The notes below the pieces were generated by a model. It ran no database searches. It saw only the letters and a list, made by a program, of their open reading frames with translations, and was not told where the DNA came from. This document shows, in pieces, positions 1 through 64,000 of a DNA stretch of 64,000 nt (positions within the stretch are counted from its first letter, which is position 1; every line of letters begins with the position of its first letter). The stretch lies in contig NZ_CP011968.1 of the NCBI RefSeq assembly GCF_001077535.1, positions 4,030,001 to 4,094,000 on the forward strand, given 5' to 3'. A program made the translations under genes and the position numbers. This DNA is from Clostridioides difficile ATCC 9689 = DSM 1296. GTDB lineage: Bacteria > Bacillota > Clostridia > Peptostreptococcales > Peptostreptococcaceae.

Positions 1-205
1 TTATTTATTATATGTTATTATCTTTAATCTATATTTTAATAGTTCTTAATAGTATTTATTTTGTCTAATACATTAATTATAACTTAAATATTTTATATAT
101 TAATTTAATCTATTAATTCATTCAATCTACTGGTTTAATCCATTTTTACAGTATATACATCTACATATTATAAAAAGCAAAATTATATTTTCTAAATATT
201 TTATG

Positions 206-1057
206 TTAGATTATAATATTAAATTCTATTATCTCTGGTATATTAAAAAATCTAAATGGTAACTTTGTACTTCCAAGACCCGAACTCACATATAAATGAT
301 TTCCATTTATATCATAAAACCCTTTAGTATATTTCCTTCCATATGGAGGAGTAACTAATGCTCCCTTAATAGGTAATCTTATTTGACCACCATGACTATG
401 CCCAGATAGAACTAAATTCATTGTATCTTTACTAAGCATATCTACTAAATCTGGTTCATGTGCTAACAATAAATTAAAACTTTTATTATCTATTTGACTC
501 TCCAGATATTTTATATTAGGATTTCCATTTAATATTTCATCAACACCTAATATATTAATATATTTATCATCTTTTAATTTTATTTTTTTATTTTCATTTA
601 CTAAAAGATTGAAGTTGGAATTTTTCATAATCTGCCTATAATACCTAGGAAGTTTATACATATAATCATGATTGCCAAATACTGAAAATTTTCCCAACCT
701 AGCATTCATACTTGATAAAATAGTTGTAATTTCATCTACACTTGGATTTTTATTGGAGTAATCAATTAAATCACCAGTAAATACTATTATATCTGGATTC
801 AAAGTGTTAATCTTATTAGCTACTTTTTTGAGATTCTTAGTTGAATAAAAACTACCTATTTGAGTATCTGAAATTTGAACTACTTTTACACTTTCAGATT
901 TACTCTCAATTGTATCATTTTTTATCAATGCTCCATTTTCACTTATATTATATTTTTTCACAATTAATAGACTCGGCTCTATCGCAACTGAGTATATAAA
1001 AATCAAAATAAATATTAAGATAAAAAATTTTAAAAAATACTTAATTTTTGAGTTCAA
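206..1057 (-). CDS. YkuE-like metallophosphoesterase, membrane-anchored
   Basis: Calcineurin-like phosphoesterase of 283 residues. The N-terminal 28 residues form one hydrophobic segment, so the enzyme is probably tethered with its catalytic domain outside the membrane. The metal-binding motifs appear in the family order: DTQIG near residue 64, GDLIDY near 95, GNHDY near 127, an AHEPD segment near 200 and GHSHGGQ near 219. The family hydrolyses phosphoesters; YkuE-type members act at the cell surface, but the substrate cannot be read from sequence. It starts with TTG behind a weak AGGTAG ribosome site. It stands alone, with the epimerase gene upstream in the same orientation. Confidence 0.85.
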   Translation of the reverse strand: MNSKIKYFLKFFILIFILIFIYSVAIEPSLLIVKKYNISENGALIKNDTIESKSESVKVVQISDTQIGSFYSTKNLKKVANKINTLNPDIIVFTGDLIDYSNKNPSVDEITTILSSMNARLGKFSVFGNHDYMYKLPRYYRQIMKNSNFNLLVNENKKIKLKDDKYINILGVDEILNGNPNIKYLESQIDNKSFNLLLAHEPDLVDMLSKDTMNLVLSGHSHGGQIRLPIKGALVTPPYGRKYTKGFYDINGNHLYVSSGLGSTKLPFRFFNIPEIIEFNIII

Positions 1058-1082
1058 AATATCTACCTACTTATTTATTTTT

Positions 1083-2021
1083 TTAAACTATTTGCATTAC
1101 AGACTCAACTTTGTTCATTTTTCTGTCATGCATTTTTGGCTTATTTGCTGAAAACCATTTATATGTTGCTGTAAGACCTTCTTTTAGTAACACGTTTGGT
1201 ATATAAAGCCCATGTTCAATAAGCTTATTTATATCAAGATTAAAGTCTATATTTCTAAATGGGAAATACGTTCTTTCTCTAAACTCTACTTTTTCCATAT
1301 CTACATATTTTATTATAGGTTCTTTGCCAATAATTTCTCCACATGTATATATAAGGTCATCCCAAGAAATTAACTGTGGATTTGTCACATTATAGGCCTC
1401 TCTTACATGAGGATTTTTCATTATGCTTTCCAATACCTTTACCAAATCCCCAATATATATAAATTGATTACTAACTTGTTTTCCTTTTGGTACTGGTATC
1501 TTTTCATTTTTTTCTATTTTTTCAAAGAAATAATACTCTCTATATAAATTATTATTTTCACCATATATGTAAGTTGGTCTAATAATTATATATGGTATAG
1601 GGCTATTTATAATAAAATCTTCAGCCTCTTTTTTATTTAACCCATATTTTCCCCAGTTTTCATTTTCACCTTTCTCATTTTCTTCTTTTATATTTCTTCC
1701 ACTATCTTTATATACTGCTCCTGCTGACAATACTATATACTTTTTTAAGTTATCCATGCTTATAAAATCAATCAGATTACTTACATCTTCTTTTGTATAT
1801 GCTGTCATATCATATATGTAATCATATTTTCTTCCTGTGATAATGTTTTCCATATCTTTTCGAACTTTTCTATCACAAATTAGATGTTCTTTAAAACCAT
1901 TATAATCTATTTCCTTTTTACCATTTGTAAGTATATCAATTTGATACCCACATTTAATCAAGCGCTTAGCAAGTGCAGAACCTATGAAGTCGCTTCCACC
2001 CATAATTAAAATAGATTTCAT
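1083..2021 (-). CDS. NAD(P)-dependent epimerase/dehydratase family protein
   Basis: Extended short-chain dehydrogenase of 312 residues. A Rossmann nucleotide-binding loop of the GGSDFIG type lies at residues 8-14, and a YGLNK segment supplies the catalytic YxxxK pair near residue 125. The C-terminal half matches the substrate domain of sugar-nucleotide epimerases and the CSP41-like subgroup. The substrate cannot be deduced: no sugar-nucleotide or cell-wall cluster surrounds it. ATG follows a good AGGAGG site. It is close to the phosphoesterase gene downstream (25 bases) and may be cotranscribed with it. Confidence 0.8.
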   Translation of the reverse strand: MKSILIMGGSDFIGSALAKRLIKCGYQIDILTNGKKEIDYNGFKEHLICDRKVRKDMENIITGRKYDYIYDMTAYTKEDVSNLIDFISMDNLKKYIVLSAGAVYKDSGRNIKEENEKGENENWGKYGLNKKEAEDFIINSPIPYIIIRPTYIYGENNNLYREYYFFEKIEKNEKIPVPKGKQVSNQFIYIGDLVKVLESIMKNPHVREAYNVTNPQLISWDDLIYTCGEIIGKEPIIKYVDMEKVEFRERTYFPFRNIDFNLDINKLIEHGLYIPNVLLKEGLTATYKWFSANKPKMHDRKMNKVESVMQIV

Positions 2022-2109
2022 TTTAAGTGCATCCTCCTCTTTTTTAAATGACTTCCTTAACTATAATATCATATTTTTAAATATGCGACACCATTTTGTA
2101 ATATTTTTG

Positions 2110-2147
2110 TCTATAAAAGATATTTATAACAAAATATCTTTTATAGA
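2110..2147. repeat. 16-bp perfect inverted repeat over the 3' end of the HAD gene
   Basis: Arms at 2110-2125 and 2132-2147 are perfect reverse complements with a six-base loop. The right arm lies inside the last codons of the phosphatase gene and the left arm overlaps its stop. No U-tract follows on the minus strand, so it is more likely a 3'-end-protecting hairpin than a classical terminator. Confidence 0.6.
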
Positions 2148-2774
2148 CTCTACATTTTCGACAATATAAGTAGGTTCACTTTCACTAATCTCTTCAAAAG
2201 AACCATACCCATACAATACTCCAATAGAATCTATACCTATCTTTTTAGCTCCAATTATGTCATACTTTCTATCTCCAACCATAATAACTTTATCTTTATC
2301 TTTTACATTACATAGGTCTAGTACATATTGTATAACTTCATTTTTATTCACTCTTGTACCATCAAGATTGCTACCTGCTATATATTTAAAATATCTATCT
2401 ATATCAAAATATCTAAGTATAGTTTCTGCAAAAACTGTTGGCTTAGAAGTTGCTACTAATAATATTTTACCATTTTTATAGAGCATTTCTAATATCTCTT
2501 TCATATTCTCATAAATTTTATTTTCAAATATCCCTTTATCAGCAAAATATTCTCTATACTTTTCAACAGCTTCTTTAGCTTTTTTATCCTCAAATTTATA
2601 ATATTCCTTAAAAGTATCATGTAATGGCGGTCCTATAAATTGTTCTAAGTTGTCCAAATCTTCTTCTATGCCAAAGCTATTTAAAGAATACTGGATAGAC
2701 TTTGTTATTCCTTCTTTAGGGTCTGTAAGTGTTCCATCTAAATCAAACAATATTATTTCATAATTTTTCTTCAT
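2124..2774 (-). CDS. HAD-superfamily phosphatase, phosphoglycolate phosphatase/PpaX-like
   Basis: HAD hydrolase of 216 residues. Motif I is DLDGTLTDP at residues 11-19, with the nucleophile Asp and general acid Asp two residues apart. A helical cap follows (about 20-85), then motif II TSK near 110 and motif IV GDRKYDI near 167. Size and cap type fit the Gph/PpaX group, which remove phosphate from 2-phosphoglycolate, pyrophosphate or nucleotides; which one is not visible. ATG follows GGAGG with normal spacing. The gene ends inside a strong inverted repeat. Confidence 0.83.
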   Translation of the reverse strand: MKKNYEIILFDLDGTLTDPKEGITKSIQYSLNSFGIEEDLDNLEQFIGPPLHDTFKEYYKFEDKKAKEAVEKYREYFADKGIFENKIYENMKEILEMLYKNGKILLVATSKPTVFAETILRYFDIDRYFKYIAGSNLDGTRVNKNEVIQYVLDLCNVKDKDKVIMVGDRKYDIIGAKKIGIDSIGVLYGYGSFEEISESEPTYIVENVESIKDILL

Positions 2775-2835
2775 ATTTCAGTCCTCCATATTTATAAAAA
2801 GTAATATCTTATATATTAAGTTTATCTATTTTAAA

Positions 2836-2871
2836 AAGCTATAGTAATAGAAGTTTCTAATACTATAGCTT
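2836..2871 (-). terminator. Terminator of the ferredoxin gene
   Basis: A 17-bp stem with one mismatch (arms 2836-2852 and 2855-2871) lies 50 bases downstream of the ferredoxin stop. Reading the minus strand, it is followed by a short U-rich run. Confidence 0.65.
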
Positions 2872-2922
2872 AAGTACCAATTAAATCTTATATATTTATT
2901 TTAAAAATAAATTTAAACAGCT

Positions 2923-3111
2923 CTATTTAACTGTTATAGCTGAAACTGGACATCCTTCTTCGGCTTCTTTACATAAATCTTGTAAATCTGCTGGTATTTC
3001 TCCTTCAATTGCTACTGAATGCCCTTCATCGCTCATACTAAAAACGTCTGGACATGTTCCTATACATGCTCCACAAGCTACACATACATCCTTATCAACA
3101 AATGCTTTCAT
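2923..3111 (-). CDS. Single-cluster [4Fe-4S] ferredoxin
   Basis: Small acidic electron carrier of 62 residues. The cysteines are C10, C13, C16, C20, C47 and C54, with proline after C20 and C54. This spacing is the same as in the 60-residue Thermotoga-type ferredoxins, where C10, C13, C16 and the C-terminal CP cysteine bind one [4Fe-4S] cluster and the other two form a disulfide. The second cluster of 2[4Fe-4S] clostridial ferredoxins is therefore missing. It has its own upstream region and terminator, so it is monocistronic. The electron-transfer partner is unknown. Confidence 0.9.
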   Translation of the reverse strand: MKAFVDKDVCVACGACIGTCPDVFSMSDEGHSVAIEGEIPADLQDLCKEAEEGCPVSAITVK

Positions 3112-3217
3112 ACTAAAATACCTCCCCTAAAATTATTATTTTTTAATTGTTGTTTCCTTAGATATTTATCCAATATATACCAATTTAAACATATATTTAT
3201 TATTTTATCACTATTGT

Positions 3218-4402
3218 TTAGTTTATTATAGTATTTTCGTATCCATGTCTATAAACTTCACTGCTTTTCATCCATGATTTTACAGTATATTGCAATCTTA
3301 ATTTTTTATTTAAAACAAGTTCATTATTATTGTAGTCTTTTATAATATCATTACACTCCTCCATTGTAAATATTGTAAAATCACCTTCTCCACCAATCTT
3401 TATTCTGCCTTTATTTCCATGTAAATCGAAAATCTTTGTTGGGTATTCAGTTACTTTTTCTATACACTTTTCTAGGGATATCCCAAGTTCCATAATTTTA
3501 TTTATAACATTTAAAAGAGAATAGTTTACGTCTTTCATGTTTTTTATATGCATATCAGTACTTATTAGGTCAGGCTCTAAACCTTGCTTTATTGCTTTTT
3601 TAAAAACTTTAAAATCAAATTGGTCCACTCCATGACATACATCAAACAATACTCCTCTATTCTTTGCATTTATTACTGATTTTCTTAATGTGCCAGATTC
3701 TTTAAGGATTCCATTTGTACTATTTCCATATACCGGTGTAACCACATCTCCTTTTCCCAAAATATTCATTACTTCATCTATATATGATGGATACTCTCCT
3801 ATATATACCACTAAGGGTAAATTTAATTTTTTAGCAACTTGCTTTGATTTCTTAATTATATCTATACCACTTTCATTAGATTGAAATTTACTCGCTTTTA
3901 CTTTTATACCCTTTATCTTTTCTATATTTTTTTCTACAATTGACTCAACCTTGTCAAAATTTATAACATCTAAAGAAGTTGATTCATTCAATATATTTAG
4001 TCCCTCATTTGTAACATTTAAAAAAGAATATACTTCTGTTTTACACTCATCCATATACTTTTTTTTAAAATCATAGTAGTTTGAGGGACCAGCTGTACCT
4101 GCATCAAATATAACTGTAGAACCTTTTTCAATTCCAATTGAATCAGAATCCATACCTGTAGGTAATTTTCTCTTATAACAATGGGTGTGAACATCTATAA
4201 ATCCTGGGGAAATATACATATTATCGGCATTTATTATCTCGAACTCTTTATTTGTAAGTAATTTTTCTTTTCTTATTTTCTCTTTAAGGTTCAATCCAAT
4301 AGCATATATTTTCCCATGTAAAACCAAGATATCTCTTTTTTCAAATTTGATACCATCTGTTGGAGATATTATTGTCCCATTTCTTATAAGTAAATTTTTC
4401 AT
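3218..4402 (-). CDS. Amidohydrolase-superfamily protein with a degenerate metal site
   Basis: 394-residue dihydroorotase/deacetylase-like TIM-barrel protein, a clear paralogue of the protein at 41750-42883. It keeps the HTH pair (H72, H74), a lysine at the position usually carbamylated (K167), a HG pair (H257) and the STD aspartate (about D283). The two histidines that the paralogue has at H188 and H211 are replaced here by Y200 and P223. A canonical binuclear site therefore cannot form. It could bind one metal, work on a different substrate, or be non-catalytic. It stands alone between the Fe-S genes and the ferredoxin, with an AGGATGTGG-type ribosome site before ATG. Confidence 0.8.
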   Translation of the reverse strand: MKNLLIRNGTIISPTDGIKFEKRDILVLHGKIYAIGLNLKEKIRKEKLLTNKEFEIINADNMYISPGFIDVHTHCYKRKLPTGMDSDSIGIEKGSTVIFDAGTAGPSNYYDFKKKYMDECKTEVYSFLNVTNEGLNILNESTSLDVINFDKVESIVEKNIEKIKGIKVKASKFQSNESGIDIIKKSKQVAKKLNLPLVVYIGEYPSYIDEVMNILGKGDVVTPVYGNSTNGILKESGTLRKSVINAKNRGVLFDVCHGVDQFDFKVFKKAIKQGLEPDLISTDMHIKNMKDVNYSLLNVINKIMELGISLEKCIEKVTEYPTKIFDLHGNKGRIKIGGEGDFTIFTMEECNDIIKDYNNNELVLNKKLRLQYTVKSWMKSSEVYRHGYENTIIN

Positions 4403-4459
4403 TTATTCCACATCCTAATTACAATATAATTTCTCTAATAGCTTTTCTTACATAAAGAA

Positions 4460-4494
4460 AATAAGCCTAAAAATAAAAATATTTTAGACTTATT
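4460..4494 (-). terminator. Terminator of the suf-like operon
   Basis: Hairpin with arms of about 15 bases (AATAAG... and ...CTTATT, one internal mismatch) lies 50 bases after the SufB-like stop. On the minus strand a TTTTCTTT stretch follows. Confidence 0.6.
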
Positions 4495-4543
4495 CACTAT
4501 ATTATACTATATTAATTATATTAAATTAAATAAAATCTTTAAT

Positions 4544-5461
4544 TTACTTTAAGAAGCAATTAAGTATTTGTTGCTCGGCTTCTTCTTCAGTAAGACCTAA
4601 TGTCATCATCTTTAGTATTTGGTCTCCTGCAATCTTTCCAATAGCTGCTTCATGTACTAAAAGAGCATCTGGATGATTTGCAGCAATTTCAGGTATAGCA
4701 CTAATTTGAGAATTTCCCATAATTATTGAATCACATTGAACATGTGCAGAACAAAGGGAATCCCCAATAACACAAGGATTAAACTTTTGCTTAGAATTAT
4801 CTTGCCCAACTGTACGAGAAACTACTTGAGCAGAAGAGTTTTCACCCTCTAAGATAACCTTCATATTAGATTCTGCAACTTGATTACCATGAGTTAATAA
4901 TTTCTCAAATACAACTATTTTAGCTCCTTTACCTAGGTTTGCATCCATTTCTCTTTTAGTTGAATCTACACCCTTAATTTGAATTGTTTCCATTTCACAA
5001 TATGAATCCTCATCCATATTGACAATAGTAACTGGATTTAAAATTCTCTTTCCTTCTCCATCACCTTCACCATAATGTTTTTCTACATATTTTAGGCGAG
5101 CTCCTTTACGTAAGAAAAATCTATGTATACCATTATGTTCACTATCATCACAACCACAGTTATGTATACCACACCCAGCAATTATAACAACATCTGCATT
5201 TTCTCCAATTTCAAAATCATTATATACCATATCCTGTACACCAGCCTCTGTTACTATTACTGGTATATGTACATTTTCTCCTTTTGTATTTGGCTTTACT
5301 ATAATATCTATTCCAGGTTTATCAGTTTTAGGAATTATAGTTACATTTTCAGTTGAATGTCTCTCTACTCCTTGCCCATTTTTACGTATATTGTATGCTC
5401 CTAATGGAGTTCCACGAAGTTCAGCAACTTTTTCTAAAAGATTTAAATCTATTTTGTTCAT
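4544..5461 (-). CDS. SufB/SufD-family Fe-S scaffold protein (short, SmsB-like)
   Basis: 305-residue SufBD-family protein, shorter than classical SufB (about 465). It has the repetitive beta-helix core and a conserved Cys/His-rich stretch around residues 95-112 (CGIHNCGC then DSEHNGIHRFF), possible cluster or metal ligands. With the adjacent SufC ATPase, which starts 21 bases upstream, it forms a minimal two-gene module. There is no sufD, sufS or sufU beside it. Such CB-only modules have been described as SMS systems, proposed ancestors of SUF. The protein is cytosolic. ATG follows AAGGAAGG. Assignment to the family is firm; the function as scaffold is by family. Confidence 0.85.
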   Translation of the reverse strand: MNKIDLNLLEKVAELRGTPLGAYNIRKNGQGVERHSTENVTIIPKTDKPGIDIIVKPNTKGENVHIPVIVTEAGVQDMVYNDFEIGENADVVIIAGCGIHNCGCDDSEHNGIHRFFLRKGARLKYVEKHYGEGDGEGKRILNPVTIVNMDEDSYCEMETIQIKGVDSTKREMDANLGKGAKIVVFEKLLTHGNQVAESNMKVILEGENSSAQVVSRTVGQDNSKQKFNPCVIGDSLCSAHVQCDSIIMGNSQISAIPEIAANHPDALLVHEAAIGKIAGDQILKMMTLGLTEEEAEQQILNCFLK

Positions 5462-5482
5462 TTAATTTGCCTTCCTTTCTAA

Positions 5483-6211
5483 TTAATTCATGTCTTTCAT
5501 TAATTCACAACTTGAATTAACTTGACACATGATTTCAGGTAATATAGCCTCTTTTGTTCCATGGCTTTTTACTGAACCATCTTGTAGAACAATTATTTCA
5601 TCAGCTAACTCTAATATTCTTTCTTGGTGAGAAATTATGATTATAGTCTGATTAGACTCTTCATGTATTTTCTTAAAACTTTCATTGAGTTTTCCAAAGC
5701 TCCAAAGGTCTATCCCTGCTTCAGGTTCATCAAATATAGAAACCTTTAAATCTCTAGCAAAAAGAGTTGCTATCTCAATTCTTTTCATTTCCCCTCCAGA
5801 AAGAGAGTTATCAACTTCACGATTTAAATAGTCTTTTGAACACAATCCAACATCTGTAAGGTATTGGCAACATACATCAGTAGACAATGGTTTTCCATGA
5901 GCAAGTGTAAGTAAATTTTCAACTGTCATACCTTTTATTCTTGGTGGTTGTTGAAATGCGTATCCTATTCCTTTTTTTGCTCTTTCTGTAATACTAAGAT
6001 TTGTTATATCTTCTCCATCTAAAATTATCTGACCACTCGTAGCTTTTTCAATTCCCATAATAAGCTTAGCAATTGTAGATTTTCCTCCACCATTTGGACC
6101 TGTGATAACAATAAGTTTTCCCCTCTCAAATGAAAGGCTAACATCATTTATTATTCCTAGTTCCTCATTGTTAGACTCAACATTAAAGGAAAGATTTTTT
6201 ATTTCAAGCAT
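5483..6211 (-). CDS. sufC: SufC-like ABC ATPase
   Basis: 242-residue cytosolic ABC ATPase without membrane segments. Walker A is GPNGGGKST near residue 38, the Q-loop lies in AFQQPP near 90, the signature is LSGGEMKR near 137, Walker B is SIFDEPEAGID near 157, and the H-loop histidine is in IIISHQ near 194. The DEPEAGID form and the GEMKRIEIA segment are typical of SufC, which binds SufB/D and drives Fe-S cluster assembly. It is first in a two-gene operon with the SufB-like gene. The ribosome site GAGGGG precedes ATG. Confidence 0.87.
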   Translation of the reverse strand: MLEIKNLSFNVESNNEELGIINDVSLSFERGKLIVITGPNGGGKSTIAKLIMGIEKATSGQIILDGEDITNLSITERAKKGIGYAFQQPPRIKGMTVENLLTLAHGKPLSTDVCCQYLTDVGLCSKDYLNREVDNSLSGGEMKRIEIATLFARDLKVSIFDEPEAGIDLWSFGKLNESFKKIHEESNQTIIIISHQERILELADEIIVLQDGSVKSHGTKEAILPEIMCQVNSSCELMKDMN

Positions 6212-6344
6212 AATACCCCTCTTTTCTATAAAATATTACATTAATATCCATTCTTTTATTATATCAGTAATTTTTATATATCAGCAACTCTAAGGAGATA
6301 AAATGTATATTAAATAATAAAACAAAGTTATTGAAAAGTAAAAA

Positions 6345-6369
6345 AGATGAGTTTTATGTAAACTCATCT
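6345..6369 (-). terminator. Terminator after the 66-residue hypothetical gene
   Basis: Ten-bp perfect stem (6345-6354 with 6360-6369), five-base loop. On the minus strand a run of Ts follows the stem. Confidence 0.75.
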
Positions 6370-6406
6370 CAGAAATTTAGTATATCAACTTATATGTATT
6401 TAAAAT

Positions 6407-6607
6407 TTAACCTTCTATATACTCTAATATTATTTTTTGATTATCTTTTAACATAATTTCTTCTTTTTTAGATTCTATTCCATTCTTTTTTATCTTTACC
6501 TCAGCTACAAAGGCATCATTACCTTCAACCATTTCTAATAGTTCATACGCTTTTTTACGACCTATTTTAGTTGCTATATCTTTTAGTACTGCCATTTTCT
6601 TAAACAT
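6407..6607 (-). CDS. Small conserved-looking hypothetical protein
   Basis: 66 residues, basic N-terminal half and acidic C-terminal end, no membrane segment or cysteine. I do not recognise the family. The start is placed at the ATG of MFKKMAVLK because the upstream in-frame TTG lies inside the AGAGGTG ribosome site. It has its own terminator and a separate upstream region. A helix (about 5-25) followed by short beta strands is suggested by the residue pattern only. Confidence 0.6.
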   Translation of the reverse strand: MFKKMAVLKDIATKIGRKKAYELLEMVEGNDAFVAEVKIKKNGIESKKEEIMLKDNQKIILEYIEG

Positions 6608-6731
6608 TTTATCACCTCTACTCAAAATTTACACTTAATTTTTAATTATATAATTCTAATCCTAGACTAGTTTATAATAATTATTGTCTCTAATTATATC
6701 AGATATTGAGTAAATTTAATACTTTGTAAAA

Positions 6732-7112
6732 TTATTTATCCTCTCTAACCAAATAATCATTTCCATCTTGGTCTTTAAAAGAAAACATCCTTCCATATGG
6801 CATCTCCATTAATTCCCCAACCTCAACCTCGTTATTTGCCATTTGTTCATAAGTTCCATTAATATCTCTTGTACTTAAAATTATTGATGGATGAGATACA
6901 TTTATCTCTTTGTTTTGCTTCATCATTAGATTTTTATCATACAACACAAATGTTGTAAATTCATTTTTACTTGGTGCTACTTCCACCCATTTCATATTTG
7001 GACCCATTTCCTTTTCATAAGTTACTACAAAGTTCAATTTTTCTGTCCAAAATAACTTTGCATCCTCTTGATTATTTACATAGAGAGTTATTTTTCCTAT
7101 TTTATTTATCAT
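6732..7112 (-). CDS. VOC-family (glyoxalase/dioxygenase-fold) protein
   Basis: 126 residues with the paired beta-alpha-beta-beta-beta modules of the vicinal-oxygen-chelate fold: a first module from GKITLYV and a second from HPSIILSTRD, ending with FKDQDGNDYLV, a common VOC ending. Members bind a divalent metal and act as lyases, isomerases, dioxygenases or antibiotic-binding proteins. The specific role is not visible. I start at the ATG of MINKIG, since the track's earlier GTG start overlaps the GGTGGG ribosome site. Single gene. Confidence 0.75.
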   Translation of the reverse strand: MINKIGKITLYVNNQEDAKLFWTEKLNFVVTYEKEMGPNMKWVEVAPSKNEFTTFVLYDKNLMMKQNKEINVSHPSIILSTRDINGTYEQMANNEVEVGELMEMPYGRMFSFKDQDGNDYLVREDK

Positions 7113-7336
7113 AACAATACCCACCTTTATTATTAAATAAATACCTAATATTTTTTATATTTAATAATATACCCATATATATTATTTTCTATAGATATAT
7201 ATTTCTAATATTTATCGCCAAATTATGTAATTCTGCTCAATATATAATTTATAATATCCATACTATTATAGCCTTTATTTATGTAATTTAATCACCTTAT
7301 ATATCATACTTATAATTATGATAATAACTACATAAA

Positions 7337-7376
7337 AAATCACTTCTAAATAGAGTTATCCATCTAAAAGTGATTT
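7337..7376 (-). terminator. Terminator of the MATE gene
   Basis: Stem arms 7337-7345 and 7368-7376, extended inwards with a mismatch to about 18 pairs. On the minus strand it runs into TTTTTTATG. Confidence 0.75.
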
Positions 7377-7384
7377 CATATATT

Positions 7385-8743
7385 CTATGCAACTTTGTGT
7401 TTTAGCCACTTTGTTCCTCTTAATCTTAAACAATATAAAGTCCCTCTAACAAGCCAATCAGTATACATACCTATCCAAATTCCTAACACTCCAAATTCTA
7501 ATACAACCCCCAATACGTAACCTGTAAAAATTCTAAAAATCCACATACCTATTACTGCAGTCATCATTGTATATCTAGTATCACCGGCTCCCTTTAGCCC
7601 TGCTGATAATACAAAGGATATAGGCCATATTACCATAGCTAAACAATCACTTCGAATTAATTGTGTTGAGATGTCAATTACACTAGCATTTTGAGTATAC
7701 ATACTTGAAATCCAAGGTGCAATTGGTATAAATATAGCTCCTACTATAAATAAACAAATTGTTGCAAATTTAGTTAAATATAATAAAGTACTCTTAGCTC
7801 CTTTAATATCTCCACGTCCTATATACTGTCCCACCAAGGTTGTAGCAGACAAAGCTAAAGCATTCCCAATTACATTTATTATGGATGCAATTGACATTCC
7901 TATTGCATTGGATGCAATTGCTGATGTTCCCATAGTAACTATAAATACTTGAACAATCAATTTACCTGCATTAAAAAGTAGTTGTTCAACTCCAGCTGGT
8001 ATTCCTATATTAAATATAGACTTTTGAGTTTCAACATCAATCTTAAATGGAAATATTTTACCCATAGATATAAATTCGTTTCCTTTAAATAAAACTCTTA
8101 TAATTACTATACATCCAATTATTCTAGCTATAGCAATAGATATAGCTGCACCTGTTATGCCATAGGATGGTGTTTGCAAATTTATTCCTAGAGGATTTAA
8201 ATCAATACCATATATAAGTATATATCCTAATGTTACATTTACTATATTCATAAACATAGTCACATACATAGGTTTCTTTACATCTCCACACCCTCTTAAA
8301 ATACCATTTGCTATTTGTTGTGTCGCAATAAATGGATACGTAAATAATGTAAACTCTATGTATAATTTTGCATTTGATTTTACCAATTCTTCTGCGGAAC
8401 CATAAAATAAATTAATTACACCAGTTCTAAAAACCCACATCAATATTGTTATTGTAAAGGATAATATTACTCCAGACACTAGAGCCTGCTTAATAGTTTC
8501 ATTCACCTTTTCACCATCTTTTTTTCCTATTTGTTGAGCTACAACAACAGTAGCTCCAACAGATAGTGCAGCAAATACAGATATAAATATATTGTTTATT
8601 GAATCAACCATTCCAACTGCAGATACAGCTTCTTCCCCAATATGACCTGCCATCATTGTATTAAATACTCCTAAAAGCATGACAAACGTCTGCTCTATCA
8701 TTATAGGAATTGCTAACTTTATAACATTTTTCCTTATAAACAT
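7385..8743 (-). CDS. MATE-family multidrug/Na+ antiporter
   Basis: 452-residue integral membrane protein with about twelve hydrophobic segments in two six-helix halves. It begins with the family pattern of helix 1 (IPIMIEQTFVMLLG) and contains GxGDxK/GAGDTR loops (near 153 and 383) typical of MATE exporters. These use Na+ or H+ gradients to export cationic drugs or metabolites. It is monocistronic with its own terminator. No regulator is adjacent, so substrate and control are unknown. Confidence 0.88.
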   Translation of the reverse strand: MFIRKNVIKLAIPIMIEQTFVMLLGVFNTMMAGHIGEEAVSAVGMVDSINNIFISVFAALSVGATVVVAQQIGKKDGEKVNETIKQALVSGVILSFTITILMWVFRTGVINLFYGSAEELVKSNAKLYIEFTLFTYPFIATQQIANGILRGCGDVKKPMYVTMFMNIVNVTLGYILIYGIDLNPLGINLQTPSYGITGAAISIAIARIIGCIVIIRVLFKGNEFISMGKIFPFKIDVETQKSIFNIGIPAGVEQLLFNAGKLIVQVFIVTMGTSAIASNAIGMSIASIINVIGNALALSATTLVGQYIGRGDIKGAKSTLLYLTKFATICLFIVGAIFIPIAPWISSMYTQNASVIDISTQLIRSDCLAMVIWPISFVLSAGLKGAGDTRYTMMTAVIGMWIFRIFTGYVLGVVLEFGVLGIWIGMYTDWLVRGTLYCLRLRGTKWLKHKVA

Positions 8744-9190
8744 CCCTATTCCTCTTTTCCCTCTTTATATAAATTTAATTTTTAATTAGTTTATCGAACT
8801 GTAAATTGACAATGCAAAGTTTAGAATTGTATTGTTCGCATTATAATATACTGCTTTCAAATAATATAAATCTTGTTTAATATCATTTGAACACAGTATA
8901 TCTTTATAATTATCTTATGTTTATTATTTTTTATGGATACCACATTTAAAATATTTATTAATTTAATATAAATATTTTCCGTTATTATTAAAAGTAGCTA
9001 TATTTCGTTAATATTGTATCACTATCGTGTAGCAATAACAATAAGTACATTTTATATATTTTTTATAATATTATTTAATCATCCAAACTTTTACCACTTT
9101 TTCAATATATAAAATATTACACTTTAGATGTAACAAAATCGCATCCATTTAAATATTGTATTTTATAGACTAATTTTAGGATGTGATACT
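8744..9190. other. Gene-free AT-rich stretch
   Basis: About 450 bases between the divergent MATE gene and the 150-residue gene. I see no ORF with a ribosome site. It must hold the promoters of both genes. The only structure noted is a stem covering the ribosome site of the right-hand gene (9138-9187). Confidence 0.5.
9138..9187 (+). promoter_or_regulatory. Possible hairpin sequestering the ribosome site
   Basis: ATCGCATCC at 9138-9146 can pair with GGATGTGAT at 9179-9187 (nine pairs, one G-U), with a 32-base AT-rich loop. The second arm contains the presumptive ribosome site of the following TTG-started gene. Confidence 0.3.
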
Positions 9191-9643
9191 TTGGTTAATT
9201 TAAATGCAAATAATCTAAATGTAAATATGGTTTATCCTATTTCTTCCACAGCACCCATACGTTTCAGAAGATATACTGTTTCATATTTAGAAAACATGGA
9301 AAATATTTATTTAACTATAGCAACATACTTTGATACACTTGGTTTAGGCACAATGAATATCGACAAAGTTTATGGTCAATGGGCTTGGTTTACTGATAAT
9401 ATATATGATTTAAATCTATTTGTTTTTGTAGGAAATTATCCTTATCAAATTGCTAAAAACAGATATGATACATTTGTAGATATTTTGCCAGTAGCTATTA
9501 CTTCTATTGTCAATGGAGATAGAGTATTTTTAATTTCAAATCCTTGTTTGTTAAATTCAAAAATTACAGTTAGATTTATATCTAGTCATCCTACTCTTAA
9601 TAGAACAGTTGATTATGGCAATATTAGAGATTTTATTTTTTAA
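9191..9643 (+). CDS. Unrecognised 150-residue protein
   Basis: One of few plus-strand genes here. It starts with TTG, seven bases after AGGATG. No signal peptide, membrane helix or cysteine pair; one Cys only. The residue pattern alternates hydrophobic and polar residues, suggesting a beta-rich fold, and is rich in Asn, Tyr and Phe. I cannot assign a family. It is flanked by a gene-free stretch on the left and a 78-bp inverted-repeat structure on the right. Codon use looks like the neighbours. It could be a lineage-specific surface or spore protein, but nothing proves it. Confidence 0.6.
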   Translation: MVNLNANNLNVNMVYPISSTAPIRFRRYTVSYLENMENIYLTIATYFDTLGLGTMNIDKVYGQWAWFTDNIYDLNLFVFVGNYPYQIAKNRYDTFVDILPVAITSIVNGDRVFLISNPCLLNSKITVRFISSHPTLNRTVDYGNIRDFIF

Positions 9644-9651
9644 AACTGCAA

Positions 9652-9729
9652 CATGATGTGCTATTAAAAAATACCCTAAATTTAATGATATTATTAAATA
9701 ACTAGAATATTTTTAATTGGCACATCATG
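9652..9729. repeat. Long inverted repeat, about 22-base arms
   Basis: CATGATGTGC at 9652-9661 and its perfect complement GCACATCATG at 9720-9729, with pairing continuing inwards through ATTAAAAA / TTTTTAAT for about 22 bases per arm. It begins eight bases after the stop of the 150-residue gene. It could be a bidirectional terminator for this gene and the convergent DUF488 gene, or a small mobile remnant. Confidence 0.6.
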
Positions 9730-9799
9730 CCTAGCTATTATAAATTCATAATATTATTTTACTTAAGATAAGTACTGTATTTTATCTACTTGTATATTT

Positions 9800-10417
9800 T
9801 TATTTACCTAGTTTCTCAGTTCTATATCCTATTTCTTTATTAGCTAGCTTATAACCTTCTTGTATCATTTCTTCTCTCGTTAATGCACTCCCTAATAAAT
9901 TGTCAATACTCAGTTGCTTTCTATCACTAAAATACTTATCCAATAATGATTCCTCTATATCTTCCTGATATGCCAAATTTCCTTCATGCATTATATATTT
10001 TACATCAAAACCTTCTTTATTTAATACTTTTCCCACCAAGATACTTCTATGACATCTTATAGGTTCTTGCATAGCTCCTAATAAAACTATCCTATAACCC
10101 ATTTGACAACCCTTTTTTAATCTTTCTATTCCGTTTAAAAAAATATCTTCTTTTGCTACTTTCTCAAAATCTGCATAACCTTCTTGCGTATATACATCTT
10201 TATTAGTTCTTTTAGCTCCAAATTCTTTTCCCATGTATATATATAAAAATCCGGAATTTCTAAGAGATTCGTTAAATGCCTCTTTATTGTATTGAATATT
10301 ATATTTAGAATATGGAGTTTCTCTAATGTCAACTACACAATTTATGTCATATTTTTTTATCATATTAATAAGCTTATCATATGGATAATTTGAATGTCCT
10401 ATTGCGAATATTTCCAT
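9800..10417 (-). CDS. DUF488-domain protein
   Basis: 205 residues of the DUF488 family. It begins with the family start IFAIGHSN and has VVDIRETPYSKYN near 32 and CHRSILVGKVL near 115. The GHS, DIR and CHR motifs are the conserved core. The biochemical role of the family is not established. Cytosolic, no membrane segment. It converges with the 150-residue gene and has a good AGGAGG site. Confidence 0.8.
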   Translation of the reverse strand: MEIFAIGHSNYPYDKLINMIKKYDINCVVDIRETPYSKYNIQYNKEAFNESLRNSGFLYIYMGKEFGAKRTNKDVYTQEGYADFEKVAKEDIFLNGIERLKKGCQMGYRIVLLGAMQEPIRCHRSILVGKVLNKEGFDVKYIMHEGNLAYQEDIEESLLDKYFSDRKQLSIDNLLGSALTREEMIQEGYKLANKEIGYRTEKLGK

Positions 10418-10691
10418 ATAAACACCCTCCTATTCTTTGAAATTAGTATCTATATATGTAGATACCCGATTTACTTAAAATTAAATAAAGTATTACTTTA
10501 AATACCCAATATCTTTTTTTCTTGATATTGTATATTTTTTTACTTTATATCCTTAAAAAAATATACAACTTTATATATAAAACATCAATATTTATATATA
10601 TTTTGTATATTAAATACAATTATTTATAAAGTCTTTAATAAAAATTTATAAATAGAGCATCTTTAGAAAACTATTATAATAAAAAAATAAG

Positions 10692-10718
10692 AGGCTGTCT
10701 AAAAATATAGATAAGCCT
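10692..10718. terminator. Terminator-like hairpin
   Basis: AGGCTGTCT pairs with AGATAAGCCT (one bulge), flanked by A-runs on the left and T-runs on the right, so it could stop transcription in either direction. It is the second hairpin downstream of the MerR gene. Confidence 0.5.
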
Positions 10719-10768
10719 TTTTTCATAATCGTAATTATAAAAATATACTTGATTTCATATGAAAAAGA

Positions 10769-10803
10769 GTGTCTCATAAACTAAAATGTTTACTTTGAGA
10801 CAC
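10769..10803 (-). terminator. Terminator of the MerR-family gene
   Basis: GTGTCTCA at 10769-10776 pairs with TGAGACAC at 10796-10803; an imperfect inner stem continues. It lies 37 bases past the stop, and a T-run follows on the minus strand. Confidence 0.7.
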
Positions 10804-10839
10804 CACCTTTTTTATTCTTATTTATACTTTGTAGACATA

Positions 10840-11652
10840 TTATAACATGCGTTTCACTGGTATCTGAACTTCTGTCAACCAGTCTTCTTCACTCTCTTTA
10901 TTCCATATACCATCTATATAAGATTCTCTAGGATTTCCAACCACTTTATATTTATTGTCCTCTATCCATTTAAATGCATCTGCGTAAGTTTTTCCTAATG
11001 TTGAATATGGACCATTGTGTAATATACAAACTGCATTTTCAACTGCATCTAATTCTTTAAATTTTAATATATCCGTATCTTCCTTTAAATCATTTATAGC
11101 TTGACACATTTCAACATCCATATCAGTCTCTCTATATTCACCATCATGATATATATTAAAACAATAATCAGGAACTGCACATGTACACCCTGTTTTCATC
11201 ATTTCTTCAGCCATTACATTTGGAAATAGATTAAAAAGTTCATCATACCCCTTTAACACTTTTCTCATAGAAGCAACTTTAACTTTTGGTAAAGACTTAA
11301 TAATTACATCATTCATATTGACTTCTCCTTTCAAATTCATAAGGTAATTACGTAGTTTAATTATTTTATATTCTTCACTTTTAATTACATCCAACATTTC
11401 TTTTTCTTTATTCATTAAAATATTTTCAACTTCTTCAGGATTTTCTACAGCTTTTTTTATCTCAGCTAATGATAAACCCATTTGTTTTAAAGTTATTATC
11501 TGATGTAATTTAGGTAATTGCTCTGTTGTATAATACCTATATTTTGTAAATTCATCTACATATTCTGGTTTTAACAACCCTATATCTTCATAATACCTTA
11601 ATGTCTTTGTAGTTATTTTATTTATTTTAGAAAACATTCCTATAGAAAACAT
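10840..11652 (-). CDS. MerR-family regulator with GyrI-like ligand domain
   Basis: 270 residues. Residues 1-70 are a MerR winged helix (SKINKITTKTLRYYEDIGLL), followed by a dimerisation coiled coil (about 75-112) and a C-terminal GyrI-like/SOUL domain (about 120-270) that binds hydrophobic drugs in BmrR-type activators. Such proteins usually activate an adjacent exporter by untwisting a 19-bp spacer promoter. The neighbouring gene upstream is an ion antiporter on the same strand, which is not the usual target. The ligand is unknown. Cytosolic DNA-binding protein. Confidence 0.85.
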   Translation of the reverse strand: MFSIGMFSKINKITTKTLRYYEDIGLLKPEYVDEFTKYRYYTTEQLPKLHQIITLKQMGLSLAEIKKAVENPEEVENILMNKEKEMLDVIKSEEYKIIKLRNYLMNLKGEVNMNDVIIKSLPKVKVASMRKVLKGYDELFNLFPNVMAEEMMKTGCTCAVPDYCFNIYHDGEYRETDMDVEMCQAINDLKEDTDILKFKELDAVENAVCILHNGPYSTLGKTYADAFKWIEDNKYKVVGNPRESYIDGIWNKESEEDWLTEVQIPVKRML

Positions 11653-11727
11653 CTCATCACCTGCGCATTAGATTTGATTAATTTAAGTTTAAACTTTCCC
11701 CTTAGGTTAAAGTCAATACAAAATAAA

Positions 11728-13146
11728 TTATAATTGTATTAATTCTTCAATTCTATCTCCACTCAATACCAAAATATCCCCTGTTTTTATAATGGTTGAA
11801 CCTTTAGGTATTAAAACCTGTTCCTTTCTTTTTATCATAACTATTAATATATCGTCTGGTATATTAGAATCTATTATACTCTTATTAGCCCATTTATTAC
11901 CCTCATCAACATTTACTTCGATAAGTTTAGAGCTAATTTCTCCATCATAATCATTAAATGTTTTTAATACAGGTGTATTATCATCAACTAAATCCAACTT
12001 TCTGGCTACAGTTGGTATCAATGAACCTTGTATTCCTACTGAAAGCAACGCTATAAAAAATATTATATGGAATATGTCATTCTCTATGGCTACTCCTTGA
12101 GTAACAGCATAAATTGCAAAAACTACTGAAGCCGCACCTCTAAGACCTACCCACGATATGAATAATTTTTCTTTATTTGAGAATTTAAATTTTGCTAGAA
12201 CTATAAATGTTGCTAATGGTCTTGCAATAACTATCATGAATATAGATATGGCCATTGCTATACCAAATACATTTGGTAACTTAGAAGGGAAAGATAACAA
12301 TCCTAACATAAAGAATAACATTATTTGCATAATCCATGAAATTCCATCAAAGAAATGAACCAAACTTTTTTTAAGAGGTATCCTACTATTTCCTATAATA
12401 ATACCTGAAATGTAAACACTTAAATATCCATTTCCTCCAAGATACTCGCTAAATGCATAAGAAAGTATTGCAATAGCTGTTATAAATATAGTATAAAATC
12501 CTTCTATCTCGAAGTTTGAATGTCTTAAAATATAAACAGATAATTTTGCTAGTATAAATCCTATAGCTAACCCAAAAGCTATTTGTTTTATTACCATTGG
12601 TGCAATAAGTTCTACCCCAGAATTATTCATCAATGTCAAAAGAATTAGTGTCAACATATACGCTATTGGGTCATTACTTCCACTTTCAACTTCTAATAAT
12701 GATGCAAGTGAACCCTTTAAGTTTAGTTTTTGAGAACGCAACACAGCAAACACAGATGCAGCATCTGTTGAAGCTGCAATTGCCCCAATTAATAAACCTT
12801 CAAGTAAACTAGTTCCTATTACCATGTGGCAAAACATACCTGTAACGCCAGCCGTAATTATTACACCCAGTGAAGACATTAATATAGAAGGTATAGCAAC
12901 AGGTTTAGCCATATTCCAGTTTGTTCCAAACCCTCCAAAAAACATTATAAATATTAGTCCAATAGAACATAATTGTTTTGTCAGTTCATAGTTATCAAAA
13001 TAGATTCCTACCATCCCATCAGACCCAAATAACATCCCTAGTAAGATAAAAATCAATAATATTGGTACTCCAAATTTATACAATACCTTGCTAGAAGTTA
13101 TACAAATCAATAGTACTAACCCACTTATAATCATTAATTCTGTCAT
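11728..13146 (-). CDS. CPA-family K+(Na+)/H+ antiporter with TrkA-C domain
   Basis: 472 residues. About twelve membrane helices of the CPA1/NhaP2-CvrA type occupy residues 1-385, including the AASTDAASVFAVL helix with the acidic ion-translocation residues. A cytosolic RCK_C/TrkA-C domain follows (about 400-472). It exports K+ or Na+ in exchange for H+. In other Firmicutes the RCK_C domain of CpaA binds c-di-AMP; whether this one does is inference, though the c-di-AMP hydrolase GdpP is encoded in this window. It starts with ATG behind GGAG. Confidence 0.87.
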   Translation of the reverse strand: MTELMIISGLVLLICITSSKVLYKFGVPILLIFILLGMLFGSDGMVGIYFDNYELTKQLCSIGLIFIMFFGGFGTNWNMAKPVAIPSILMSSLGVIITAGVTGMFCHMVIGTSLLEGLLIGAIAASTDAASVFAVLRSQKLNLKGSLASLLEVESGSNDPIAYMLTLILLTLMNNSGVELIAPMVIKQIAFGLAIGFILAKLSVYILRHSNFEIEGFYTIFITAIAILSYAFSEYLGGNGYLSVYISGIIIGNSRIPLKKSLVHFFDGISWIMQIMLFFMLGLLSFPSKLPNVFGIAMAISIFMIVIARPLATFIVLAKFKFSNKEKLFISWVGLRGAASVVFAIYAVTQGVAIENDIFHIIFFIALLSVGIQGSLIPTVARKLDLVDDNTPVLKTFNDYDGEISSKLIEVNVDEGNKWANKSIIDSNIPDDILIVMIKRKEQVLIPKGSTIIKTGDILVLSGDRIEELIQL

Positions 13147-13231
13147 AGCATCAACTCCATTTCATATAAATTTTGTAGATTAATTTACATCTACAATTTT
13201 ATTACTTATTCAAATATAACATGACATAAAT

Positions 13232-13259
13232 TTTATAAGTTATGGTACATAAAGTTCAA
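13232..13259 (-). promoter_or_regulatory. Candidate promoter of the antiporter gene
   Basis: On the minus strand TTGAAC (13254-13259) and TATAAA (13232-13237) are 16 bases apart, about 86 bases before the start codon. A leader hairpin sits between promoter and gene. Confidence 0.4.
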
Positions 13260-13590
13260 CAAAAATTTCACAATACATTAAAATGTGAGTGTTATACTTA
13301 AATTTATATATTTGTTTTAATTATATTCATTTAATATTTATAATTTGAATTTTTTTTTATTAATATTTCATTTTTTAGTTGATTGTTTAATATATTTCAT
13401 TTTTTATAGTAATTTTATATATAACTACGAAATATAAAGTAATTAGATAAGTAACAAGAAACTAACATGTAATGTTAGGTACTCTAGATATGAAATCTTA
13501 AAACTTTTAAATATTGAAATATTTCTTTATATATATTATTGTATATTTCTTATAAATTATTGTCAATTTATTTTTTCTTAAAAATAAAAT

Positions 13591-13621
13591 AATTGCATAA
13601 TTTATTTCAAATTATGCAATT
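13591..13621 (-). terminator. Terminator of the protease gene
   Basis: Perfect 13-bp stem, AATTGCATAATTT (13591-13603) with AAATTATGCAATT (13609-13621), just after the stop. On the minus strand ATTTTATTTTT follows. Confidence 0.7.
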
Positions 13622-13629
13622 TATAAAAT

Positions 13630-14538
13630 TTATTCCCAAAACTCTTTTACTGCTTCGATTATCTCACTATAAGGCAATAAAGTCGCTTCGATTATTGATT
13701 TATTTGTCTTTTCTAAATAATACTTAATCATATAATATCCACAAGCATATCCTGCACAATAAGGCAACCCTACTGGAAAATATCCTTGCATTTTAGCTAT
13801 ATCATCACCATAAAGATAAGATGTTATATTTTGAAATCCAGTTTCTTTTAAAGCACTTTTTATTATTGGCTTTATATAAGTATTTAATGTTTCGATATCT
13901 GTTCTACTGACCCAAGGTCCTAACATTTCCTCTCCAAACATCCATGTTGCAAAATTTTCTGCAAGACCTTCATTTATCATCATTTCTTCTAATGTTACAT
14001 TATTATTCCACTCTATAAACTGAAATCTAATATTGTGATTACATTCATGTGCTATTAATACTGGTAATCTATTGATAGTATATTCATTAGGAACCAATGA
14101 TAGAAATATATATCCAGGAATCCCACCATCACCCCAGTATCCATCACTTAATATTGTATAAGGACTATTTGGATTCGCCAATAATATTGAATATTTATAG
14201 TCCTTAATGTTTAAATCATACCCTTCTTTTATAAAAGCATTTATAGAGTTTTCTATGGTTTCTTTACAAGTGGCCCAAATTTTATCAGCAGATAACACAT
14301 TTATATTCTTTTTTTGCTTTTCATCAATATCCTTAGGCGATAAAACCCCTAACATTTCACTTGCTATAATTACATCATATCCACCTTTCTGTCTAGCAAC
14401 TATTGGAACATTCATACACTTCCACTTAAATTCAAAAGGCTTCATCAATTCATATCTGTATATATCTTCTTTTTTGTTTATTGGTGCATCCATTATCTTC
14501 TTGTATATTTTATCTGAGCGAATTTCTATAATATTCAT
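13630..14538 (-). CDS. DUF2268-type predicted Zn-dependent protease
   Basis: 302 residues, cytosolic, no signal peptide. The zinc motif HECNH (an HExxH) lies near residue 163, with a further glutamate-containing segment, EEMMINEGLAENFA, about 20 residues later, as in gluzincin-like peptidases. The fold matches the DUF2268 group. I start at MNIIEI: this ATG has AAGGAG nine bases upstream, while the longer open frame begins at a codon without a ribosome site. The substrate is unknown. Monocistronic with its own terminator. Confidence 0.78.
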   Translation of the reverse strand: MNIIEIRSDKIYKKIMDAPINKKEDIYRYELMKPFEFKWKCMNVPIVARQKGGYDVIIASEMLGVLSPKDIDEKQKKNINVLSADKIWATCKETIENSINAFIKEGYDLNIKDYKYSILLANPNSPYTILSDGYWGDGGIPGYIFLSLVPNEYTINRLPVLIAHECNHNIRFQFIEWNNNVTLEEMMINEGLAENFATWMFGEEMLGPWVSRTDIETLNTYIKPIIKSALKETGFQNITSYLYGDDIAKMQGYFPVGLPYCAGYACGYYMIKYYLEKTNKSIIEATLLPYSEIIEAVKEFWE

Positions 14539-14802
14539 ATTTACCATCTCCTTTAAGACAAAGTATATACAATTACGTAGCGTCAATGTCAATATACATT
14601 TTTTATAATGTCACCTTAATCTTTTTATTATATTTTATCCTGTAAACCTTCCGTACATATAACATTTTTTTAAATTAATAAATTTGTATAATATAATAAT
14701 AAAAAATTATATACTTCAAGTTTTCCCTATGATACAATTTACTAAATCATAATTTAGATTATCAGGTGCAACTATAAATTATTCTATATCAAGGAGGATA
14801 TA

Positions 14803-15186
14803 TTGGTCATGCTAACTCCATATTTAATATTTAATGGTACTTGTGAAAAAGCATTTAATTTTTATGCTGAGGCTTTCGGAGGAGGAAAAACTATATTTGC
14901 GCGATTAGACAGCAATCCAAACAATCCTATTATGCACGCAAGTGTTACTTTCACAAAATACGAAGGTTGTATAATGGGTGCGGATACAGACAAGCCTGTT
15001 GTAATTTCTGGCATGGCGATTTGTGTTGTTCTACCATCTCGAGAAGCGATAGAAGAAATATCTGTAAAACTTGCCGAAGGTGGTACACTTGTACAAGAAT
15101 TTTTACCACACCCACCACCACATCAAAATGATGGCGCTGCTGAAGTACTTGATAGGTATGGGTATACTTGGTATTTAAGTACATAG
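14803..15186 (+). CDS. PhnB-like VOC-family protein
   Basis: 127 residues of the PhnB/DUF3335-like VOC group: it begins with the family pattern LTPYLIFNGTCEKAFNFY, has GADTD in the middle and ends with DRYGYTWYLST. These proteins have the glyoxalase fold; most have no proven reaction, although PhnB lies near phosphonate genes in other bacteria. It starts at TTG (five bases after AAGGAGG) or at the ATG two codons later (eleven bases after); either is possible. It converges with the GNAT gene across a shared terminator. Confidence 0.8.
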   Translation: MVMLTPYLIFNGTCEKAFNFYAEAFGGGKTIFARLDSNPNNPIMHASVTFTKYEGCIMGADTDKPVVISGMAICVVLPSREAIEEISVKLAEGGTLVQEFLPHPPPHQNDGAAEVLDRYGYTWYLST

Positions 15187-15256
15187 TTAAAATAAAAAAA
15201 CTACATCTAATAATCATAATATAGAACAGATAAATTTCAATTTAATAGTGTAGTAA

Positions 15257-15288
15257 AAAAGTCGTGTCCTAAAACTGTCACGACTTTT
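15257..15288. terminator. Bidirectional terminator between PhnB-like and GNAT genes
   Basis: Ten-bp perfect stem AAAAGTCGTG / CACGACTTTT with a 12-base loop, flanked by A-run and T-run, between two convergent genes. Confidence 0.8.
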
Positions 15289-15341
15289 ATTTGTATAAAA
15301 ATTTAAGTAAATATTTTTGCGAATAAGTGAGAAGTATAACT

Positions 15342-15791
15342 TTAAATTAATTTCATATGTAGTATTGGAAATGGGTTACCTTGTCCATCTATTTCAGACC
15401 TATCAAACACTTTAAATCCTAAGTGAATATAAAATCCTACAGCTTTTTTATTCTGCTCATTTACATCAACATATTTTACATTGTATTTATCTATAGCATA
15501 TTTTATTAATTTTTTACCAATACCATTTCCTCTATATTTATCTTCTATAAAGAGCATCTCAATTTTATCTTTATCTATTCCTATAAAGCCCTTTATTATA
15601 TCATTATCTTTTATACAAACTATATTTTCTACTTCTTTAAGTCCAATTTCAACTAATGGTATCAAAGATTCAATATCTTTTTCTGTTAAAAAATCATGCG
15701 TTGCTCTTACTGATGATTCCCAGACTTGCAACATTTCGTCATATTCTGTTGAATTTATTTGTTTCATTTCAAGAATTATTCCAGATTTCAT
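15342..15791 (-). CDS. GNAT-family N-acetyltransferase
   Basis: 149 residues. The acetyl-CoA loop KYRGNGIGKKL lies near residue 84, matching the Q/RxxGxG/A motif A, and the C-terminal VNEQNKKAVGFYIHLGF segment is typical of motif B. Closest in style to YjaB/YitI-type acetyltransferases. The acceptor amine is unknown. ATG follows GGGAGG. Single gene, convergent with the PhnB-like gene. Confidence 0.85.
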   Translation of the reverse strand: MKSGIILEMKQINSTEYDEMLQVWESSVRATHDFLTEKDIESLIPLVEIGLKEVENIVCIKDNDIIKGFIGIDKDKIEMLFIEDKYRGNGIGKKLIKYAIDKYNVKYVDVNEQNKKAVGFYIHLGFKVFDRSEIDGQGNPFPILHMKLI

Positions 15792-15851
15792 AAAAATTTC
15801 CTCCCTATATCACTTTTAATTGCATAACACTTTTTTATACAAAACTTAGAA

Positions 15852-15881
15852 AGGACTACGAAGGTTAAATATCATAGTCCT
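15852..15881 (-). terminator. Terminator of the ymaF-like gene
   Basis: AGGACTACGA pairs with TCATAGTCCT (ten pairs, one G-U), about 75 bases after the stop; a weak TTTCT run follows on the minus strand. Confidence 0.5.
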
Positions 15882-15957
15882 CATTAAGTTTAAATATTAT
15901 CTATTATATATTATTATACTATAATCTAGCAAATTCACTACAATAATTCACATCAGC

Positions 15958-16362
15958 TTATACTAAAGGTGCTTCTATTTGAGTAGTAAAAAGGAATTTA
16001 TGACAATGACCATCATTAACAGTAGTTTCTCCACATATTAAGTGAATGTGTTTATCAGTTCCAGGTATTCTAATTGCTGGCCCTGTTGTAACACATATCT
16101 TATGGAAATGGTCAAGGAAATCTACATTATCATTTATTTTATGAACATGATTTGTACCTCCATTTATTGGTATAGCTTCACCAGTAACCCCTGCTGCACG
16201 GTGGTTATGTCTATCCTCACATTCTTCTGCTAACTTAACACTTTCTGAATATTCATGAACATGTGTCATTTCCTCATAATCATTATAGCACTTGTTGCAC
16301 TTATTGTATTTATAATCATCATACACATAATCTCTTTCACATTTATAATTTTGATAACTCAT
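15958..16362 (-). CDS. YmaF-family histidine-rich protein
   Basis: 134 residues. The N-terminal 30 are Tyr/Cys/Lys-rich (KCNKCYND), then come regularly spaced His pairs: THVHEY, RHNHRA, NHVHKI, DHFHKI, KHIHLI and GHCHKF. This matches the YmaF family of Bacillus and clostridia, of unknown function. The repeated HxH units suggest metal binding, and the Tyr/Cys-rich head is similar in style to spore-coat-associated proteins; both are inference. No signal peptide. ATG follows GGGAGAG. Confidence 0.75.
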   Translation of the reverse strand: MSYQNYKCERDYVYDDYKYNKCNKCYNDYEEMTHVHEYSESVKLAEECEDRHNHRAAGVTGEAIPINGGTNHVHKINDNVDFLDHFHKICVTTGPAIRIPGTDKHIHLICGETTVNDGHCHKFLFTTQIEAPLV

Positions 16363-16474
16363 TTTTATATCTCTCCCTATATTATATTAAGAAATTCTTG
16401 TAAAGAATCTCTAATGTATAATATGAATTAAAGTCAAAAAAGTTCATATTTTGTAAAATTATGTATTAATTTAA

Positions 16475-17341
16475 TTATTTTTCCCAGTATTTAGGGCGTA
16501 TTAGTGAAGCTGGTAACTTCGTACTAGAATCTCCTTTTGCAGTATTTACTTGTAATTGTGTTAAAAATATACTATTTTCAAGATTAGCACCTCTAATATC
16601 ACAATCTCTTAAGTCTGCTCCTATTAAATTTGCCCCACTCAAATCTGTATTTCTTAAATTTGCTGCTATTAGAAATCTACCTCTTAAATCTGCTCCTATT
16701 AGATTTATTTTTCTAAGGTCTGCTCCTATTAAATCTATATTTTTACTTAATTTTTTCATGTTTTTAAGAGTAGAAGTCTTGATAAATGATTTAACCTTTC
16801 CCATCACAGACTCACTCGCTTGTGATAATAATAAATTAACCTTTGTTCTATGTGATATGATATCCAAATTAATTATCTGTTCTGGGCCCATATTAGTTAT
16901 CTTTTCAGTTTCTTCAATTATTAAATCAATTTTTGATTTGATTGTATCTGATATATTTAATACAGATGCTTCTTTAAGATACCATAACATTTCATGTAAT
17001 TGTCTCATAATTAAAAACACTTCAGACATTTGATTTGTTAGTTCTGATGATTGCATCCAGTCTATCCCCTTATATGTTACTTGTGCTACTTTTTGACCTG
17101 AACCAAAACAATCATATGCAGTACACCCTTTAAAACCTCGCTTCATAAGACTATTATGTACAGAACATTTAAAATCTGGTTGTAAATTAATACAGGGTTT
17201 TCCTGATTCCTTATCGATAGGAAATCCATCTGAAGCAGAAAAATAAAGAGCTACACAGCAAAGTCCAAAGCACTTCTTACAGTCAATCTTTAGCTCCTCA
17301 AATAACTTATTATCATATATATTTTTATGTATATCTATCAT
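16475..17341 (-). CDS. Pentapeptide-repeat protein with N-terminal Cys cluster
   Basis: 288 residues. Residues about 20-80 hold nine cysteines in the order CKKCFGLCC, then C, C, C and CTAYDC, like YkgJ-type metal- or Fe-S-binding domains. A helical linker follows (about 95-205). The C-terminal part (about 205-265) is a run of A(D/N)LRx pentapeptides that would form a right-handed quadrilateral beta-helix. Pentapeptide proteins can mimic DNA and protect gyrase, but with only about ten repeats this role is not supported. Cytosolic; AGGAG site before ATG. Single gene. Confidence 0.8.
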   Translation of the reverse strand: MIDIHKNIYDNKLFEELKIDCKKCFGLCCVALYFSASDGFPIDKESGKPCINLQPDFKCSVHNSLMKRGFKGCTAYDCFGSGQKVAQVTYKGIDWMQSSELTNQMSEVFLIMRQLHEMLWYLKEASVLNISDTIKSKIDLIIEETEKITNMGPEQIINLDIISHRTKVNLLLSQASESVMGKVKSFIKTSTLKNMKKLSKNIDLIGADLRKINLIGADLRGRFLIAANLRNTDLSGANLIGADLRDCDIRGANLENSIFLTQLQVNTAKGDSSTKLPASLIRPKYWEK

Positions 17342-17910
17342 ATTTTTTCTCCTCTTAAACTTTATTTTTAATATTATATTATCTATAACTAAATGATAAT
17401 CAAGTCCCTTATTTAACAGTTCTTATTCTTAATTATAATTTAAGGTATTATTTATTCCAATAGCATACATAAGTTTCTTTATACTTGTAACAATACCTTT
17501 ATACTAAGACTTATTTTAAATGTAGCACTGTAATAATAAATTGTTTATATACTCATAATGTATTTGATAAATTGTAAATCTTTATAGAAGTTGAAATTTT
17601 TAATGATTTTAGAATCAAGATATAATAATAAATACAATTTATAAAATCAGAAATATATAAATTAACTATACAAACCTAAATAACATAGCATTTAAATTTA
17701 CAATTTCAGTATAAATAGTACAAAGTATATTAGTTTAAATAAGATTGGCTTATTTGTAGAGGAGAGAATATTTTGGTGTTCAATAAAATTTATATTTAAT
17801 AAAACCATAAGAAAATATAAAGATAAATAAACAAACTTTTATTACTTAATAGATTCTTATGGTTTTATACTGTACTGAAAAACAATAAACACTACAGCTT
17901 ATTTATAATA
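17342..17910. other. Gene-free stretch with inverted repeats
   Basis: About 570 bases with no ORF that has both a start and a ribosome site beyond eight codons. It holds an 8-bp inverted repeat AAGGTATT/AATACCTT (17452-17459, 17492-17499) and the 15-bp inverted repeat at 17799-17888. It must contain the promoter of the pentapeptide gene. Confidence 0.5.
17799..17888. repeat. 15-bp perfect inverted repeat with a 60-base loop
   Basis: ATAAAACCATAAGAA (17799-17813) and TTCTTATGGTTTTAT (17874-17888) are exact complements. Partial pairing of AAGATAAATAA with TTATTACTT extends the stem. It follows the PhnA-like gene and may end its transcript, although the U-tract on the minus strand is poor. Confidence 0.5.
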
Positions 17911-18255
17911 TTACGCTTTTTTAACAACAGAAGACTTTAGCTTCATAGCTCCAAAACCATCTATCTTACATTCTATATCATGTCCATCTGATGAGTCATG
18001 GATTAAACGGATATTTTTCACTTTTGTTCCAATCTTTATAGATGATGAACTTCCTTTTACTTTAAGGTCTCTAATTACTGTAACAGAATCTCCATCATTT
18101 AATACATTTCCATTTACATCTTTGATAATATTTGAATCTTCTTCAGCTCCCAATCCTAATGCCCACTCATGAGAGCATTCTGGACAAACTAAAAGAGTTC
18201 CATCTTCATAAGTATATTCTGAATTACATTTCGGGCAATTTGGTAAATTTTCCAT
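17911..18255 (-). CDS. PhnA/YjdM zinc-ribbon protein
   Basis: 114 residues. A zinc ribbon covers residues 6-30 (CPKCNSE then CPECSHEW), followed by the PhnA C-terminal SH3-like domain starting at [15 protein letters not shown]. YjdM/PhnA is named after its neighbourhood to phosphonate genes in E. coli but is not a phosphonoacetate hydrolase there; the role is unknown. Length and domain order fit the family well. ATG follows GGAGG. Monocistronic. Confidence 0.85.
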
Positions 18256-18443
18256 CTTTATATGTCCTCCATTTGTTATTTTTAGATTTCTTATTATATA
18301 AAATTTCTTTTGAGCCTTTATGATATCATATTATACTTATATTTACAAACTACTAATTTACTTAATGTTTAAATTCTATTCGTATTATTATTAAACTTGA
18401 TTTAGCTGTAATCTCTTTCTTATATTTATTATAGTTGATATTA

Positions 18444-19061
18444 TTACAATTTTATAACTCTATCTGCCTGCTCCGATAACTCTAAATCATGAGTTACAAA
18501 TACGATAGTTTTACCATTCTTATTTAGACTTTTAAGTATATCAAATACTATGTCTCTATTTTTTTTATCTAAATTACCTGTAGGTTCATCTGCAAATATT
18601 ACTTCACATTCTTTTAATATTACTCTTGCTAATGCTACCCTTTGTTGTTCTCCTCCACTCAATTCGTATATCTTTTTTTTATTGTATTTTCTAAGACCTA
18701 CAGACTCAAGTGCGTAATTTATTTTTTCATTATGGTTGATATTTTTTTGATACTTTAAAGCAATTTTCAAGTTATTTTCAACATTTTCATTCTCAATTAA
18801 AGCATAATTTTGAAATAGATAGCCATAAAAATCCCTTTGTAAAATTCTTATCTGTTTACTATTTGGATTTTTTATATTATTTATTATAATATCACCAGAA
18901 TTAGGTTTTTCTAATAATCCCATTATATTAAGTAAAGTTGTCTTACCTGAACCACTATTTCCTGTTATCGCTACAAACTCGCCCTTAGAAATTTCCAGGT
19001 TAAATTTGTCTATTATAGATTTATCTTTAAATTTTTTAGATATATTTATTAATGAAATCAT
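18444..19061 (-). CDS. ABC-transporter ATPase, bacteriocin-associated (lactococcin-972 group)
   Basis: 205 residues. Walker A GNSGSGKTT near residue 36, Q-loop YLFQNYAL near 81, signature LSGGEQQR near 138, Walker B VIFADEPTGNLD near 158, H-loop VTHD near 189. It belongs to the MacB/LolD-like class and, with the integral membrane protein encoded four bases upstream, forms a two-gene transporter. This pairing is characteristic of the lactococcin-972-type bacteriocin export or immunity group. No bacteriocin precursor gene is seen beside it, so it may instead give self-protection or export something else. Confidence 0.8.
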   Translation of the reverse strand: MISLINISKKFKDKSIIDKFNLEISKGEFVAITGNSGSGKTTLLNIMGLLEKPNSGDIIINNIKNPNSKQIRILQRDFYGYLFQNYALIENENVENNLKIALKYQKNINHNEKINYALESVGLRKYNKKKIYELSGGEQQRVALARVILKECEVIFADEPTGNLDKKNRDIVFDILKSLNKNGKTIVFVTHDLELSEQADRVIKL

Positions 19062-19065
19062 CTTT

Positions 19066-21228
19066 TTAATGTTCTCCTTTTATAATTTTATTAAATGAAC
19101 TATTTGAGATAATCTTGTCTAATGCAATAGATACAATTACTTCTATAACTAATATTAGAAGTCCAAATAAGATAATATTATTACTTAAATCTACTCTTGT
19201 TGATATAATGCCTATTGGAATAATGTTTGTTAATATTAATGAAACTATTAACAACATACTTCTAGCTGTAGTTGAATAACCAAATATTTTTTTAATATAT
19301 AACTTATATTTATTTCTTTCATAGTAGCTAGCTACTATATTGTAGGTAATCATTAAGTTTGATATTGCTATTATTATTATAGTAAAAATTTCACTATTCA
19401 AATATTTTTCTAGTTTATTTATTTCTAAACCATACTCATTATAAACAGCATGTAAACTTTGGATATGCGCTTCTACACCTTGAGCTTCAATAATGTTACT
19501 TATATCTGCAAGGGCATCTAATTTCTTAGAATTAAAATATACACATCTAGATATATAAGAAAGATAAAAAGAATCATCAATATTATCTATGTCAACTATT
19601 GCTATTGGGTCATCAATGAGATTCCTATTGTCATCCATAACAAGGGAGTTATAAGTAAAATAGCTTTGATTATTATCTACATATATTATATTAACATTTA
19701 AATCTGACTTCTTTGTTTTATTTAACTCTCTATTTAACTCTTTATTGTACATATTTTCTACTTCTATTTTTTCAAAATAAAATAATTCTCTAAACTCTTT
19801 TTTAATCTCATTTTCATGTACTTGTAACTTTTTAGGAACTAATAAATTTATAGTCTTATCGCCATAATCGATTAGATTAAATATTTCTTTGCCATTTGAG
19901 TAAATAGGGTTAACTTTAAGATAGTTTTTATTTATTTTTATATTTTTACCATATTGACTTACTTCTGGGTTTTTACCCTTTGAATTTATTTCATACATGT
20001 AACTTCCATCTTCAAGTTTTTCAAAATTAGTTGAATCTATTAAGAAAGCATCTTTTTCTTCTACCAAATTTTTATAGAAACCTTTAATCTTGGCATTTTT
20101 AATTACTTCTTCCTTTCCTAAAGATTGTTCGCCTGTATCTTTAAGAGTAAGATTATAAACATTTTTTGCTTTATCCCACTCAGATAGATTTCCTAACTGA
20201 GTTTGTAGCATATTATAATTTAAAATACAGTTATTTATGGATAATATAAGAAATGATACAAATACAATTTTCAATGTGAAATGCATTATATTTACAAAAC
20301 CATAAGATTTTTTTCCATTTAGAGATAGCACATATTTAGAACTTCTACTATTAAAACCAACTATTAATATAGATATCAAAATATTTATCAAAATACATAT
20401 AATCGAAAACATAGCAAAGTATAAGCATGCTCTAACACCTATATTTAATTTTAAAATATAGATTATATATATTAATAATGCTGTGACAGATGATAAAATC
20501 ATAATTCTAAGTATATTTTTTATAACTCTAGCAATTATATCTAGCTTAGAGTATCCATTTAATCTTAAAATAGAAGCCTCTCTACTCACACTAATTGAAT
20601 AATGTATTATTGTAGCCAAGAAACAAAGGATAATTAGTATTAAATCTCTAATTATTGAAGGATTTAAGTATAAATTTGAGTTAACATATCTATCATGTAA
20701 TCTTGCTACAAAAATACTTCTGTCTACATTTAGTTCTCTTAATATTTTATTTATTGTATCTTCATTTTGAGTTGAAATATACAAGATTCCTGATTCTCCA
20801 ACTTCACTTATTTTACCAAAATCCCTAATTAAAATTGATATGTCTTTACTCATAGTTGAGAATTTACCTACTTGATTACTATTATTAGTGTTTATATTAC
20901 TAATAAATTCATTTGAATTAGTATTAGGAAATTTTCCTGATTTTAACTTTATATTGTTATTCAAACTTGTATCAGTCGTATATATAGATAATTTTTCATT
21001 ATTATTAAAAACATACTTTGATATAGTCACATTATTTTCATCTGCAATATCTTTAATCCACTTACTATAATTTTTATTTAACTTTTTATAATCTTTAAAC
21101 ATTACAGATATACTTGTTGTATCGTTATATAAAATATTATTAATTTCATTATCTTTAACTATATTTAGACCTAATAAAGATACTATTAATAGTTCAATTG
21201 TAAATAATACATATATTATCTTTTTCAA
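19066..21228 (-). CDS. Bacteriocin-associated integral membrane protein (DUF1430-like permease)
   Basis: 720 residues with about seven hydrophobic helices: one at the N-terminus (5-23), three or four at 195-340, and three at the C-terminus (610-710). A large extracellular domain sits between helix 1 and 2 and another between the central and last helix groups. This is the layout of the bacteriocin-associated permeases that pair with the ATPase downstream. It starts with TTG behind AGGAGGG. The ATPase begins four bases after its stop, so translation is probably coupled. Confidence 0.75.
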   Translation of the reverse strand: MKKIIYVLFTIELLIVSLLGLNIVKDNEINNILYNDTTSISVMFKDYKKLNKNYSKWIKDIADENNVTISKYVFNNNEKLSIYTTDTSLNNNIKLKSGKFPNTNSNEFISNINTNNSNQVGKFSTMSKDISILIRDFGKISEVGESGILYISTQNEDTINKILRELNVDRSIFVARLHDRYVNSNLYLNPSIIRDLILIILCFLATIIHYSISVSREASILRLNGYSKLDIIARVIKNILRIMILSSVTALLIYIIYILKLNIGVRACLYFAMFSIICILINILISILIVGFNSRSSKYVLSLNGKKSYGFVNIMHFTLKIVFVSFLILSINNCILNYNMLQTQLGNLSEWDKAKNVYNLTLKDTGEQSLGKEEVIKNAKIKGFYKNLVEEKDAFLIDSTNFEKLEDGSYMYEINSKGKNPEVSQYGKNIKINKNYLKVNPIYSNGKEIFNLIDYGDKTINLLVPKKLQVHENEIKKEFRELFYFEKIEVENMYNKELNRELNKTKKSDLNVNIIYVDNNQSYFTYNSLVMDDNRNLIDDPIAIVDIDNIDDSFYLSYISRCVYFNSKKLDALADISNIIEAQGVEAHIQSLHAVYNEYGLEINKLEKYLNSEIFTIIIIAISNLMITYNIVASYYERNKYKLYIKKIFGYSTTARSMLLIVSLILTNIIPIGIISTRVDLSNNIILFGLLILVIEVIVSIALDKIISNSSFNKIIKGEH

Positions 21229-21569
21229 TTATAGCTCCCTCCTAATTGTTTTTATTCTAAAAGCAAAATACATTTTACTTTAGTTAAAGTATAATGCTTT
21301 GTGCCTTTTCTAAACAACTACTATATTGTCACATTCTAAATGGCAAGTGTCTATTTCGTCACAAAGATAAAAATAGCCTTAAAGCAGTTAATTTTTTATA
21401 ATCAACTGTTTTAAGGCTATTTTTTATTTTTAGCAAACAATATTTTAATAGTGGTATAAAATTAGTATAATTCATTAATATAGATTCTAGTCTTTTCAGT
21501 AAGCAACTAAAATAATATCTTATTTAAAACGAAATTTAATTTAAGTCCAATATAAACTTTACTTTACCA
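21229..21569. other. Intergenic stretch, transporter upstream region and GGDEF terminator
   Basis: About 340 bases. On the minus strand TGTGAC occurs twice about 30 bases apart (in GTGACGAAA and GTGACAATA), a possible regulator site. No short bacteriocin-like ORF with a leader and a ribosome site was found. Confidence 0.45.
21371..21422 (-). terminator. Terminator of the PAS-GGDEF gene
   Basis: A 19-bp stem with one G-U (arms 21371-21389 and 21404-21422); T-runs flank it on both strands. Confidence 0.75.
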
Positions 21570-24077
21570 TTAAATCGTGCTAGTACATAGGTATGCTTCT
21601 TTTTTATTCCATATAATGGATATCTTATGAATATCTATAGAATCAAGATAATAAGGTTGTCCAATTTGGAATTTAGAATATGTATTTTTAAATTTTTTAT
21701 TTACATATAATAAAAAATTATTTTCTTTATTAATCACACAAATACACTGGTCAATATTATCTAAAATATTCTGGTATTGTTGAATCTGTTGATTAAGTTT
21801 ATTATTTTTTTTACGTTGTAAAAACATTGATATAATTTGAGAAATCAATGATAATGTACTTATTTCCTCTTGTGACCATAGACGTAGTCCTGTGCATTCA
21901 TCAAATCCAACAAATCCACTGAAAACTCTATCTTCTTTATATGCACATTGAAGTGTAGAGTGGATACCTTGACTAGAAAACAATTCTTCTAGTTTAGGAC
22001 TTAATGTATGGATATCTCGACAATAAAAAACTAATTCATCCTCAAAAAGCTTTTCATAATCCTCATAGTCTTGATAATTGCTGTTTTGCAAATAAGCCAT
22101 TTGAGAAGAGATTCCTTCATTACACCATTCATAAGTATTAGAAGTATATCTACCATCTTCTGTATTTTCAAAAATATAAACACGACTTACATCAAACTGT
22201 TTCCCAACAACCTCAAGTATCATATTAATCGCCTGGTCTATATCATCAGTCTGATAAAGCATACGGAATATATAACGTGTAAGATTATCAGGATATTCAG
22301 CGTATTGTTTTTCTGAATCAATAACTGTACCAAGAGAAGAACAATCAAATTCTTCTAATTCTTTAAAATAATCTTGGTTGTAGATTACATAATTATTTTT
22401 TCCCATATTTTTTGCTTGATACAGGGCTTTATCAGCTCTTGCATATATTTCCTTGAATGTAGTACCATCCTTTGGATATATAGCTATTCCTATGCTACAA
22501 GTTACTTTTAGAAAACTTTTTTCTTTCTGAAATAGATGACGGAACATATACAATAGTTCTTCTGCTTTCTTTTCTGCATCTTTAACTGAGGAAATATTCT
22601 TCATAAAAATTGTAAACTCATCTCCACCTATTCTTCCAACAACATCACTGTCACGCATTATTTTTTTCATACCTGATGCCATCTCAGTAAGTACTATATC
22701 TCCAATCATATGCCCTTCTGTATCATTAATCTGTTTAAAATTATCTGTATCAATCATAAACAGTGCACCCATAACATTTAAATTTTTTTCAAAATATTTC
22801 TTAATCTGCCTTTCAGTCTCAGCACGATTATAAATTCCTGTTAATGCATCTTTCTCTGATATATGCTGTAATTTCTCAATCTGTTTTCTTTCCTTTGTTA
22901 TGTCAATACCTATACTATAAAAAGATGGTATTCCATCCCAACTGTCTTCCCCACTGATATAACACAATGTAACAGTCCATATACGTTCTTCCCTTGAACG
23001 TGTATATATTTTTGCTTCAAATACAACATTATCCCCAGACTCCTTCAAATCTTGTGCCAGTTTCTTACTACGTTTATAATCTTCAGAAAATAAATATCCA
23101 CATTGATTATTAAGTTCCTCTGCAAACTGTTCCTTTGTATATTCAATCATATTCAAAAATATATCATTACACCAAAGTATAGTAAGATAATCTCTTGCAT
23201 CTAATCTAACCATTCCTGCTGGAATAGTTTTCAAAATTGATTCTCTTTCCTGATCTTTTTTTGCTAATTTATATTCAGCACTATACATATCATAAGATAA
23301 TTCAATACGAACTCTTCGCCCTTGCCAATTCAACATACGGTCTTTAATTATAAATGTTCGTTTCAGTTTTTTATTATAAAATTCCCATTCATATATGTCA
23401 TCTTTTTTTAAATACGAATTTGTACAAAACGGACATGGCGAAGTTCTACCTTGAATTACCTCATAACATTTTCTTCCAATAAGTTCATTTGCTGATGCCT
23501 GTAAAGTATTGCATGAGTGCTTATTTAAGTATAGTAATTCATATGTATCCATATCGCTAATATAAACATTCCCAGCATACTCTGACATCATCCATTTAAA
23601 ATTCTCTGTACTCTCTTTTTCCATATCAGATAGTTCTTCTTGCTTTATTTTTAACTCATTAATTTTTGAATACAATATATAGACCATTGATTTCTCATTA
23701 TCTTGTGATTCAATTAATATACCAGTCATTATTACCCAAACAGGGTCTCCATTATTTGCTGAAATGCAAATTTGATATTCTATACTCTTTTCGCCATGAT
23801 GATAAGCCTCTAAAAAATGATTTTTCATAGATTCAAAATGATAAAGATTCTGTTCATAATAATCTTTTAAACTAGAAAATTTAACTAAAAATTCTTCTTC
23901 TGTATATCCTAATAATTGATAGAATGATGTATTTCCCCATATTATTGTAAATGAATCATCTAAAAAATGTTTACTGACCCCAATACTCATAGATTTTAGA
24001 ATATCCTCTGATATAACTTCATTCTTTGTTGCTTGTTCTTTTTTACACATTCGATGTAACCTAATGTCTTCTTTCAT
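21570..24077 (-). CDS. PAS-PAS-PAS-GGDEF-GAF diguanylate cyclase
   Basis: 835 residues, no membrane helix. Three PAS-like domains (about 30-145, 155-265, 275-395) are followed by GGDEF (about 405-565). The catalytic motif is intact (G484-F488) and an RDSD inhibitory site lies at 475-478, so active c-di-GMP synthesis with product inhibition is expected. The second PAS has a Cys-rich loop CPFC near 215. A GAF-like domain (about 580-750) follows. The last 75 residues look like a PAS domain that is internally shortened and cut by a stop in the final strand. No EAL domain is present. ATG follows AGGAGG; own terminator. Confidence 0.88.
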   Translation of the reverse strand: MKEDIRLHRMCKKEQATKNEVISEDILKSMSIGVSKHFLDDSFTIIWGNTSFYQLLGYTEEEFLVKFSSLKDYYEQNLYHFESMKNHFLEAYHHGEKSIEYQICISANNGDPVWVIMTGILIESQDNEKSMVYILYSKINELKIKQEELSDMEKESTENFKWMMSEYAGNVYISDMDTYELLYLNKHSCNTLQASANELIGRKCYEVIQGRTSPCPFCTNSYLKKDDIYEWEFYNKKLKRTFIIKDRMLNWQGRRVRIELSYDMYSAEYKLAKKDQERESILKTIPAGMVRLDARDYLTILWCNDIFLNMIEYTKEQFAEELNNQCGYLFSEDYKRSKKLAQDLKESGDNVVFEAKIYTRSREERIWTVTLCYISGEDSWDGIPSFYSIGIDITKERKQIEKLQHISEKDALTGIYNRAETERQIKKYFEKNLNVMGALFMIDTDNFKQINDTEGHMIGDIVLTEMASGMKKIMRDSDVVGRIGGDEFTIFMKNISSVKDAEKKAEELLYMFRHLFQKEKSFLKVTCSIGIAIYPKDGTTFKEIYARADKALYQAKNMGKNNYVIYNQDYFKELEEFDCSSLGTVIDSEKQYAEYPDNLTRYIFRMLYQTDDIDQAINMILEVVGKQFDVSRVYIFENTEDGRYTSNTYEWCNEGISSQMAYLQNSNYQDYEDYEKLFEDELVFYCRDIHTLSPKLEELFSSQGIHSTLQCAYKEDRVFSGFVGFDECTGLRLWSQEEISTLSLISQIISMFLQRKKNNKLNQQIQQYQNILDNIDQCICVINKENNFLLYVNKKFKNTYSKFQIGQPYYLDSIDIHKISIIWNKKEAYLCTSTI

Positions 24078-24554
24078 TGTTTTAATTATCCTCCTATCTT
24101 TAGACTCACTTTTAATTCACTCTGCTTTTTAATATAATGATAAAAGTGAATCTTCAACGTGTATAAATTGATTTCATTTACAATTATTTTTTGTTTGAAA
24201 TTGAATTTTCACACACACTTGCTAAGATTCTCCCTCTAAAACTTTTAATTTAGTAATTTTTTTGATGCCCTATTCACCATTTAATATCTTAATTATCGAT
24301 TCTTGTTCACTTAAATCTGTATTTAACTTTTCCCCTAAAAACACATTATTTTCTCATATTTACTAAAAATCGCCTTCTTTTAATGAAATTATATCATAAC
24401 TTAAGTTTTAAATCATTTTTTTCCAGATAGAAAAATTAAGATAAAATTACTGAAATTATATGTAATATAATAGAAATGTAAACTGTTTTAAATTTGAATA
24501 ATATTAAAAAGGCTGTATCATAGTAATTATAAGATACTATGATACAGCCCTATG
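24078..24554. other. Gene-free stretch
   Basis: About 480 bases upstream of the GGDEF gene and downstream of the aldolase. I looked for a c-di-GMP riboswitch core and saw none. The only clear element is the aldolase terminator. Confidence 0.5.
24511..24549 (-). terminator. Terminator of the PTS/KDPG-aldolase operon
   Basis: Perfect 15-bp stem, GGCTGTATCATAGTA with TACTATGATACAGCC, nine-base loop, followed on the minus strand by TTTTTAAT. It closes island 1. Confidence 0.88.
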
Positions 24555-25187
24555 TTAAATTTTTCTTATATTTTTAATGATTTCACGAATCTTTTTAGCA
24601 TTTTTAGCAATATCTTCAACAGAACCTTTAGTTAATAAACCACCAAATCCACATACATCAACTCCATTTTCTAACCATATATGTAGGTTTTCAATATTAA
24701 TCCCTCCACTTGCTAAAACTGGCATATCAGGTATTGGTGTCTTAAATACCTTTACTAGTTTAGGTCCATAGAAATCTGATATTGGGAAAGCTTTTATAAA
24801 AGTTGCTCCTAAACTTAGTGCGTCTACTGCCTCAGTCAATGATGTACATCCTGGAGCATAAGGAATCTGATATCTATTGCAAATCTTCGCTACACCTTCA
24901 TTATAATTTGGTGCAATAATAAATTGAGCTCCATGTAATATAGCATGACGAGCTGTTTCACTATCCAAAACTGTTCCTGCTCCCACACAAAGTGTTTCAC
25001 CATACTTTTTATTAAGCCCTTGAATTATTTCTCCAGCATTATTTAGGGTATAACTCATTTCTATAACTGTTATACCACCTTTTATACATCCTTCAGCAAT
25101 TTCACATGCACGGTTAAGATTTTCTTCTCTTACAATTGCAAGAGCCCCACATTCTGACATTCTTTTGGTTATATTCATCTTTTTCAT
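24555..25187 (-). CDS. eda: KDPG/KHG aldolase
   Basis: 210-residue class I aldolase. The Schiff-base lysine lies in FIKAFP (about residue 136); the substrate glutamate is in IEMSY (near 42), GAGTVLD lies near 69 and SGGINIEN near 160. It cleaves 2-keto-3-deoxy-6-phosphogluconate (or the 2-keto-3-deoxy-6-phosphogalactonate epimer) to pyruvate and glyceraldehyde-3-phosphate. It is the last gene of the six-gene operon that starts at the PRD activator. The PGxATPSE loop of classic Eda reads PGCTSLTE here, so substrate preference may differ. Confidence 0.88.
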   Translation of the reverse strand: MKKMNITKRMSECGALAIVREENLNRACEIAEGCIKGGITVIEMSYTLNNAGEIIQGLNKKYGETLCVGAGTVLDSETARHAILHGAQFIIAPNYNEGVAKICNRYQIPYAPGCTSLTEAVDALSLGATFIKAFPISDFYGPKLVKVFKTPIPDMPVLASGGINIENLHIWLENGVDVCGFGGLLTKGSVEDIAKNAKKIREIIKNIRKI

Positions 25188-25292
25188 ATTATCACCTCTA
25201 TACTCATCAAACCACTTTACTTATTCATTAATTTTAGTCATGTTTTATAATATATATATTAATTATATACCAGTGTAATTTCCCTATTTATA

Positions 25293-26198
25293 TTATCTAT
25301 TCTCACTACTTTTATTAAGTATTGTCCTATAATTTTCAACTACTCGTTTAATTTCTTCAAGTACTTCCCCAGTTGGTTCAGTTACAGGAAGTCGTGCAGT
25401 TCCAACATTAATTCCATTCAAGACAATAGTTTTCTTCATAACAGATGGAATTGTTCCAAGTTTCAGTATACGTCGAAGTTCTTCTATACTACTTTGAGCT
25501 TTTTGAGCTTCTTCCAAATCCCCTTTCATAAAGTTTTCATAGATAGAGATACCAATCTCTGTGAGGAAGTTTGTTGTTGCTGCAACAGCTCCTTGACTAC
25601 CAGCTTTTAGACTATCCAGAATAAGTGAATCTGAGCCTGAAAACACACTAAAATTCTCATTCTTCGTTGCTTCAATATAAGCTTTCATGTTGTCAAGTTT
25701 ACCACTACTATCCTTAATTCCAACAATATTCTTTATCTTTGATAATTCACGTACTGACTCTGGTTCAATATTAATTCCAGTCTTACCTGGCATATTATAC
25801 ATTATAATAGGTAAATTAACTGAATTAGCAATAGTTTTGTAATGTAAGATTAATTCCTGTTGTGTTGGTGTAACAAAGTATGGTGTAATAATAGATAATG
25901 CACTTGCTCCAATCGCTTCCATTCTCTTAGATAAATCTACAACTTCACGAGTTGAATTACCCCCTGTTCCAACAAAAACAGGTACACGATTATTTGTATG
26001 ATTAATAACAATCTTTGCAAATTCAACTTTTTCATCATCTGTTAATACATGACATTCACCATTAGTGCCCAAAATAAATAATCCATAAATTCCCTTTTCA
26101 ATCAAATAATCAATTAATTGACATGTTGCTTGTGAATTAATATTTTGATTTTCATCAAATGGTGTTATCATTGCACATATAATCCCTTTATATTTCAT
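25293..26198 (-). CDS. DapA/NanA-superfamily pyruvate-dependent aldolase or synthase
   Basis: 301-residue TIM-barrel class I lyase. The conserved Tyr lies in MYNMPGKTG (near 133) and the Schiff-base Lys in IVGIKDSSG (near 162); GTNGE, the ketoacid-binding loop, is near 46. Members make dihydrodipicolinate or cleave sialic acid, 2-keto-3-deoxygluconate or related acids. In an operon with a KDPG aldolase and a PTS, a sugar-acid aldolase is more likely than lysine synthesis. The start is at MKYKGI, which has GAGAGGGG upstream; the longer frame overlaps that site. It begins four bases after the SIS gene. Confidence 0.8.
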   Translation of the reverse strand: MKYKGIICAMITPFDENQNINSQATCQLIDYLIEKGIYGLFILGTNGECHVLTDDEKVEFAKIVINHTNNRVPVFVGTGGNSTREVVDLSKRMEAIGASALSIITPYFVTPTQQELILHYKTIANSVNLPIIMYNMPGKTGINIEPESVRELSKIKNIVGIKDSSGKLDNMKAYIEATKNENFSVFSGSDSLILDSLKAGSQGAVAATTNFLTEIGISIYENFMKGDLEEAQKAQSSIEELRRILKLGTIPSVMKKTIVLNGINVGTARLPVTEPTGEVLEEIKRVVENYRTILNKSSENR

Positions 26199-26202
26199 AA
26201 AA

Positions 26203-26802
26203 TTATATCCCCTCTCTAATAGACTTTCCAAGACTTCCTGCTGGATGCCACTTCAAATACTGCTGTGTATTAAGACCTTTAGCATATTGTAATACAACAC
26301 TTAATGATTGTAATATTATTGTTTCAGCTAAAATTGAAGCACGAGGAGCTTTATTGAGACAATCTCCTTCCTGCTTAACACCTGCAAACAGGAATATATC
26401 AGAAATATTTTTTAAAAATGAACTCTCATTACCACTTACACCAATTATCTTTGCTCCATTTACTTTTAGAGTCTTAAGAGTTGCTTTTAACTCTTGAGTT
26501 TCACCACTATTTGATATTGCAATAACAACATCTCCTTCAACTACTTGACCACTTGACCCATGTACTGCTTCTGTACCATGCAATATATATGCTGACGTTC
26601 CAGTAGATGAAAGCAATGATGAAATATATCCCGATACATGTCCTGGTTTGCCAATACCAGTCACATGTACACGTCCGTGATTTTTTTCAGCTTCAAGAAT
26701 TAATTCGCATGCTTTATTTATAGATGTCTCATCTATTGAGGCAATAAATTCTGACAATTCATTAGATATATTATCTAAAAATTCAGATAATGTATTTTCC
26801 AT
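26203..26802 (-). CDS. SIS-domain sugar-phosphate isomerase, KpsF/GutQ-like without CBS
   Basis: 199 residues: an N-terminal helix and one SIS domain. GIGKPGH near residue 48, HGTEAVHG near 74 and ISNSGET near 97 match the arabinose-5-phosphate isomerase core. The C-terminal CBS pair of KpsF is absent. Such enzymes interconvert aldose- and ketose-phosphates; here it could isomerise the phosphorylated sugar delivered by the adjacent PTS. It starts at MENTLSEF with AAGGAGG upstream; the longer frame begins inside the ribosome site. Confidence 0.8.
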   Translation of the reverse strand: MENTLSEFLDNISNELSEFIASIDETSINKACELILEAEKNHGRVHVTGIGKPGHVSGYISSLLSSTGTSAYILHGTEAVHGSSGQVVEGDVVIAISNSGETQELKATLKTLKVNGAKIIGVSGNESSFLKNISDIFLFAGVKQEGDCLNKAPRASILAETIILQSLSVVLQYAKGLNTQQYLKWHPAGSLGKSIREGI

Positions 26803-26859
26803 AAGATGTATCCTCCTTGAAATCATAGTAACTATGACTATACTTTTATATAATTTAGT

Positions 26860-28131
26860 TTAAATAGGTTTTATAAATTGTAAAATATTATGTAATATCG
26901 AACCAACTACGTTGTAATCAATATTAGGGAAAGTTGCTCCTTCTATACCAAGAGTCCCATAAACTGGATATAGTATAACTGGCAAAAATGCAAGTAATAA
27001 CCCCACAACAAATGACCCAGCAATAGCCCCTCTCCATCCTCCTGAAGTATTGCCAAATATTGCAGCTGTACCTCCTGAGAAGAAACATATGTGAGCAGCT
27101 GGAATAATTACTACAGGAAATATACTAGGAAATGATGCCATAATAGCAATTGCTAATAGACCAGCAGCATATGCTGATATAAACCCAATAATAACTGCAT
27201 TTGGTGCATATGGAAATACGGTTGGAACATCTAGCGCAGGACGTGAACCTGGAATATACTTTTCTGAAATGATTACAAATGCTGCAGTTATTTCAGCTAA
27301 GAACATACGAACACCTGACATCAATATTGACATACCTGCCACAAATGTAAATGCCTCTATAAGCGGAAAAACCAACCAATGTGTTGAACCAGCAATTTCT
27401 TGAGTAAATGCTTGACCAGCTTTTAATGTTGCAATATAAAATAAGATTAACATAACTATGGATAGACCCATTAAGAAGTCTCTGAATATTGATAACCACT
27501 TAGGAAATTCTATAGTCTCTGTTGTATCATCTTTATGTTTTGAAAATAAACGCCCAATATAACCTGATAAACCATAACCAATCATGTTAAAGTGACCAAT
27601 AGCTTGTTCGTCGCCACCTGTTAATTCACGCATAAATGGTTGACAGAATTGAGGTAGTGCAGCAGACATAAACCCTAAGATAGTTCCACCTATTAAAATA
27701 GTGATTGTATTATCAAATCCATGTGCTTTCATAATTAAAACTAATACACAAGAAAAGAACAAACTATGACCTGTTGTAAAGAAAATATTCTTAAACTTTG
27801 TAATACGTGCAAATACTAAATTTAATATGAATCCAAGAATTAATGTACATGAAACTGCAAAACCATATGTACCTTGTGCAAGTGCTGTAGCTGCTTCTGG
27901 TGAAGCTATAACACCAGTAATTCCAAAGCCATGTTGGAACAGTTTATTGAAATTTTGAAGTGCTCCTGTCATAGCAGAGGCACCAATACCAAATATCAAA
28001 AAACCGATAAGTGTTTTTGAAGAGCCTGTAAATACTTCAACAGCTGATTTCTTTTGAAGAATCAATCCTATACATGCAACTACGCCAAGCAAAACAGCAG
28101 GTGTACTCAGCAAACTAATAATAAACTCCAT
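26860..28131 (-). CDS. PTS transporter subunit IIC, ascorbate (UlaA/SgaT) family
   Basis: 423-residue permease with about ten to eleven hydrophobic segments, in the UlaA fold. GFLIFGIGASAM (near 42) and HFNMIGYGLSGYIG (near 180) are typical. It imports a sugar or sugar acid while the IIA/IIB partners phosphorylate it. IIB is encoded 26 bases upstream, and IIA is the C-terminal domain of the PRD regulator. L-ascorbate is the family archetype, but no ula catabolic genes accompany it, so another acid sugar is likely. Confidence 0.85.
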   Translation of the reverse strand: MEFIISLLSTPAVLLGVVACIGLILQKKSAVEVFTGSSKTLIGFLIFGIGASAMTGALQNFNKLFQHGFGITGVIASPEAATALAQGTYGFAVSCTLILGFILNLVFARITKFKNIFFTTGHSLFFSCVLVLIMKAHGFDNTITILIGGTILGFMSAALPQFCQPFMRELTGGDEQAIGHFNMIGYGLSGYIGRLFSKHKDDTTETIEFPKWLSIFRDFLMGLSIVMLILFYIATLKAGQAFTQEIAGSTHWLVFPLIEAFTFVAGMSILMSGVRMFLAEITAAFVIISEKYIPGSRPALDVPTVFPYAPNAVIIGFISAYAAGLLAIAIMASFPSIFPVVIIPAAHICFFSGGTAAIFGNTSGGWRGAIAGSFVVGLLLAFLPVILYPVYGTLGIEGATFPNIDYNVVGSILHNILQFIKPI

Positions 28132-28157
28132 AAATATTCCTCCTTATCATCTTAAAT

Positions 28158-28445
28158 TTATCCCTCTTTTGAAGCAAGGAATTTTTCTAGTGCTGTCTTT
28201 ATTTCATTACGGTCAACAATATTGTGAATCCCAATTATATCAAACTTCAAATTTTTATTTTTTAATTCTTCAGCAACATCAATTAATGTTTCTACAGCAT
28301 CTCCATTGAATCCATTTAGTGAATCCAATGAACCATGCTCTACTTCAATTGGAAAGTTATTTTCCTTAATAATTTGTTGAGTCTTTATTTTTAACATTAA
28401 ACTTGAGCCAACTCCTGCTCTACATGCGATTAAAATTTTATACAT
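28158..28445 (-). CDS. PTS subunit IIB, UlaB/GatB-like
   Basis: 95 residues. The phospho-accepting cysteine is C8 in the P-loop CRAGVGSS; the rest is the small alpha-beta IIB fold. It takes phosphate from the IIA domain (probably that of the PRD protein encoded 14 bases upstream) and passes it to the sugar bound by IIC. Strong AAAGGAGGA site. Confidence 0.88.
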   Translation of the reverse strand: MYKILIACRAGVGSSLMLKIKTQQIIKENNFPIEVEHGSLDSLNGFNGDAVETLIDVAEELKNKNLKFDIIGIHNIVDRNEIKTALEKFLASKEG

Positions 28446-28459
28446 AATTAAATCCTCCT

Positions 28460-30547
28460 TTATAATTCGTGTGTTTTTATAAAATCAATAATTTCTTTAG
28501 CTTCTTTAGCACTATCTAAAACCTTAAAAAACTCATCTTCTTCCAATAGTTCAACTAGCTCAGACATAGCACGTAAATGGCTATTATTGTCTATTGCACT
28601 TAGACAAAATACATATTTTACAGGGTCGTTTTCGTTATTCCCAAACTCAATAGGACTATCTAAAGTAGCAATGCCTATTGCAATCTCTTTTGACCCAGCT
28701 TCTGGTCTAGCATGTGGAAGTGCAACATGTTTTGTAATTACTATGTATGGTCCAGATGCTTTTGCTGAGTTAATCATAGCATCTACATACCCTTCAGTTA
28801 CTTTGTTATTTTCAACTAATACAGAAGCTGACTGTCTAATAGCTTCCTCCCAATTCTTAGCTTTTACCTTTATTTTTACTAGTGTTTCATTAGTAATCTC
28901 ACTTAGCATAGGCCCCTCTCCTTCCTTAGATGTAAAATTCTCTATCTGTGTAAAATAAGCTAATAGCTCACTTGAAAGAATACTTTCAGAGGTTACATTT
29001 GCATATTTTTTTATTATATCCATAACCTCATCTATTTTAGGTTGTCTTAAAAAAATATCACCTAATTGAATATACACTTCACGTGTAATCTTATATTTTT
29101 CTTTTGTGGTCATAACAGGGCTTACTTTAATTACTGGTACATCTGTTTTTAAACCCTCTGCGTTATAATTAGTAGTAAATACAATATCTACAGGTTCACT
29201 TATATTTTCTAATCCAACTGATTCCGACATTGGTATAAAGTGTAAGTCAGGAAATAAGTTTGTAAGTTCTGCATGTAAAATAGCTGAACTACCAACGCCA
29301 TTTGAACAAACTATTAATGCTATTCTTTTTCTAAAACCATCAAATTCTTTTTTATTTGAAAAAAGTGTTGCAAAGTGCATTGTAAGATATGCTAACTCTT
29401 CTTCCTGAATTTCTTCTCCAAATAATCCGCAAAACTCTTTCATTGCATTACTTACAATTCTATAAACTAATTTATATTCTTCTTTTACTTTTTCACAAAT
29501 CGGATTATAGATAGGTAATTTAAATAAAAGTCTATAGTAGGCAGGTCTAAAATGAGAATATAATTGTTTAAATATTTTTTCTTGGCTTATATAGTAAACT
29601 CCACTTAAATATCCAAACTTTGTCATCATTTTATTTACAATTTTTGAAATTACATCCTTATCTTCTGTATCTTCTTCATAATTTCCTACTGATATACCTA
29701 AAATCCAAGCACTAATATACATTATATTGTGAGGCTTTATTTTATCTTCACTCCCATATACTTCTAATAATTCCTTAGCAAATTTATACTCCTTCATTGA
29801 ACTCATAACTGAAATATTAGGAATATCTACATTTTCCTGAGTAACTATTCTAGTTGAATACATCCTTGCCTTTAGAAAGATAAATATATATATAAATTCT
29901 ATTAATCTATCTTCAACAAAAGTAATTTCATATTTTTTTATTAGCTTTAATATAATTTTTTTAGCCTCTTCAAAACTATCTAAATTATATTCTTTAATAA
30001 AAATATCAAATACCCTTGAACTTTTCTCATTAGACAAAGTTTCTATAATATTTTTAATAAGCACTCTCCTAATTTCCATCTCATTGCCAACTATGTAATA
30101 TCCATTTATACGATTGTTCTTAACTTTAATGTTCTTCTTTTCAAGCTTTGGTATCAAATCCTTGAAATCAAGATTTACAGTAGACCTACTTACTTTTATA
30201 GAATTTATAAAATGATTAATTGAAATATCCTCCATGTTAATAAAAAGCATTAAATACATATATAAAAGTCTTTCTGTCTTACTAAAATAATAAGTATTCT
30301 TAGAATAGTTTTTTTCTAAAATTTCTTTAATTGCTTTTTTTGTTTCTTTTCTAACGATAATATCTTTATCAGCTCTTAAACATATAAGTGGTACATTTTT
30401 TACTTTAAGCATGTCATTGATTTTATTTATTCTATAAGTAATTTGTCTCTTTGATGAATTAGACTCCTCTTGTAATCCATTAGTTGTAATCAATGTGCTA
30501 TTTAATAAAATCTGGAGAATTGATACAATTTCTTTGTCCACTACCAT
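28460..30547 (-). CDS. PRD-containing transcriptional activator with EIIB- and EIIA-like domains (LicR/MtlR type)
   Basis: 695 residues. N-terminal HTH domains (about 1-170, with VSRSTVNLDFKDL), two PRDs (about 190-290 and 300-400), an EIIB-like P-loop CSNGVGSS (near 417) and a C-terminal EIIA domain of the fructose/mannitol/ascorbate class (about 550-695) with active histidine in VALPHARPEAG. It senses PTS flux by phosphorylation and activates the operon of which it is the first gene. Its EIIA may also serve the transporter. The start is ATG close to AGGGG, or the GTG two codons later. Confidence 0.87.
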   Translation of the reverse strand: MVVDKEIVSILQILLNSTLITTNGLQEESNSSKRQITYRINKINDMLKVKNVPLICLRADKDIIVRKETKKAIKEILEKNYSKNTYYFSKTERLLYMYLMLFINMEDISINHFINSIKVSRSTVNLDFKDLIPKLEKKNIKVKNNRINGYYIVGNEMEIRRVLIKNIIETLSNEKSSRVFDIFIKEYNLDSFEEAKKIILKLIKKYEITFVEDRLIEFIYIFIFLKARMYSTRIVTQENVDIPNISVMSSMKEYKFAKELLEVYGSEDKIKPHNIMYISAWILGISVGNYEEDTEDKDVISKIVNKMMTKFGYLSGVYYISQEKIFKQLYSHFRPAYYRLLFKLPIYNPICEKVKEEYKLVYRIVSNAMKEFCGLFGEEIQEEELAYLTMHFATLFSNKKEFDGFRKRIALIVCSNGVGSSAILHAELTNLFPDLHFIPMSESVGLENISEPVDIVFTTNYNAEGLKTDVPVIKVSPVMTTKEKYKITREVYIQLGDIFLRQPKIDEVMDIIKKYANVTSESILSSELLAYFTQIENFTSKEGEGPMLSEITNETLVKIKVKAKNWEEAIRQSASVLVENNKVTEGYVDAMINSAKASGPYIVITKHVALPHARPEAGSKEIAIGIATLDSPIEFGNNENDPVKYVFCLSAIDNNSHLRAMSELVELLEEDEFFKVLDSAKEAKEIIDFIKTHEL

Positions 30548-30632
30548 TAACCCCTACTTTCTTATTAAGATTAGTCTTCATATTATCATTGGATTCTTTC
30601 ATCACCTCCACAATACTTATTTTATTTGAGAA

Positions 30633-30647
30633 TTTTATCGTTTTCAA
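30633..30647. promoter_or_regulatory. cre-like (CcpA) motif upstream of the PRD operon
   Basis: On the minus strand TTGAAAACGATAAAA matches the general cre pattern WTGNAANCGNWWNCW except at one position. It lies between the presumed -10 element and the start codon, where CcpA would block transcription. Only a motif match. Confidence 0.3.
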
Positions 30648-30826
30648 TTTCATTTAAGTATAACTTTTGTTTTAGATTGATACAAAAATTAAACTTCTCT
30701 AAAATAGATACTATAATATAACTGTAGATTTTATAAATTAAAAAAAGTTCCTTATGTGAAGAAACCAAGAAAAATTTATTTAAAGAATCAAAACGATACT
30801 AATTATGCATAAATTACCATAAATAA

Positions 30827-30862
30827 AAGGCACATTAATTTAAAATAAAATTAATGTGCCTT
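30827..30862 (-). terminator. Terminator downstream of the CPBP gene
   Basis: Perfect 15-bp stem AAGGCACATTAATTT with AAATTAATGTGCCTT; on the minus strand TTTTATTTATG follows. It is about 315 bases from the CPBP stop. Confidence 0.7.
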
Positions 30863-31177
30863 ATTTATAATTCTAATATATTAAATTTATTTTTTAACTT
30901 GTAGTTTAATATCCTTTTTCTTCAATTAATTCATATAAATAAAGTATTTAATAATAAATGTTCCTTATAATTTTAATATTTTAAACCAAGAAAGTTAAAG
31001 TTTCTCTCATATAATAAGTTGATACTTATCTATTTCATTCTTTTAAGTGTTTCATCTAATGAAATACACTCTGCATACCTTCCATTCCAGATAAATCTAT
31101 TGTAATATTTATTAATTAAAATTAATTAATAAGGAGAATTATTTCTCTCATTTGTGATATGATTCTCACTTATATTA

Positions 31178-32002
31178 TTAAAGTATTTGTGTTGTGTTTT
31201 TAGAAAATCTTTTATATAAGGCATTTCCTGGATTTATAGCTACCAATACAATTGCAACTATTAAATATAACATTGCATAGTAATTTATAAGCTCTATTAA
31301 ATCTCCATTAATTATCCCTATTAAAAAATTAAATAGTTGATGTATTACAATAGGTATTATCAAAGTTTTATTTAGATTATAAAAAGTTGTCATTATAATA
31401 CTGATTGATATAATTGCAATCATAAAAAATATAATATATTTTATTAAATCAAGTCCTTTGAATCCTGTTGTAAACCATATTGGTAAATGCCACATCCCCC
31501 ACCAAAAACCTACTATTATGGATGCTTTTAAAGGAGAATGTCTTTTCTGAAGATGATTTTGAACAAATCCTCTCCAACCTAATTCCTCACCTAATGATCC
31601 TGCAAATAAATTTTTTAAAAATAAATATATAAATGCTCCCCATGATGAAACTGTAAAGTTAGGCATTATTCCATGATTTTTAGATGCTAATATAAATATA
31701 ACTACTACAGCTATTAGGACTTGTATACTAATTATTATAGATACTGTTGAAAATTTAAGTTTATTTCTAAATCTATCTTTTACGTGTACTAAAAATTTCT
31801 TATCTGGATAAATTTTTTTAAATAATATCATAAATGCAAAAGTGGATGACCACGCTGATATACACAACGCAATGTCAGATATCACTGTTGGAAGTTTTAA
31901 CATTATAGTCACTACTACCAATAAAAAAAGTGGTAAAAAAATTATATTTGTTAGAATAATAAAACTGGCTATAGGCCTTTTTAATGATTTCTCTGTTCTC
32001 AT
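31178..32002 (-). CDS. CPBP-family (CAAX/Abi) intramembrane protease
   Basis: 274-residue membrane protein with about eight hydrophobic segments. The Abi motifs are present: EELGWRGF (EExxxR, near 141), WWGMWHLP (HxxP, near 168) and a late HQLFNF segment near 222. Bacterial members are glutamate-type intramembrane proteases, some giving bacteriocin self-immunity. The MerR-type regulator gene lies just upstream on the same strand, about 100 bases away, and may control it. Target protein unknown. Confidence 0.83.
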   Translation of the reverse strand: MRTEKSLKRPIASFIILTNIIFLPLFLLVVVTIMLKLPTVISDIALCISAWSSTFAFMILFKKIYPDKKFLVHVKDRFRNKLKFSTVSIIISIQVLIAVVVIFILASKNHGIMPNFTVSSWGAFIYLFLKNLFAGSLGEELGWRGFVQNHLQKRHSPLKASIIVGFWWGMWHLPIWFTTGFKGLDLIKYIIFFMIAIISISIIMTTFYNLNKTLIIPIVIHQLFNFLIGIINGDLIELINYYAMLYLIVAIVLVAINPGNALYKRFSKNTTQIL

Positions 32003-32105
32003 AAGTAATCCTCATTTCAAATTAATATTTAATTGCTATATAAGTTATAACTGCTTATATCATGAGTTTAAACCTATGAGTAAGTCCCAGGTCAATGCTT
32101 TTATA

Positions 32106-32900
32106 TTATTTTATAGGTGCATAAATCTCTAAAAATATACGCTCAATCCCTTCTTCATAAGTAGTAAGCAATATATTAACATAGACTATTCCAAGTAATT
32201 CACATTCATTTTCTATTGCTATTTCTCTTAATCTGTCTTCCACTTTATTATCAATATTTTCTCCTCCAGTTGACCATCTGCCATCTTCAATAATAGTATA
32301 AATACAATTGGGATGAGATAGAACTTCACCTTCTATGATTTTGTTGTAGTCATCTACTTCCCTTACAATTATAAATTTTTCTTCTATTATACCTTCTTCA
32401 TTAAAATTTATTACTCTTCTTAAATCAGTTAATGTAACTGCTTTTTTTAAGTTGTTTGTATTCTCTTTTAGGGCTTCATATTCCTCATAGTTAGTAACAT
32501 GTTTTATTTTACCTTTTACTTCCAAAGGCTTCATTTCTTTTATTGTGTATTTTCCAAAATATGTTTTTATTTTGTCACAATCTTCTTTGACTAACTGAAC
32601 CTTTTTTAAGAGAAGCTTTTTATATTCTATCTCTTTTAGTATGATTTGTTCCTTCTCTTCTAGTAAGAGTTCTAAATTGTTTATACTCTTACTTTTTCTT
32701 ATTTCTTGAATCTTTTTAATTTCTATATCAATTTCTCTATAAAAGTTTATTGTTGCAATATCATAGATATCAACCTGATTATATATTCTATATCCATTTT
32801 CATCATTTTTCTTAGGATTTACTAATCCTTTGTCCTCATAAAATTTTAGTGTATCTCTAGATATTCCTAAAAATTTAGATACTTGTCCAATTGTATACAT
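32106..32900 (-). CDS. MerR-family transcriptional regulator
   Basis: 264 residues. N-terminal MerR winged helix (YTIGQVSKFLGISRDTLKFY, residues 2-21), a coiled coil (about 75-115), and a C-terminal effector domain ending with IERIFLEIYAPIK, as in GyrI-like ligand domains. It probably senses a small molecule and may drive the downstream CPBP protease gene. The ribosome site is AGGAG. A different ligand domain from that of the MerR protein at 10840-11652, so not a recent duplicate. Confidence 0.82.
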   Translation of the reverse strand: MYTIGQVSKFLGISRDTLKFYEDKGLVNPKKNDENGYRIYNQVDIYDIATINFYREIDIEIKKIQEIRKSKSINNLELLLEEKEQIILKEIEYKKLLLKKVQLVKEDCDKIKTYFGKYTIKEMKPLEVKGKIKHVTNYEEYEALKENTNNLKKAVTLTDLRRVINFNEEGIIEEKFIIVREVDDYNKIIEGEVLSHPNCIYTIIEDGRWSTGGENIDNKVEDRLREIAIENECELLGIVYVNILLTTYEEGIERIFLEIYAPIK

Positions 32901-33433
32901 TATATTCTCCTATTATTAGATAAATTCTTTATGCTCATTAAACGTATTTCTATTAACAATTACAAAATCACCTAAACTTTGAAGTATCAAAGTCAGCATA
33001 GTATTTACAACCTTTGGAATTACTCTTTTTATTTCATAATCCAAGTGTAAACTTGTTAATATGATACGTTATAAAGACTATATTGTCTACATATTTCTAA
33101 CAATGATTCTTTCACTTTAAGATGTTCTTAAACATATTTAACTTTTATTTTTAAAAATTTCCTATACATAAAAATATTCCTTTCATGATAACAGTTTTAT
33201 TATTTCAACTATCTGCTACCATAAAAGGAATATCTTAATCTTTAAACACATTCTAAATGCTCTTTTAACAAATATTATCAAATTATTCTAATTCTATTGT
33301 TTCATATTTATTAGTCTTAGTTTTATATAAATTTAAATATAAAACTATATATTCACCTACTTTTAAGGATACAATAAGTCTTCTTCTACCAGTAAGAGTA
33401 AATGCCTCCTCTACTTATCACAAACTATAATTT
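32901..33433. other. Gene-free stretch
   Basis: About 530 AT-rich bases with the terminator of island 2. No ORF with a ribosome site. It also holds the upstream region of the MerR gene. Confidence 0.5.
33174..33233 (-). terminator. Terminator of the LVIVD/EthD operon
   Basis: ATATTCCTTTCATG (33174-33187) pairs with CATAAAAGGAATAT (33220-33233), one mismatch, and on the minus strand TTTTATG follows. It lies about 200 bases beyond the last stop. Confidence 0.6.
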
Positions 33434-34282
33434 TTATCTCATTGGTATATATCCACGATACTGTGAGTATGCATCCATAGTTGCTATATCACCTAAGAAT
33501 ACTGATGCGATATTGAATTGTGGTTTTAAATATGGGAACTCCTCTTCTTGTGCCCATTCTGGTTTTTTAATAAACGACTTTGTCTCTTCAACCACAGCTT
33601 TATACCATTCTTCTTCCCCTTCAAACCATAGTTCTGATACACGGTCAAAAGCAGTTGCTCCATAATTAATCATTATTTTACTACTGACAAAACGATTAAC
33701 ATAGCAACAGTTTGTAAAGTATGGCACTACCTCATCATAGAACCATTTTTCTCCTTCTTCTTTAGAGATACCATCTGGATACTTAATCATAAATTGCCAA
33801 CGATAGTTTGGTCCATCTTGTACAGTACGTCCTTTTCCTCTAAAGTCTTCTTCCCAGTTTATTGGAACAAAGGCAAATATAAATGGTGGACATCCATTAT
33901 CTCCACCTACTGCACGTCCTGCATCTCCACTTTCTACATTTTCATGAACCCTTTTATTTTCTACATCTGGTATACACCCTTGCCAACGTAGAACATCCAT
34001 AGGCATATATTCTGTCATAATTCTATTTGCCATCTCAGGCATATGTTCATCTACAAGCCAATAATGTTCTGTTAGTTGCATCTTACGTGCACCAAAACGC
34101 TCACCTTCATTTGGTGTAGGATATGCTTGATAAAAGGCATATTTAGTACAATATGGTCCAAAAGTGCTAATACTATCTGGAATATGGTGACGATATAACC
34201 AGTCCATTAGCTTAGGTCTATATTCTTCCTTGGCAAGTCCTACATATATTAAACTTCTCATTATTTTAAATTCAAAACCCAT
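33434..34282 (-). CDS. EthD-like tandem dimeric alpha/beta-barrel protein
   Basis: 282 residues that read as two ferredoxin-like (EthD/Dabb) repeats. The first is about 5-100 (DWLYRHHIPDSISTFGPY, the EthD helix-strand pattern), the second about 140-255 (GEKWFYDEVVPYF then RVSELWFEGEEEW). EthD proteins assist oxidative degradation of ethers and aromatics; some have no known reaction. It is the last gene of a five-gene operon. The start is the ATG seven bases after AGGAG; the ATG two codons earlier is too close. No membrane segment. The family call is by pattern and moderately sure. Confidence 0.6.
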   Translation of the reverse strand: MGFEFKIMRSLIYVGLAKEEYRPKLMDWLYRHHIPDSISTFGPYCTKYAFYQAYPTPNEGERFGARKMQLTEHYWLVDEHMPEMANRIMTEYMPMDVLRWQGCIPDVENKRVHENVESGDAGRAVGGDNGCPPFIFAFVPINWEEDFRGKGRTVQDGPNYRWQFMIKYPDGISKEEGEKWFYDEVVPYFTNCCYVNRFVSSKIMINYGATAFDRVSELWFEGEEEWYKAVVEETKSFIKKPEWAQEEEFPYLKPQFNIASVFLGDIATMDAYSQYRGYIPMR

Positions 34283-34319
34283 AGCCATTCTCCTATAATC
34301 AAAGTATATTCACATGCTT

Positions 34320-34832
34320 TCAATTTCCCTTTTTCCTATCTTTACTCAAAATATATATTGTAAACAAATCTACACCTGCACCCACGTACCATACTCCTAC
34401 TGCCATAGCTACAGCAATTTGAATACAAATATCTTGTAAATTAATAATATTTTCACCTGTCATAACAGTTAGACCTATAGCCCAACCACAAAGCCATGAT
34501 GGTAGGAAAATTATTTTTTCAAATAAGGATGCAATTACAACTGCAAAAAAACCTAATATGCTAAGTGTTAAAAATAATTCTAGGTTTTGATTGAAATTCA
34601 TATATCCCATAATTAAAATGGCTAACACTGCCCATAAATCTCCACACCAAAAACCAAACATTATTTTTAATCCATCTTTTTGTTTATTACCATTAGTTAC
34701 ATATAATCCTGCACAGATTAGTGCTACAGCTCCAGTTTTTATTCCTATATAAGGTGCTAATACTGCCCATAAAGGAGGTAGTAAAGCAATCCCCATAGAC
34801 AGTGTTAATATTTCTTTTTTCTTTCTATCCAT
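34320..34832 (-). CDS. DUF1097-like small membrane protein
   Basis: 170 residues with five to six membrane helices (about 10-25, 32-47, 60-80, 88-108, 112-130, 135-160). The pattern fits the DUF1097 family, whose role is unknown. Its start codon overlaps the end of the preceding small membrane protein gene by eight bases (ATGGATAG), so the two are probably translated together and may form one complex. A transport or anchoring role for island 2 is only inferred from the context. Confidence 0.6.
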   Translation of the reverse strand: MDRKKKEILTLSMGIALLPPLWAVLAPYIGIKTGAVALICAGLYVTNGNKQKDGLKIMFGFWCGDLWAVLAILIMGYMNFNQNLELFLTLSILGFFAVVIASLFEKIIFLPSWLCGWAIGLTVMTGENIINLQDICIQIAVAMAVGVWYVGAGVDLFTIYILSKDRKKGN

Positions 34833-35049
34833 TTCCTATATTGTAATTAGTAGCTTCCCTAGCTTGCCTTATCTCCAATAGCTTAATTGCTATTTGATTT
34901 ACAATCATAGATACTGCAAAATAACTTAAATATAGTGGTATAAATATAACAATAAATGCTGGAGTTAATCTAACCTTGTAATATGTAAGTACCAAAAAAA
35001 TAACTGCTAAAATAACTTCAATTTGTTTAAAACTTGGCTTTTCATTCAT
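34825..35049 (-). CDS. Two-helix membrane protein
   Basis: 74 residues with two membrane helices (about 10-26 and 30-52) and a basic C-terminal tail. No family recognised. Good AGGAGG site, and its 3' end overlaps the DUF1097-like gene. The arrangement resembles a small/large subunit pair of a membrane carrier. Confidence 0.6.
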   Translation of the reverse strand: MNEKPSFKQIEVILAVIFLVLTYYKVRLTPAFIVIFIPLYLSYFAVSMIVNQIAIKLLEIRQAREATNYNIGNG

Positions 35050-35108
35050 ACAATAAGCCTCCTATAACATCTAACATCCCTTAAAAAAGAGTCTTAGTAT
35101 TTTAATTA

Positions 35109-36068
35109 TTATCCTAATGAAACTCCAGCTTGCTTTTCTTTAGTTAATGGCTCTATAAAATTATAAGATGTTTTTCTTTCTTTAAATTCTTGTGTTTTAC
35201 GAACTTCTGCATAATGACCTTCCATTTTCTTAATATCATCACCATGTATAAACTTACCTGGTAAAGTATCATGAGCATGACCTAATTGCTCTTCTGGAAA
35301 ACTAAATATAGTTTTTCCACTTATAGTATCTAACTCTCCAACTATACCACATAGAGCACAAATTGCCTTTTTAGTACCTGGCTCAAGGTAGAATAATCTA
35401 TTGTGGCAATGTGGACATACACCTTCTTCTCCTTGATATGAAGCTTTTTCAAAATCTTTTGCTGCTTCAACTATATTTAAACCAATTTGATGAACTTGAA
35501 CAAGCCTTGTATCATCCATTACTAATTCCTTTGCCCATGGGAACCAAGCATTATCTATAACTTTCCACATTGGTATGAGAGCTAGCATAGCATGTTCACA
35601 TTGAACTCTTGTACCCCAGTCAGAACCTCCTATTCCCATAAATGATATTACTTTATCATTAAGCATTCTTGAATCTGGAATTTTTCCTCCTATAACTTCT
35701 GCAACTTTTGTTCCTATAATGTTATTTCCTCTATCTGCTCTGGGTCCAAAACGGTCCATTATAGTATGGAATAATCCTGATGCCCCTTCTTCAAAAATAG
35801 GGTCTGAAACTACTATACCATCTGCATCTTTCATTTTGTCAAGCAACCATTCAAAATCATCTTTTAATACACACATACTACCTTTCCCAGATAATAAAGT
35901 TTTAACACACGCACAACATCCAGTACAATGTTTAATGTTAATAGATGACATTTGAATAAATTCTACTTCAGCCCCTGCTTCTTTGGCACCTTTAAGTGCA
36001 ACTTTACACATTGTGTCATTATTTCCATTTTTTGTTCCAAAAGAAATACCTAGTATTTTCATTTTCAA
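35109..36068 (-). CDS. NADPH-dependent FMN reductase-like flavoprotein with zinc ribbon
   Basis: 319 residues. Residues 3-205 are a flavodoxin-like FMN reductase fold beginning KILGISFGTKNGNN, with a cysteine group at C48, C51, C52, C54 and C66 (CTGCCAC, then MCVLKDD), typical of iron-sulfur-flavoprotein-like reductases. A C-terminal zinc ribbon lies at C218/C221/C237/C240, which is not a usual part of the family. It probably transfers electrons from NAD(P)H to a substrate or partner in island 2. ATG follows GGGAG; 21 bases after the LVIVD gene. Confidence 0.75.
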   Translation of the reverse strand: MKMKILGISFGTKNGNNDTMCKVALKGAKEAGAEVEFIQMSSINIKHCTGCCACVKTLLSGKGSMCVLKDDFEWLLDKMKDADGIVVSDPIFEEGASGLFHTIMDRFGPRADRGNNIIGTKVAEVIGGKIPDSRMLNDKVISFMGIGGSDWGTRVQCEHAMLALIPMWKVIDNAWFPWAKELVMDDTRLVQVHQIGLNIVEAAKDFEKASYQGEEGVCPHCHNRLFYLEPGTKKAICALCGIVGELDTISGKTIFSFPEEQLGHAHDTLPGKFIHGDDIKKMEGHYAEVRKTQEFKERKTSYNFIEPLTKEKQAGVSLG

Positions 36069-36089
36069 CTCTCCCTCTTTAGTATTTAT

Positions 36090-37478
36090 TTAATCTTCTT
36101 TCATTTTTAATATATAGAATCCATCATCTAAAGCATCTATGATGATGTAGCCTCTATCATCAACGATAAGATCTTCTGTTACTGCCAAGCGTGGTCCTGG
36201 GAATCCTGGGAAATAAGATTCTTCTGGTGTTTTATTTGGATTTGGTGGTATAAAATATGCTAGCTCTTTGATATAATATGGGTCTGATACATCATAAACC
36301 CTTAGCCCTGCATGGAAATAACAGCAATATACTCTATCTCCTCTTTGCTCTAACCATGGCTTATTATCCATTGGTTCATGAAGATTATGTGGACCAAATG
36401 GCCCTGGTTTTCCTAATCCTGCAACATTAAAGTTAGGATAAGGGAAATCTTTTGGAACTTCAGGATATGGAAATTGAGCAATTAATGTTGGTTTTGTTGG
36501 GTCACTAACATCAACCATATGTATATTATTCATAGCTTGAACATCTGTAATGTTATCTGGTTTAAAGAACTGGAATCTTTCTCCCTCATTTTGAACAACG
36601 ACTAAATCTCTTCCTGGCAATGGTAATGCTGTATGAGTTCTTGCACCTGCAAGTCTACTAGAAAATGCAGGCGTAAATGGCAATTCACCTAAGCATCTTG
36701 GTCTTGTTAAATCTTCAACATCTAATACAACTAAACCAGCTCCTCCATAACCACAATATGCTTTTCCGTCTCTTACAAATGGAGGTCCATGAAGCCATCC
36801 TTTATCCATAAATTCTGGGCAATGAGGTGCTCCTGCATCAAAAGTTCTATTTGGATATCCATCTGCATATTGGTCTGGTCTCCACCATTTACCTATTTCC
36901 ACTGGATTAGTAGGATTTATTATATCTATGACCCTATAAATCAGACCTTCAAAGCCAACACAATCACTTGATAAATGTACATATCTTCCACCATTGTACA
37001 TGAATCTATGAACACCCATTACATGCTTTAAGCCACAATCCCAATATCCTAAAAACTTAGGATTTAAAGGGTCTTCTTTTAAACTGTATATTCTAATTCC
37101 TGCTTCACACTTAATATTTGCTAATTTAGCTTGGTCAACAAGTGCTCCTGGTCCACTTCCACAACTCATTGCTACTATCATTAAATCATCTGCTATTTGA
37201 ATTTTGGGAGTTGTTGTTGTAGGATACTCTTTAGGGTCTAACATTTGAAAATGTTTTATAAATTGTGGATTATAAGGGTCTGTAATATCGCTAATCATTA
37301 CTCCATTTTTTTTATTTCCTCCAAAACAGCATCCATATAAATAGTATTTTTCATCTCTTTTGTACAGAGCCATTTGAAACATTCCACAAGTTCCATCTAA
37401 GTTATTAAAGGAACAAACTTCAAGATTTTTAATATATCCGTTATTTCCGTTGCCTTTTGCATAAAATTTATCTTCCAT
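36090..37478 (-). CDS. LVIVD-repeat (beta-propeller-like) protein
   Basis: 462 residues, no signal peptide. Repeats of the type VxDISDPxxPxxI occur across the protein (ISDITDPYNPQF, VIDIINPTNPVE, VLDVEDLTRPRC, MVDVSDPTKPTL, VYDVSDPYYIKE), as in LVIVD-repeat proteins, which probably fold as beta-propellers. Many histidines and several cysteines lie near conserved Gly/Pro loops. The enzymatic role is unknown. It is the first gene of the island 2 operon, transcribed away from the LysR gene. GAAGGGAG precedes ATG. Confidence 0.7.
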   Translation of the reverse strand: MEDKFYAKGNGNNGYIKNLEVCSFNNLDGTCGMFQMALYKRDEKYYLYGCCFGGNKKNGVMISDITDPYNPQFIKHFQMLDPKEYPTTTTPKIQIADDLMIVAMSCGSGPGALVDQAKLANIKCEAGIRIYSLKEDPLNPKFLGYWDCGLKHVMGVHRFMYNGGRYVHLSSDCVGFEGLIYRVIDIINPTNPVEIGKWWRPDQYADGYPNRTFDAGAPHCPEFMDKGWLHGPPFVRDGKAYCGYGGAGLVVLDVEDLTRPRCLGELPFTPAFSSRLAGARTHTALPLPGRDLVVVQNEGERFQFFKPDNITDVQAMNNIHMVDVSDPTKPTLIAQFPYPEVPKDFPYPNFNVAGLGKPGPFGPHNLHEPMDNKPWLEQRGDRVYCCYFHAGLRVYDVSDPYYIKELAYFIPPNPNKTPEESYFPGFPGPRLAVTEDLIVDDRGYIIIDALDDGFYILKMKED

Positions 37479-37524
37479 TTTTTCTCCCTTCTTATTTTAA
37501 AGTATTATCAATTGATATACTTTC

Positions 37525-37554
37525 ATTTTATGAGACAAACTTACTTAAATCCAA
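37525..37554 (-). promoter_or_regulatory. Candidate promoter of the LVIVD operon
   Basis: On the minus strand TTGGAT (37549-37554) and TAAAAT (37525-37530) are 18 bases apart, about 50 bases before the LVIVD start codon. The -35 element is half of the inverted repeat at 37550-37570. Confidence 0.45.
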
Positions 37555-37570
37555 TATCGTTTTCATTGGA
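37550..37570. promoter_or_regulatory. Candidate LysR operator
   Basis: Inverted repeat TCCAAT-nine bases-ATTGGA, in the intergenic region between the LysR gene and the LVIVD operon. Spacing resembles LysR recognition sites, and it touches the -35 element of the operon promoter. Confidence 0.45.
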
Positions 37571-37751
37571 ATATATAAGTTATTCTTATTAATAAATTTA
37601 TAAAATCTAATGTAAAGATATACTTAAAACATATATTTTTATACAAATATTTTCTAATATTCTTTAAAAGTAAATTTTCTTATACTATAATAAGCTTTAA
37701 TTATAGATAAATAAGGTTTACAAACAATCAAGTTTAAATAGGGGTGATTAT

Positions 37752-38633
37752 TTGAATACTAAACAATTAGAATATTTTATATCTGTAGCAGAAAATCTAA
37801 GTTTTACCAAAACAGCAGAAAAATTTTATATTTCTCAAACTGCTGTTACACAGCAAATAAAAGCTTTAGAAGAACAAATAAATGTAACTCTATTTACAAG
37901 AAGTAAACGTCATGTTGAACTAACACCAGCTGGAAAAGTTTTTTTATCTGAGGCACGTACTATAATAAAAAATATCAATGATGCTATTGCAAAAACACAA
38001 CAATTTGCACATGGTTTTTTTGGAACTTTGAGCATTGGAACCTTAATAGGATATGAAAAAAACAAACTTCAACAATATTTAAAAGAATTTTCTAATACAT
38101 ACCCTAATATATCTATGGATATTTGTACTAATGAAATAACCGAACTTTTAAACTTAGTAAAAAATAATTCTATGGACCTCGCTTTTGTTATTAATCCAGA
38201 AAATCAACCATTAAAAGATTTTGAATATAAAACTGTAGAAAGATATTCTTTGGTAGCTCTTTTACCTCCTGGTCATCCACTTTACAATGAGGATTCTATC
38301 GATTTAATTGAATTACAACATGATAAATTTATTTTTGTAAAGGAAACAGGGGATGAGTATGGACAAAAATCTATGATACAGAATAGATATCGTGAAGCAG
38401 GGTTTGTACCTAATGTGGTACAACGTTCAAATAATCTTAATACTATTGAATCATTGGTATCTTCTAACATGGGAATATCCATTTTACCTTCATTTTGTGT
38501 TACAGATACAATGATAGAACGTGATATTGCAATAGTACCTATAAAAGAAGTAGAAAATAGAATTGAAGTTGTAGTTGTATGGAATAAAAAAAATACAAAT
38601 CCAGCATTAGAAAAGTTCATTTCTATAATATAA
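37752..38633 (+). CDS. LysR-family transcriptional regulator
   Basis: 293 residues. N-terminal winged HTH (residues 1-60, beginning MNTKQLEYFISVAENLSF, with TQQIKALEEQ helix) and a two-lobe ligand domain (about 90-290). It starts with TTG behind GGGGTG. It is divergent from the LVIVD operon, the usual place for a LysR activator of a catabolic operon responding to a pathway compound. CysB/CynR-like subgroup by pattern, but the ligand is unknown. Confidence 0.88.
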   Translation: MNTKQLEYFISVAENLSFTKTAEKFYISQTAVTQQIKALEEQINVTLFTRSKRHVELTPAGKVFLSEARTIIKNINDAIAKTQQFAHGFFGTLSIGTLIGYEKNKLQQYLKEFSNTYPNISMDICTNEITELLNLVKNNSMDLAFVINPENQPLKDFEYKTVERYSLVALLPPGHPLYNEDSIDLIELQHDKFIFVKETGDEYGQKSMIQNRYREAGFVPNVVQRSNNLNTIESLVSSNMGISILPSFCVTDTMIERDIAIVPIKEVENRIEVVVVWNKKNTNPALEKFISII

Positions 38634-38654
38634 AATTAATCAATATTAACGATA

Positions 38655-38695
38655 AAAATAGCATTAACCATTTTTTCTATAGTTAATGCTATTTT
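38655..38695. terminator. Bidirectional terminator between LysR and the kinase gene
   Basis: Perfect 14-bp stem AAAATAGCATTAAC with GTTAATGCTATTTT, between convergent genes; U-rich in both directions. Confidence 0.75.
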
Positions 38696-38820
38696 CTACT
38701 ATTTTATTATTTAACTTCTAATTTAATATTTATAATCGTTAAAAATAACTCTGTTTAACAAATATAAGCAAGTCAAAAATGTGTCTAAAAAAGATAAAAA
38801 TTTTATTATATACAAATGTA

Positions 38821-39813
38821 TTATCTCAATATATCTATTTTTTCATTGTTCATCAGTCTAAGTACATGACCTGTGCTTACTAAAGAATTATCCCCATAAG
38901 TTGTATGAGCTAACACCGAACTAGCAACCCCAAACTCAACTATATCTTCACTCTTCATATTTTCCAAATATGAATATATAATTCCTGCCACATATCCATC
39001 CCCAGCACCAACTCTGTCATATATTTCTAACTTATACTCCCTACTTTCAAAATAACCATCATCATTTGATATATATCCCTTTATAAATCTATTATTCATA
39101 TCATCAAATCTTCTCATAGTTCCAGCTACAATATCTATATCATACTCTTTTTTAATCAATTCTGAACTAGATTTTATATTTAGACTATCTATATTAAGTA
39201 TCTTATTTATATCTCTATAACTAGCAAATAGCCCATGACAATATGGTAGTATTTTCTTATAATCATTTACTAAATCATCATAAGTCCTTTCTGGATTTAA
39301 TGATTGTCTAAAATTAAAATCAAAGAATACTTTTATCCCCTTTTCATAAGATTTTCTAGCTAGTTCTAAAGCAATCTCTTTAACTGAATCTGTAAGTTGC
39401 ATAGCAATACCACAAATATGGACTATATCCATTTCTTCTAAACATTTATCAATATCATAATCTTGTAATTTACTCTCACAAAATGAACTATTTAACCTAT
39501 TCAAATAAGTCACTTCAGAAGGTCTTTCTCCATACCCATTTTCAAGAAAATACACTCCTATATGATTCCCTCCATACGTGATAAAGTCATCTTTTACTCC
39601 AAGCTTTCTTATATTTGCACTTGATGCTTTACCTACATTATTATTAGGCAACTTTGTCAACATATAGGTATTGTATCCAAAGTTTTTAAGTCCAGATAAT
39701 ATATTTAATCCCGTGCCTGTAATTATATAATTTAGTTCATTGGTTTGTGTTAAGAACTTGTAGTCAGGTACTGAAAGTCTCATCATTATTTCACCAAAAG
39801 CTAATATATTCAT
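38821..39813 (-). CDS. PfkB-family sugar kinase, KDG-kinase-like
   Basis: 330-residue ribokinase-fold enzyme. The anion-hole motif DRVGAGDGYVAG lies near residue 268, and the N-terminus (LAFGEIMMRL) matches 2-keto-3-deoxygluconate kinases. It would phosphorylate KDG with ATP to KDPG. It is the last gene of island 3, directly after the DgaF-like aldolase, whose last codons supply its GGGATAG ribosome site. A kinase is needed only if the lyase upstream delivers unphosphorylated KDG. Confidence 0.83.
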   Translation of the reverse strand: MNILAFGEIMMRLSVPDYKFLTQTNELNYIITGTGLNILSGLKNFGYNTYMLTKLPNNNVGKASSANIRKLGVKDDFITYGGNHIGVYFLENGYGERPSEVTYLNRLNSSFCESKLQDYDIDKCLEEMDIVHICGIAMQLTDSVKEIALELARKSYEKGIKVFFDFNFRQSLNPERTYDDLVNDYKKILPYCHGLFASYRDINKILNIDSLNIKSSSELIKKEYDIDIVAGTMRRFDDMNNRFIKGYISNDDGYFESREYKLEIYDRVGAGDGYVAGIIYSYLENMKSEDIVEFGVASSVLAHTTYGDNSLVSTGHVLRLMNNEKIDILR

Positions 39814-39817
39814 AAAT

Positions 39818-40558
39818 CTATCCCAATAATTCTTTCATTATTTTATAAAGTACTCCTATATCTTCCACTTTCGTTTCACCTGTTTCTTTATCAATTATTG
39901 ATGTATAAACATGAGGTATAACTTTTTCTACACCAGCATCAAGTGCAATTTGAACTATCTCTTTGAAGTTATCTAAGTCTATACCTCCTGTTGGTTCTAA
40001 ATAAAAATTATGCTTTGCACAAGCTTTTGCAACTTCTATATATTCATCCTTTGTTTTAAGCCCTCCCATTGGAAAAAACTTAATTGAGCTTCCTCCCATA
40101 TCTTTCATCATAGCTATTGCTGTTTCTATAGGAACTATACCATCTTTTTCTTTTGAACTTAATGGACCTGTGGATATTTTTACAAATCCTGGTTTACCAG
40201 TTGGAGAAACTAATCCATTTATTATACTATCATTTTGACCAAGCAATGCTCTAGACGTAGCCACACCTGTAAACACTTGATTTATATGTTGTGGCTGAAG
40301 TTCTTTAGAAATCTGAGATACCATATTTGACTGATTTGGGTCTCCAGCTCCAAGCCCCACAGATATTGCATTATCTATTTCCTTTGAGTATTTTTTCATA
40401 TCTTCAATAGCTACTTCTACAGTGCTGTAATTCTTTGATAGTACTCCTATCAATACATGCCCGTCACAAGCATCATATACTTCTTTAGCATTTTTTATGC
40501 TTCCTGCAAGAACATTTAAACAAACTCTATTTTTATAATATTGTGGTATACAATTCAT
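39818..40558 (-). CDS. dgaF: DgaF-like KDGP aldolase
   Basis: 246 residues. Resembles the DgaF family (2-dehydro-3-deoxy-6-phosphogluconate aldolase of D-glucosaminate catabolism), unrelated in length to Eda. KFFPMGG near residue 163 probably holds the Schiff-base Lys; EPTGGIDLDNF near 197 is the phosphate loop. It cleaves KDGP to pyruvate and glyceraldehyde-3-phosphate. The start is at MNCIPQ; the longer frame begins inside the GGAGAGG site. It follows the DgaE-like gene in the usual dga order. Confidence 0.83.
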   Translation of the reverse strand: MNCIPQYYKNRVCLNVLAGSIKNAKEVYDACDGHVLIGVLSKNYSTVEVAIEDMKKYSKEIDNAISVGLGAGDPNQSNMVSQISKELQPQHINQVFTGVATSRALLGQNDSIINGLVSPTGKPGFVKISTGPLSSKEKDGIVPIETAIAMMKDMGGSSIKFFPMGGLKTKDEYIEVAKACAKHNFYLEPTGGIDLDNFKEIVQIALDAGVEKVIPHVYTSIIDKETGETKVEDIGVLYKIMKELLG

Positions 40559-40622
40559 ATTTATCCTCTCCATTGGTAAAATTTAATTTATTAAATCATT
40601 ATAATGTCACTTACTCTACACT

Positions 40623-41732
40623 CTAACTTTCTACTATATTTTTTATCCTATTATAAATAGTATCTAAATCACTTCCAGTTACACTTCTTATATCAATCTC
40701 AATCTTGCCTTCATTAGCCTTATAGTCTCTAGTGTATATAGCTATCTCTCCACTTCTAAGTTCATTTATAATTTGTTGTGTTGACTTATTTATTATATCT
40801 TCATTAAAGTCAATTTCTCCACGAAGTATTTCTCTACCTGCTGAATCCCTAGTTATACTAGCACTCACTCCCTTTATAGTATTTATCTTGTCTATAAATG
40901 GATTTAGCTTGTCCTCCATTTCTTTTAAAGTTACTTTATCATTACTTATATATCTCTCAATTGCACATGTTAGACCTACAATATTTTCTTTTCCTATTTT
41001 CATAGCTCTTCCTATACCCTTTGATTGAAGCTTTACATTATCTATGTATTTTTTCTTACCTATTACTAACCCTGAGCTAGGACCCTCTATAGCCTTAGCA
41101 CCACTGTATATCACTAGGTCTGCTCCCAATTCATAATATACATTTAAATCTTCTTCTGCTGCTGCATCTACTATCAAAGGTAAATTATATTCTTTAGCAA
41201 CTTGTACTGCATCTAATACACTTAGCATACTCTTTTGAACACAATGATGAGATTTAATATACATAATTGCTGCTGTATTTTCATTTATCTCTCTTATTAT
41301 ATGTTCCTTGTTACACATATTAGCATAACCGGCCTCAACAACTTCTCCTCCTCCAAGTCTTATCATTACTTCTACTGGAACTCCATAATCAACATTATGT
41401 CCCTTTGGAATTATTATTTCCCTTTTAACTTGTTTCTTAGGATTATTTACATTGTAAACTAGACTCATATCATCTTTTGCTATCATTGCTCCCACACTCT
41501 GTGCAATCCCAGCAGATGCACTAGAAACTATTAGTGCACTTTCACACCCTAATAAATTTGCTATATATTCACCTGTTTTATTTATAAGTTCTTCTATTAT
41601 AAAGAAATTTTTACACCCTTCACCTATTGCTTCAATAACTTCCTTATCTACTGTTGATACTCCTAGTATAGTCATTTTGCCTGAAGCATTTATAACACGT
41701 CTTACAGAGTATTTTTCAAATATACTACTCAT
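40623..41732 (-). CDS. dgaE: DgaE-like PLP-dependent ammonia-lyase (SelA family)
   Basis: 369-residue fold-type I PLP enzyme. The PLP-lysine segment VIYSGAKAIEGPSSG is near residue 212, and the LIVDAAAEED aspartate near 193. It matches D-glucosaminate-6-phosphate ammonia-lyase DgaE, which removes ammonia and water from the amino-sugar acid to give KDGP. Here the substrate could be phosphorylated or, given the downstream kinase, free glucosaminate. GGGAG site; 17 bases after the amidohydrolase gene. Confidence 0.85.
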   Translation of the reverse strand: MSSIFEKYSVRRVINASGKMTILGVSTVDKEVIEAIGEGCKNFFIIEELINKTGEYIANLLGCESALIVSSASAGIAQSVGAMIAKDDMSLVYNVNNPKKQVKREIIIPKGHNVDYGVPVEVMIRLGGGEVVEAGYANMCNKEHIIREINENTAAIMYIKSHHCVQKSMLSVLDAVQVAKEYNLPLIVDAAAEEDLNVYYELGADLVIYSGAKAIEGPSSGLVIGKKKYIDNVKLQSKGIGRAMKIGKENIVGLTCAIERYISNDKVTLKEMEDKLNPFIDKINTIKGVSASITRDSAGREILRGEIDFNEDIINKSTQQIINELRSGEIAIYTRDYKANEGKIEIDIRSVTGSDLDTIYNRIKNIVES

Positions 41733-41749
41733 ACAATAGTTTCTCCCTT

Positions 41750-42883
41750 CTACTCATTCTCTCCTATAGACTTACCTATATTTAAATATTCTCCATTGAC
41801 TACTACTGCTCTTGGCTTTATAGACGTACTTGTGATTACTGACTTATTCAAAGAATCTTGAAGTTCTTTTTCTTCATTAACCACATCAAATATAGTTAAA
41901 TCAGCATCATATCCTTCTTTTATTAAACCTTTATTTTTTAAACTTATTGCATCTGCTGCATTTTTAGTAACTTTATCTATTATATCTTCAAGTGAATAGC
42001 CCATATATATAAACTTTTCCATTGTTGTAGATAGATTATACACTGGACCATTTATTCTATTTTTAATATATATATCTGTACTTATAGTGTCTGGAAAAAT
42101 TCCTGCATCCTTAGATTTCATTGCAATATCCATACTAAAACTTTCGGTTCCATGACCTACATCAAGGATTATACCTCTTTCTCTAGCTTCTATGATTTCT
42201 TTTTTAACCTCATTGCCTCTAAGTATTCCATTTGGCTTTCCATTATATATATGGGTTAATATATCTCCTTTTTCCATATAGTCAAATATATCCTCTATCG
42301 TTGGAGGAGAACTCCCAAAGTGAACCATCATAGGTAGATTAAGTTCATTTTTTATTCTTTTAGCTACTTTTAAAGGTTCAACATCATTTGAAATTACAAC
42401 ACTTTTACTCATTCTAGCTTTGATTCCAACAACAAAATCTTTGTATTTTTTAACTGCTCTTTTAAGTTCATATTCATCAATATTCATCATACTTGAAAGT
42501 TCATCTTGAGATGTTATTCCCTGCTTAGCAATATTTATTAAAGCATATACATTTGTTTTATATTTTTTAGTATCTTCATAAAATTTACCTATATCTAAAG
42601 CTCCTGTTGTTCCTGCATCTACTACAGTAGTAACACCGCTTTTTATTCCAACCTCATCTGGATAATCCTTATAAAGGTCTAGTCTTTCGTAGCAGTGCGT
42701 ATGTATATCTATCCAACCAGCACTAATAAATTTTTCTCCATCTAGGTTTATAATTTGATTTGCCTGATACTTAGAATCATCTATCTGATTTTTTACTTCT
42801 ATTATTTTATCGTCTAATATAGCTATATCAATTATACTTTTATCTACTGTTTTTCCACCTTTTATTAATATGTCTATCTTCAC
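41750..42883 (-). CDS. Amidohydrolase/deacetylase-family metallohydrolase
   Basis: 377 residues, dihydroorotase-like TIM barrel with full metal site: H61 and H63 (DIHTHC), K155 (GIKARMS), H188 (MVHFG), H211 (LTHIYNG) and D270 (STD). The family is often found beside dgaE/dgaF genes and is thought to hydrolyse an amide. In island 3 removal of an N-acetyl group from an amino-sugar acid before the DgaE step is the natural reading, but it is inference. It starts with GTG one base after the MupG-like stop, behind GAGGGAG. A paralogue with lost ligands is at 3218-4402. Confidence 0.83.
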   Translation of the reverse strand: MKIDILIKGGKTVDKSIIDIAILDDKIIEVKNQIDDSKYQANQIINLDGEKFISAGWIDIHTHCYERLDLYKDYPDEVGIKSGVTTVVDAGTTGALDIGKFYEDTKKYKTNVYALINIAKQGITSQDELSSMMNIDEYELKRAVKKYKDFVVGIKARMSKSVVISNDVEPLKVAKRIKNELNLPMMVHFGSSPPTIEDIFDYMEKGDILTHIYNGKPNGILRGNEVKKEIIEARERGIILDVGHGTESFSMDIAMKSKDAGIFPDTISTDIYIKNRINGPVYNLSTTMEKFIYMGYSLEDIIDKVTKNAADAISLKNKGLIKEGYDADLTIFDVVNEEKELQDSLNKSVITSTSIKPRAVVVNGEYLNIGKSIGENE

Positions 42884-42884
42884 T

Positions 42885-43979
42885 TTACTCTCCCTCTAAA
42901 ATAAGTTTAAATTTACTCCAAGGTTCAATAAAGTCTAAAAGCATTATTTCGTCTTCCTTTATTCTACCTACCTTATTTTTTCTTTCATCTGCACAATCTT
43001 GAAGTATCAACTGTAATTCCCCTTTATACTTTCCAAAGTCATCATTACCAATCACTACATCTCCTCTTTTAAAGATGGTCGTATTATCATGCTTAAGGAA
43101 ATTTTCTTTAGCATATTTTTTTCTTACTTCTGTAGACCTTGCTACTTGGTTGGTTATATCCCCTCTTCTAAAGTGTTGCTCATTTGCCATTATTGTCTTT
43201 TCTACTTCAGAAGTTTTTTCCTCAGTTACTACATTAAATACAACTTGATATTTATTTACTTCAGACATTCTTTTTAATTCATCTTCACTTGCATATGCAT
43301 TCCCTACAATTACATCATCAATCAATCCTGTTGCGAATAAGTGCTTAGTTGCTGTAGCAATATCTAAGTTTCTATGCATTTCAAGCGTACACAATCCATC
43401 ATTTATATTCCAAGGTCCGATTGTTGCATATTTTGAATTAACAAAAGCAGCAGTTCTTATTCCATACTTTTTAAATCTATTTGAACATCTTACAAAAAAA
43501 TCATATGGCAAGCCTGTACCCCTTTGAGGATAAAAATTGTGACAACCATATATATTATTTACATTTGGCTTGTAAGTAATTATATTATCCAAGTATGCTA
43601 CATCATTACTCATATTTAGTTCCACTTTTAAATCATATGGATTGAAAGAAATCATAGCTTCTTTACTTCCATCATATCCATAGTCAAGCCTTATTCCACT
43701 AGCATTTAACTCACTAAAGAATGTTAAATCATCATAAGATATTTGTAATATATCAAATATGTTTGGAGCTATATCAAGGATTACTTCAAATCCTAATTCT
43801 CTTGCATAGGTTATAATTTCTTTAAAATGTTTTTTAACTTCTTCCTTAGGTCTTGTAATTGAAAGCATGCACATAAATATTCTTTTAAATCCGTATTTTG
43901 AAGCCATTTTTATATATGCCTTATCATCTTCCATGTTACTATGCTCTGGATATACTGATATTCCTAATCTTCTTTCCAT
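42885..43979 (-). CDS. DUF871 protein, MupG-like 6-phospho-glycosidase
   Basis: 364 residues. N-terminal TIM barrel (about 1-240, starting RRLGISVYPEHS with DIAPNIFD near 93 and RLDYGYDG near 117) plus a C-terminal cyclophilin-like domain (about 250-360), the architecture of Staphylococcus MupG, a 6-phospho-N-acetylmuramidase. It is expected to split the disaccharide phosphate delivered by the PTS. The start is the ATG after TTGAGGAGGAGAAAG; the longer frame begins at that TTG inside the ribosome site. The PTS IIC gene lies upstream across a hairpin. Confidence 0.82.
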   Translation of the reverse strand: MERRLGISVYPEHSNMEDDKAYIKMASKYGFKRIFMCMLSITRPKEEVKKHFKEIITYARELGFEVILDIAPNIFDILQISYDDLTFFSELNASGIRLDYGYDGSKEAMISFNPYDLKVELNMSNDVAYLDNIITYKPNVNNIYGCHNFYPQRGTGLPYDFFVRCSNRFKKYGIRTAAFVNSKYATIGPWNINDGLCTLEMHRNLDIATATKHLFATGLIDDVIVGNAYASEDELKRMSEVNKYQVVFNVVTEEKTSEVEKTIMANEQHFRRGDITNQVARSTEVRKKYAKENFLKHDNTTIFKRGDVVIGNDDFGKYKGELQLILQDCADERKNKVGRIKEDEIMLLDFIEPWSKFKLILEGE

Positions 43980-44020
43980 CTTTCTCCTCCTCAAATTACA
44001 TTATTTAAAATATATAAAAT

Positions 44021-44056
44021 TAAAGGCAAAGGTCATTCCTCCTACCTTTACCCTTA
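44021..44056 (-). terminator. Intercistronic hairpin between IIC and MupG-like genes
   Basis: Arms TAAAGGCAAAGGT (44021-44033) and ACCTTTACCCTTA (44044-44056) pair over 13 positions with two G-U. On the minus strand ATTTTATATATTTTA follows. It may act as a partial terminator or an RNA-processing site that sets different levels of transporter and enzymes. Confidence 0.5.
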
Positions 44057-44115
44057 ATAACTTATAAGTTTTTTCTATATTTTATATAGTACAAAACCTC
44101 TATATCTATGTATTT

Positions 44116-45417
44116 TTATAAATTTTCACTCATTTCTTCTTGTTCTCTTTGTAATTGTTGTTTTTCAAAAACTTTGAAGAATGGATAATAAACAGCAAAT
44201 GATATCACAAAGTTGATTAATACTAAGATACCTGCTAGTATACTCCAGTTAGTACTCATTACTGCTGCTATTGGTGCTGGCATTGCAAATGGTAATCTTG
44301 CTACCATCATAGGTATAACCCCTGTAATAGTAAGAACATATGATAGAATTGTCATTATTATAGGTCCAATTATAAATGGTATCCCTAGTATTGGATTCAT
44401 AACTATTGGTGCTCCAAATATTATAGGTTCATTTATGTTGAATAACCCTGGTAAAAATCCTAATCTACCTAAACTTTTTAGATATTGTGACTTAGAAAAC
44501 ATAAACATTACAACTAATGCAAGAGTAGCCCCTGCTCCCCCTATCCATACATACCACTGTAAAAATTGTTCTGTAAATATGTTTGGCATTGCATGAGCTG
44601 ATACTCCTTCTGTGAATGCAGTTATATTTTCTGCTATAGACATGTCCCATATAGGTCTTATTACTGGCCCCATTATAGCTGGACCATGTATTCCAAGTAC
44701 CCAGAATAAAGTTATTAGGAATACTGTCAGTAACCCACCACCTAAACTATTTCCTGATAAGAATCCTTTTAAAGGTGATAACATAGCGCTTAGTGCAACA
44801 CTTATATCAAATCCTAAAATATGTCTTATTACCCAGAATAACATTAAAATTACTGCTGTCGGTAATAATGCAGTAAATGAATTTGAAACCTCTACTGGAA
44901 CTCCTGCTGGCATCTTAATTGTAATATTCTTTTCCTTCATAAAACGATATATTTCAACTGTAATTAATGATGTTACGATAGCTCCAAATAATGATGGCGA
45001 ATTAAGTTTTGCCATATCCATCCATCTACCAGCTTCTATAACTCCACCTACTGGTTCAACTACTTGAGTTGGAACTATTGTAGAAACTAAAAATGCCATA
45101 ACTGCAAGCATACCAACACCTGTTGTATCTAAATCGTAGCTTTTAGCAAGTGATGATGCTATCCCAAAAGTAGCATATAGAGATAAAAATCCTACAGTAT
45201 ATCTAAATGGTATATCTAATATTGCTTTAAATGGAGCTATAAAATCCATATAAGCATCAATAGGTATGTTTAATAATATTGTGAAAAATGACCCCACTAT
45301 TGTTAGTGGTAATGTTGCTATTATACCTGCTCTTACAGCTCTCATATGTCTCTGATTACTTATCTTCGCTGCTACAGGCATAATCTTGCGCTCTAAAAAA
45401 CTTGCGAATTTTTCCAT
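44116..45417 (-). CDS. PTS subunit IIC, lactose/cellobiose family
   Basis: 433-residue permease of the CelB/ChbC class, about ten membrane helices. Conserved elements are VRAGIIATLPLTIVGS (near 29), LGIHGPAIMGP (near 240) and FNINEPIIFGAPIVMNP (near 327). It takes up a beta-linked disaccharide or similar while phosphorylating it. IIB and IIA are encoded upstream, beyond the GntR gene. It has its own promoter inside the palindromic operator at 45527-45572. GGGGG ribosome site. Confidence 0.88.
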   Translation of the reverse strand: MEKFASFLERKIMPVAAKISNQRHMRAVRAGIIATLPLTIVGSFFTILLNIPIDAYMDFIAPFKAILDIPFRYTVGFLSLYATFGIASSLAKSYDLDTTGVGMLAVMAFLVSTIVPTQVVEPVGGVIEAGRWMDMAKLNSPSLFGAIVTSLITVEIYRFMKEKNITIKMPAGVPVEVSNSFTALLPTAVILMLFWVIRHILGFDISVALSAMLSPLKGFLSGNSLGGGLLTVFLITLFWVLGIHGPAIMGPVIRPIWDMSIAENITAFTEGVSAHAMPNIFTEQFLQWYVWIGGAGATLALVVMFMFSKSQYLKSLGRLGFLPGLFNINEPIIFGAPIVMNPILGIPFIIGPIIMTILSYVLTITGVIPMMVARLPFAMPAPIAAVMSTNWSILAGILVLINFVISFAVYYPFFKVFEKQQLQREQEEMSENL

Positions 45418-45526
45418 AGTTATCCCCCTGTATTATTGATATTATCCTTTATTTATAATGCAATAACGATTTCATAACATAAACTAATTTTTATGTAATT
45501 GATAATATCACTTGTTTATTAAAAAT

Positions 45527-45572
45527 ATTATAACATTATAATGTTTGGTTGTAAACATTATAATGTTATAAT
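45527..45572. promoter_or_regulatory. GntR operator A with embedded IIC promoter
   Basis: Perfect 20-bp arms at 45527-45546 and 45553-45572 separated by GGTTGT. The right arm is AAACATTATAATGTTATAAT. On the minus strand TTTACA (45550-45555) and TATAAT (45527-45532) are 17 bases apart, so the promoter of the IIC gene lies inside the palindrome and binding of a repressor would block it. Confidence 0.65.
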
Positions 45573-45598
45573 ATTTTTTATTTTTACAACTAAACAAA

Positions 45599-45636
45599 AA
45601 TCCTGAGCATATTATCATTTCAATAAACTCAGGATT
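45599..45636 (-). terminator. Terminator of the GntR gene
   Basis: AATCCTGAG (45599-45607) pairs perfectly with CTCAGGATT (45628-45636), four bases after the stop; on the minus strand TTTTTGTTT follows. Confidence 0.78.
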
Positions 45637-45640
45637 CTTA

Positions 45641-46342
45641 TTATATTTCGTATTTAATTACATAGTTTTGTACTTCTGTATTATATCTTGCAAATGATAG
45701 CTCAACTATATTATCATTCTCATCATAGGTCTTTCTTTTTCTTCCTAATAATATGTCTTTAGCTAGATTTAAAGCCTTTGATACCTCTAGTTCTGATTCT
45801 TCTATAAAAAATTCATCTTCAAATCTAGTTATATTTATATTTCTCCTATATAAGTACATATATAAAGAATTTTCATTATTAAAACTTTCAACAGTTAGAT
45901 TTTCATCAAAAGGAATATAATGAGTAAAAAATATATATGGCTTACTATCTAAATAATACATTCTAGTAATCTTGCTACATTTTTCTCCAAATATACTAAA
46001 TACTTGTGAATTTGTATCATTTATTATTTTTTCAATTGAAATAGTCTCCTTAAATAACTTATGACCTTTAGATAAAAGTATACTTGAAAAAGACTCTGCT
46101 TTTGATAGCTTATTAAAAAGGCTATTACTTATTACTTTTGTCCCTTTTCCACTTTTTTTCTCTACATATCCTTCTGATTCTAATATCTCAATAGCTTTTC
46201 TAATAGTAATTTTACTGACTCCAAACTCTTGCTCTAACTCCCTTTCTGTTGGAATATTTTCATCAATTTTATATTCGTTATTTAATATTTTTTGCTTTAA
46301 TATATCTACAACTTGTATATATAATGGTTGATTTCTTAACAT
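45641..46342 (-). CDS. GntR/HutC-family repressor with UTRA domain
   Basis: 233 residues. N-terminal winged helix (about 5-70, with PTERELEQEFGVSKITIRKA) and a C-terminal UTRA effector domain (about 90-230). UTRA proteins bind sugar phosphates or related acids and release DNA. It lies inside island 3 and its own upstream region carries a 24-bp palindrome (46360-46383) similar to the elements before the IIB and IIC genes, so it probably represses itself and the whole island until a phosphorylated substrate appears. AGAGGTG site before ATG. Confidence 0.88.
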   Translation of the reverse strand: MLRNQPLYIQVVDILKQKILNNEYKIDENIPTERELEQEFGVSKITIRKAIEILESEGYVEKKSGKGTKVISNSLFNKLSKAESFSSILLSKGHKLFKETISIEKIINDTNSQVFSIFGEKCSKITRMYYLDSKPYIFFTHYIPFDENLTVESFNNENSLYMYLYRRNINITRFEDEFFIEESELEVSKALNLAKDILLGRKRKTYDENDNIVELSFARYNTEVQNYVIKYEI

Positions 46343-46359
46343 GATTCACCTCTTAAATT

Positions 46360-46383
46360 ATATGTTATAATATTATAACATAT
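46360..46383. promoter_or_regulatory. GntR operator B
   Basis: Perfect 24-bp palindrome whose centre is TGTTATAATATTATAACA, 18 bases upstream of the GntR start codon. ATGTTATAATATT is shared with operators A and C. Probably autoregulatory. Confidence 0.6.
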
Positions 46384-46605
46384 AATCTTATATTATTAAT
46401 AATAAATATTTATTAACTTTAAACTAAATATAAAAAGAGTCCTCAAAATAATCCTAATGTATTACTCACTAAATATTGAATCAATAATCTAACAATTAGT
46501 GTGCTACACATAATGTATCTTTTAAGAACTCTCTTAATTTATTCTCTTTAATTTTTATTTATCTTGTAATTTCAAATGTAAATCAACGATTTCCTCAGCT
46601 AACTG

Positions 46606-46872
46606 TTAAAAATTCATGCCATTCATTAGGTGGTCCTGTGCATGTATAAGTATGACACTTATTTCAGTCCTGTTTCCACTAGCTTCGTTTTGTATTAATT
46701 CTGTTTGATATCTATGTGCTTTATTTATAACTTCCCTAGACTCTTTTAATAATTCTTTTGCTTTTTCTATATTTCCATTCTTAGCCTCTTTTATTGCTTC
46801 AAAAGCTAATCCTTTACCTTCACCTGCATAACCTATTATATTAAAAGATATTTCTATAATCTTTTCATCCAT
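46606..46872 (-). pseudogene. PTS subunit IIA, lactose/cellobiose family, with premature stop
   Basis: Open for 88 codons: the three-helix IIA core with KAHRYQTELIQNEA (phospho-His) and IHAQDHLMNG (the conserved Asp). The TAA at codon 89 is in frame with 16 further codons that read QLAEEIVDLHLKLQDK and end at TAA at 46555-46557. That would give 105 residues, the normal family length. One base change (for example from AAA or CAA) explains it. The product lacks most of the last helix and may be inactive, partly active, or rescued by readthrough. It follows IIB in the island. Start ATG after GGGAG. Confidence 0.75.
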
Positions 46873-46919
46873 CCTTTGATTCTCCCAATTTATATATTAA
46901 AAATACATTATAATTTATA

Positions 46920-47231
46920 TTACTTAGTGTTGTTAAGTTCTATCGCTCTATTTAAAACAGCTTCTCCATTAACTGTTCCATAGTGCATCATATTTATAAC
47001 TTCTACTGGTATATTATATGGCTTAGCAATTTCTTGAGCCTTAGGTAATACATATCTAACTTGTGGTCCTAGTAATAATACATCACATTTTTCTATTTCA
47101 TTTTGTATAGTTGATTCTGGTATTGCCCAAATTTGCGACTCTATACCATTTTCTTTAGCTGCACTTTCCATTTTAGTAACTAATAAACTTGTAGACATTC
47201 CTGCTGAACAGGCCAACATTATTTTTATCAT
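46920..47231 (-). CDS. PTS subunit IIB, lactose/cellobiose family
   Basis: 103 residues. The phospho-cysteine is C8 in LACSAGMSTS, and LLLGPQVRYVLP near residue 53 is typical of CelA/ChbB proteins. It passes phosphate from IIA to the sugar on IIC. It is the first gene of island 3; its promoter (TTGAAA/TAGAAT) and operator C lie just upstream. GGAGG ribosome site. Confidence 0.9.
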   Translation of the reverse strand: MIKIMLACSAGMSTSLLVTKMESAAKENGIESQIWAIPESTIQNEIEKCDVLLLGPQVRYVLPKAQEIAKPYNIPVEVINMMHYGTVNGEAVLNRAIELNNTK

Positions 47232-47265
47232 ATATTTTCCTCCAAATTTTTATTAACAACCATAT

Positions 47266-47285
47266 AAACATTATAATGTTATAAT
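47266..47285. promoter_or_regulatory. GntR operator C
   Basis: AAACATTATAATGTTATAAT, identical over all 20 bases to the right arm of operator A. It lies just downstream of the -10 element of the IIB promoter, where a bound repressor would block initiation. Confidence 0.65.
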
Positions 47286-47295
47286 ATTTTATTTA

Positions 47296-47324
47296 ATTCT
47301 ACCTTAAATGCAATATACTTTCAA
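47296..47324 (-). promoter_or_regulatory. Promoter of the PTS IIB-IIA genes
   Basis: On the minus strand TTGAAA (47319-47324), 17 bases, TAGAAT (47296-47301), about 65 bases before the IIB start. Close to the sigma-A consensus. Confidence 0.65.
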
Positions 47325-47368
47325 TACTTTTTTGTTATTTTAATATTATTAAGTTGCAAACTAACAAA

Positions 47369-47396
47369 AACCGTATCATTTATTTATGATACGGTT
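47369..47396 (-). terminator. Terminator overlapping the 3' end of rlmH
   Basis: AACCGTATCAT and ATGATACGGTT form a perfect 11-bp stem; the last codons of rlmH lie in the stem and the stop codon in the loop. On the minus strand TTTTGTTAG follows. Confidence 0.75.
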
Positions 47397-47859
47397 CTCC
47401 ATTATTTATCCTATAAGCCCTATAAATCTGTTCTAACAATATCAATCTCATCATCTGATGAGGAAAAGTCATCCTAGAAAAAGATAACCTATAATCAGCC
47501 CTTCCTAAAACCTCATCAGAAAGCCCTAGAGAACCTCCTATTATAAAACAGAGACTACTATTACCTCTAACTGCTAAATCACTCATAGTCTTAGCAAGTT
47601 CTTCAGAGGATAAACCCTTCCCATCAATAGCCAAGGCTATAACATAACTATTATGCTTTATCTTCCCTAAAATTTTCTTTCCTTCTTTGTCTTTTATAAT
47701 TTCCATTTCCTTAACACTCAAATTCTCTGGAGCTTTTTCATCATCCAACTCTATAATTTCTAACTTACAATACTTAGAAAGCCTTTTCTTGAACTCATCA
47801 ATACCTAATTTTAAATATTTTTCTTTAATTTTACCTACTACTACTATACTTATATTCAT
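47380..47859 (-). CDS. rlmH: 23S rRNA pseudouridine-1915 N3-methyltransferase RlmH
   Basis: 159 residues, the exact family length. SPOUT-class methyltransferase with the trefoil knot: [13 protein letters not shown] near 104 binds S-adenosylmethionine, and the C-terminal [11 protein letters not shown] tail is diagnostic. It methylates pseudouridine 1915 of 23S rRNA on the 70S ribosome. In Firmicutes the gene commonly lies near the origin beside walJ; here an EIIC-EAL gene stands between them. AGGAG before ATG. Confidence 0.95.
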
Positions 47860-47926
47860 ATATTTCTCCTAAACTTAATTTTATTACAAATCTATGCATT
47901 ACTAGAATTTACAAGCTCTTATAAAA

Positions 47927-50029
47927 TTATATCTCTCTTTCTTGATTTGCATATTCTACAAACTCTTCAAAAGGTATTGCTTTGCTATAATAATATCCTT
48001 GATATATTTCACATCCTAAACCATATAACTTATCCCTTTGGTCTATATTTTCAACATACTCAACAACTATATCAAAATCTAAATTTTTTGAAAGATTTAC
48101 AATAGTCATTATAATTTCACTACTTCTTTTATTTGTAAGTATCTCTTTAACTAATGAACCATCCAATTTAACTATATCAAAGTTATTATTTTGAAGATAT
48201 ATAAGAGAGCTATGCCCCATCCCAAAATCATCCATAATTAACTTTATTCCCAAGTTATGTATCGCATTGATACGTTCAATAATTATTTGTGAACCTGATA
48301 ATGCAATTTGCTCTGTTATTTCTATACCTAACATATTAGGATTTATATCATTACTACTAATGATATTTTTTATTTGCTCTGGTAACTTAGGGTCATCAAG
48401 TTGGTCTGGAGATATATTTACAGAGAACTTAACAGGATTTCTCAATAGCTTTTCACTCTTCTTTAAATCAATACATGCTTTATTAATAATATACTCTCCA
48501 AGCTCATCTAAGAACCCTTCTTCTTTAGCCAAAATTATAACTAGTGGTGGATAAATGAACCCTCCTATTGAATGTTTCCATCTAAGTAATCCCTCTGCTC
48601 CCACAACATTTCCATTATAATTGACTTGTGGTTGATAAAAAAGCTCTATTTCTCCTCTTTTCATAGCAAACTTCAAGTCTGATGCCAACATTTTTGAAAT
48701 TGAACCTATTTTACCATTATGGTTTAGAAGATTAGGCTGTTCACCTGTTAATTCATACCTTTTTAATAAGTTTGTTAAATTTTCTATATTATTTTTAAAC
48801 ATATATGTATATCTATTTTGCGACATTTTTATAAACGGAATATAAATCATAACACCAACACATAAATTAAATACTTGCAACAAACTACCTCTTATTGAAC
48901 CTGTAGACATATATCCACTTAAAAATATAGGTGAGGTCCATTCTACAGCTGAAACTGTACATGGTACAATACCTGTAGACATAGCCACATAACTTGTAAT
49001 GGTTAAGATTATAGGAGTAATTACAAAAGGTACAAACATAATATAGTTAAAAACAATTGGTATCCCGAAAACTAGCATCTCATTGATATTAAAAAGAGCT
49101 GGTATTGAAGCAATTTTAGCTAACTTTCTTACATTTATACGTTTTTCACTAAGAAAAATTGCAATTACTAAACATAGTAAAGAGCCACATCCTCCCAATA
49201 AAACCATTGTATCAAAAAAGGTCTTAGTAAAAATTTCTGTTGGTAATTGATTATTATTAACTAAATTTATGTTAATTGCCATACTATTTTCAAATAAATT
49301 TTTTGCGACGGTATCTAATACATTACTACCATGAATCCCAAAAAACCACATAAAGTGCATTAAAAAAATAAACAACAGAGCACTCATAAGGTTTGTTCCC
49401 ATTTTATTAAAAACATTTGAAAATAAATTATAAAATATATCTTGAAAGTTTGAACTGCCAATTAGACTTATCATTATCACTCTAAAAATAGAAAACAAAA
49501 ATACTACTATTATGAAAGGAACTATAGCCGAAACTACCATATTAAAGTCTGCATCAGCCCCTTCTGTATGAAACTTTACACTTGTAACAAAAGATTCTGT
49601 AAGTTTTACAAACAATACAGAAGATGTCATAGAAACAATTATAGATGTAAATAACCACTTTGTTTTAAATATTTCTATATAAGAATTAAGCTCATTACCA
49701 TGTGAAAATACTAAAAAAGAGCACATTGCAACTATAGGAACAAGTACTGTATACTTGCTCCCATATATTTTTCCATAACTATAGCTTATTGTTAATAATA
49801 TTATTAATGAAATAATTCCTAAAGTAGAATCATTTATAAAGTTAAGAATATTTGTAACCTCTCCATTAAACAAGCCTGATAAATATTCTTGATAAGCCTT
49901 TATTGGAAGATTCAAAATTACAAGAGCAGTTGAACCAGTCATAATAGCAGGTATCGCTAAAATCATACCCTGCTTTATAGAGTATAAAATTTTATTATCC
50001 TCAACATTTTCAAAATTTCTCTTTAGCAA
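47927..50029 (-). CDS. PTS-EIIC / EAL-domain fusion protein (c-di-GMP phosphodiesterase)
   Basis: 700 residues. Residues about 1-410 are a lactose/cellobiose-type EIIC permease, about ten helices, with FGIHGSNVLD (near 233) and FNINEMLVFGIPIVFN (near 314). Residues about 440-700 are an EAL domain. The EAL triad reads EGL (AEGLLRWKH), but the other catalytic elements are kept: NISPDQL, IEITEQ, MDDFGMGHSS, VKLDGS, VEYVEN and a final YQGYYYSKAIP. It probably cleaves c-di-GMP in response to a sugar bound or transported by the permease part. It lacks IIA and IIB partners beside it. TTG start after GAGGTG. Confidence 0.88.
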   Translation of the reverse strand: MLKRNFENVEDNKILYSIKQGMILAIPAIMTGSTALVILNLPIKAYQEYLSGLFNGEVTNILNFINDSTLGIISLIILLTISYSYGKIYGSKYTVLVPIVAMCSFLVFSHGNELNSYIEIFKTKWLFTSIIVSMTSSVLFVKLTESFVTSVKFHTEGADADFNMVVSAIVPFIIVVFLFSIFRVIMISLIGSSNFQDIFYNLFSNVFNKMGTNLMSALLFIFLMHFMWFFGIHGSNVLDTVAKNLFENSMAININLVNNNQLPTEIFTKTFFDTMVLLGGCGSLLCLVIAIFLSEKRINVRKLAKIASIPALFNINEMLVFGIPIVFNYIMFVPFVITPIILTITSYVAMSTGIVPCTVSAVEWTSPIFLSGYMSTGSIRGSLLQVFNLCVGVMIYIPFIKMSQNRYTYMFKNNIENLTNLLKRYELTGEQPNLLNHNGKIGSISKMLASDLKFAMKRGEIELFYQPQVNYNGNVVGAEGLLRWKHSIGGFIYPPLVIILAKEEGFLDELGEYIINKACIDLKKSEKLLRNPVKFSVNISPDQLDDPKLPEQIKNIISSNDINPNMLGIEITEQIALSGSQIIIERINAIHNLGIKLIMDDFGMGHSSLIYLQNNNFDIVKLDGSLVKEILTNKRSSEIIMTIVNLSKNLDFDIVVEYVENIDQRDKLYGLGCEIYQGYYYSKAIPFEEFVEYANQEREI

Positions 50030-50041
50030 AGTTATTCACCT

Positions 50042-50839
50042 CTACTTCATCTCATAAACATTAGAAACATCATTTCGTGATAGTACATCTAGTTTTACAT
50101 CTTGTCCAACTACTATATCATTTGATGCTAATACTCCTTTTGAAGTCTCATACGCTAACTCAGGAAAATTATTTTCTTTACTTAAATGTGCTAATAATAT
50201 AGATTCTGTACCTTCATTAATAAGTTCAACGCAGAAATTAGCTGCATCTTCATTGGATAAATGACCAGTACTTGACATTACTCTTTTCTTTAAAGCATAT
50301 GTATATGAACCCATCATAAGCATATTAGGGTCATAATTTGATTCCAATACTACTAATTTAGATTTATATAGATGTTTTTTTATATTTTGAGTTATACATC
50401 CTATATCAGTAGCTATAGACATTTTTTCATCACTCTCTGTATAAAAATTATATCCAACTGGGTCAGACGCATCATGTTCTATTGAAAAAGGTCTTACTAT
50501 GATATCACCTAATGAGTAGGTTTTATCATTTTCAAATACTTTCATATTTTTATCTTTGATGTCACCTAATTTGTCCTTCATAGAACACCATGTTTTTATA
50601 TTAGCAAATACTGGTATATCAAACTTTCTTGATAATATACCTGCTCCTTTTATATGGTCAACATGCTCATGTGTTATAAATATTCCTTTTAATTTATCTG
50701 CATCTACACCAATGTCTTTAAGACCTGTAGTTATTCTCTTGCCACTTAATCCTGCATCTACTAGTATATTAGTATTTTTATACCCTATATAGTGGCAATT
50801 ACCACTACTACCACTCCCTACTGAACAATACTTTAGCAT
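50042..50839 (-). CDS. walJ: WalJ/YycJ-like metallo-beta-lactamase-fold exonuclease
   Basis: 265 residues. Starts with the YycJ pattern CSVGSGSSGNCHYI, then the metal motif THEHVDHIKG near 56, with further conserved His at GHLSNED (near 197) and HLSKENN (near 218). The family is a 5'-exonuclease-type nuclease linked to mismatch repair and to the walRK locus in other Firmicutes, though no walRK genes are present here. Cytosolic. GAGGTG site. Confidence 0.85.
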   Translation of the reverse strand: MLKYCSVGSGSSGNCHYIGYKNTNILVDAGLSGKRITTGLKDIGVDADKLKGIFITHEHVDHIKGAGILSRKFDIPVFANIKTWCSMKDKLGDIKDKNMKVFENDKTYSLGDIIVRPFSIEHDASDPVGYNFYTESDEKMSIATDIGCITQNIKKHLYKSKLVVLESNYDPNMLMMGSYTYALKKRVMSSTGHLSNEDAANFCVELINEGTESILLAHLSKENNFPELAYETSKGVLASNDIVVGQDVKLDVLSRNDVSNVYEMK

Positions 50840-50886
50840 TCCTTCACCTCTTTTTCTGCCTTATAAATTATATTATACCAAAAAAA

Positions 50887-50915
50887 CAGAGTATTAAATA
50901 AAATTTAATACTCTG
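50887..50915 (-). terminator. Terminator of the M1 peptidase gene
   Basis: CAGAGTATTAAA and TTTAATACTCTG form a perfect 12-bp stem with a five-base loop; on the minus strand TTTTTTTGG follows. Confidence 0.85.
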
Positions 50916-50922
50916 CACAAAA

Positions 50923-50956
50923 TTTACTTACATTCACTGTTTACTTACATTCACTT
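50923..50956. repeat. 17-bp tandem duplication over a stop codon
   Basis: TTTACTTACATTCACT occurs at 50923 and again at 50940. The right copy contains the last codons (SECK) and stop of the peptidase; the left copy repeats them after the stop. Confidence 0.7.
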
Positions 50957-52404
50957 ATAATCTTATTTATATCTACACCTTTACTATTCCATAGTTCCAC
51001 AAAAGCTCTTCCATTAGCATTTTTATGCTTATATTTATTATAGTACTCATTTAAAGTCTCAAAGAATACTTTATCTCCAACTTCTTTTCTTATTTCATTA
51101 AATGCTATTGCGCCTTTTGTATAAACATTCAAGCTGTATTCAGTAGAATTTTTATACTCATTTGCTGGCTTAAATATATTTTCGCTCAAATAACTTTTTG
51201 TCTGTATCTCCATAGTTTTTATAAGCTTGTTTGCCATATCTTTACCATACTTTTGTTCAAAATAAACTATTGTAGAATATTCAGTAAGTGCTTCATCTAA
51301 CCAGGGTTCACTTATTTCATCATTTCCAACAGCAGAATACCACCATTGATGGGCTGTCTCATGGGCAATAACATATTCTAGTAAAAATTCATTTTTTTCA
51401 TTATATAAACTTTGGTCTATCATAACAAGCATAGGGTATTCCATCCCCCCTATAAAAAAGTCACTTGCTACAACAGAAAATTCTTTGTAAGGATACTTTC
51501 CAAATAATTCACTAAATATATTTATTGAATCTTTTGCCACTTCAGTTGCTTTTTTAGAAAGCTTTTTATTTAAATTATATGTATTGATAGCTACTCCCTT
51601 TGAATCTACTTTGTTTACATCAAATTTGCTACTTAGTATAAATGCAAAATCTCTAACGTTTTCAGCTTCTATTTCATATAGCATTTTCTTATTATCATGT
51701 TTATCATCAATAAGTTTTCCTGTATGAGCAATTTTATATTTATTTGGAATCAATAGTTTCACATGAAAATCGCTAGTCTCACTATAAAATGGGTCGCCAA
51801 TAGTTTCATAACTCTTTAAATTCCATCCCCTTTCATCATTTACACAAGCTATAGGAAACCAATTAGTAACATTTATAGTATTTTCTCCATATCCAAATCT
51901 TCCAATTGAATTTGGTATTTTTACGTTATATTTTATATCTAATGACATTCTTTCATTTGGTTTTAACTCTTTCCCTAATTCTATTTCTAATATGTCATTT
52001 TTGTCTCCTTTAATTTTATACTCCATTTTACTATTATTATTTAATATATTCTTTATATCTATATATCCTTCGTTAAATCCATTAGGATAAGCCCTTGTCA
52101 TTTCACTTTTTTCAAAAGGAGCAAAATCTTTCTTGGAAAAAGCATTCGGATATATATGGAAATATATTTTATCTATGTTTGATTTTGTATTATTTATGTA
52201 GTCAACATTCTGATTGCACATTAACCTCTTAGTCTCATCATCAAATATAACATCCATATTATACTGATTTATTTTTGAATTAGTTTTTTCTTTGTATGTT
52301 TCTAAACTGTCATCCTTTTCTATAAAGCAACCTATTATTAATACCATAAATAGAATCGCTACTGATAATGTTCTTCTTACTTTTTGGTTGAATTTTATAA
52401 CCAA
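50941..52404 (-). CDS. M1-family zinc metallopeptidase, membrane lipoprotein-like
   Basis: 487 residues. The N-terminus is a signal sequence ending with LIIGC, a lipobox, so it is probably a surface lipoprotein. The gluzincin motif is HETAH near 349 with the second glutamate in WLDEALTEY 18 residues later; the exopeptidase GxMEN motif reads GGMEYPML near 318. It probably trims peptides outside the cell. TTG start after AGGAGG. Divergent from the dnaD-like gene; own terminator. Confidence 0.87.
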   Translation of the reverse strand: MVIKFNQKVRRTLSVAILFMVLIIGCFIEKDDSLETYKEKTNSKINQYNMDVIFDDETKRLMCNQNVDYINNTKSNIDKIYFHIYPNAFSKKDFAPFEKSEMTRAYPNGFNEGYIDIKNILNNNSKMEYKIKGDKNDILEIELGKELKPNERMSLDIKYNVKIPNSIGRFGYGENTINVTNWFPIACVNDERGWNLKSYETIGDPFYSETSDFHVKLLIPNKYKIAHTGKLIDDKHDNKKMLYEIEAENVRDFAFILSSKFDVNKVDSKGVAINTYNLNKKLSKKATEVAKDSINIFSELFGKYPYKEFSVVASDFFIGGMEYPMLVMIDQSLYNEKNEFLLEYVIAHETAHQWWYSAVGNDEISEPWLDEALTEYSTIVYFEQKYGKDMANKLIKTMEIQTKSYLSENIFKPANEYKNSTEYSLNVYTKGAIAFNEIRKEVGDKVFFETLNEYYNKYKHKNANGRAFVELWNSKGVDINKIISECK

Positions 52405-52528
52405 AATATCTCCTCCTTTTCAAAATGAATACTTTTAGAAAATATTTACATGCTAATCTTGTGACCTTTTATTTGTTTACAGACAAATATAATATAAAAA
52501 ATGATATAATTTAATCTGAGGTGATAAA

Positions 52529-53587
52529 ATGTTTTTTAAAGAAAGCAATGAAATAGATTTAGGTGAAATCACTATTCCCAATATCTTTATAGATATATTT
52601 ATGCCAATGGCGGACGGGTTATACGTAAAAGTTTATCTTTTAGGATATAGACAAGCATGTGATATTACTTCTAATCCTAAGTTCGACAATAATTCAATAG
52701 CCAAAAACCTAAATATACCATTGTCTGATGTGTTATCTGCTTGGAAATTCTGGGAAGAAAAGAAGATTATAAAAATACATGACAATGGAGAATATGATAA
52801 TTTTAATTATTCAATAGAATTTTTAGATTTAAAAAATTTCTATATTGAGAATATATTAAGCAATAATTCATCTATAAAATCTAATACAGATAAAGTTGTA
52901 TCTACTTCTGAAAATCCAAGTATTAGAAAAATGTTTAATTCTATAAATAAAATAGTTGGGCGATATCTCGACCCAAGTGAAAAGATGAGTATTATGGATA
53001 TAATGAATAAATACAATATGAGCCCCGATATGATACTTTGCGCATATGAATACGTCAAAGATAAAACTGGTACATCAAAGCCCGTTAAATACATTGAAGG
53101 CATTATTAGAAATTGGTATGATTCAAATTTATATACACCAAAAGATGTTGAAGAAAGCTTTTTGGTAAGAAGTGAACGATATATTTTATATAAAACGATT
53201 TTCAATGAATTGGGATTTTCAAGACAACCATCAAAATCAGAAAAAGAACTTATGGACACCTGGTTTGATAAATTTAATATGGATATAGATTTGATAATAA
53301 ATGCATGTTCTAAGTCTAAGAATATTTCAAACCCAAGTATATCTTATATAAATGGTATAATTAAAAATTGGAATGAAAAAAATATAAAAAATTTAAATGA
53401 TTTAAAGCAAAAAGAGGAAGAACGTATAGTTAAGGAGAATATTAATAAGAAGCAGATTAATACTACTCAAAACAACAATACTTACAAAAAAACTAAGTTT
53501 CATAATTTCAACGAAACATTCACTCAGTATACCTCTGATGAGCTCGATGAGATTATTAAAAAAAGTCAAAAAGAAAAGTTTAAGTAG
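52529..53587 (+). CDS. DnaD-domain primosomal protein
   Basis: 352 residues. An N-terminal winged-helix part (about 20-85), then two DnaB_2/DnaD C-terminal-type domains. Each ends with the YxxxIxxxW ssDNA/DNA motif: YIEGIIRNWYD near 192 and YINGIIKNWNE near 273. The last 80 residues are low-complexity and charged. This is the arrangement of the clostridial primosome protein that, with the DnaI-like ATPase next door, loads the replicative helicase. GAGGTG site; eight bases before the next gene, so one operon. Confidence 0.87.
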   Translation: MFFKESNEIDLGEITIPNIFIDIFMPMADGLYVKVYLLGYRQACDITSNPKFDNNSIAKNLNIPLSDVLSAWKFWEEKKIIKIHDNGEYDNFNYSIEFLDLKNFYIENILSNNSSIKSNTDKVVSTSENPSIRKMFNSINKIVGRYLDPSEKMSIMDIMNKYNMSPDMILCAYEYVKDKTGTSKPVKYIEGIIRNWYDSNLYTPKDVEESFLVRSERYILYKTIFNELGFSRQPSKSEKELMDTWFDKFNMDIDLIINACSKSKNISNPSISYINGIIKNWNEKNIKNLNDLKQKEEERIVKENINKKQINTTQNNNTYKKTKFHNFNETFTQYTSDELDEIIKKSQKEKFK

Positions 53588-53595
53588 GTGATTAA

Positions 53596-54588
53596 ATGAA
53601 TGAGGATAAAATAAGAAAAATACTTGCTAAATATGCTAAGAGAAGAGATGATAATGAACTCTTATTAGAACATAGAAAAAATGAGGTATATAATAGAATC
53701 CCGGAGATAAAATCTATAGATGATGAAATTTCTAAAATAGGTCTCAGTTTAGCTAAGATAGTACTTTTAAATCCCAAATCTAAAGATGAAATTGTAAAGA
53801 AGACTAAAGAGAATATAGAGTCTTTAAAAGTAAAGAAAGAAAGACTTTTAGCTGAAAGTAACATACCTCTTGATTACTTGGAAATAAAGTTTCAATGTAT
53901 TTCTTGTAAAGATAAAGGATTTTTACCTAATGGAGAAAAATGTTCTTGCCTCAAACAAGAAATTGTAAATGAAGCTTATAAAATGTCTAATTTAGATAGG
54001 ATTTTAAGTCAGGAAAATTTTTCGAATTTTAACTTGAATATATTTTCTCCTAAGAAAGGCTCTGATGGTGAAATATCTCCTAGAGAAAATATGCTAAATA
54101 ATTTAAGTATCTGCGAAAATTTTGTTCATGATTTTAAGAAGGATAATAGTGAAAATCTACTGTTTTATGGTTCTACTGGACTAGGAAAGACCTATATGTG
54201 CAATTGTATTGCAAAGGAATTGTTAGATAAAGGCAATGTTGTAATCTATCAAACTTCTTTTAGAATTTTAGATATTCTTGAAGATTATAAATTTAGAAGA
54301 GACACAAATAATCAAATAAGTGAAGATAATTATAAAAACTTGTTTGATTGTGATTTATTAATAATAGATGACCTTGGAACTGAACTTAATAATTCTTTTA
54401 CTAGTGGAGAAATCTTCAATATTGTAAATACAAGACTTGTTGCTGGTAAAAAAATCATTATTTCAACCAACTTAACACCATCTCAAATAGGAAATACTTA
54501 CACTCAAAGAACTCTCTCTAGAATATTAGATAAGTTTAGGATTTTAGAATTTACTGGAGATGATTTGAGATGGGAAAGATTTAAATAA
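53596..54588 (+). CDS. DnaI/DnaC-like helicase-loader ATPase
   Basis: 330 residues. N-terminal helical region (about 1-90), a Cys4 zinc site with CISC and CSC (near 108-122), then an AAA+ domain: Walker A GSTGLGKTY near 194, Walker B LLIIDDLGTE near 256, and a sensor-1 STNLTP near 292. It loads the DnaB-type helicase encoded at 57525-58853. Start ATG after GTAGGTG. The only other plus-strand replication gene is its upstream partner. Confidence 0.88.
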   Translation: MNEDKIRKILAKYAKRRDDNELLLEHRKNEVYNRIPEIKSIDDEISKIGLSLAKIVLLNPKSKDEIVKKTKENIESLKVKKERLLAESNIPLDYLEIKFQCISCKDKGFLPNGEKCSCLKQEIVNEAYKMSNLDRILSQENFSNFNLNIFSPKKGSDGEISPRENMLNNLSICENFVHDFKKDNSENLLFYGSTGLGKTYMCNCIAKELLDKGNVVIYQTSFRILDILEDYKFRRDTNNQISEDNYKNLFDCDLLIIDDLGTELNNSFTSGEIFNIVNTRLVAGKKIIISTNLTPSQIGNTYTQRTLSRILDKFRILEFTGDDLRWERFK

Positions 54589-54970
54589 AATAGCCCTTAA
54601 AAAACATTTTTTTATTTTTAAATAGAGAGGTAAGAGCAAACTTGCTTCTCTGTTTAAAACTTATATCACATAAATTAAAACATACTTTTTATTTTTCTAT
54701 TTACATATCTAATGTATCTTAATCTAACAAATCATTTACATTCTTAGTAGTCTATATTTATTGATACTATAAATTAAATTTGCTATATTACATAATACTA
54801 TGCTAGAATGATTCTAAATTTTATATTTAAAACTATCACATTGCAAGTAATTCAAAATTTTGTTGTATGTTTAATTTCATTTTTAATACAATAAAAATGA
54901 AATTAAAAAAAGATACTTAAAAGTATCCTGTAACATAGAAAATTATATTAATTTGAATTTATGTACTTTG
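54589..54970. other. Gene-free stretch between dnaI-like gene and tRNAs
   Basis: About 380 bases. A weak hairpin at 54624-54651 (11 pairs, two G-U) may end the primosome operon. A perfect 13-bp inverted repeat (54873-54885 with 54892-54904) lies beside the tRNA terminator. No coding region seen. Confidence 0.5.
54912..54927 (-). terminator. Terminator of the tRNA operon
   Basis: GATACTT pairs with AAGTATC around a two-base loop; on the minus strand TTTTTTT follows. It is 44 bases beyond tRNA-Thr. Confidence 0.7.
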
Positions 54971-55045
54971 TGGAGCTGGTGATAGGAATCGAACCTACAA
55001 CCTGCTGATTACAAGTCAGCTGCTCTACCGTTGAGCCACACCAGC
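54971..55045 (-). tRNA. tRNA-Thr (TGT)
   Basis: 75 bases with encoded CCA. Acceptor GCTGGTG pairs with CACCAGC; the anticodon loop is CTTGTAA; T-arm GGTTCGATTCC. Last of four tRNAs transcribed leftwards. Confidence 0.95.
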
Positions 55046-55078
55046 ATATAATCTAGTATTTATCTCTAATTCAAAATT

Positions 55079-55154
55079 TGGTGGGACTAACAGGGCTCGA
55101 ACCTGTGACCCCCTGCTTGTAAGGCAGGTGCTCTCCCAGCTGAGCTATAGTCCC
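55079..55154 (-). tRNA. tRNA-Val (TAC)
   Basis: 76 bases with encoded CCA. Acceptor GGGACTA, anticodon loop CTTACAA, T-arm GGTTCGAGCCC. Third in the tRNA operon. Confidence 0.95.
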
Positions 55155-55158
55155 ATAC

Positions 55159-55233
55159 TGGTGACTCGTAGGGGAATTGAACCCCTGTTACCGCCGTGAA
55201 AGGGCGGTGTCTTAACCTCTTGACCAACGAGCC
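55159..55233 (-). tRNA. tRNA-Glu (TTC)
   Basis: 75 bases with encoded CCA. Acceptor GGCTCGT pairs with ACGAGTC (one G-U), anticodon loop CTTTCAC, T-arm GGTTCAATTCC. Second in the tRNA operon; only four bases from tRNA-Val. Confidence 0.95.
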
Positions 55234-55239
55234 ATATTT

Positions 55240-55315
55240 TGGTGATCTATCCGCGACTCGAACGCGGGACACCCTGATTAAAAGTCAGGTGCTCTACCGA
55301 CTGAGCTAATAGACC
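55240..55315 (-). tRNA. tRNA-Lys (TTT)
   Basis: 76 bases with encoded CCA. Acceptor GGTCTAT, anticodon loop CTTTTAA, T-arm CGTTCGAGTCG. First of the tRNA operon. Confidence 0.95.
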
Positions 55316-55640
55316 ACATTTTTTCGACTTTTTTCGTCGTTTCTTTCACTCACAAGTTATATTATAGCGTCTATATAATTTTTAGTCAATAGTTTTTTTT
55401 ACTTTTTTTAGAATATAATTAAAATCATCTTTAGCCATTTATTTTCAACAAAATTCTTTTTAAAAAACCTATATGTATCTACATAAATTCAACTTTAATT
55501 TCAGTTAGAATATGTATAAGTAGCTTTAACTTAATAAAAAATCAATGTAGGTCAAATATAAAAGAGCATCTCTAATAACTATAAACATTATCTTGAGATA
55601 CTCTTCTTCAACTATTTTAAATTATTTAATTGATAAAATA
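55316..55640. other. Intergenic stretch, tRNA promoter region and purA terminator
   Basis: About 325 bases. The promoter of the tRNA operon must be near the left end, and the purA terminator is at the right end. No ORF seen. Confidence 0.5.
55561..55605 (-). terminator. Terminator of purA
   Basis: AAGAGCATCTC pairs with GAGATACTCTT (one mismatch) across a long AT-rich loop, 36 bases after the stop; TTTTATATTT follows on the minus strand. Confidence 0.6.
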
Positions 55641-56948
<1,308 letters not shown>

Positions 56949-56977
56949 TTATATACTCTCGAACACTTTACTTACTT

Positions 56978-57006
56978 ATTCTATCAAACATTCGTATTTT
57001 TTTCAA
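56978..57006 (-). promoter_or_regulatory. Promoter of purA
   Basis: On the minus strand TTGAAA (57001-57006), 17 bases, TAGAAT (56978-56983), about 50 bases before the start codon. Confidence 0.6.
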
Positions 57007-57011
57007 CTTTT

Positions 57012-57320
57012 TTAGTATTCTCCAATATTTAACATATATTCTTCTATTTTTGAAAACTCTTCTTTCTCTATTATTTCTTTTTCATATTTTATAACTTTTT
57101 CCATAAATTTATCCACATCTAAAAGTTTTTCTAATTTACATATGTTAATTATGTTTCCAAAGTTTGTATTAGTCATGTTTATATGATACTGATTATCCAC
57201 ATTATTAGCATAAACAACAATAGATTCTCTTAAATTATTGTCAATTACTCTAAATAAGTTTATTTCATCAAGTACTTTAATTATATTGGGATATATATAT
57301 TTTAAGCTTATTTTTTCCAT
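57012..57320 (-). CDS. Unrecognised 102-residue protein between dnaB and purA
   Basis: 102 residues, acidic and helix-prone, Glu/Lys-rich C-terminal third, one cysteine, no membrane segment. A clear AGGAGG site precedes ATG, so it is probably real. No family recognised. Two exact TTATCCACA DnaA boxes fall inside the coding sequence (57109-57117, 57193-57201). Its stop is only six bases from the purA -35 element. It follows dnaB across the DnaA-box region. Confidence 0.65.
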   Translation of the reverse strand: MEKISLKYIYPNIIKVLDEINLFRVIDNNLRESIVVYANNVDNQYHINMTNTNFGNIINICKLEKLLDVDKFMEKVIKYEKEIIEKEEFSKIEEYMLNIGEY

Positions 57321-57549
57321 ATTATTCCTCCTAATAATTAATATTTATACACAGATAAAGCAAGCCAAAAGCTTGCTTTATCTACTTATTCACACTTATC
57401 AACAGGCCATCTGTGGATAGTGTGGATAGTTTTTTAGCTAAATTTCAATGTTTGGACATATTTAGTGACATGTATCCACATTTTTCCTGTAGAAAGAAAG
57501 GACGTTCTGTGGATATTCGTTAGATTATAGGTCTCTCAACTTATCCCCA
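57109..57549. promoter_or_regulatory. DnaA-box cluster
   Basis: Ten sites match TTATNCACA with at most one difference. Exact TTATCCACA on the plus strand at 57109 and 57193; TTATACACA at 57345 and TTATTCACA at 57386; TTATCAACA at 57396; two abutting TGTGGATAG (minus-strand boxes) at 57412 and 57421; GTATCCACA at 57472; TGTGGATAT (minus) at 57508; and TTATCCCCA at 57541 inside dnaB. Seven of them lie in the 172 bases between 57345 and 57516. DnaA would be expected to bind here cooperatively. Confidence 0.7.
57353..57383 (-). terminator. Hairpin downstream of dnaB
   Basis: Perfect 13-bp stem AGATAAAGCAAGC with GCTTGCTTTATCT and a five-base loop. No U-run follows on the minus strand, so termination may be incomplete. 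It sits within the DnaA-box cluster. Confidence 0.65.
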
Positions 57550-58853
57550 AATCTTTGAACTTCACCAAGCCAAACAAGTTCCACAGAACCAGTTTCACCG
57601 TGTCTATTTTTTGCTATTATTACTTCTCCTATATTTTTACTCTCAGAATCAGCATGATAATATTCGTCCCTGTATAAGAACATAACTATATCTGCATCCT
57701 GTTCTATTGCTCCAGACTCTCTTAAATCAGATAACATAGGTCTATGGTCTGCTCTTTGTTCTGGTGCACGTGATAACTGAGATAGTGCTACTACAGGACA
57801 GTTTAATTCTTTTGCTAATATTTTTAGTGACCTTGATATCTTAGATATCTCTTGTTGTCTGCTTTCATTATTACCTTCACCTTCCATAAGTTGAAGATAA
57901 TCAATAAGCACTAAATCTAGTCCTTTTTCTATTTTTAACTTTCTACACTTTGACCTTAGTTCTGATATTTTTATACCAGGAGTATCATCTATGTGTATTT
58001 TGGCATCTGATAATACTGCCATAGCATCTATAATTCTAGGCCAATCATTATCATTAAGTGTTCCAGTCTTTATTTTTTTTAATTCTACACTAGATTGTGA
58101 AGATAACATACGTTGTACTAATTGTTCCTTAGACATCTCTAAACTAAATACAGCTACAGAGGCATCACCTTTTAAGGCTGCATTTTGAACCAAGTTTAAA
58201 GAAAAGGCAGTTTTACCCATTGCTGGTCTAGCTGCAATTAATATTAAATCAGTCCTTTGAAGACCATTTATTTTTTTGTTTAAATCTTTAAAACCAGTAG
58301 TTATACCAGTGACATCACTCTTGTTAGTGTATAATTTTTCTATCATATCATAGGCATCCATCAAAACTAAGTTTATAGATTTAAAATCATCACTAGTTTT
58401 CTCCTGTGATATATCAAATATACTCTTTTCAGCTTGTTCTAAAACATCTTCAATCTTAGTTGCTCCACTATATCCTAGATTTATTATTTCATTAGAAGCT
58501 TTTATAAGCTTTCTAAGTACAGACTTTTCTTTTACTATATCAGCATAGTATTTTACATTTGAAGTCGTCGGTACTATAGTAGAAAGACTTGTAATATAAC
58601 TGATTCCTCCAATATCATTAAGATGCCCTTGTTTTCTTAGTTCTTCTGTTAATGTTATCAAGTCTATAGGCTCACCTTTATTACTTAAAGTTATCATACA
58701 TTCATATATTATTTTGTGAGCCTCTTTATAGAAATCATCAGGCTTTATAGTTTCTGTAACCGTTATTATAGCATCTTTATCTAGAAGTATAGAACCCAAT
58801 ATTGATTGTTCTGATTCTACACTATGAGGAGGAATTCTCGTCATATCTTCCAT
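57525..58853 (-). CDS. dnaB: Replicative DNA helicase DnaB (DnaC in Bacillus)
   Basis: 442 residues. N-terminal helical domain (about 1-105), linker, and RecA-like C-terminal domain with Walker A ARPAMGKTAF near 204 and Walker B LVLIDYLQLM near 307. No intein. It unwinds the fork as a hexamer and is loaded by the DnaI-like ATPase with the DnaD-like protein. The start is at MEDMTRIPP; the in-frame GTG before it belongs to the AGAGGTG site. It is the last gene of the mazG-like-yybS-gdpP-rplI-dnaB run. Confidence 0.97.
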   Translation of the reverse strand: MEDMTRIPPHSVESEQSILGSILLDKDAIITVTETIKPDDFYKEAHKIIYECMITLSNKGEPIDLITLTEELRKQGHLNDIGGISYITSLSTIVPTTSNVKYYADIVKEKSVLRKLIKASNEIINLGYSGATKIEDVLEQAEKSIFDISQEKTSDDFKSINLVLMDAYDMIEKLYTNKSDVTGITTGFKDLNKKINGLQRTDLILIAARPAMGKTAFSLNLVQNAALKGDASVAVFSLEMSKEQLVQRMLSSQSSVELKKIKTGTLNDNDWPRIIDAMAVLSDAKIHIDDTPGIKISELRSKCRKLKIEKGLDLVLIDYLQLMEGEGNNESRQQEISKISRSLKILAKELNCPVVALSQLSRAPEQRADHRPMLSDLRESGAIEQDADIVMFLYRDEYYHADSESKNIGEVIIAKNRHGETGSVELVWLGEVQRFGDKLRDL

Positions 58854-58871
58854 CTTAATCACCTCTAGTTA

Positions 58872-59321
58872 TTACTGTTTTTCTTTTACATCCACTCTTA
58901 TTTTAGTAGTTACTTTTTGATGTATTTTTATTTCTACGAAAGTTGAACCTAAAGATCTTATTGGTTCATCTAATAATATTTTTCTTTTATCTACATCTAT
59001 GTCTTTTTGTTTCTTTAATTGCTCAGCAATTTCTTTAGAAGTTATTGAACCAAATAATCTTCCACCTTCTCCTGCTTTTGAATATATTTCTATATTAATT
59101 TCTTCCATTTGCTTACCTAATAAAACTGCTTCTTCATACTCTTTTTGTGCTTTTATTTCTTTAGATTTATTCTTTTCATTTAATTCTTTTATTGCTACAC
59201 TATCTGCTTGCACAGCCATCTTTTTAGGAAATAAGAAATTTCTTGCATATCCATCACTTACTTCTTTCATTTCTCCCTTTTTACCAGTTCCCTTTACGTC
59301 TTTTAATAATATAACTTTCAT
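58872..59321 (-). CDS. rplI: Ribosomal protein L9
   Basis: 149 residues, normal length. N-terminal signature [23 protein letters not shown] is partly visible at residues 7-29, followed by the long connecting helix (about 40-75) and the C-terminal RNA-binding domain. It binds helix 76 region of 23S rRNA near the L1 stalk. The ATG lies directly after the gdpP stop, so translation is coupled. Confidence 0.97.
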
Positions 59322-61316
59322 CTATTCTTCCTCCTCCAAATACTCCTCTATTATTTTATTTACCATCTTATAAGCTTCTTTTAGAGAAACATTTTTTAAC
59401 TGTGCTCCAGCTATATCTATGTGTCCCCCGCCTCCTAATTTTTCCATAAGTACATGTACATTTATTTGTCCTAAAGACCTCGCACTTATAAATATAGTAT
59501 CATCTTTTTCACCTAATACAAAGGAAGCTTCTACTTCTTTGATATTTAATAACTCATCAGCAGTTTGAGCTATTATAACATTTATACTATCTATCTCAGT
59601 ACTTGAATATGCTAAACATATTCTATTATTAATTATTTTAGTACTTTGAATTATTTCAGCTTTTATTATGAAATCTTTTACATCAGAATTGAAGAATTTC
59701 TTTACCTCTATAGTATCTGCTCCAACTTTTCTAAGGTAAGAAGCAGCTTCAAAAGTTCTAACACCTGTTTTGAATGCAAAGTTTTTAGTATCTAGACTTA
59801 TACCTGCTAAAAGCCCTTCAGCTGTAAGTTTATTTATTGTTACATCTTCATCCATATACTGAACTAACTCTGTAACCATTTCACACGTTGAGGATACATA
59901 TATCTCATGGAATAAAAGCACTGCATCATTTATAAACTCTACACCTCTTCTATGATGGTCTATAACTACTACCTTCTCTGATAGCTTTAACAGTTCTTCA
60001 CATTCAGTATAATTTGGTCTATGAGTATCAACTACTACAACTAATGTATTTTTAGTGCAGTTGTCAATAGCTTCCTCTTTTCCAATAAACAACTTTTTAT
60101 AGTAATTATTTTCATTTATTTTATTTATAAATATTTCTATAGATTCATTTACAGATTGTAAAACTATGTTTGCAGTTTTGTTACAGGATTTACATATATC
60201 ATAAACACCAACTGCTGCTCCCATAGCATCCATATCAGGATATTTATGTCCCATTATATAAACCTGGTCACTTTGTTGTATAACCTCTCTTAAAGCATGA
60301 CCTATTAATCTGGATTTTACTTTGGTTTTCTTTTCTACAGCTTTAGATTTTCCTCCATAAAACACAAATTTATCTTTTGTTTTTACAACAGCCTGGTCAC
60401 CACCTCTACCAAGTGCTAAATCGAGAGCACCCGTAGCAAGTTTTAGGTTCTCATTTAATGTATCTCCATCTATACCAATTCCTATACTTATAGTAACAGG
60501 AAGATTATTTCCATAATCAATATGTCTTATTGTATCTAAAATAGAAAACTTCTCAGCTTCCAATTTTTTTAACTCTTTTTTATGCATTACCAAGAAGAAT
60601 TTGTCTTTTGAAGTTCTTCTCAATGCACCATTTGAATTTAATTCTAAAGCAGAAAGTATTTTCTCTACTTCAACATTAATTAAAGCTCTCTTATCTTCTG
60701 CTGCACTTTTTAATACTTCATCATATCCATCTACTTGTATTAGCATCATTGCATTTTTTTCATCATCATAATTTTGTTTTACTTTTAAATATTCAGTCTT
60801 GTCTATCCAGTATAATATCATCAAATATTTAGGATTTTTTTCTTGATCATTTTTTATAACATTATAAATTATTGTATATTCTTTTTCTTTATAGTTTATT
60901 TCTGTGTACATCTCTTTATTTTCATTTAATACTTTTCTTAAATTAAGATTTTTAACTATATCCTCTATATTTTTATCAAGTAAATCTTTTTGACCAATCA
61001 TATCATAAAACTTTCCATTATACCAGGATATATTTCCATCAAATTCTAAAATACATAATGGTATTGGAAGATTTATTATGGCTTTTTTAGTTGTTTCATC
61101 TATATCTAAAGATAAATTTTGAATATACTCTGTCCATTCATGACGTCTAATATTAGTAGTTCTCCAATTGTGAAAAACCATATATACAAAAATACAGAAA
61201 AATAAACACCCTACATACAAGTTGTAATAAAGCAAAATTATACTAGAAATACCAATAACAATTATATATAAATTTATTTCTGGCATATTTAATTTAAAGG
61301 CTTGTTTATTACTCAT
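59322..61316 (-). CDS. gdpP: GdpP/YybT cyclic-di-AMP phosphodiesterase
   Basis: 664 residues. Two N-terminal membrane helices (about 12-50), a PAS-like haem-binding domain (about 85-170), a degenerate GGDEF domain (about 180-305, motif not GGDEF), and DHH/DHHA1 domains (about 340-660) with MGHKYPDMDAMG, VVVVDTHRP, VVIDHHRRG and the GGGGH tail near 634. It cleaves c-di-AMP to pApA and so controls K+ and osmolyte balance. It sits between yybS and rplI as in other Firmicutes. AGGAGG site. Confidence 0.95.
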   Translation of the reverse strand: MSNKQAFKLNMPEINLYIIVIGISSIILLYYNLYVGCLFFCIFVYMVFHNWRTTNIRRHEWTEYIQNLSLDIDETTKKAIINLPIPLCILEFDGNISWYNGKFYDMIGQKDLLDKNIEDIVKNLNLRKVLNENKEMYTEINYKEKEYTIIYNVIKNDQEKNPKYLMILYWIDKTEYLKVKQNYDDEKNAMMLIQVDGYDEVLKSAAEDKRALINVEVEKILSALELNSNGALRRTSKDKFFLVMHKKELKKLEAEKFSILDTIRHIDYGNNLPVTISIGIGIDGDTLNENLKLATGALDLALGRGGDQAVVKTKDKFVFYGGKSKAVEKKTKVKSRLIGHALREVIQQSDQVYIMGHKYPDMDAMGAAVGVYDICKSCNKTANIVLQSVNESIEIFINKINENNYYKKLFIGKEEAIDNCTKNTLVVVVDTHRPNYTECEELLKLSEKVVVIDHHRRGVEFINDAVLLFHEIYVSSTCEMVTELVQYMDEDVTINKLTAEGLLAGISLDTKNFAFKTGVRTFEAASYLRKVGADTIEVKKFFNSDVKDFIIKAEIIQSTKIINNRICLAYSSTEIDSINVIIAQTADELLNIKEVEASFVLGEKDDTIFISARSLGQINVHVLMEKLGGGGHIDIAGAQLKNVSLKEAYKMVNKIIEEYLEEEE

Positions 61317-61326
61317 TTCTATCCTC

Positions 61327-62283
61327 CTAAGTGGATTTATAGCTTCTTACCTTTCTAAAGTCAATTATACTATCTACCATACCAACAAAAGATATTCCCA
61401 TAAATCCAAATAAACATAAAATTATCCCTGAAAAAAACATAATTTTATTTGGTCCCTGTCTTATCCATTTCTTTAAGAAATAAATGCAAACTGCTATACC
61501 TTGAATTACAAACATTAAATTAAAAACTAGCTGTAAATTAGTCATTATTAATTCTGTATATAATTTTGAACCAATAATTTGAATAAATAAGACTAATAAA
61601 TAAAGTAAGAAAGTTGTGAGTATAGCATTTCCCGGTAAATAAAAATCAGCAAACTTAGGAAATCTTATATTCATCTTTGTAATCCTTTTTATAAAAAATA
61701 CACTCAAATAATATGTGACAAACGCTGATAACAACCCTTGTAAAAATAACATCATTGGTAGCATATTTGTAAAATAACTTACAATCTCATCTGGCTTCAT
61801 TTTATCAAACACTTTAAGTTCAGTTGCAGAAAAACTATTTTTTTGAATATTTACAATTTCTGATATCATCTTAGAAACTTCATCTAATAGATTCACATTT
61901 AAAAATGTCTTTAATACAAAAAAATATACAAGCATTGAAAGTACAAATATTATGGTTCCACCATATATCGGTTCGAATTTATTACTGTCCTCTTGTTCAA
62001 AGCTTCTCTTTAGCATCTTTCCTATTACTATACCTGGTAAAGAATACATTATACATATATTTAATGCGTAAGAAATATCTGCAAATAGAATCAGTACGCA
62101 AAATGTAACCAAAATAGATATAAGAGAATACTTTCTATCAGTAATAGCACCTATAATTACATATGGAACAGCTGCTAACATACTAAATATTCCTAGCATT
62201 GGAATATAGGCTATTACTAAAGCGATTATTATAGCTAAAACTATTATAGACATTGCCTTAGATAGTCTAATTTTATTATTCAA
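61327..62283 (-). CDS. yybS: YybS-like DUF2232 membrane protein
   Basis: 318 residues with about eight membrane helices in two groups (about 12-130 and 190-300). Matches the DUF2232/YybS family, which has an S-component-like fold but unknown substrate. It starts with TTG behind AGGGAGTG and is ten bases upstream of gdpP, the conserved partner. Confidence 0.82.
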   Translation of the reverse strand: MNNKIRLSKAMSIIVLAIIIALVIAYIPMLGIFSMLAAVPYVIIGAITDRKYSLISILVTFCVLILFADISYALNICIMYSLPGIVIGKMLKRSFEQEDSNKFEPIYGGTIIFVLSMLVYFFVLKTFLNVNLLDEVSKMISEIVNIQKNSFSATELKVFDKMKPDEIVSYFTNMLPMMLFLQGLLSAFVTYYLSVFFIKRITKMNIRFPKFADFYLPGNAILTTFLLYLLVLFIQIIGSKLYTELIMTNLQLVFNLMFVIQGIAVCIYFLKKWIRQGPNKIMFFSGIILCLFGFMGISFVGMVDSIIDFRKVRSYKST

Positions 62284-62290
62284 TTTAATA

Positions 62291-62611
62291 TCACTCCCTA
62301 TTATCCATATGTTTTTTTAAATTAGATAAATCCCCATACCATCTTTCAACGCTATGGTCCTCATCTATACCAATTTTTATTTTTTCCTTGACTTTATAAT
62401 CCACATCTCTAAAACTAATTCCTAATCTCTTTGCTAAGAGATATGTTATCATTATTATATTTGCTAAAGTATCTTGAATTGCTTCATCTAATGGTTTTAC
62501 CCCTTTAAACAATAAATTAAACAAATCACTTACACTCATTAATATTTCTGTTTTCATCCATTCTATTATCTTTATGTTTCTCGTTATCTCAGAACCTTTA
62601 TCTATTTTCAC
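62291..62611 (-). CDS. MazG-like family protein
   Basis: 106 residues. Helical, with the short MazG-like pattern LDEAIQDTLANIIMITYLLAKRLGI (partly shown) near residues 39-63, but without the full ExxE-12-ExxD nucleotide-binding set, so NTP pyrophosphatase activity is doubtful. GTG start after AAGGAGGG. It is the first gene before yybS-gdpP, and the pair is seven bases apart. Confidence 0.75.
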   Translation of the reverse strand: MKIDKGSEITRNIKIIEWMKTEILMSVSDLFNLLFKGVKPLDEAIQDTLANIIMITYLLAKRLGISFRDVDYKVKEKIKIGIDEDHSVERWYGDLSNLKKHMDNRE

Positions 62612-62682
62612 GTTTACAACCCTCCTTAATATATAATATTATATCATAAATAATAATATATTTAAGTATATAAACAAAAAAA

Positions 62683-62698
62683 CGAGCTTTATAGCTCG
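62683..62698 (-). terminator. Second hairpin after rpsR
   Basis: CGAGCT with AGCTCG, four-base loop; seven Ts follow on the minus strand. It backs up the rpsR terminator before the mazG-like gene. Confidence 0.7.
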
Positions 62699-62727
62699 CC
62701 TCATTTAGATATATAAATACATATAAT

Positions 62728-62754
62728 AAAAAATGAGCACAAGGCTCATTTTTT
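62728..62754 (-). terminator. Terminator of the rpsF-ssb-rpsR operon
   Basis: AAAAAATGAGC with GCTCATTTTTT, 11-bp stem and five-base loop, touching the rpsR stop; a T-run follows on both strands. Confidence 0.85.
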
Positions 62755-62981
62755 TAGTCTAATGTATATGGTAAAAGTGCTATATTTCTCGCTCTTTTTA
62801 TAGCAACTGTTAATTCTCTTTGATGCTTAGCACAAGTTCCAGATATTCTTCTTGGTAATATCTTTCCTCTTTCAGTTATATACTTTTGTAATCTTTGAGT
62901 ACTTTTGTAATCTATTTTAGCGTTTTTGTCAGCACAAAATTGACAAACTCTTTTTTTCTTACGTCTTTTTTTATTCATCAT
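62754..62981 (-). CDS. rpsR: Ribosomal protein S18
   Basis: 75 residues, basic start [11 protein letters not shown] and S18 core with [11 protein letters not shown] and [17 protein letters not shown]. Two cysteines (CQFC pattern) at residues 13 and 16 with a third near 49: a Cys-containing (possibly zinc-binding) form. Third gene of the S6-SSB-S18 operon. AGGAGGG site. Confidence 0.97.
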
Positions 62982-62999
62982 GACTTTTTTCCCTCCTTT

Positions 63000-63434
63000 T
63001 TAAAATGGTATATCGTCATCATCTATAGCTTGGAAACCTTGTGGGTCTAAACCTTGAGGTTCAAAGCTTGGCTCAAAAGCTGGAGCACTCTCTCTATATG
63101 AATTTTCCGATTTATTCTTACTATCCAAAGCTTGTACTGATCTAGTACTTACTTTTGTAAAAGTTCTCTTTTCACCTGATTGTGTCTGATAATTGTCTAC
63201 TCTTATAGATCCTTGAAGTGCTACTAATCTACCTTTAGTTATGTAGTTAGCACAAAATTCAGCAGATTTACCCATTACTTCAACAGGTATAAAATCAGTT
63301 TCTTTAGATCCATCTTTTTTTACATAGTCTCTATCAATGGCTATTGTAAAGGATGCCACTGGTGTTCCTGTACCTGGGATGTATCTTAATTCAGGGTCTC
63401 TAGTCAACCTTCCCACTAATACAACTTGATTCAT
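63000..63434 (-). CDS. ssb: Single-stranded DNA-binding protein
   Basis: 144 residues. OB fold (about 1-105: MNQVVLVGRLTRDPELRY start), a flexible linker, and the acidic tip DDDDIPF that binds partner proteins. It coats ssDNA at the fork. Encoded between S6 and S18, as usual. Confidence 0.97.
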   Translation of the reverse strand: MNQVVLVGRLTRDPELRYIPGTGTPVASFTIAIDRDYVKKDGSKETDFIPVEVMGKSAEFCANYITKGRLVALQGSIRVDNYQTQSGEKRTFTKVSTRSVQALDSKNKSENSYRESAPAFEPSFEPQGLDPQGFQAIDDDDIPF

Positions 63435-63470
63435 AAAAACACCACCTATTTTTTATAATAAAACCAGTTA

Positions 63471-63749
63471 TTAAGCAACAACTATCATGTGTCTTATTAC
63501 GTTTTCATTTATCTTTAAGTTTCTGTCTATCTCTTTAGGAACGTCTACTGCTGATTTGAAGTTAACTAATACATAGAAACCTTCTGTAAACTTAGCTATT
63601 GGATAAGCTAATTTTTTAGTTCCCCAAGTATCAACTTTAACTATTTCTCCGTCAGTTGCAACAACTTCCTTAACTTTGTTTAGTATAGCCTCTCTTACTT
63701 CTTCATCAGAGTTTGGCTTTACCACATAAACTAATTCATAATTTCTCAC
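63471..63749 (-). CDS. rpsF: Ribosomal protein S6
   Basis: 92 residues, S6 fold with YELVYVVKPN start and YPIAKFTEGFYVLVNF centre. It forms a heterodimer with S18 on the 30S platform. GTG start behind GGGAGGTG. First gene of the operon; the leader may be autoregulatory. Confidence 0.97.
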   Translation of the reverse strand: MRNYELVYVVKPNSDEEVREAILNKVKEVVATDGEIVKVDTWGTKKLAYPIAKFTEGFYVLVNFKSAVDVPKEIDRNLKINENVIRHMIVVA

Positions 63750-63822
63750 TATAATTCACCTCCCTTTGGACTTAACGGCTCTACACTCTTAGAGCAGAGA
63801 AATGAGACTAAAATCTCATACC
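63750..63822 (-). promoter_or_regulatory. Possible S6:S18-responsive leader
   Basis: The leader from the inferred transcription start to rpsF folds into a hairpin ATGAGA/TCTCAT and a second stem CTCTGC...GTAGAG followed at once by CCG. Known S6:S18 leaders display a CCG next to a stem, mimicking their rRNA site. I cannot confirm the full consensus. Confidence 0.4.
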
Positions 63823-63827
63823 TACAC

Positions 63828-63856
63828 ATTTTATCATTTATTCTTATTTCTGTCAA
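63828..63856 (-). promoter_or_regulatory. Promoter of the rpsF operon
   Basis: On the minus strand TTGACA (63851-63856), 17 bases, TAAAAT (63828-63833): a near-perfect sigma-A promoter. Confidence 0.8.
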
Positions 63857-63910
63857 TTTAAATTTTGGACAAAGTTTAGTATAAGGTGAATTATATACTT
63901 TTCAAACAAA

Positions 63911-63936
63911 CAAGGGATGGCAACAACCATCCCTTG
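63911..63936 (-). terminator. Terminator of the gene at the window edge
   Basis: CAAGGGATGG pairs perfectly with CCATCCCTTG, six-base loop; on the minus strand TTTGTTTG follows. It ends the partial gene to its right. Confidence 0.82.
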
Positions 63937-63962
63937 TATTATATATAAGTTATTATTTTTAA

Positions 63963-64000
63963 TTAAGCTTCTACACCCATAGCTTCTTTTAATACAGCTG
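63963..64000 (-). CDS. C-terminal end of an unidentified gene (partial)
   Basis: The last codons read AVLKEAMGVEA and a TAA stop. The remainder lies beyond the window. The end is followed by a strong terminator, which supports a real gene, but eleven residues are too few to name it. Confidence 0.5.
   Translation of the reverse strand, partial: AVLKEAMGVEA

Follow-up and report, generated by a model that had tools for sequence, protein, structure and literature searches.

A conserved array of facing DnaA boxes downstream of dnaB in Clostridioides difficile and its family, a candidate DnaA-control site outside oriC

Downstream of dnaB in Clostridioides difficile we identified an array of DnaA boxes that has a fixed geometry, constrained box bases and a place near dnaA, and in which neither a DnaA-trio nor unusually unstable DNA was found. 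Because the facing geometry is fixed, the box bases are constrained and oriC is close by, we read the array as a DnaA-control element. We consider it fairly probable, judging from sequence comparison, that it is a cis-acting site for DnaA assembly outside oriC that controls DnaA itself rather than a neighbouring gene. Most simply, its function would be titration, i.e. holding DnaA after initiation.

Layout and density of the box array

Ten sites agreeing with TTATNCACA with at most one mismatch had been proposed between purA and dnaB in a preliminary description of the window (the whole 64-kb stretch of DNA analysed here). All ten were found, starting at 57109, 57193, 57345, 57386, 57396, 57412, 57421, 57472, 57508 and 57541 (a 441-bp span); four of them are exact. 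Seven fall within 57345–57516, which confirms the seven boxes in 172 bases originally claimed. The cluster was also said to touch the helicase gene. It does adjoin dnaB (57525–58862, minus strand; replicative DNA helicase, called dnaC in B. subtilis; Pfam DnaB_C, 2.7e-113), with the correction that the one-mismatch box at 57541–57549 lies inside the 3′ end of that gene.

Read in the dnaB sense, the dnaB stop codon is followed by boxes E and F, the core A> B> <C <D, a hairpin, one box and a small ORF. The four-box core (57386–57429, minus strand; starts at 0, 9, 25 and 35) comprises box A (57421–57429, minus; CTATCCACA), box B (57412–57420, minus; CTATCCACA), box C (57396–57404, plus; TTATCAACA) and box D (57386–57394, plus; TTATTCACA). 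The abutting boxes A and B have starts 9 bp apart; the distance is 16 bp from B to C, which face one another, and 10 bp from C to D, leaving a gap of 7 bp between the facing tandem pairs A-B and C-D. An outer facing pair, E>..<F (57472–57516, minus strand; starts 36 bp apart), precedes the core and is formed by box E (57508–57516, minus; ATATCCACA) and box F (57472–57480, plus; GTATCCACA, reading TGTGGATAC in the dnaB sense). The core is followed by a perfect 13-bp hairpin (57353–57383), in which 57353–57365 pairs with 57371–57383. The dnaB transcript may end at this hairpin, although the hairpin has no T run and was not called in the terminator scan. In 26 of the 43 family loci, a stem of 7 bp or more occurred no more than 90 bp past the core. 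The further exact box past the hairpin (57345–57353, plus; TTATACACA) has a comparably placed counterpart only in several genera.

The small ORF (57012–57320, minus strand) encodes 102 aa, and downstream of it lies purA (55641–56939, minus strand; named as in the preliminary description and not family-scanned). Its product had no match in Pfam or NCBIfam, for which reason we rejected its identification as a known DnaA regulator. Relatives were present in 17 of the 41 genomes searched, one of them (L017) interrupted by two stops, and the 15 aligned proteins (L003 and L017 omitted) share invariant YP and EIN motifs. As described previously, two exact boxes (57109–57117 and 57193–57201) lie inside this ORF. 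Each was found in four of the five genus genomes compared, and the other genera had no box listed at a matching distance from the core; these boxes were therefore rejected as part of the element and stand outside the conserved array. Two further candidates were considered for the intergenic DNA. Rfam at gathering scores returned only four tRNAs across 54600–59400, which disfavours an RNA element, and a promoter array was rejected since promoter-like sites were no commoner than in shuffles (4 versus 5.1 expected), with none in 57321–57524. About 3 kb from the array (52529–54588 of the window) there is a DnaD-domain gene together with a helicase-loader-like gene, so helicase, loader and DnaD-like genes sit at one locus.

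The total number of boxes in the window was not raised (129 versus 130.7 expected). What was raised is their clustering: ten boxes lie in 441 bp, whereas in 200 dinucleotide shuffles of the window the maximum averaged 4.75 and never exceeded 7. No shuffle (0/200) reached ten boxes in 441 bp, and the density is thus higher than base composition would give. A sliding-window comparison with oriC placed the array near the top. This one-mismatch ranking covers 463,693 bp rather than the whole chromosome (the window plus 20 stretches of the same chromosome, several picked for holding clusters), and within it only oriC1 (14 per 440 bp) and a tandem-repeat array (11) were denser, one other cluster being tied at 10. 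Ranking of clusters over the whole chromosome rests on exact sites, of which contig C1 holds 257. These form seven clusters with at least three sites per 500 bp, against an average of 0.12 under random placement. Six of the seven are within 208 kb of dnaA, the dnaB array among them; oriC1 and oriC2 account for two of the clusters, and the one further away, at 748 kb, consists of a 55-bp tandem repeat. At L053:8334–9065, 13.4 copies of a 55-bp tandem repeat adjoin DnaB-like and Mor-like genes and mimic a DnaA-box cluster.

Conservation of boxes and spacing

We surveyed the dnaB loci of 60 family genomes from 23 genera. Boxes averaged 6.77 per 600 bp after dnaB but 0.57 per 600 bp within the dnaB gene itself. 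The strict four-box facing core (each box with at most one mismatch) was present downstream of dnaB in 36 of the 60 genomes, 33 of which had spacings of 9 bp (A-B), 15–16 bp (B-C) and 10 bp (C-D); the other three, all from genus g6, were spaced differently. Seven more genomes carried a three-box core, and a looser count gave 43/60 with a core within 700 bp. Facing offsets of 25, 26, 16 and 36 bp were found in 46, 38, 35 and 34 of the 60 genomes, respectively, where the outer-pair count takes an offset of exactly 36 bp and excludes 35 bp because A-to-D is itself 35 bp. In genus g6 (DnaA 51–54% identical) the 36-bp facing pair was found in all five loci examined, with a differing core. A sequence model of the core (R1), built from 39 of the 60 family loci, scored at least 20 bits in 17 of the 21 family loci outside its training set; scores were weak at L095 (16 bits) and L096 (14 bits). 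The array was absent at two of the 60 loci, L079 and L080, both from genus g34 and from genomes that are 88% complete.

Constraint on the boxes was also apparent within the genus. Across eight genomes, all 49 intergenic box positions were invariant once box positions 1 and 5 were set aside; two of the 14 positions set aside varied. Variation was significantly greater among non-box intergenic positions (18/141; Fisher test, p 0.004) and dnaB third-codon positions (127/343; p 1e-9). The check for conservation in relatives, suggested in the preliminary description, therefore came out in favour of the array, whose boxes and spacing are kept, the boxes of the small ORF excepted.

Outside the family, 40 genomes were compared, being those with a dnaB match among 97 from other families of the order. 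Boxes after dnaB averaged 1.70 per 600 bp; one genome had a four-box core and four had a three-box core (best R1 score, 31.6 bits), which hints that the array is older than the family. The strict core pattern, sought in 84,980 species genomes (a set that may omit records of the window's own genome), occurred in 19 stretches. Eighteen of these were beside dnaB, in Clostridioides, Romboutsia, Terrisporobacter, Metaclostridioides, Faecalimicrobium or Clostridium records, and the nineteenth was in a Lachnospiraceae-named bin, between uracil-DNA-glycosylase-family and rhomboid-family genes. Of the 291 genomes of the class, 87 had an R1 match at E ≤ 0.001. Among 30 such class loci examined, nine were by dnaA, two by dnaB (the window's own and L120, genus g6) and several by unrelated genes. 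In three genomes of family f48 (L109, L110 and L112), the arrangement A> B> <C with spacings of 9 and 16 bp lies between dnaA and dnaN.

Genomic place and other box clusters

The window covers 4030001–4094000 of contig C1 (4,109,692 bp). This contig starts with dnaA, which puts the core about 22 kb from dnaA if C1 is circular. Dense DnaA boxes away from dnaA and oriC, as seen here, are one mark of a DnaA-box cluster outside oriC (DBC), the others being binding of DnaA and a change in initiation timing on removal. In 40 of 41 comparable family genomes dnaB and dnaA were about 17–35 kb apart, and in one they were 66 kb apart. These 41 remained of the 60 after dropping 17 with dnaA and dnaB on separate contigs and two (G065 and G074) with an uncertain contig end, and the distance includes gene length for four contigs treated as circular. 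The array came after dnaB in most of the genera examined. The gene after the array varied by genus, being the small ORF followed by purA, purA directly, or a tRNA, and in genera g7, g16, g4 and g33 the core lay 0.5–1.2 kb after dnaB. The array is thus retained despite a change of the following gene or the presence of another gene between it and dnaB.

Regularity similar to that of the array recurs among the boxes after dnaA (30 family loci). The boxes of oriC1 are similarly regular, with a facing trio spaced 12/12 in all 25 loci that had upstream sequence; in C. difficile this facing 12/12 trio is at L048:19420–19452. In the 463,693 bp of chromosome compared, partly selected for clusters, facing trios were found only in the array and oriC1. 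The boxes of the C. difficile oriC regions have been mapped, and the C. difficile DnaA purified, in PMC7561715. The array resembles oriC1 and oriC2 in box type and family-wide regularity, and oriC1 also in its facing trio.

Box clusters also follow spoIIE and nrdG in the family, making the dnaB array one of several. Downstream of spoIIE in C. difficile there are ten boxes, nine in the same direction (L067:6659–7058; C1 3,901,658–3,902,057), and at least four boxes per 600 bp were found in 25 of 30 family loci (30 of 33 loci examined, one without downstream sequence). Eight one-way boxes lie downstream of an nrdDG-like anaerobic ribonucleotide reductase pair (L050:6308–6733; C1 146,307–146,732). 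The region downstream of nrdG had at least four boxes per 600 bp in 18 of 30 family loci (30 of 35), and the spacing 12-9-45-9 recurs in L260 and L261. In both the spoIIE and the nrdG clusters the boxes are mostly one-way. Seven-box groups were also seen before a ribosome-associated S30AE gene (L051:8527–8872) and within a patatin-like gene (L052:11503–11934).

Interpretation of the array

Three readings had been put forward for the cluster, namely a DnaA reservoir, an autoregulatory site and part of a second origin-like element. The evidence favours the first, widened here to a DnaA-control site, over the other two, on account of the conserved boxes, their spacing and the place near dnaA, with DnaA binding itself being putative. 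DnaA would bind the tandem pairs A-B and C-D, and these facing pairs, together with the outer pair E-F, could be gathered by cooperative binding into a single compact DnaA–DNA complex. Lying near oriC, the array would be duplicated soon after initiation and would then take up DnaA, making renewed initiation within that cycle less likely. Against this stand the two loci lacking the array (L079 and L080), the weak scores of L095 and L096 and the different spacing in genus g6, as well as the average of only 1.70 boxes per 600 bp outside the family. The place near dnaA could also be plain old synteny of the dnaB region.

Several other explanations were weighed. The array might have accumulated by chance or mutation without function, as repetition can create a box cluster (the 55-bp tandem repeat at 748 kb) and the whole window shows no excess of boxes. 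However, the failure of any of 200 shuffles to reach ten boxes, the family-wide geometry and the invariance of all 49 box positions in the genus make this very unlikely. Still less credible, to the point of being extremely unlikely, is a second or former replication origin. Such an origin would account for dense, origin-like regular boxes near helicase, DnaD-domain and helicase-loader-like genes, but no DnaA-trio run of at least three triplets was found in 57321–57560, whereas oriC2 has six triplets. Nor was unusually unstable DNA found in the array, its least stable 80 bp ranking at the 69.9th percentile compared to 96.6 for oriC2 and 99.8 for oriC1 (a nearest-neighbour estimate, not SIDD). 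It is these two features, the trio and the less stable DNA, that set oriC2 apart from the array and that speak against the proposed origin-like element. In addition, the long ORFs on both sides are mostly on the minus strand (from a mechanical ORF list), as fits a fork coming from dnaA. An effect on transcription is more plausible, if still rather unlikely: DnaA on the array would block or shape transcription as it runs out of dnaB or into the small ORF and purA. With about the same reservation, dnaB, the small ORF and purA would then be coupled to the level of DnaA. In its favour, the array is flanked by the dnaB stop codon on one side and, on the other, by the small ORF, which shares the strand of dnaB; 26 of the 43 family loci have a hairpin past the core, and DnaA is known to regulate transcription (PMC11317965). 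Yet the array stays while the downstream gene changes, it is 0.5–1.2 kb from dnaB in four genera, and promoter-like sites, as noted above, are not enriched around it and are absent from 57321–57524. The autoregulatory site, in its simple form, fares poorly for similar reasons, as the array is downstream of dnaB and persists with a different next gene or an intervening one, but it may control read-through transcription.

The core could alternatively act like the E. coli DARS elements, binding ADP-DnaA and speeding the exchange of ADP for ATP, which would supply more active DnaA before the next initiation. DARS2 in addition has IHF and Fis sites. In DARS1 and DARS2 box I faces boxes II and III, an arrangement called prominent in PMC5742627, just as B faces C and D here. 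Both trios span 26 bp, with starts at 0, 14 and 26 in DARS1 and DARS2 and at 0, 16 and 26 for B, C and D (the DARS2 trio, L104 1636–1670, being our own assignment from the DARS1 spacing). The restriction of facing trios to the array and oriC1, within the partly cluster-selected 463,693 bp, also fits. The spacing, however, is 16/10 here and 14/12 in E. coli, and the facing topology is not specific to DARS, since it occurs in the oriC1 trio (12/12, 25/25 loci) and, by R1 matches, at other clostridial origins. Moreover, the DARS2 core is described as conserved in E. coli-related gamma-proteobacteria (PMC4245941). Scores of R1 on the E. coli DARS elements (15.9 and 15.2 bits) are no evidence of descent, because R1, made of DnaA boxes, scores box pairs generally. 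As the spacing differs and faster ADP release is putative, we do not file the array as a DARS, and a reactivating role appears unlikely.

A DnaA-control site would have precedents. Six DBCs outside oriC were reportedly described in B. subtilis by Okumura in 2012, and the array is alike in being a DnaA-box cluster outside oriC on a Firmicute chromosome. Deletion of all six leads to early initiation (PMC5295017, PMC13220808), which fits titration, although control is not lost. The parallel with B. subtilis, drawn in the preliminary description, is apt, although the review PMC5295017 judges the clusters there to be without a significant role in initiation, which, like the retained control in that deletion, counts against our preferred reading. 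The B. subtilis sites also differ in place, with strong sites at ywcI, gcp, trmE, ywlC, sda and yydA, and with neither dnaC nor purA appearing in the main text of PMC4447404. E. coli datA has an IHF site and stimulates ATP hydrolysis. Like the array, it is a non-coding DnaA-box cluster outside oriC, but its essential boxes all point in one direction (PMC5742627), whereas the array core faces inward. Titration has been argued for E. coli (PMC12371093). DnaA of E. coli favours box pairs 2–3 bp apart (PMC11317965), and the pairing rule would differ here as the tandem boxes of the array are 0–1 bp apart.

Within the open-licence literature, as judged by titles and the starts of abstracts, an array after dnaB in the family of C. 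difficile is undescribed. In general type, the array is probably a DnaA-control site of the kind already known in E. coli and Bacillus. A 2026 review states that B. subtilis lacks datA, DARS1 and DARS2 and treats as an open question whether it has regulators that balance ADP-DnaA and ATP-DnaA (PMC13220808). An improbable extension would make the array a Firmicute DARS-like reactivator that, with datA-like clusters at spoIIE and nrdDG, forms a DNA-encoded on/off cycle for DnaA. If true, there would be such a cycle in bacteria where none is recognised in the literature covered. As a defined element with known boxes and spacings, the array in the family of C. difficile makes the question of ADP-DnaA/ATP-DnaA regulators testable, and its conservation shows which DnaA-box geometries outside oriC are retained by evolution.
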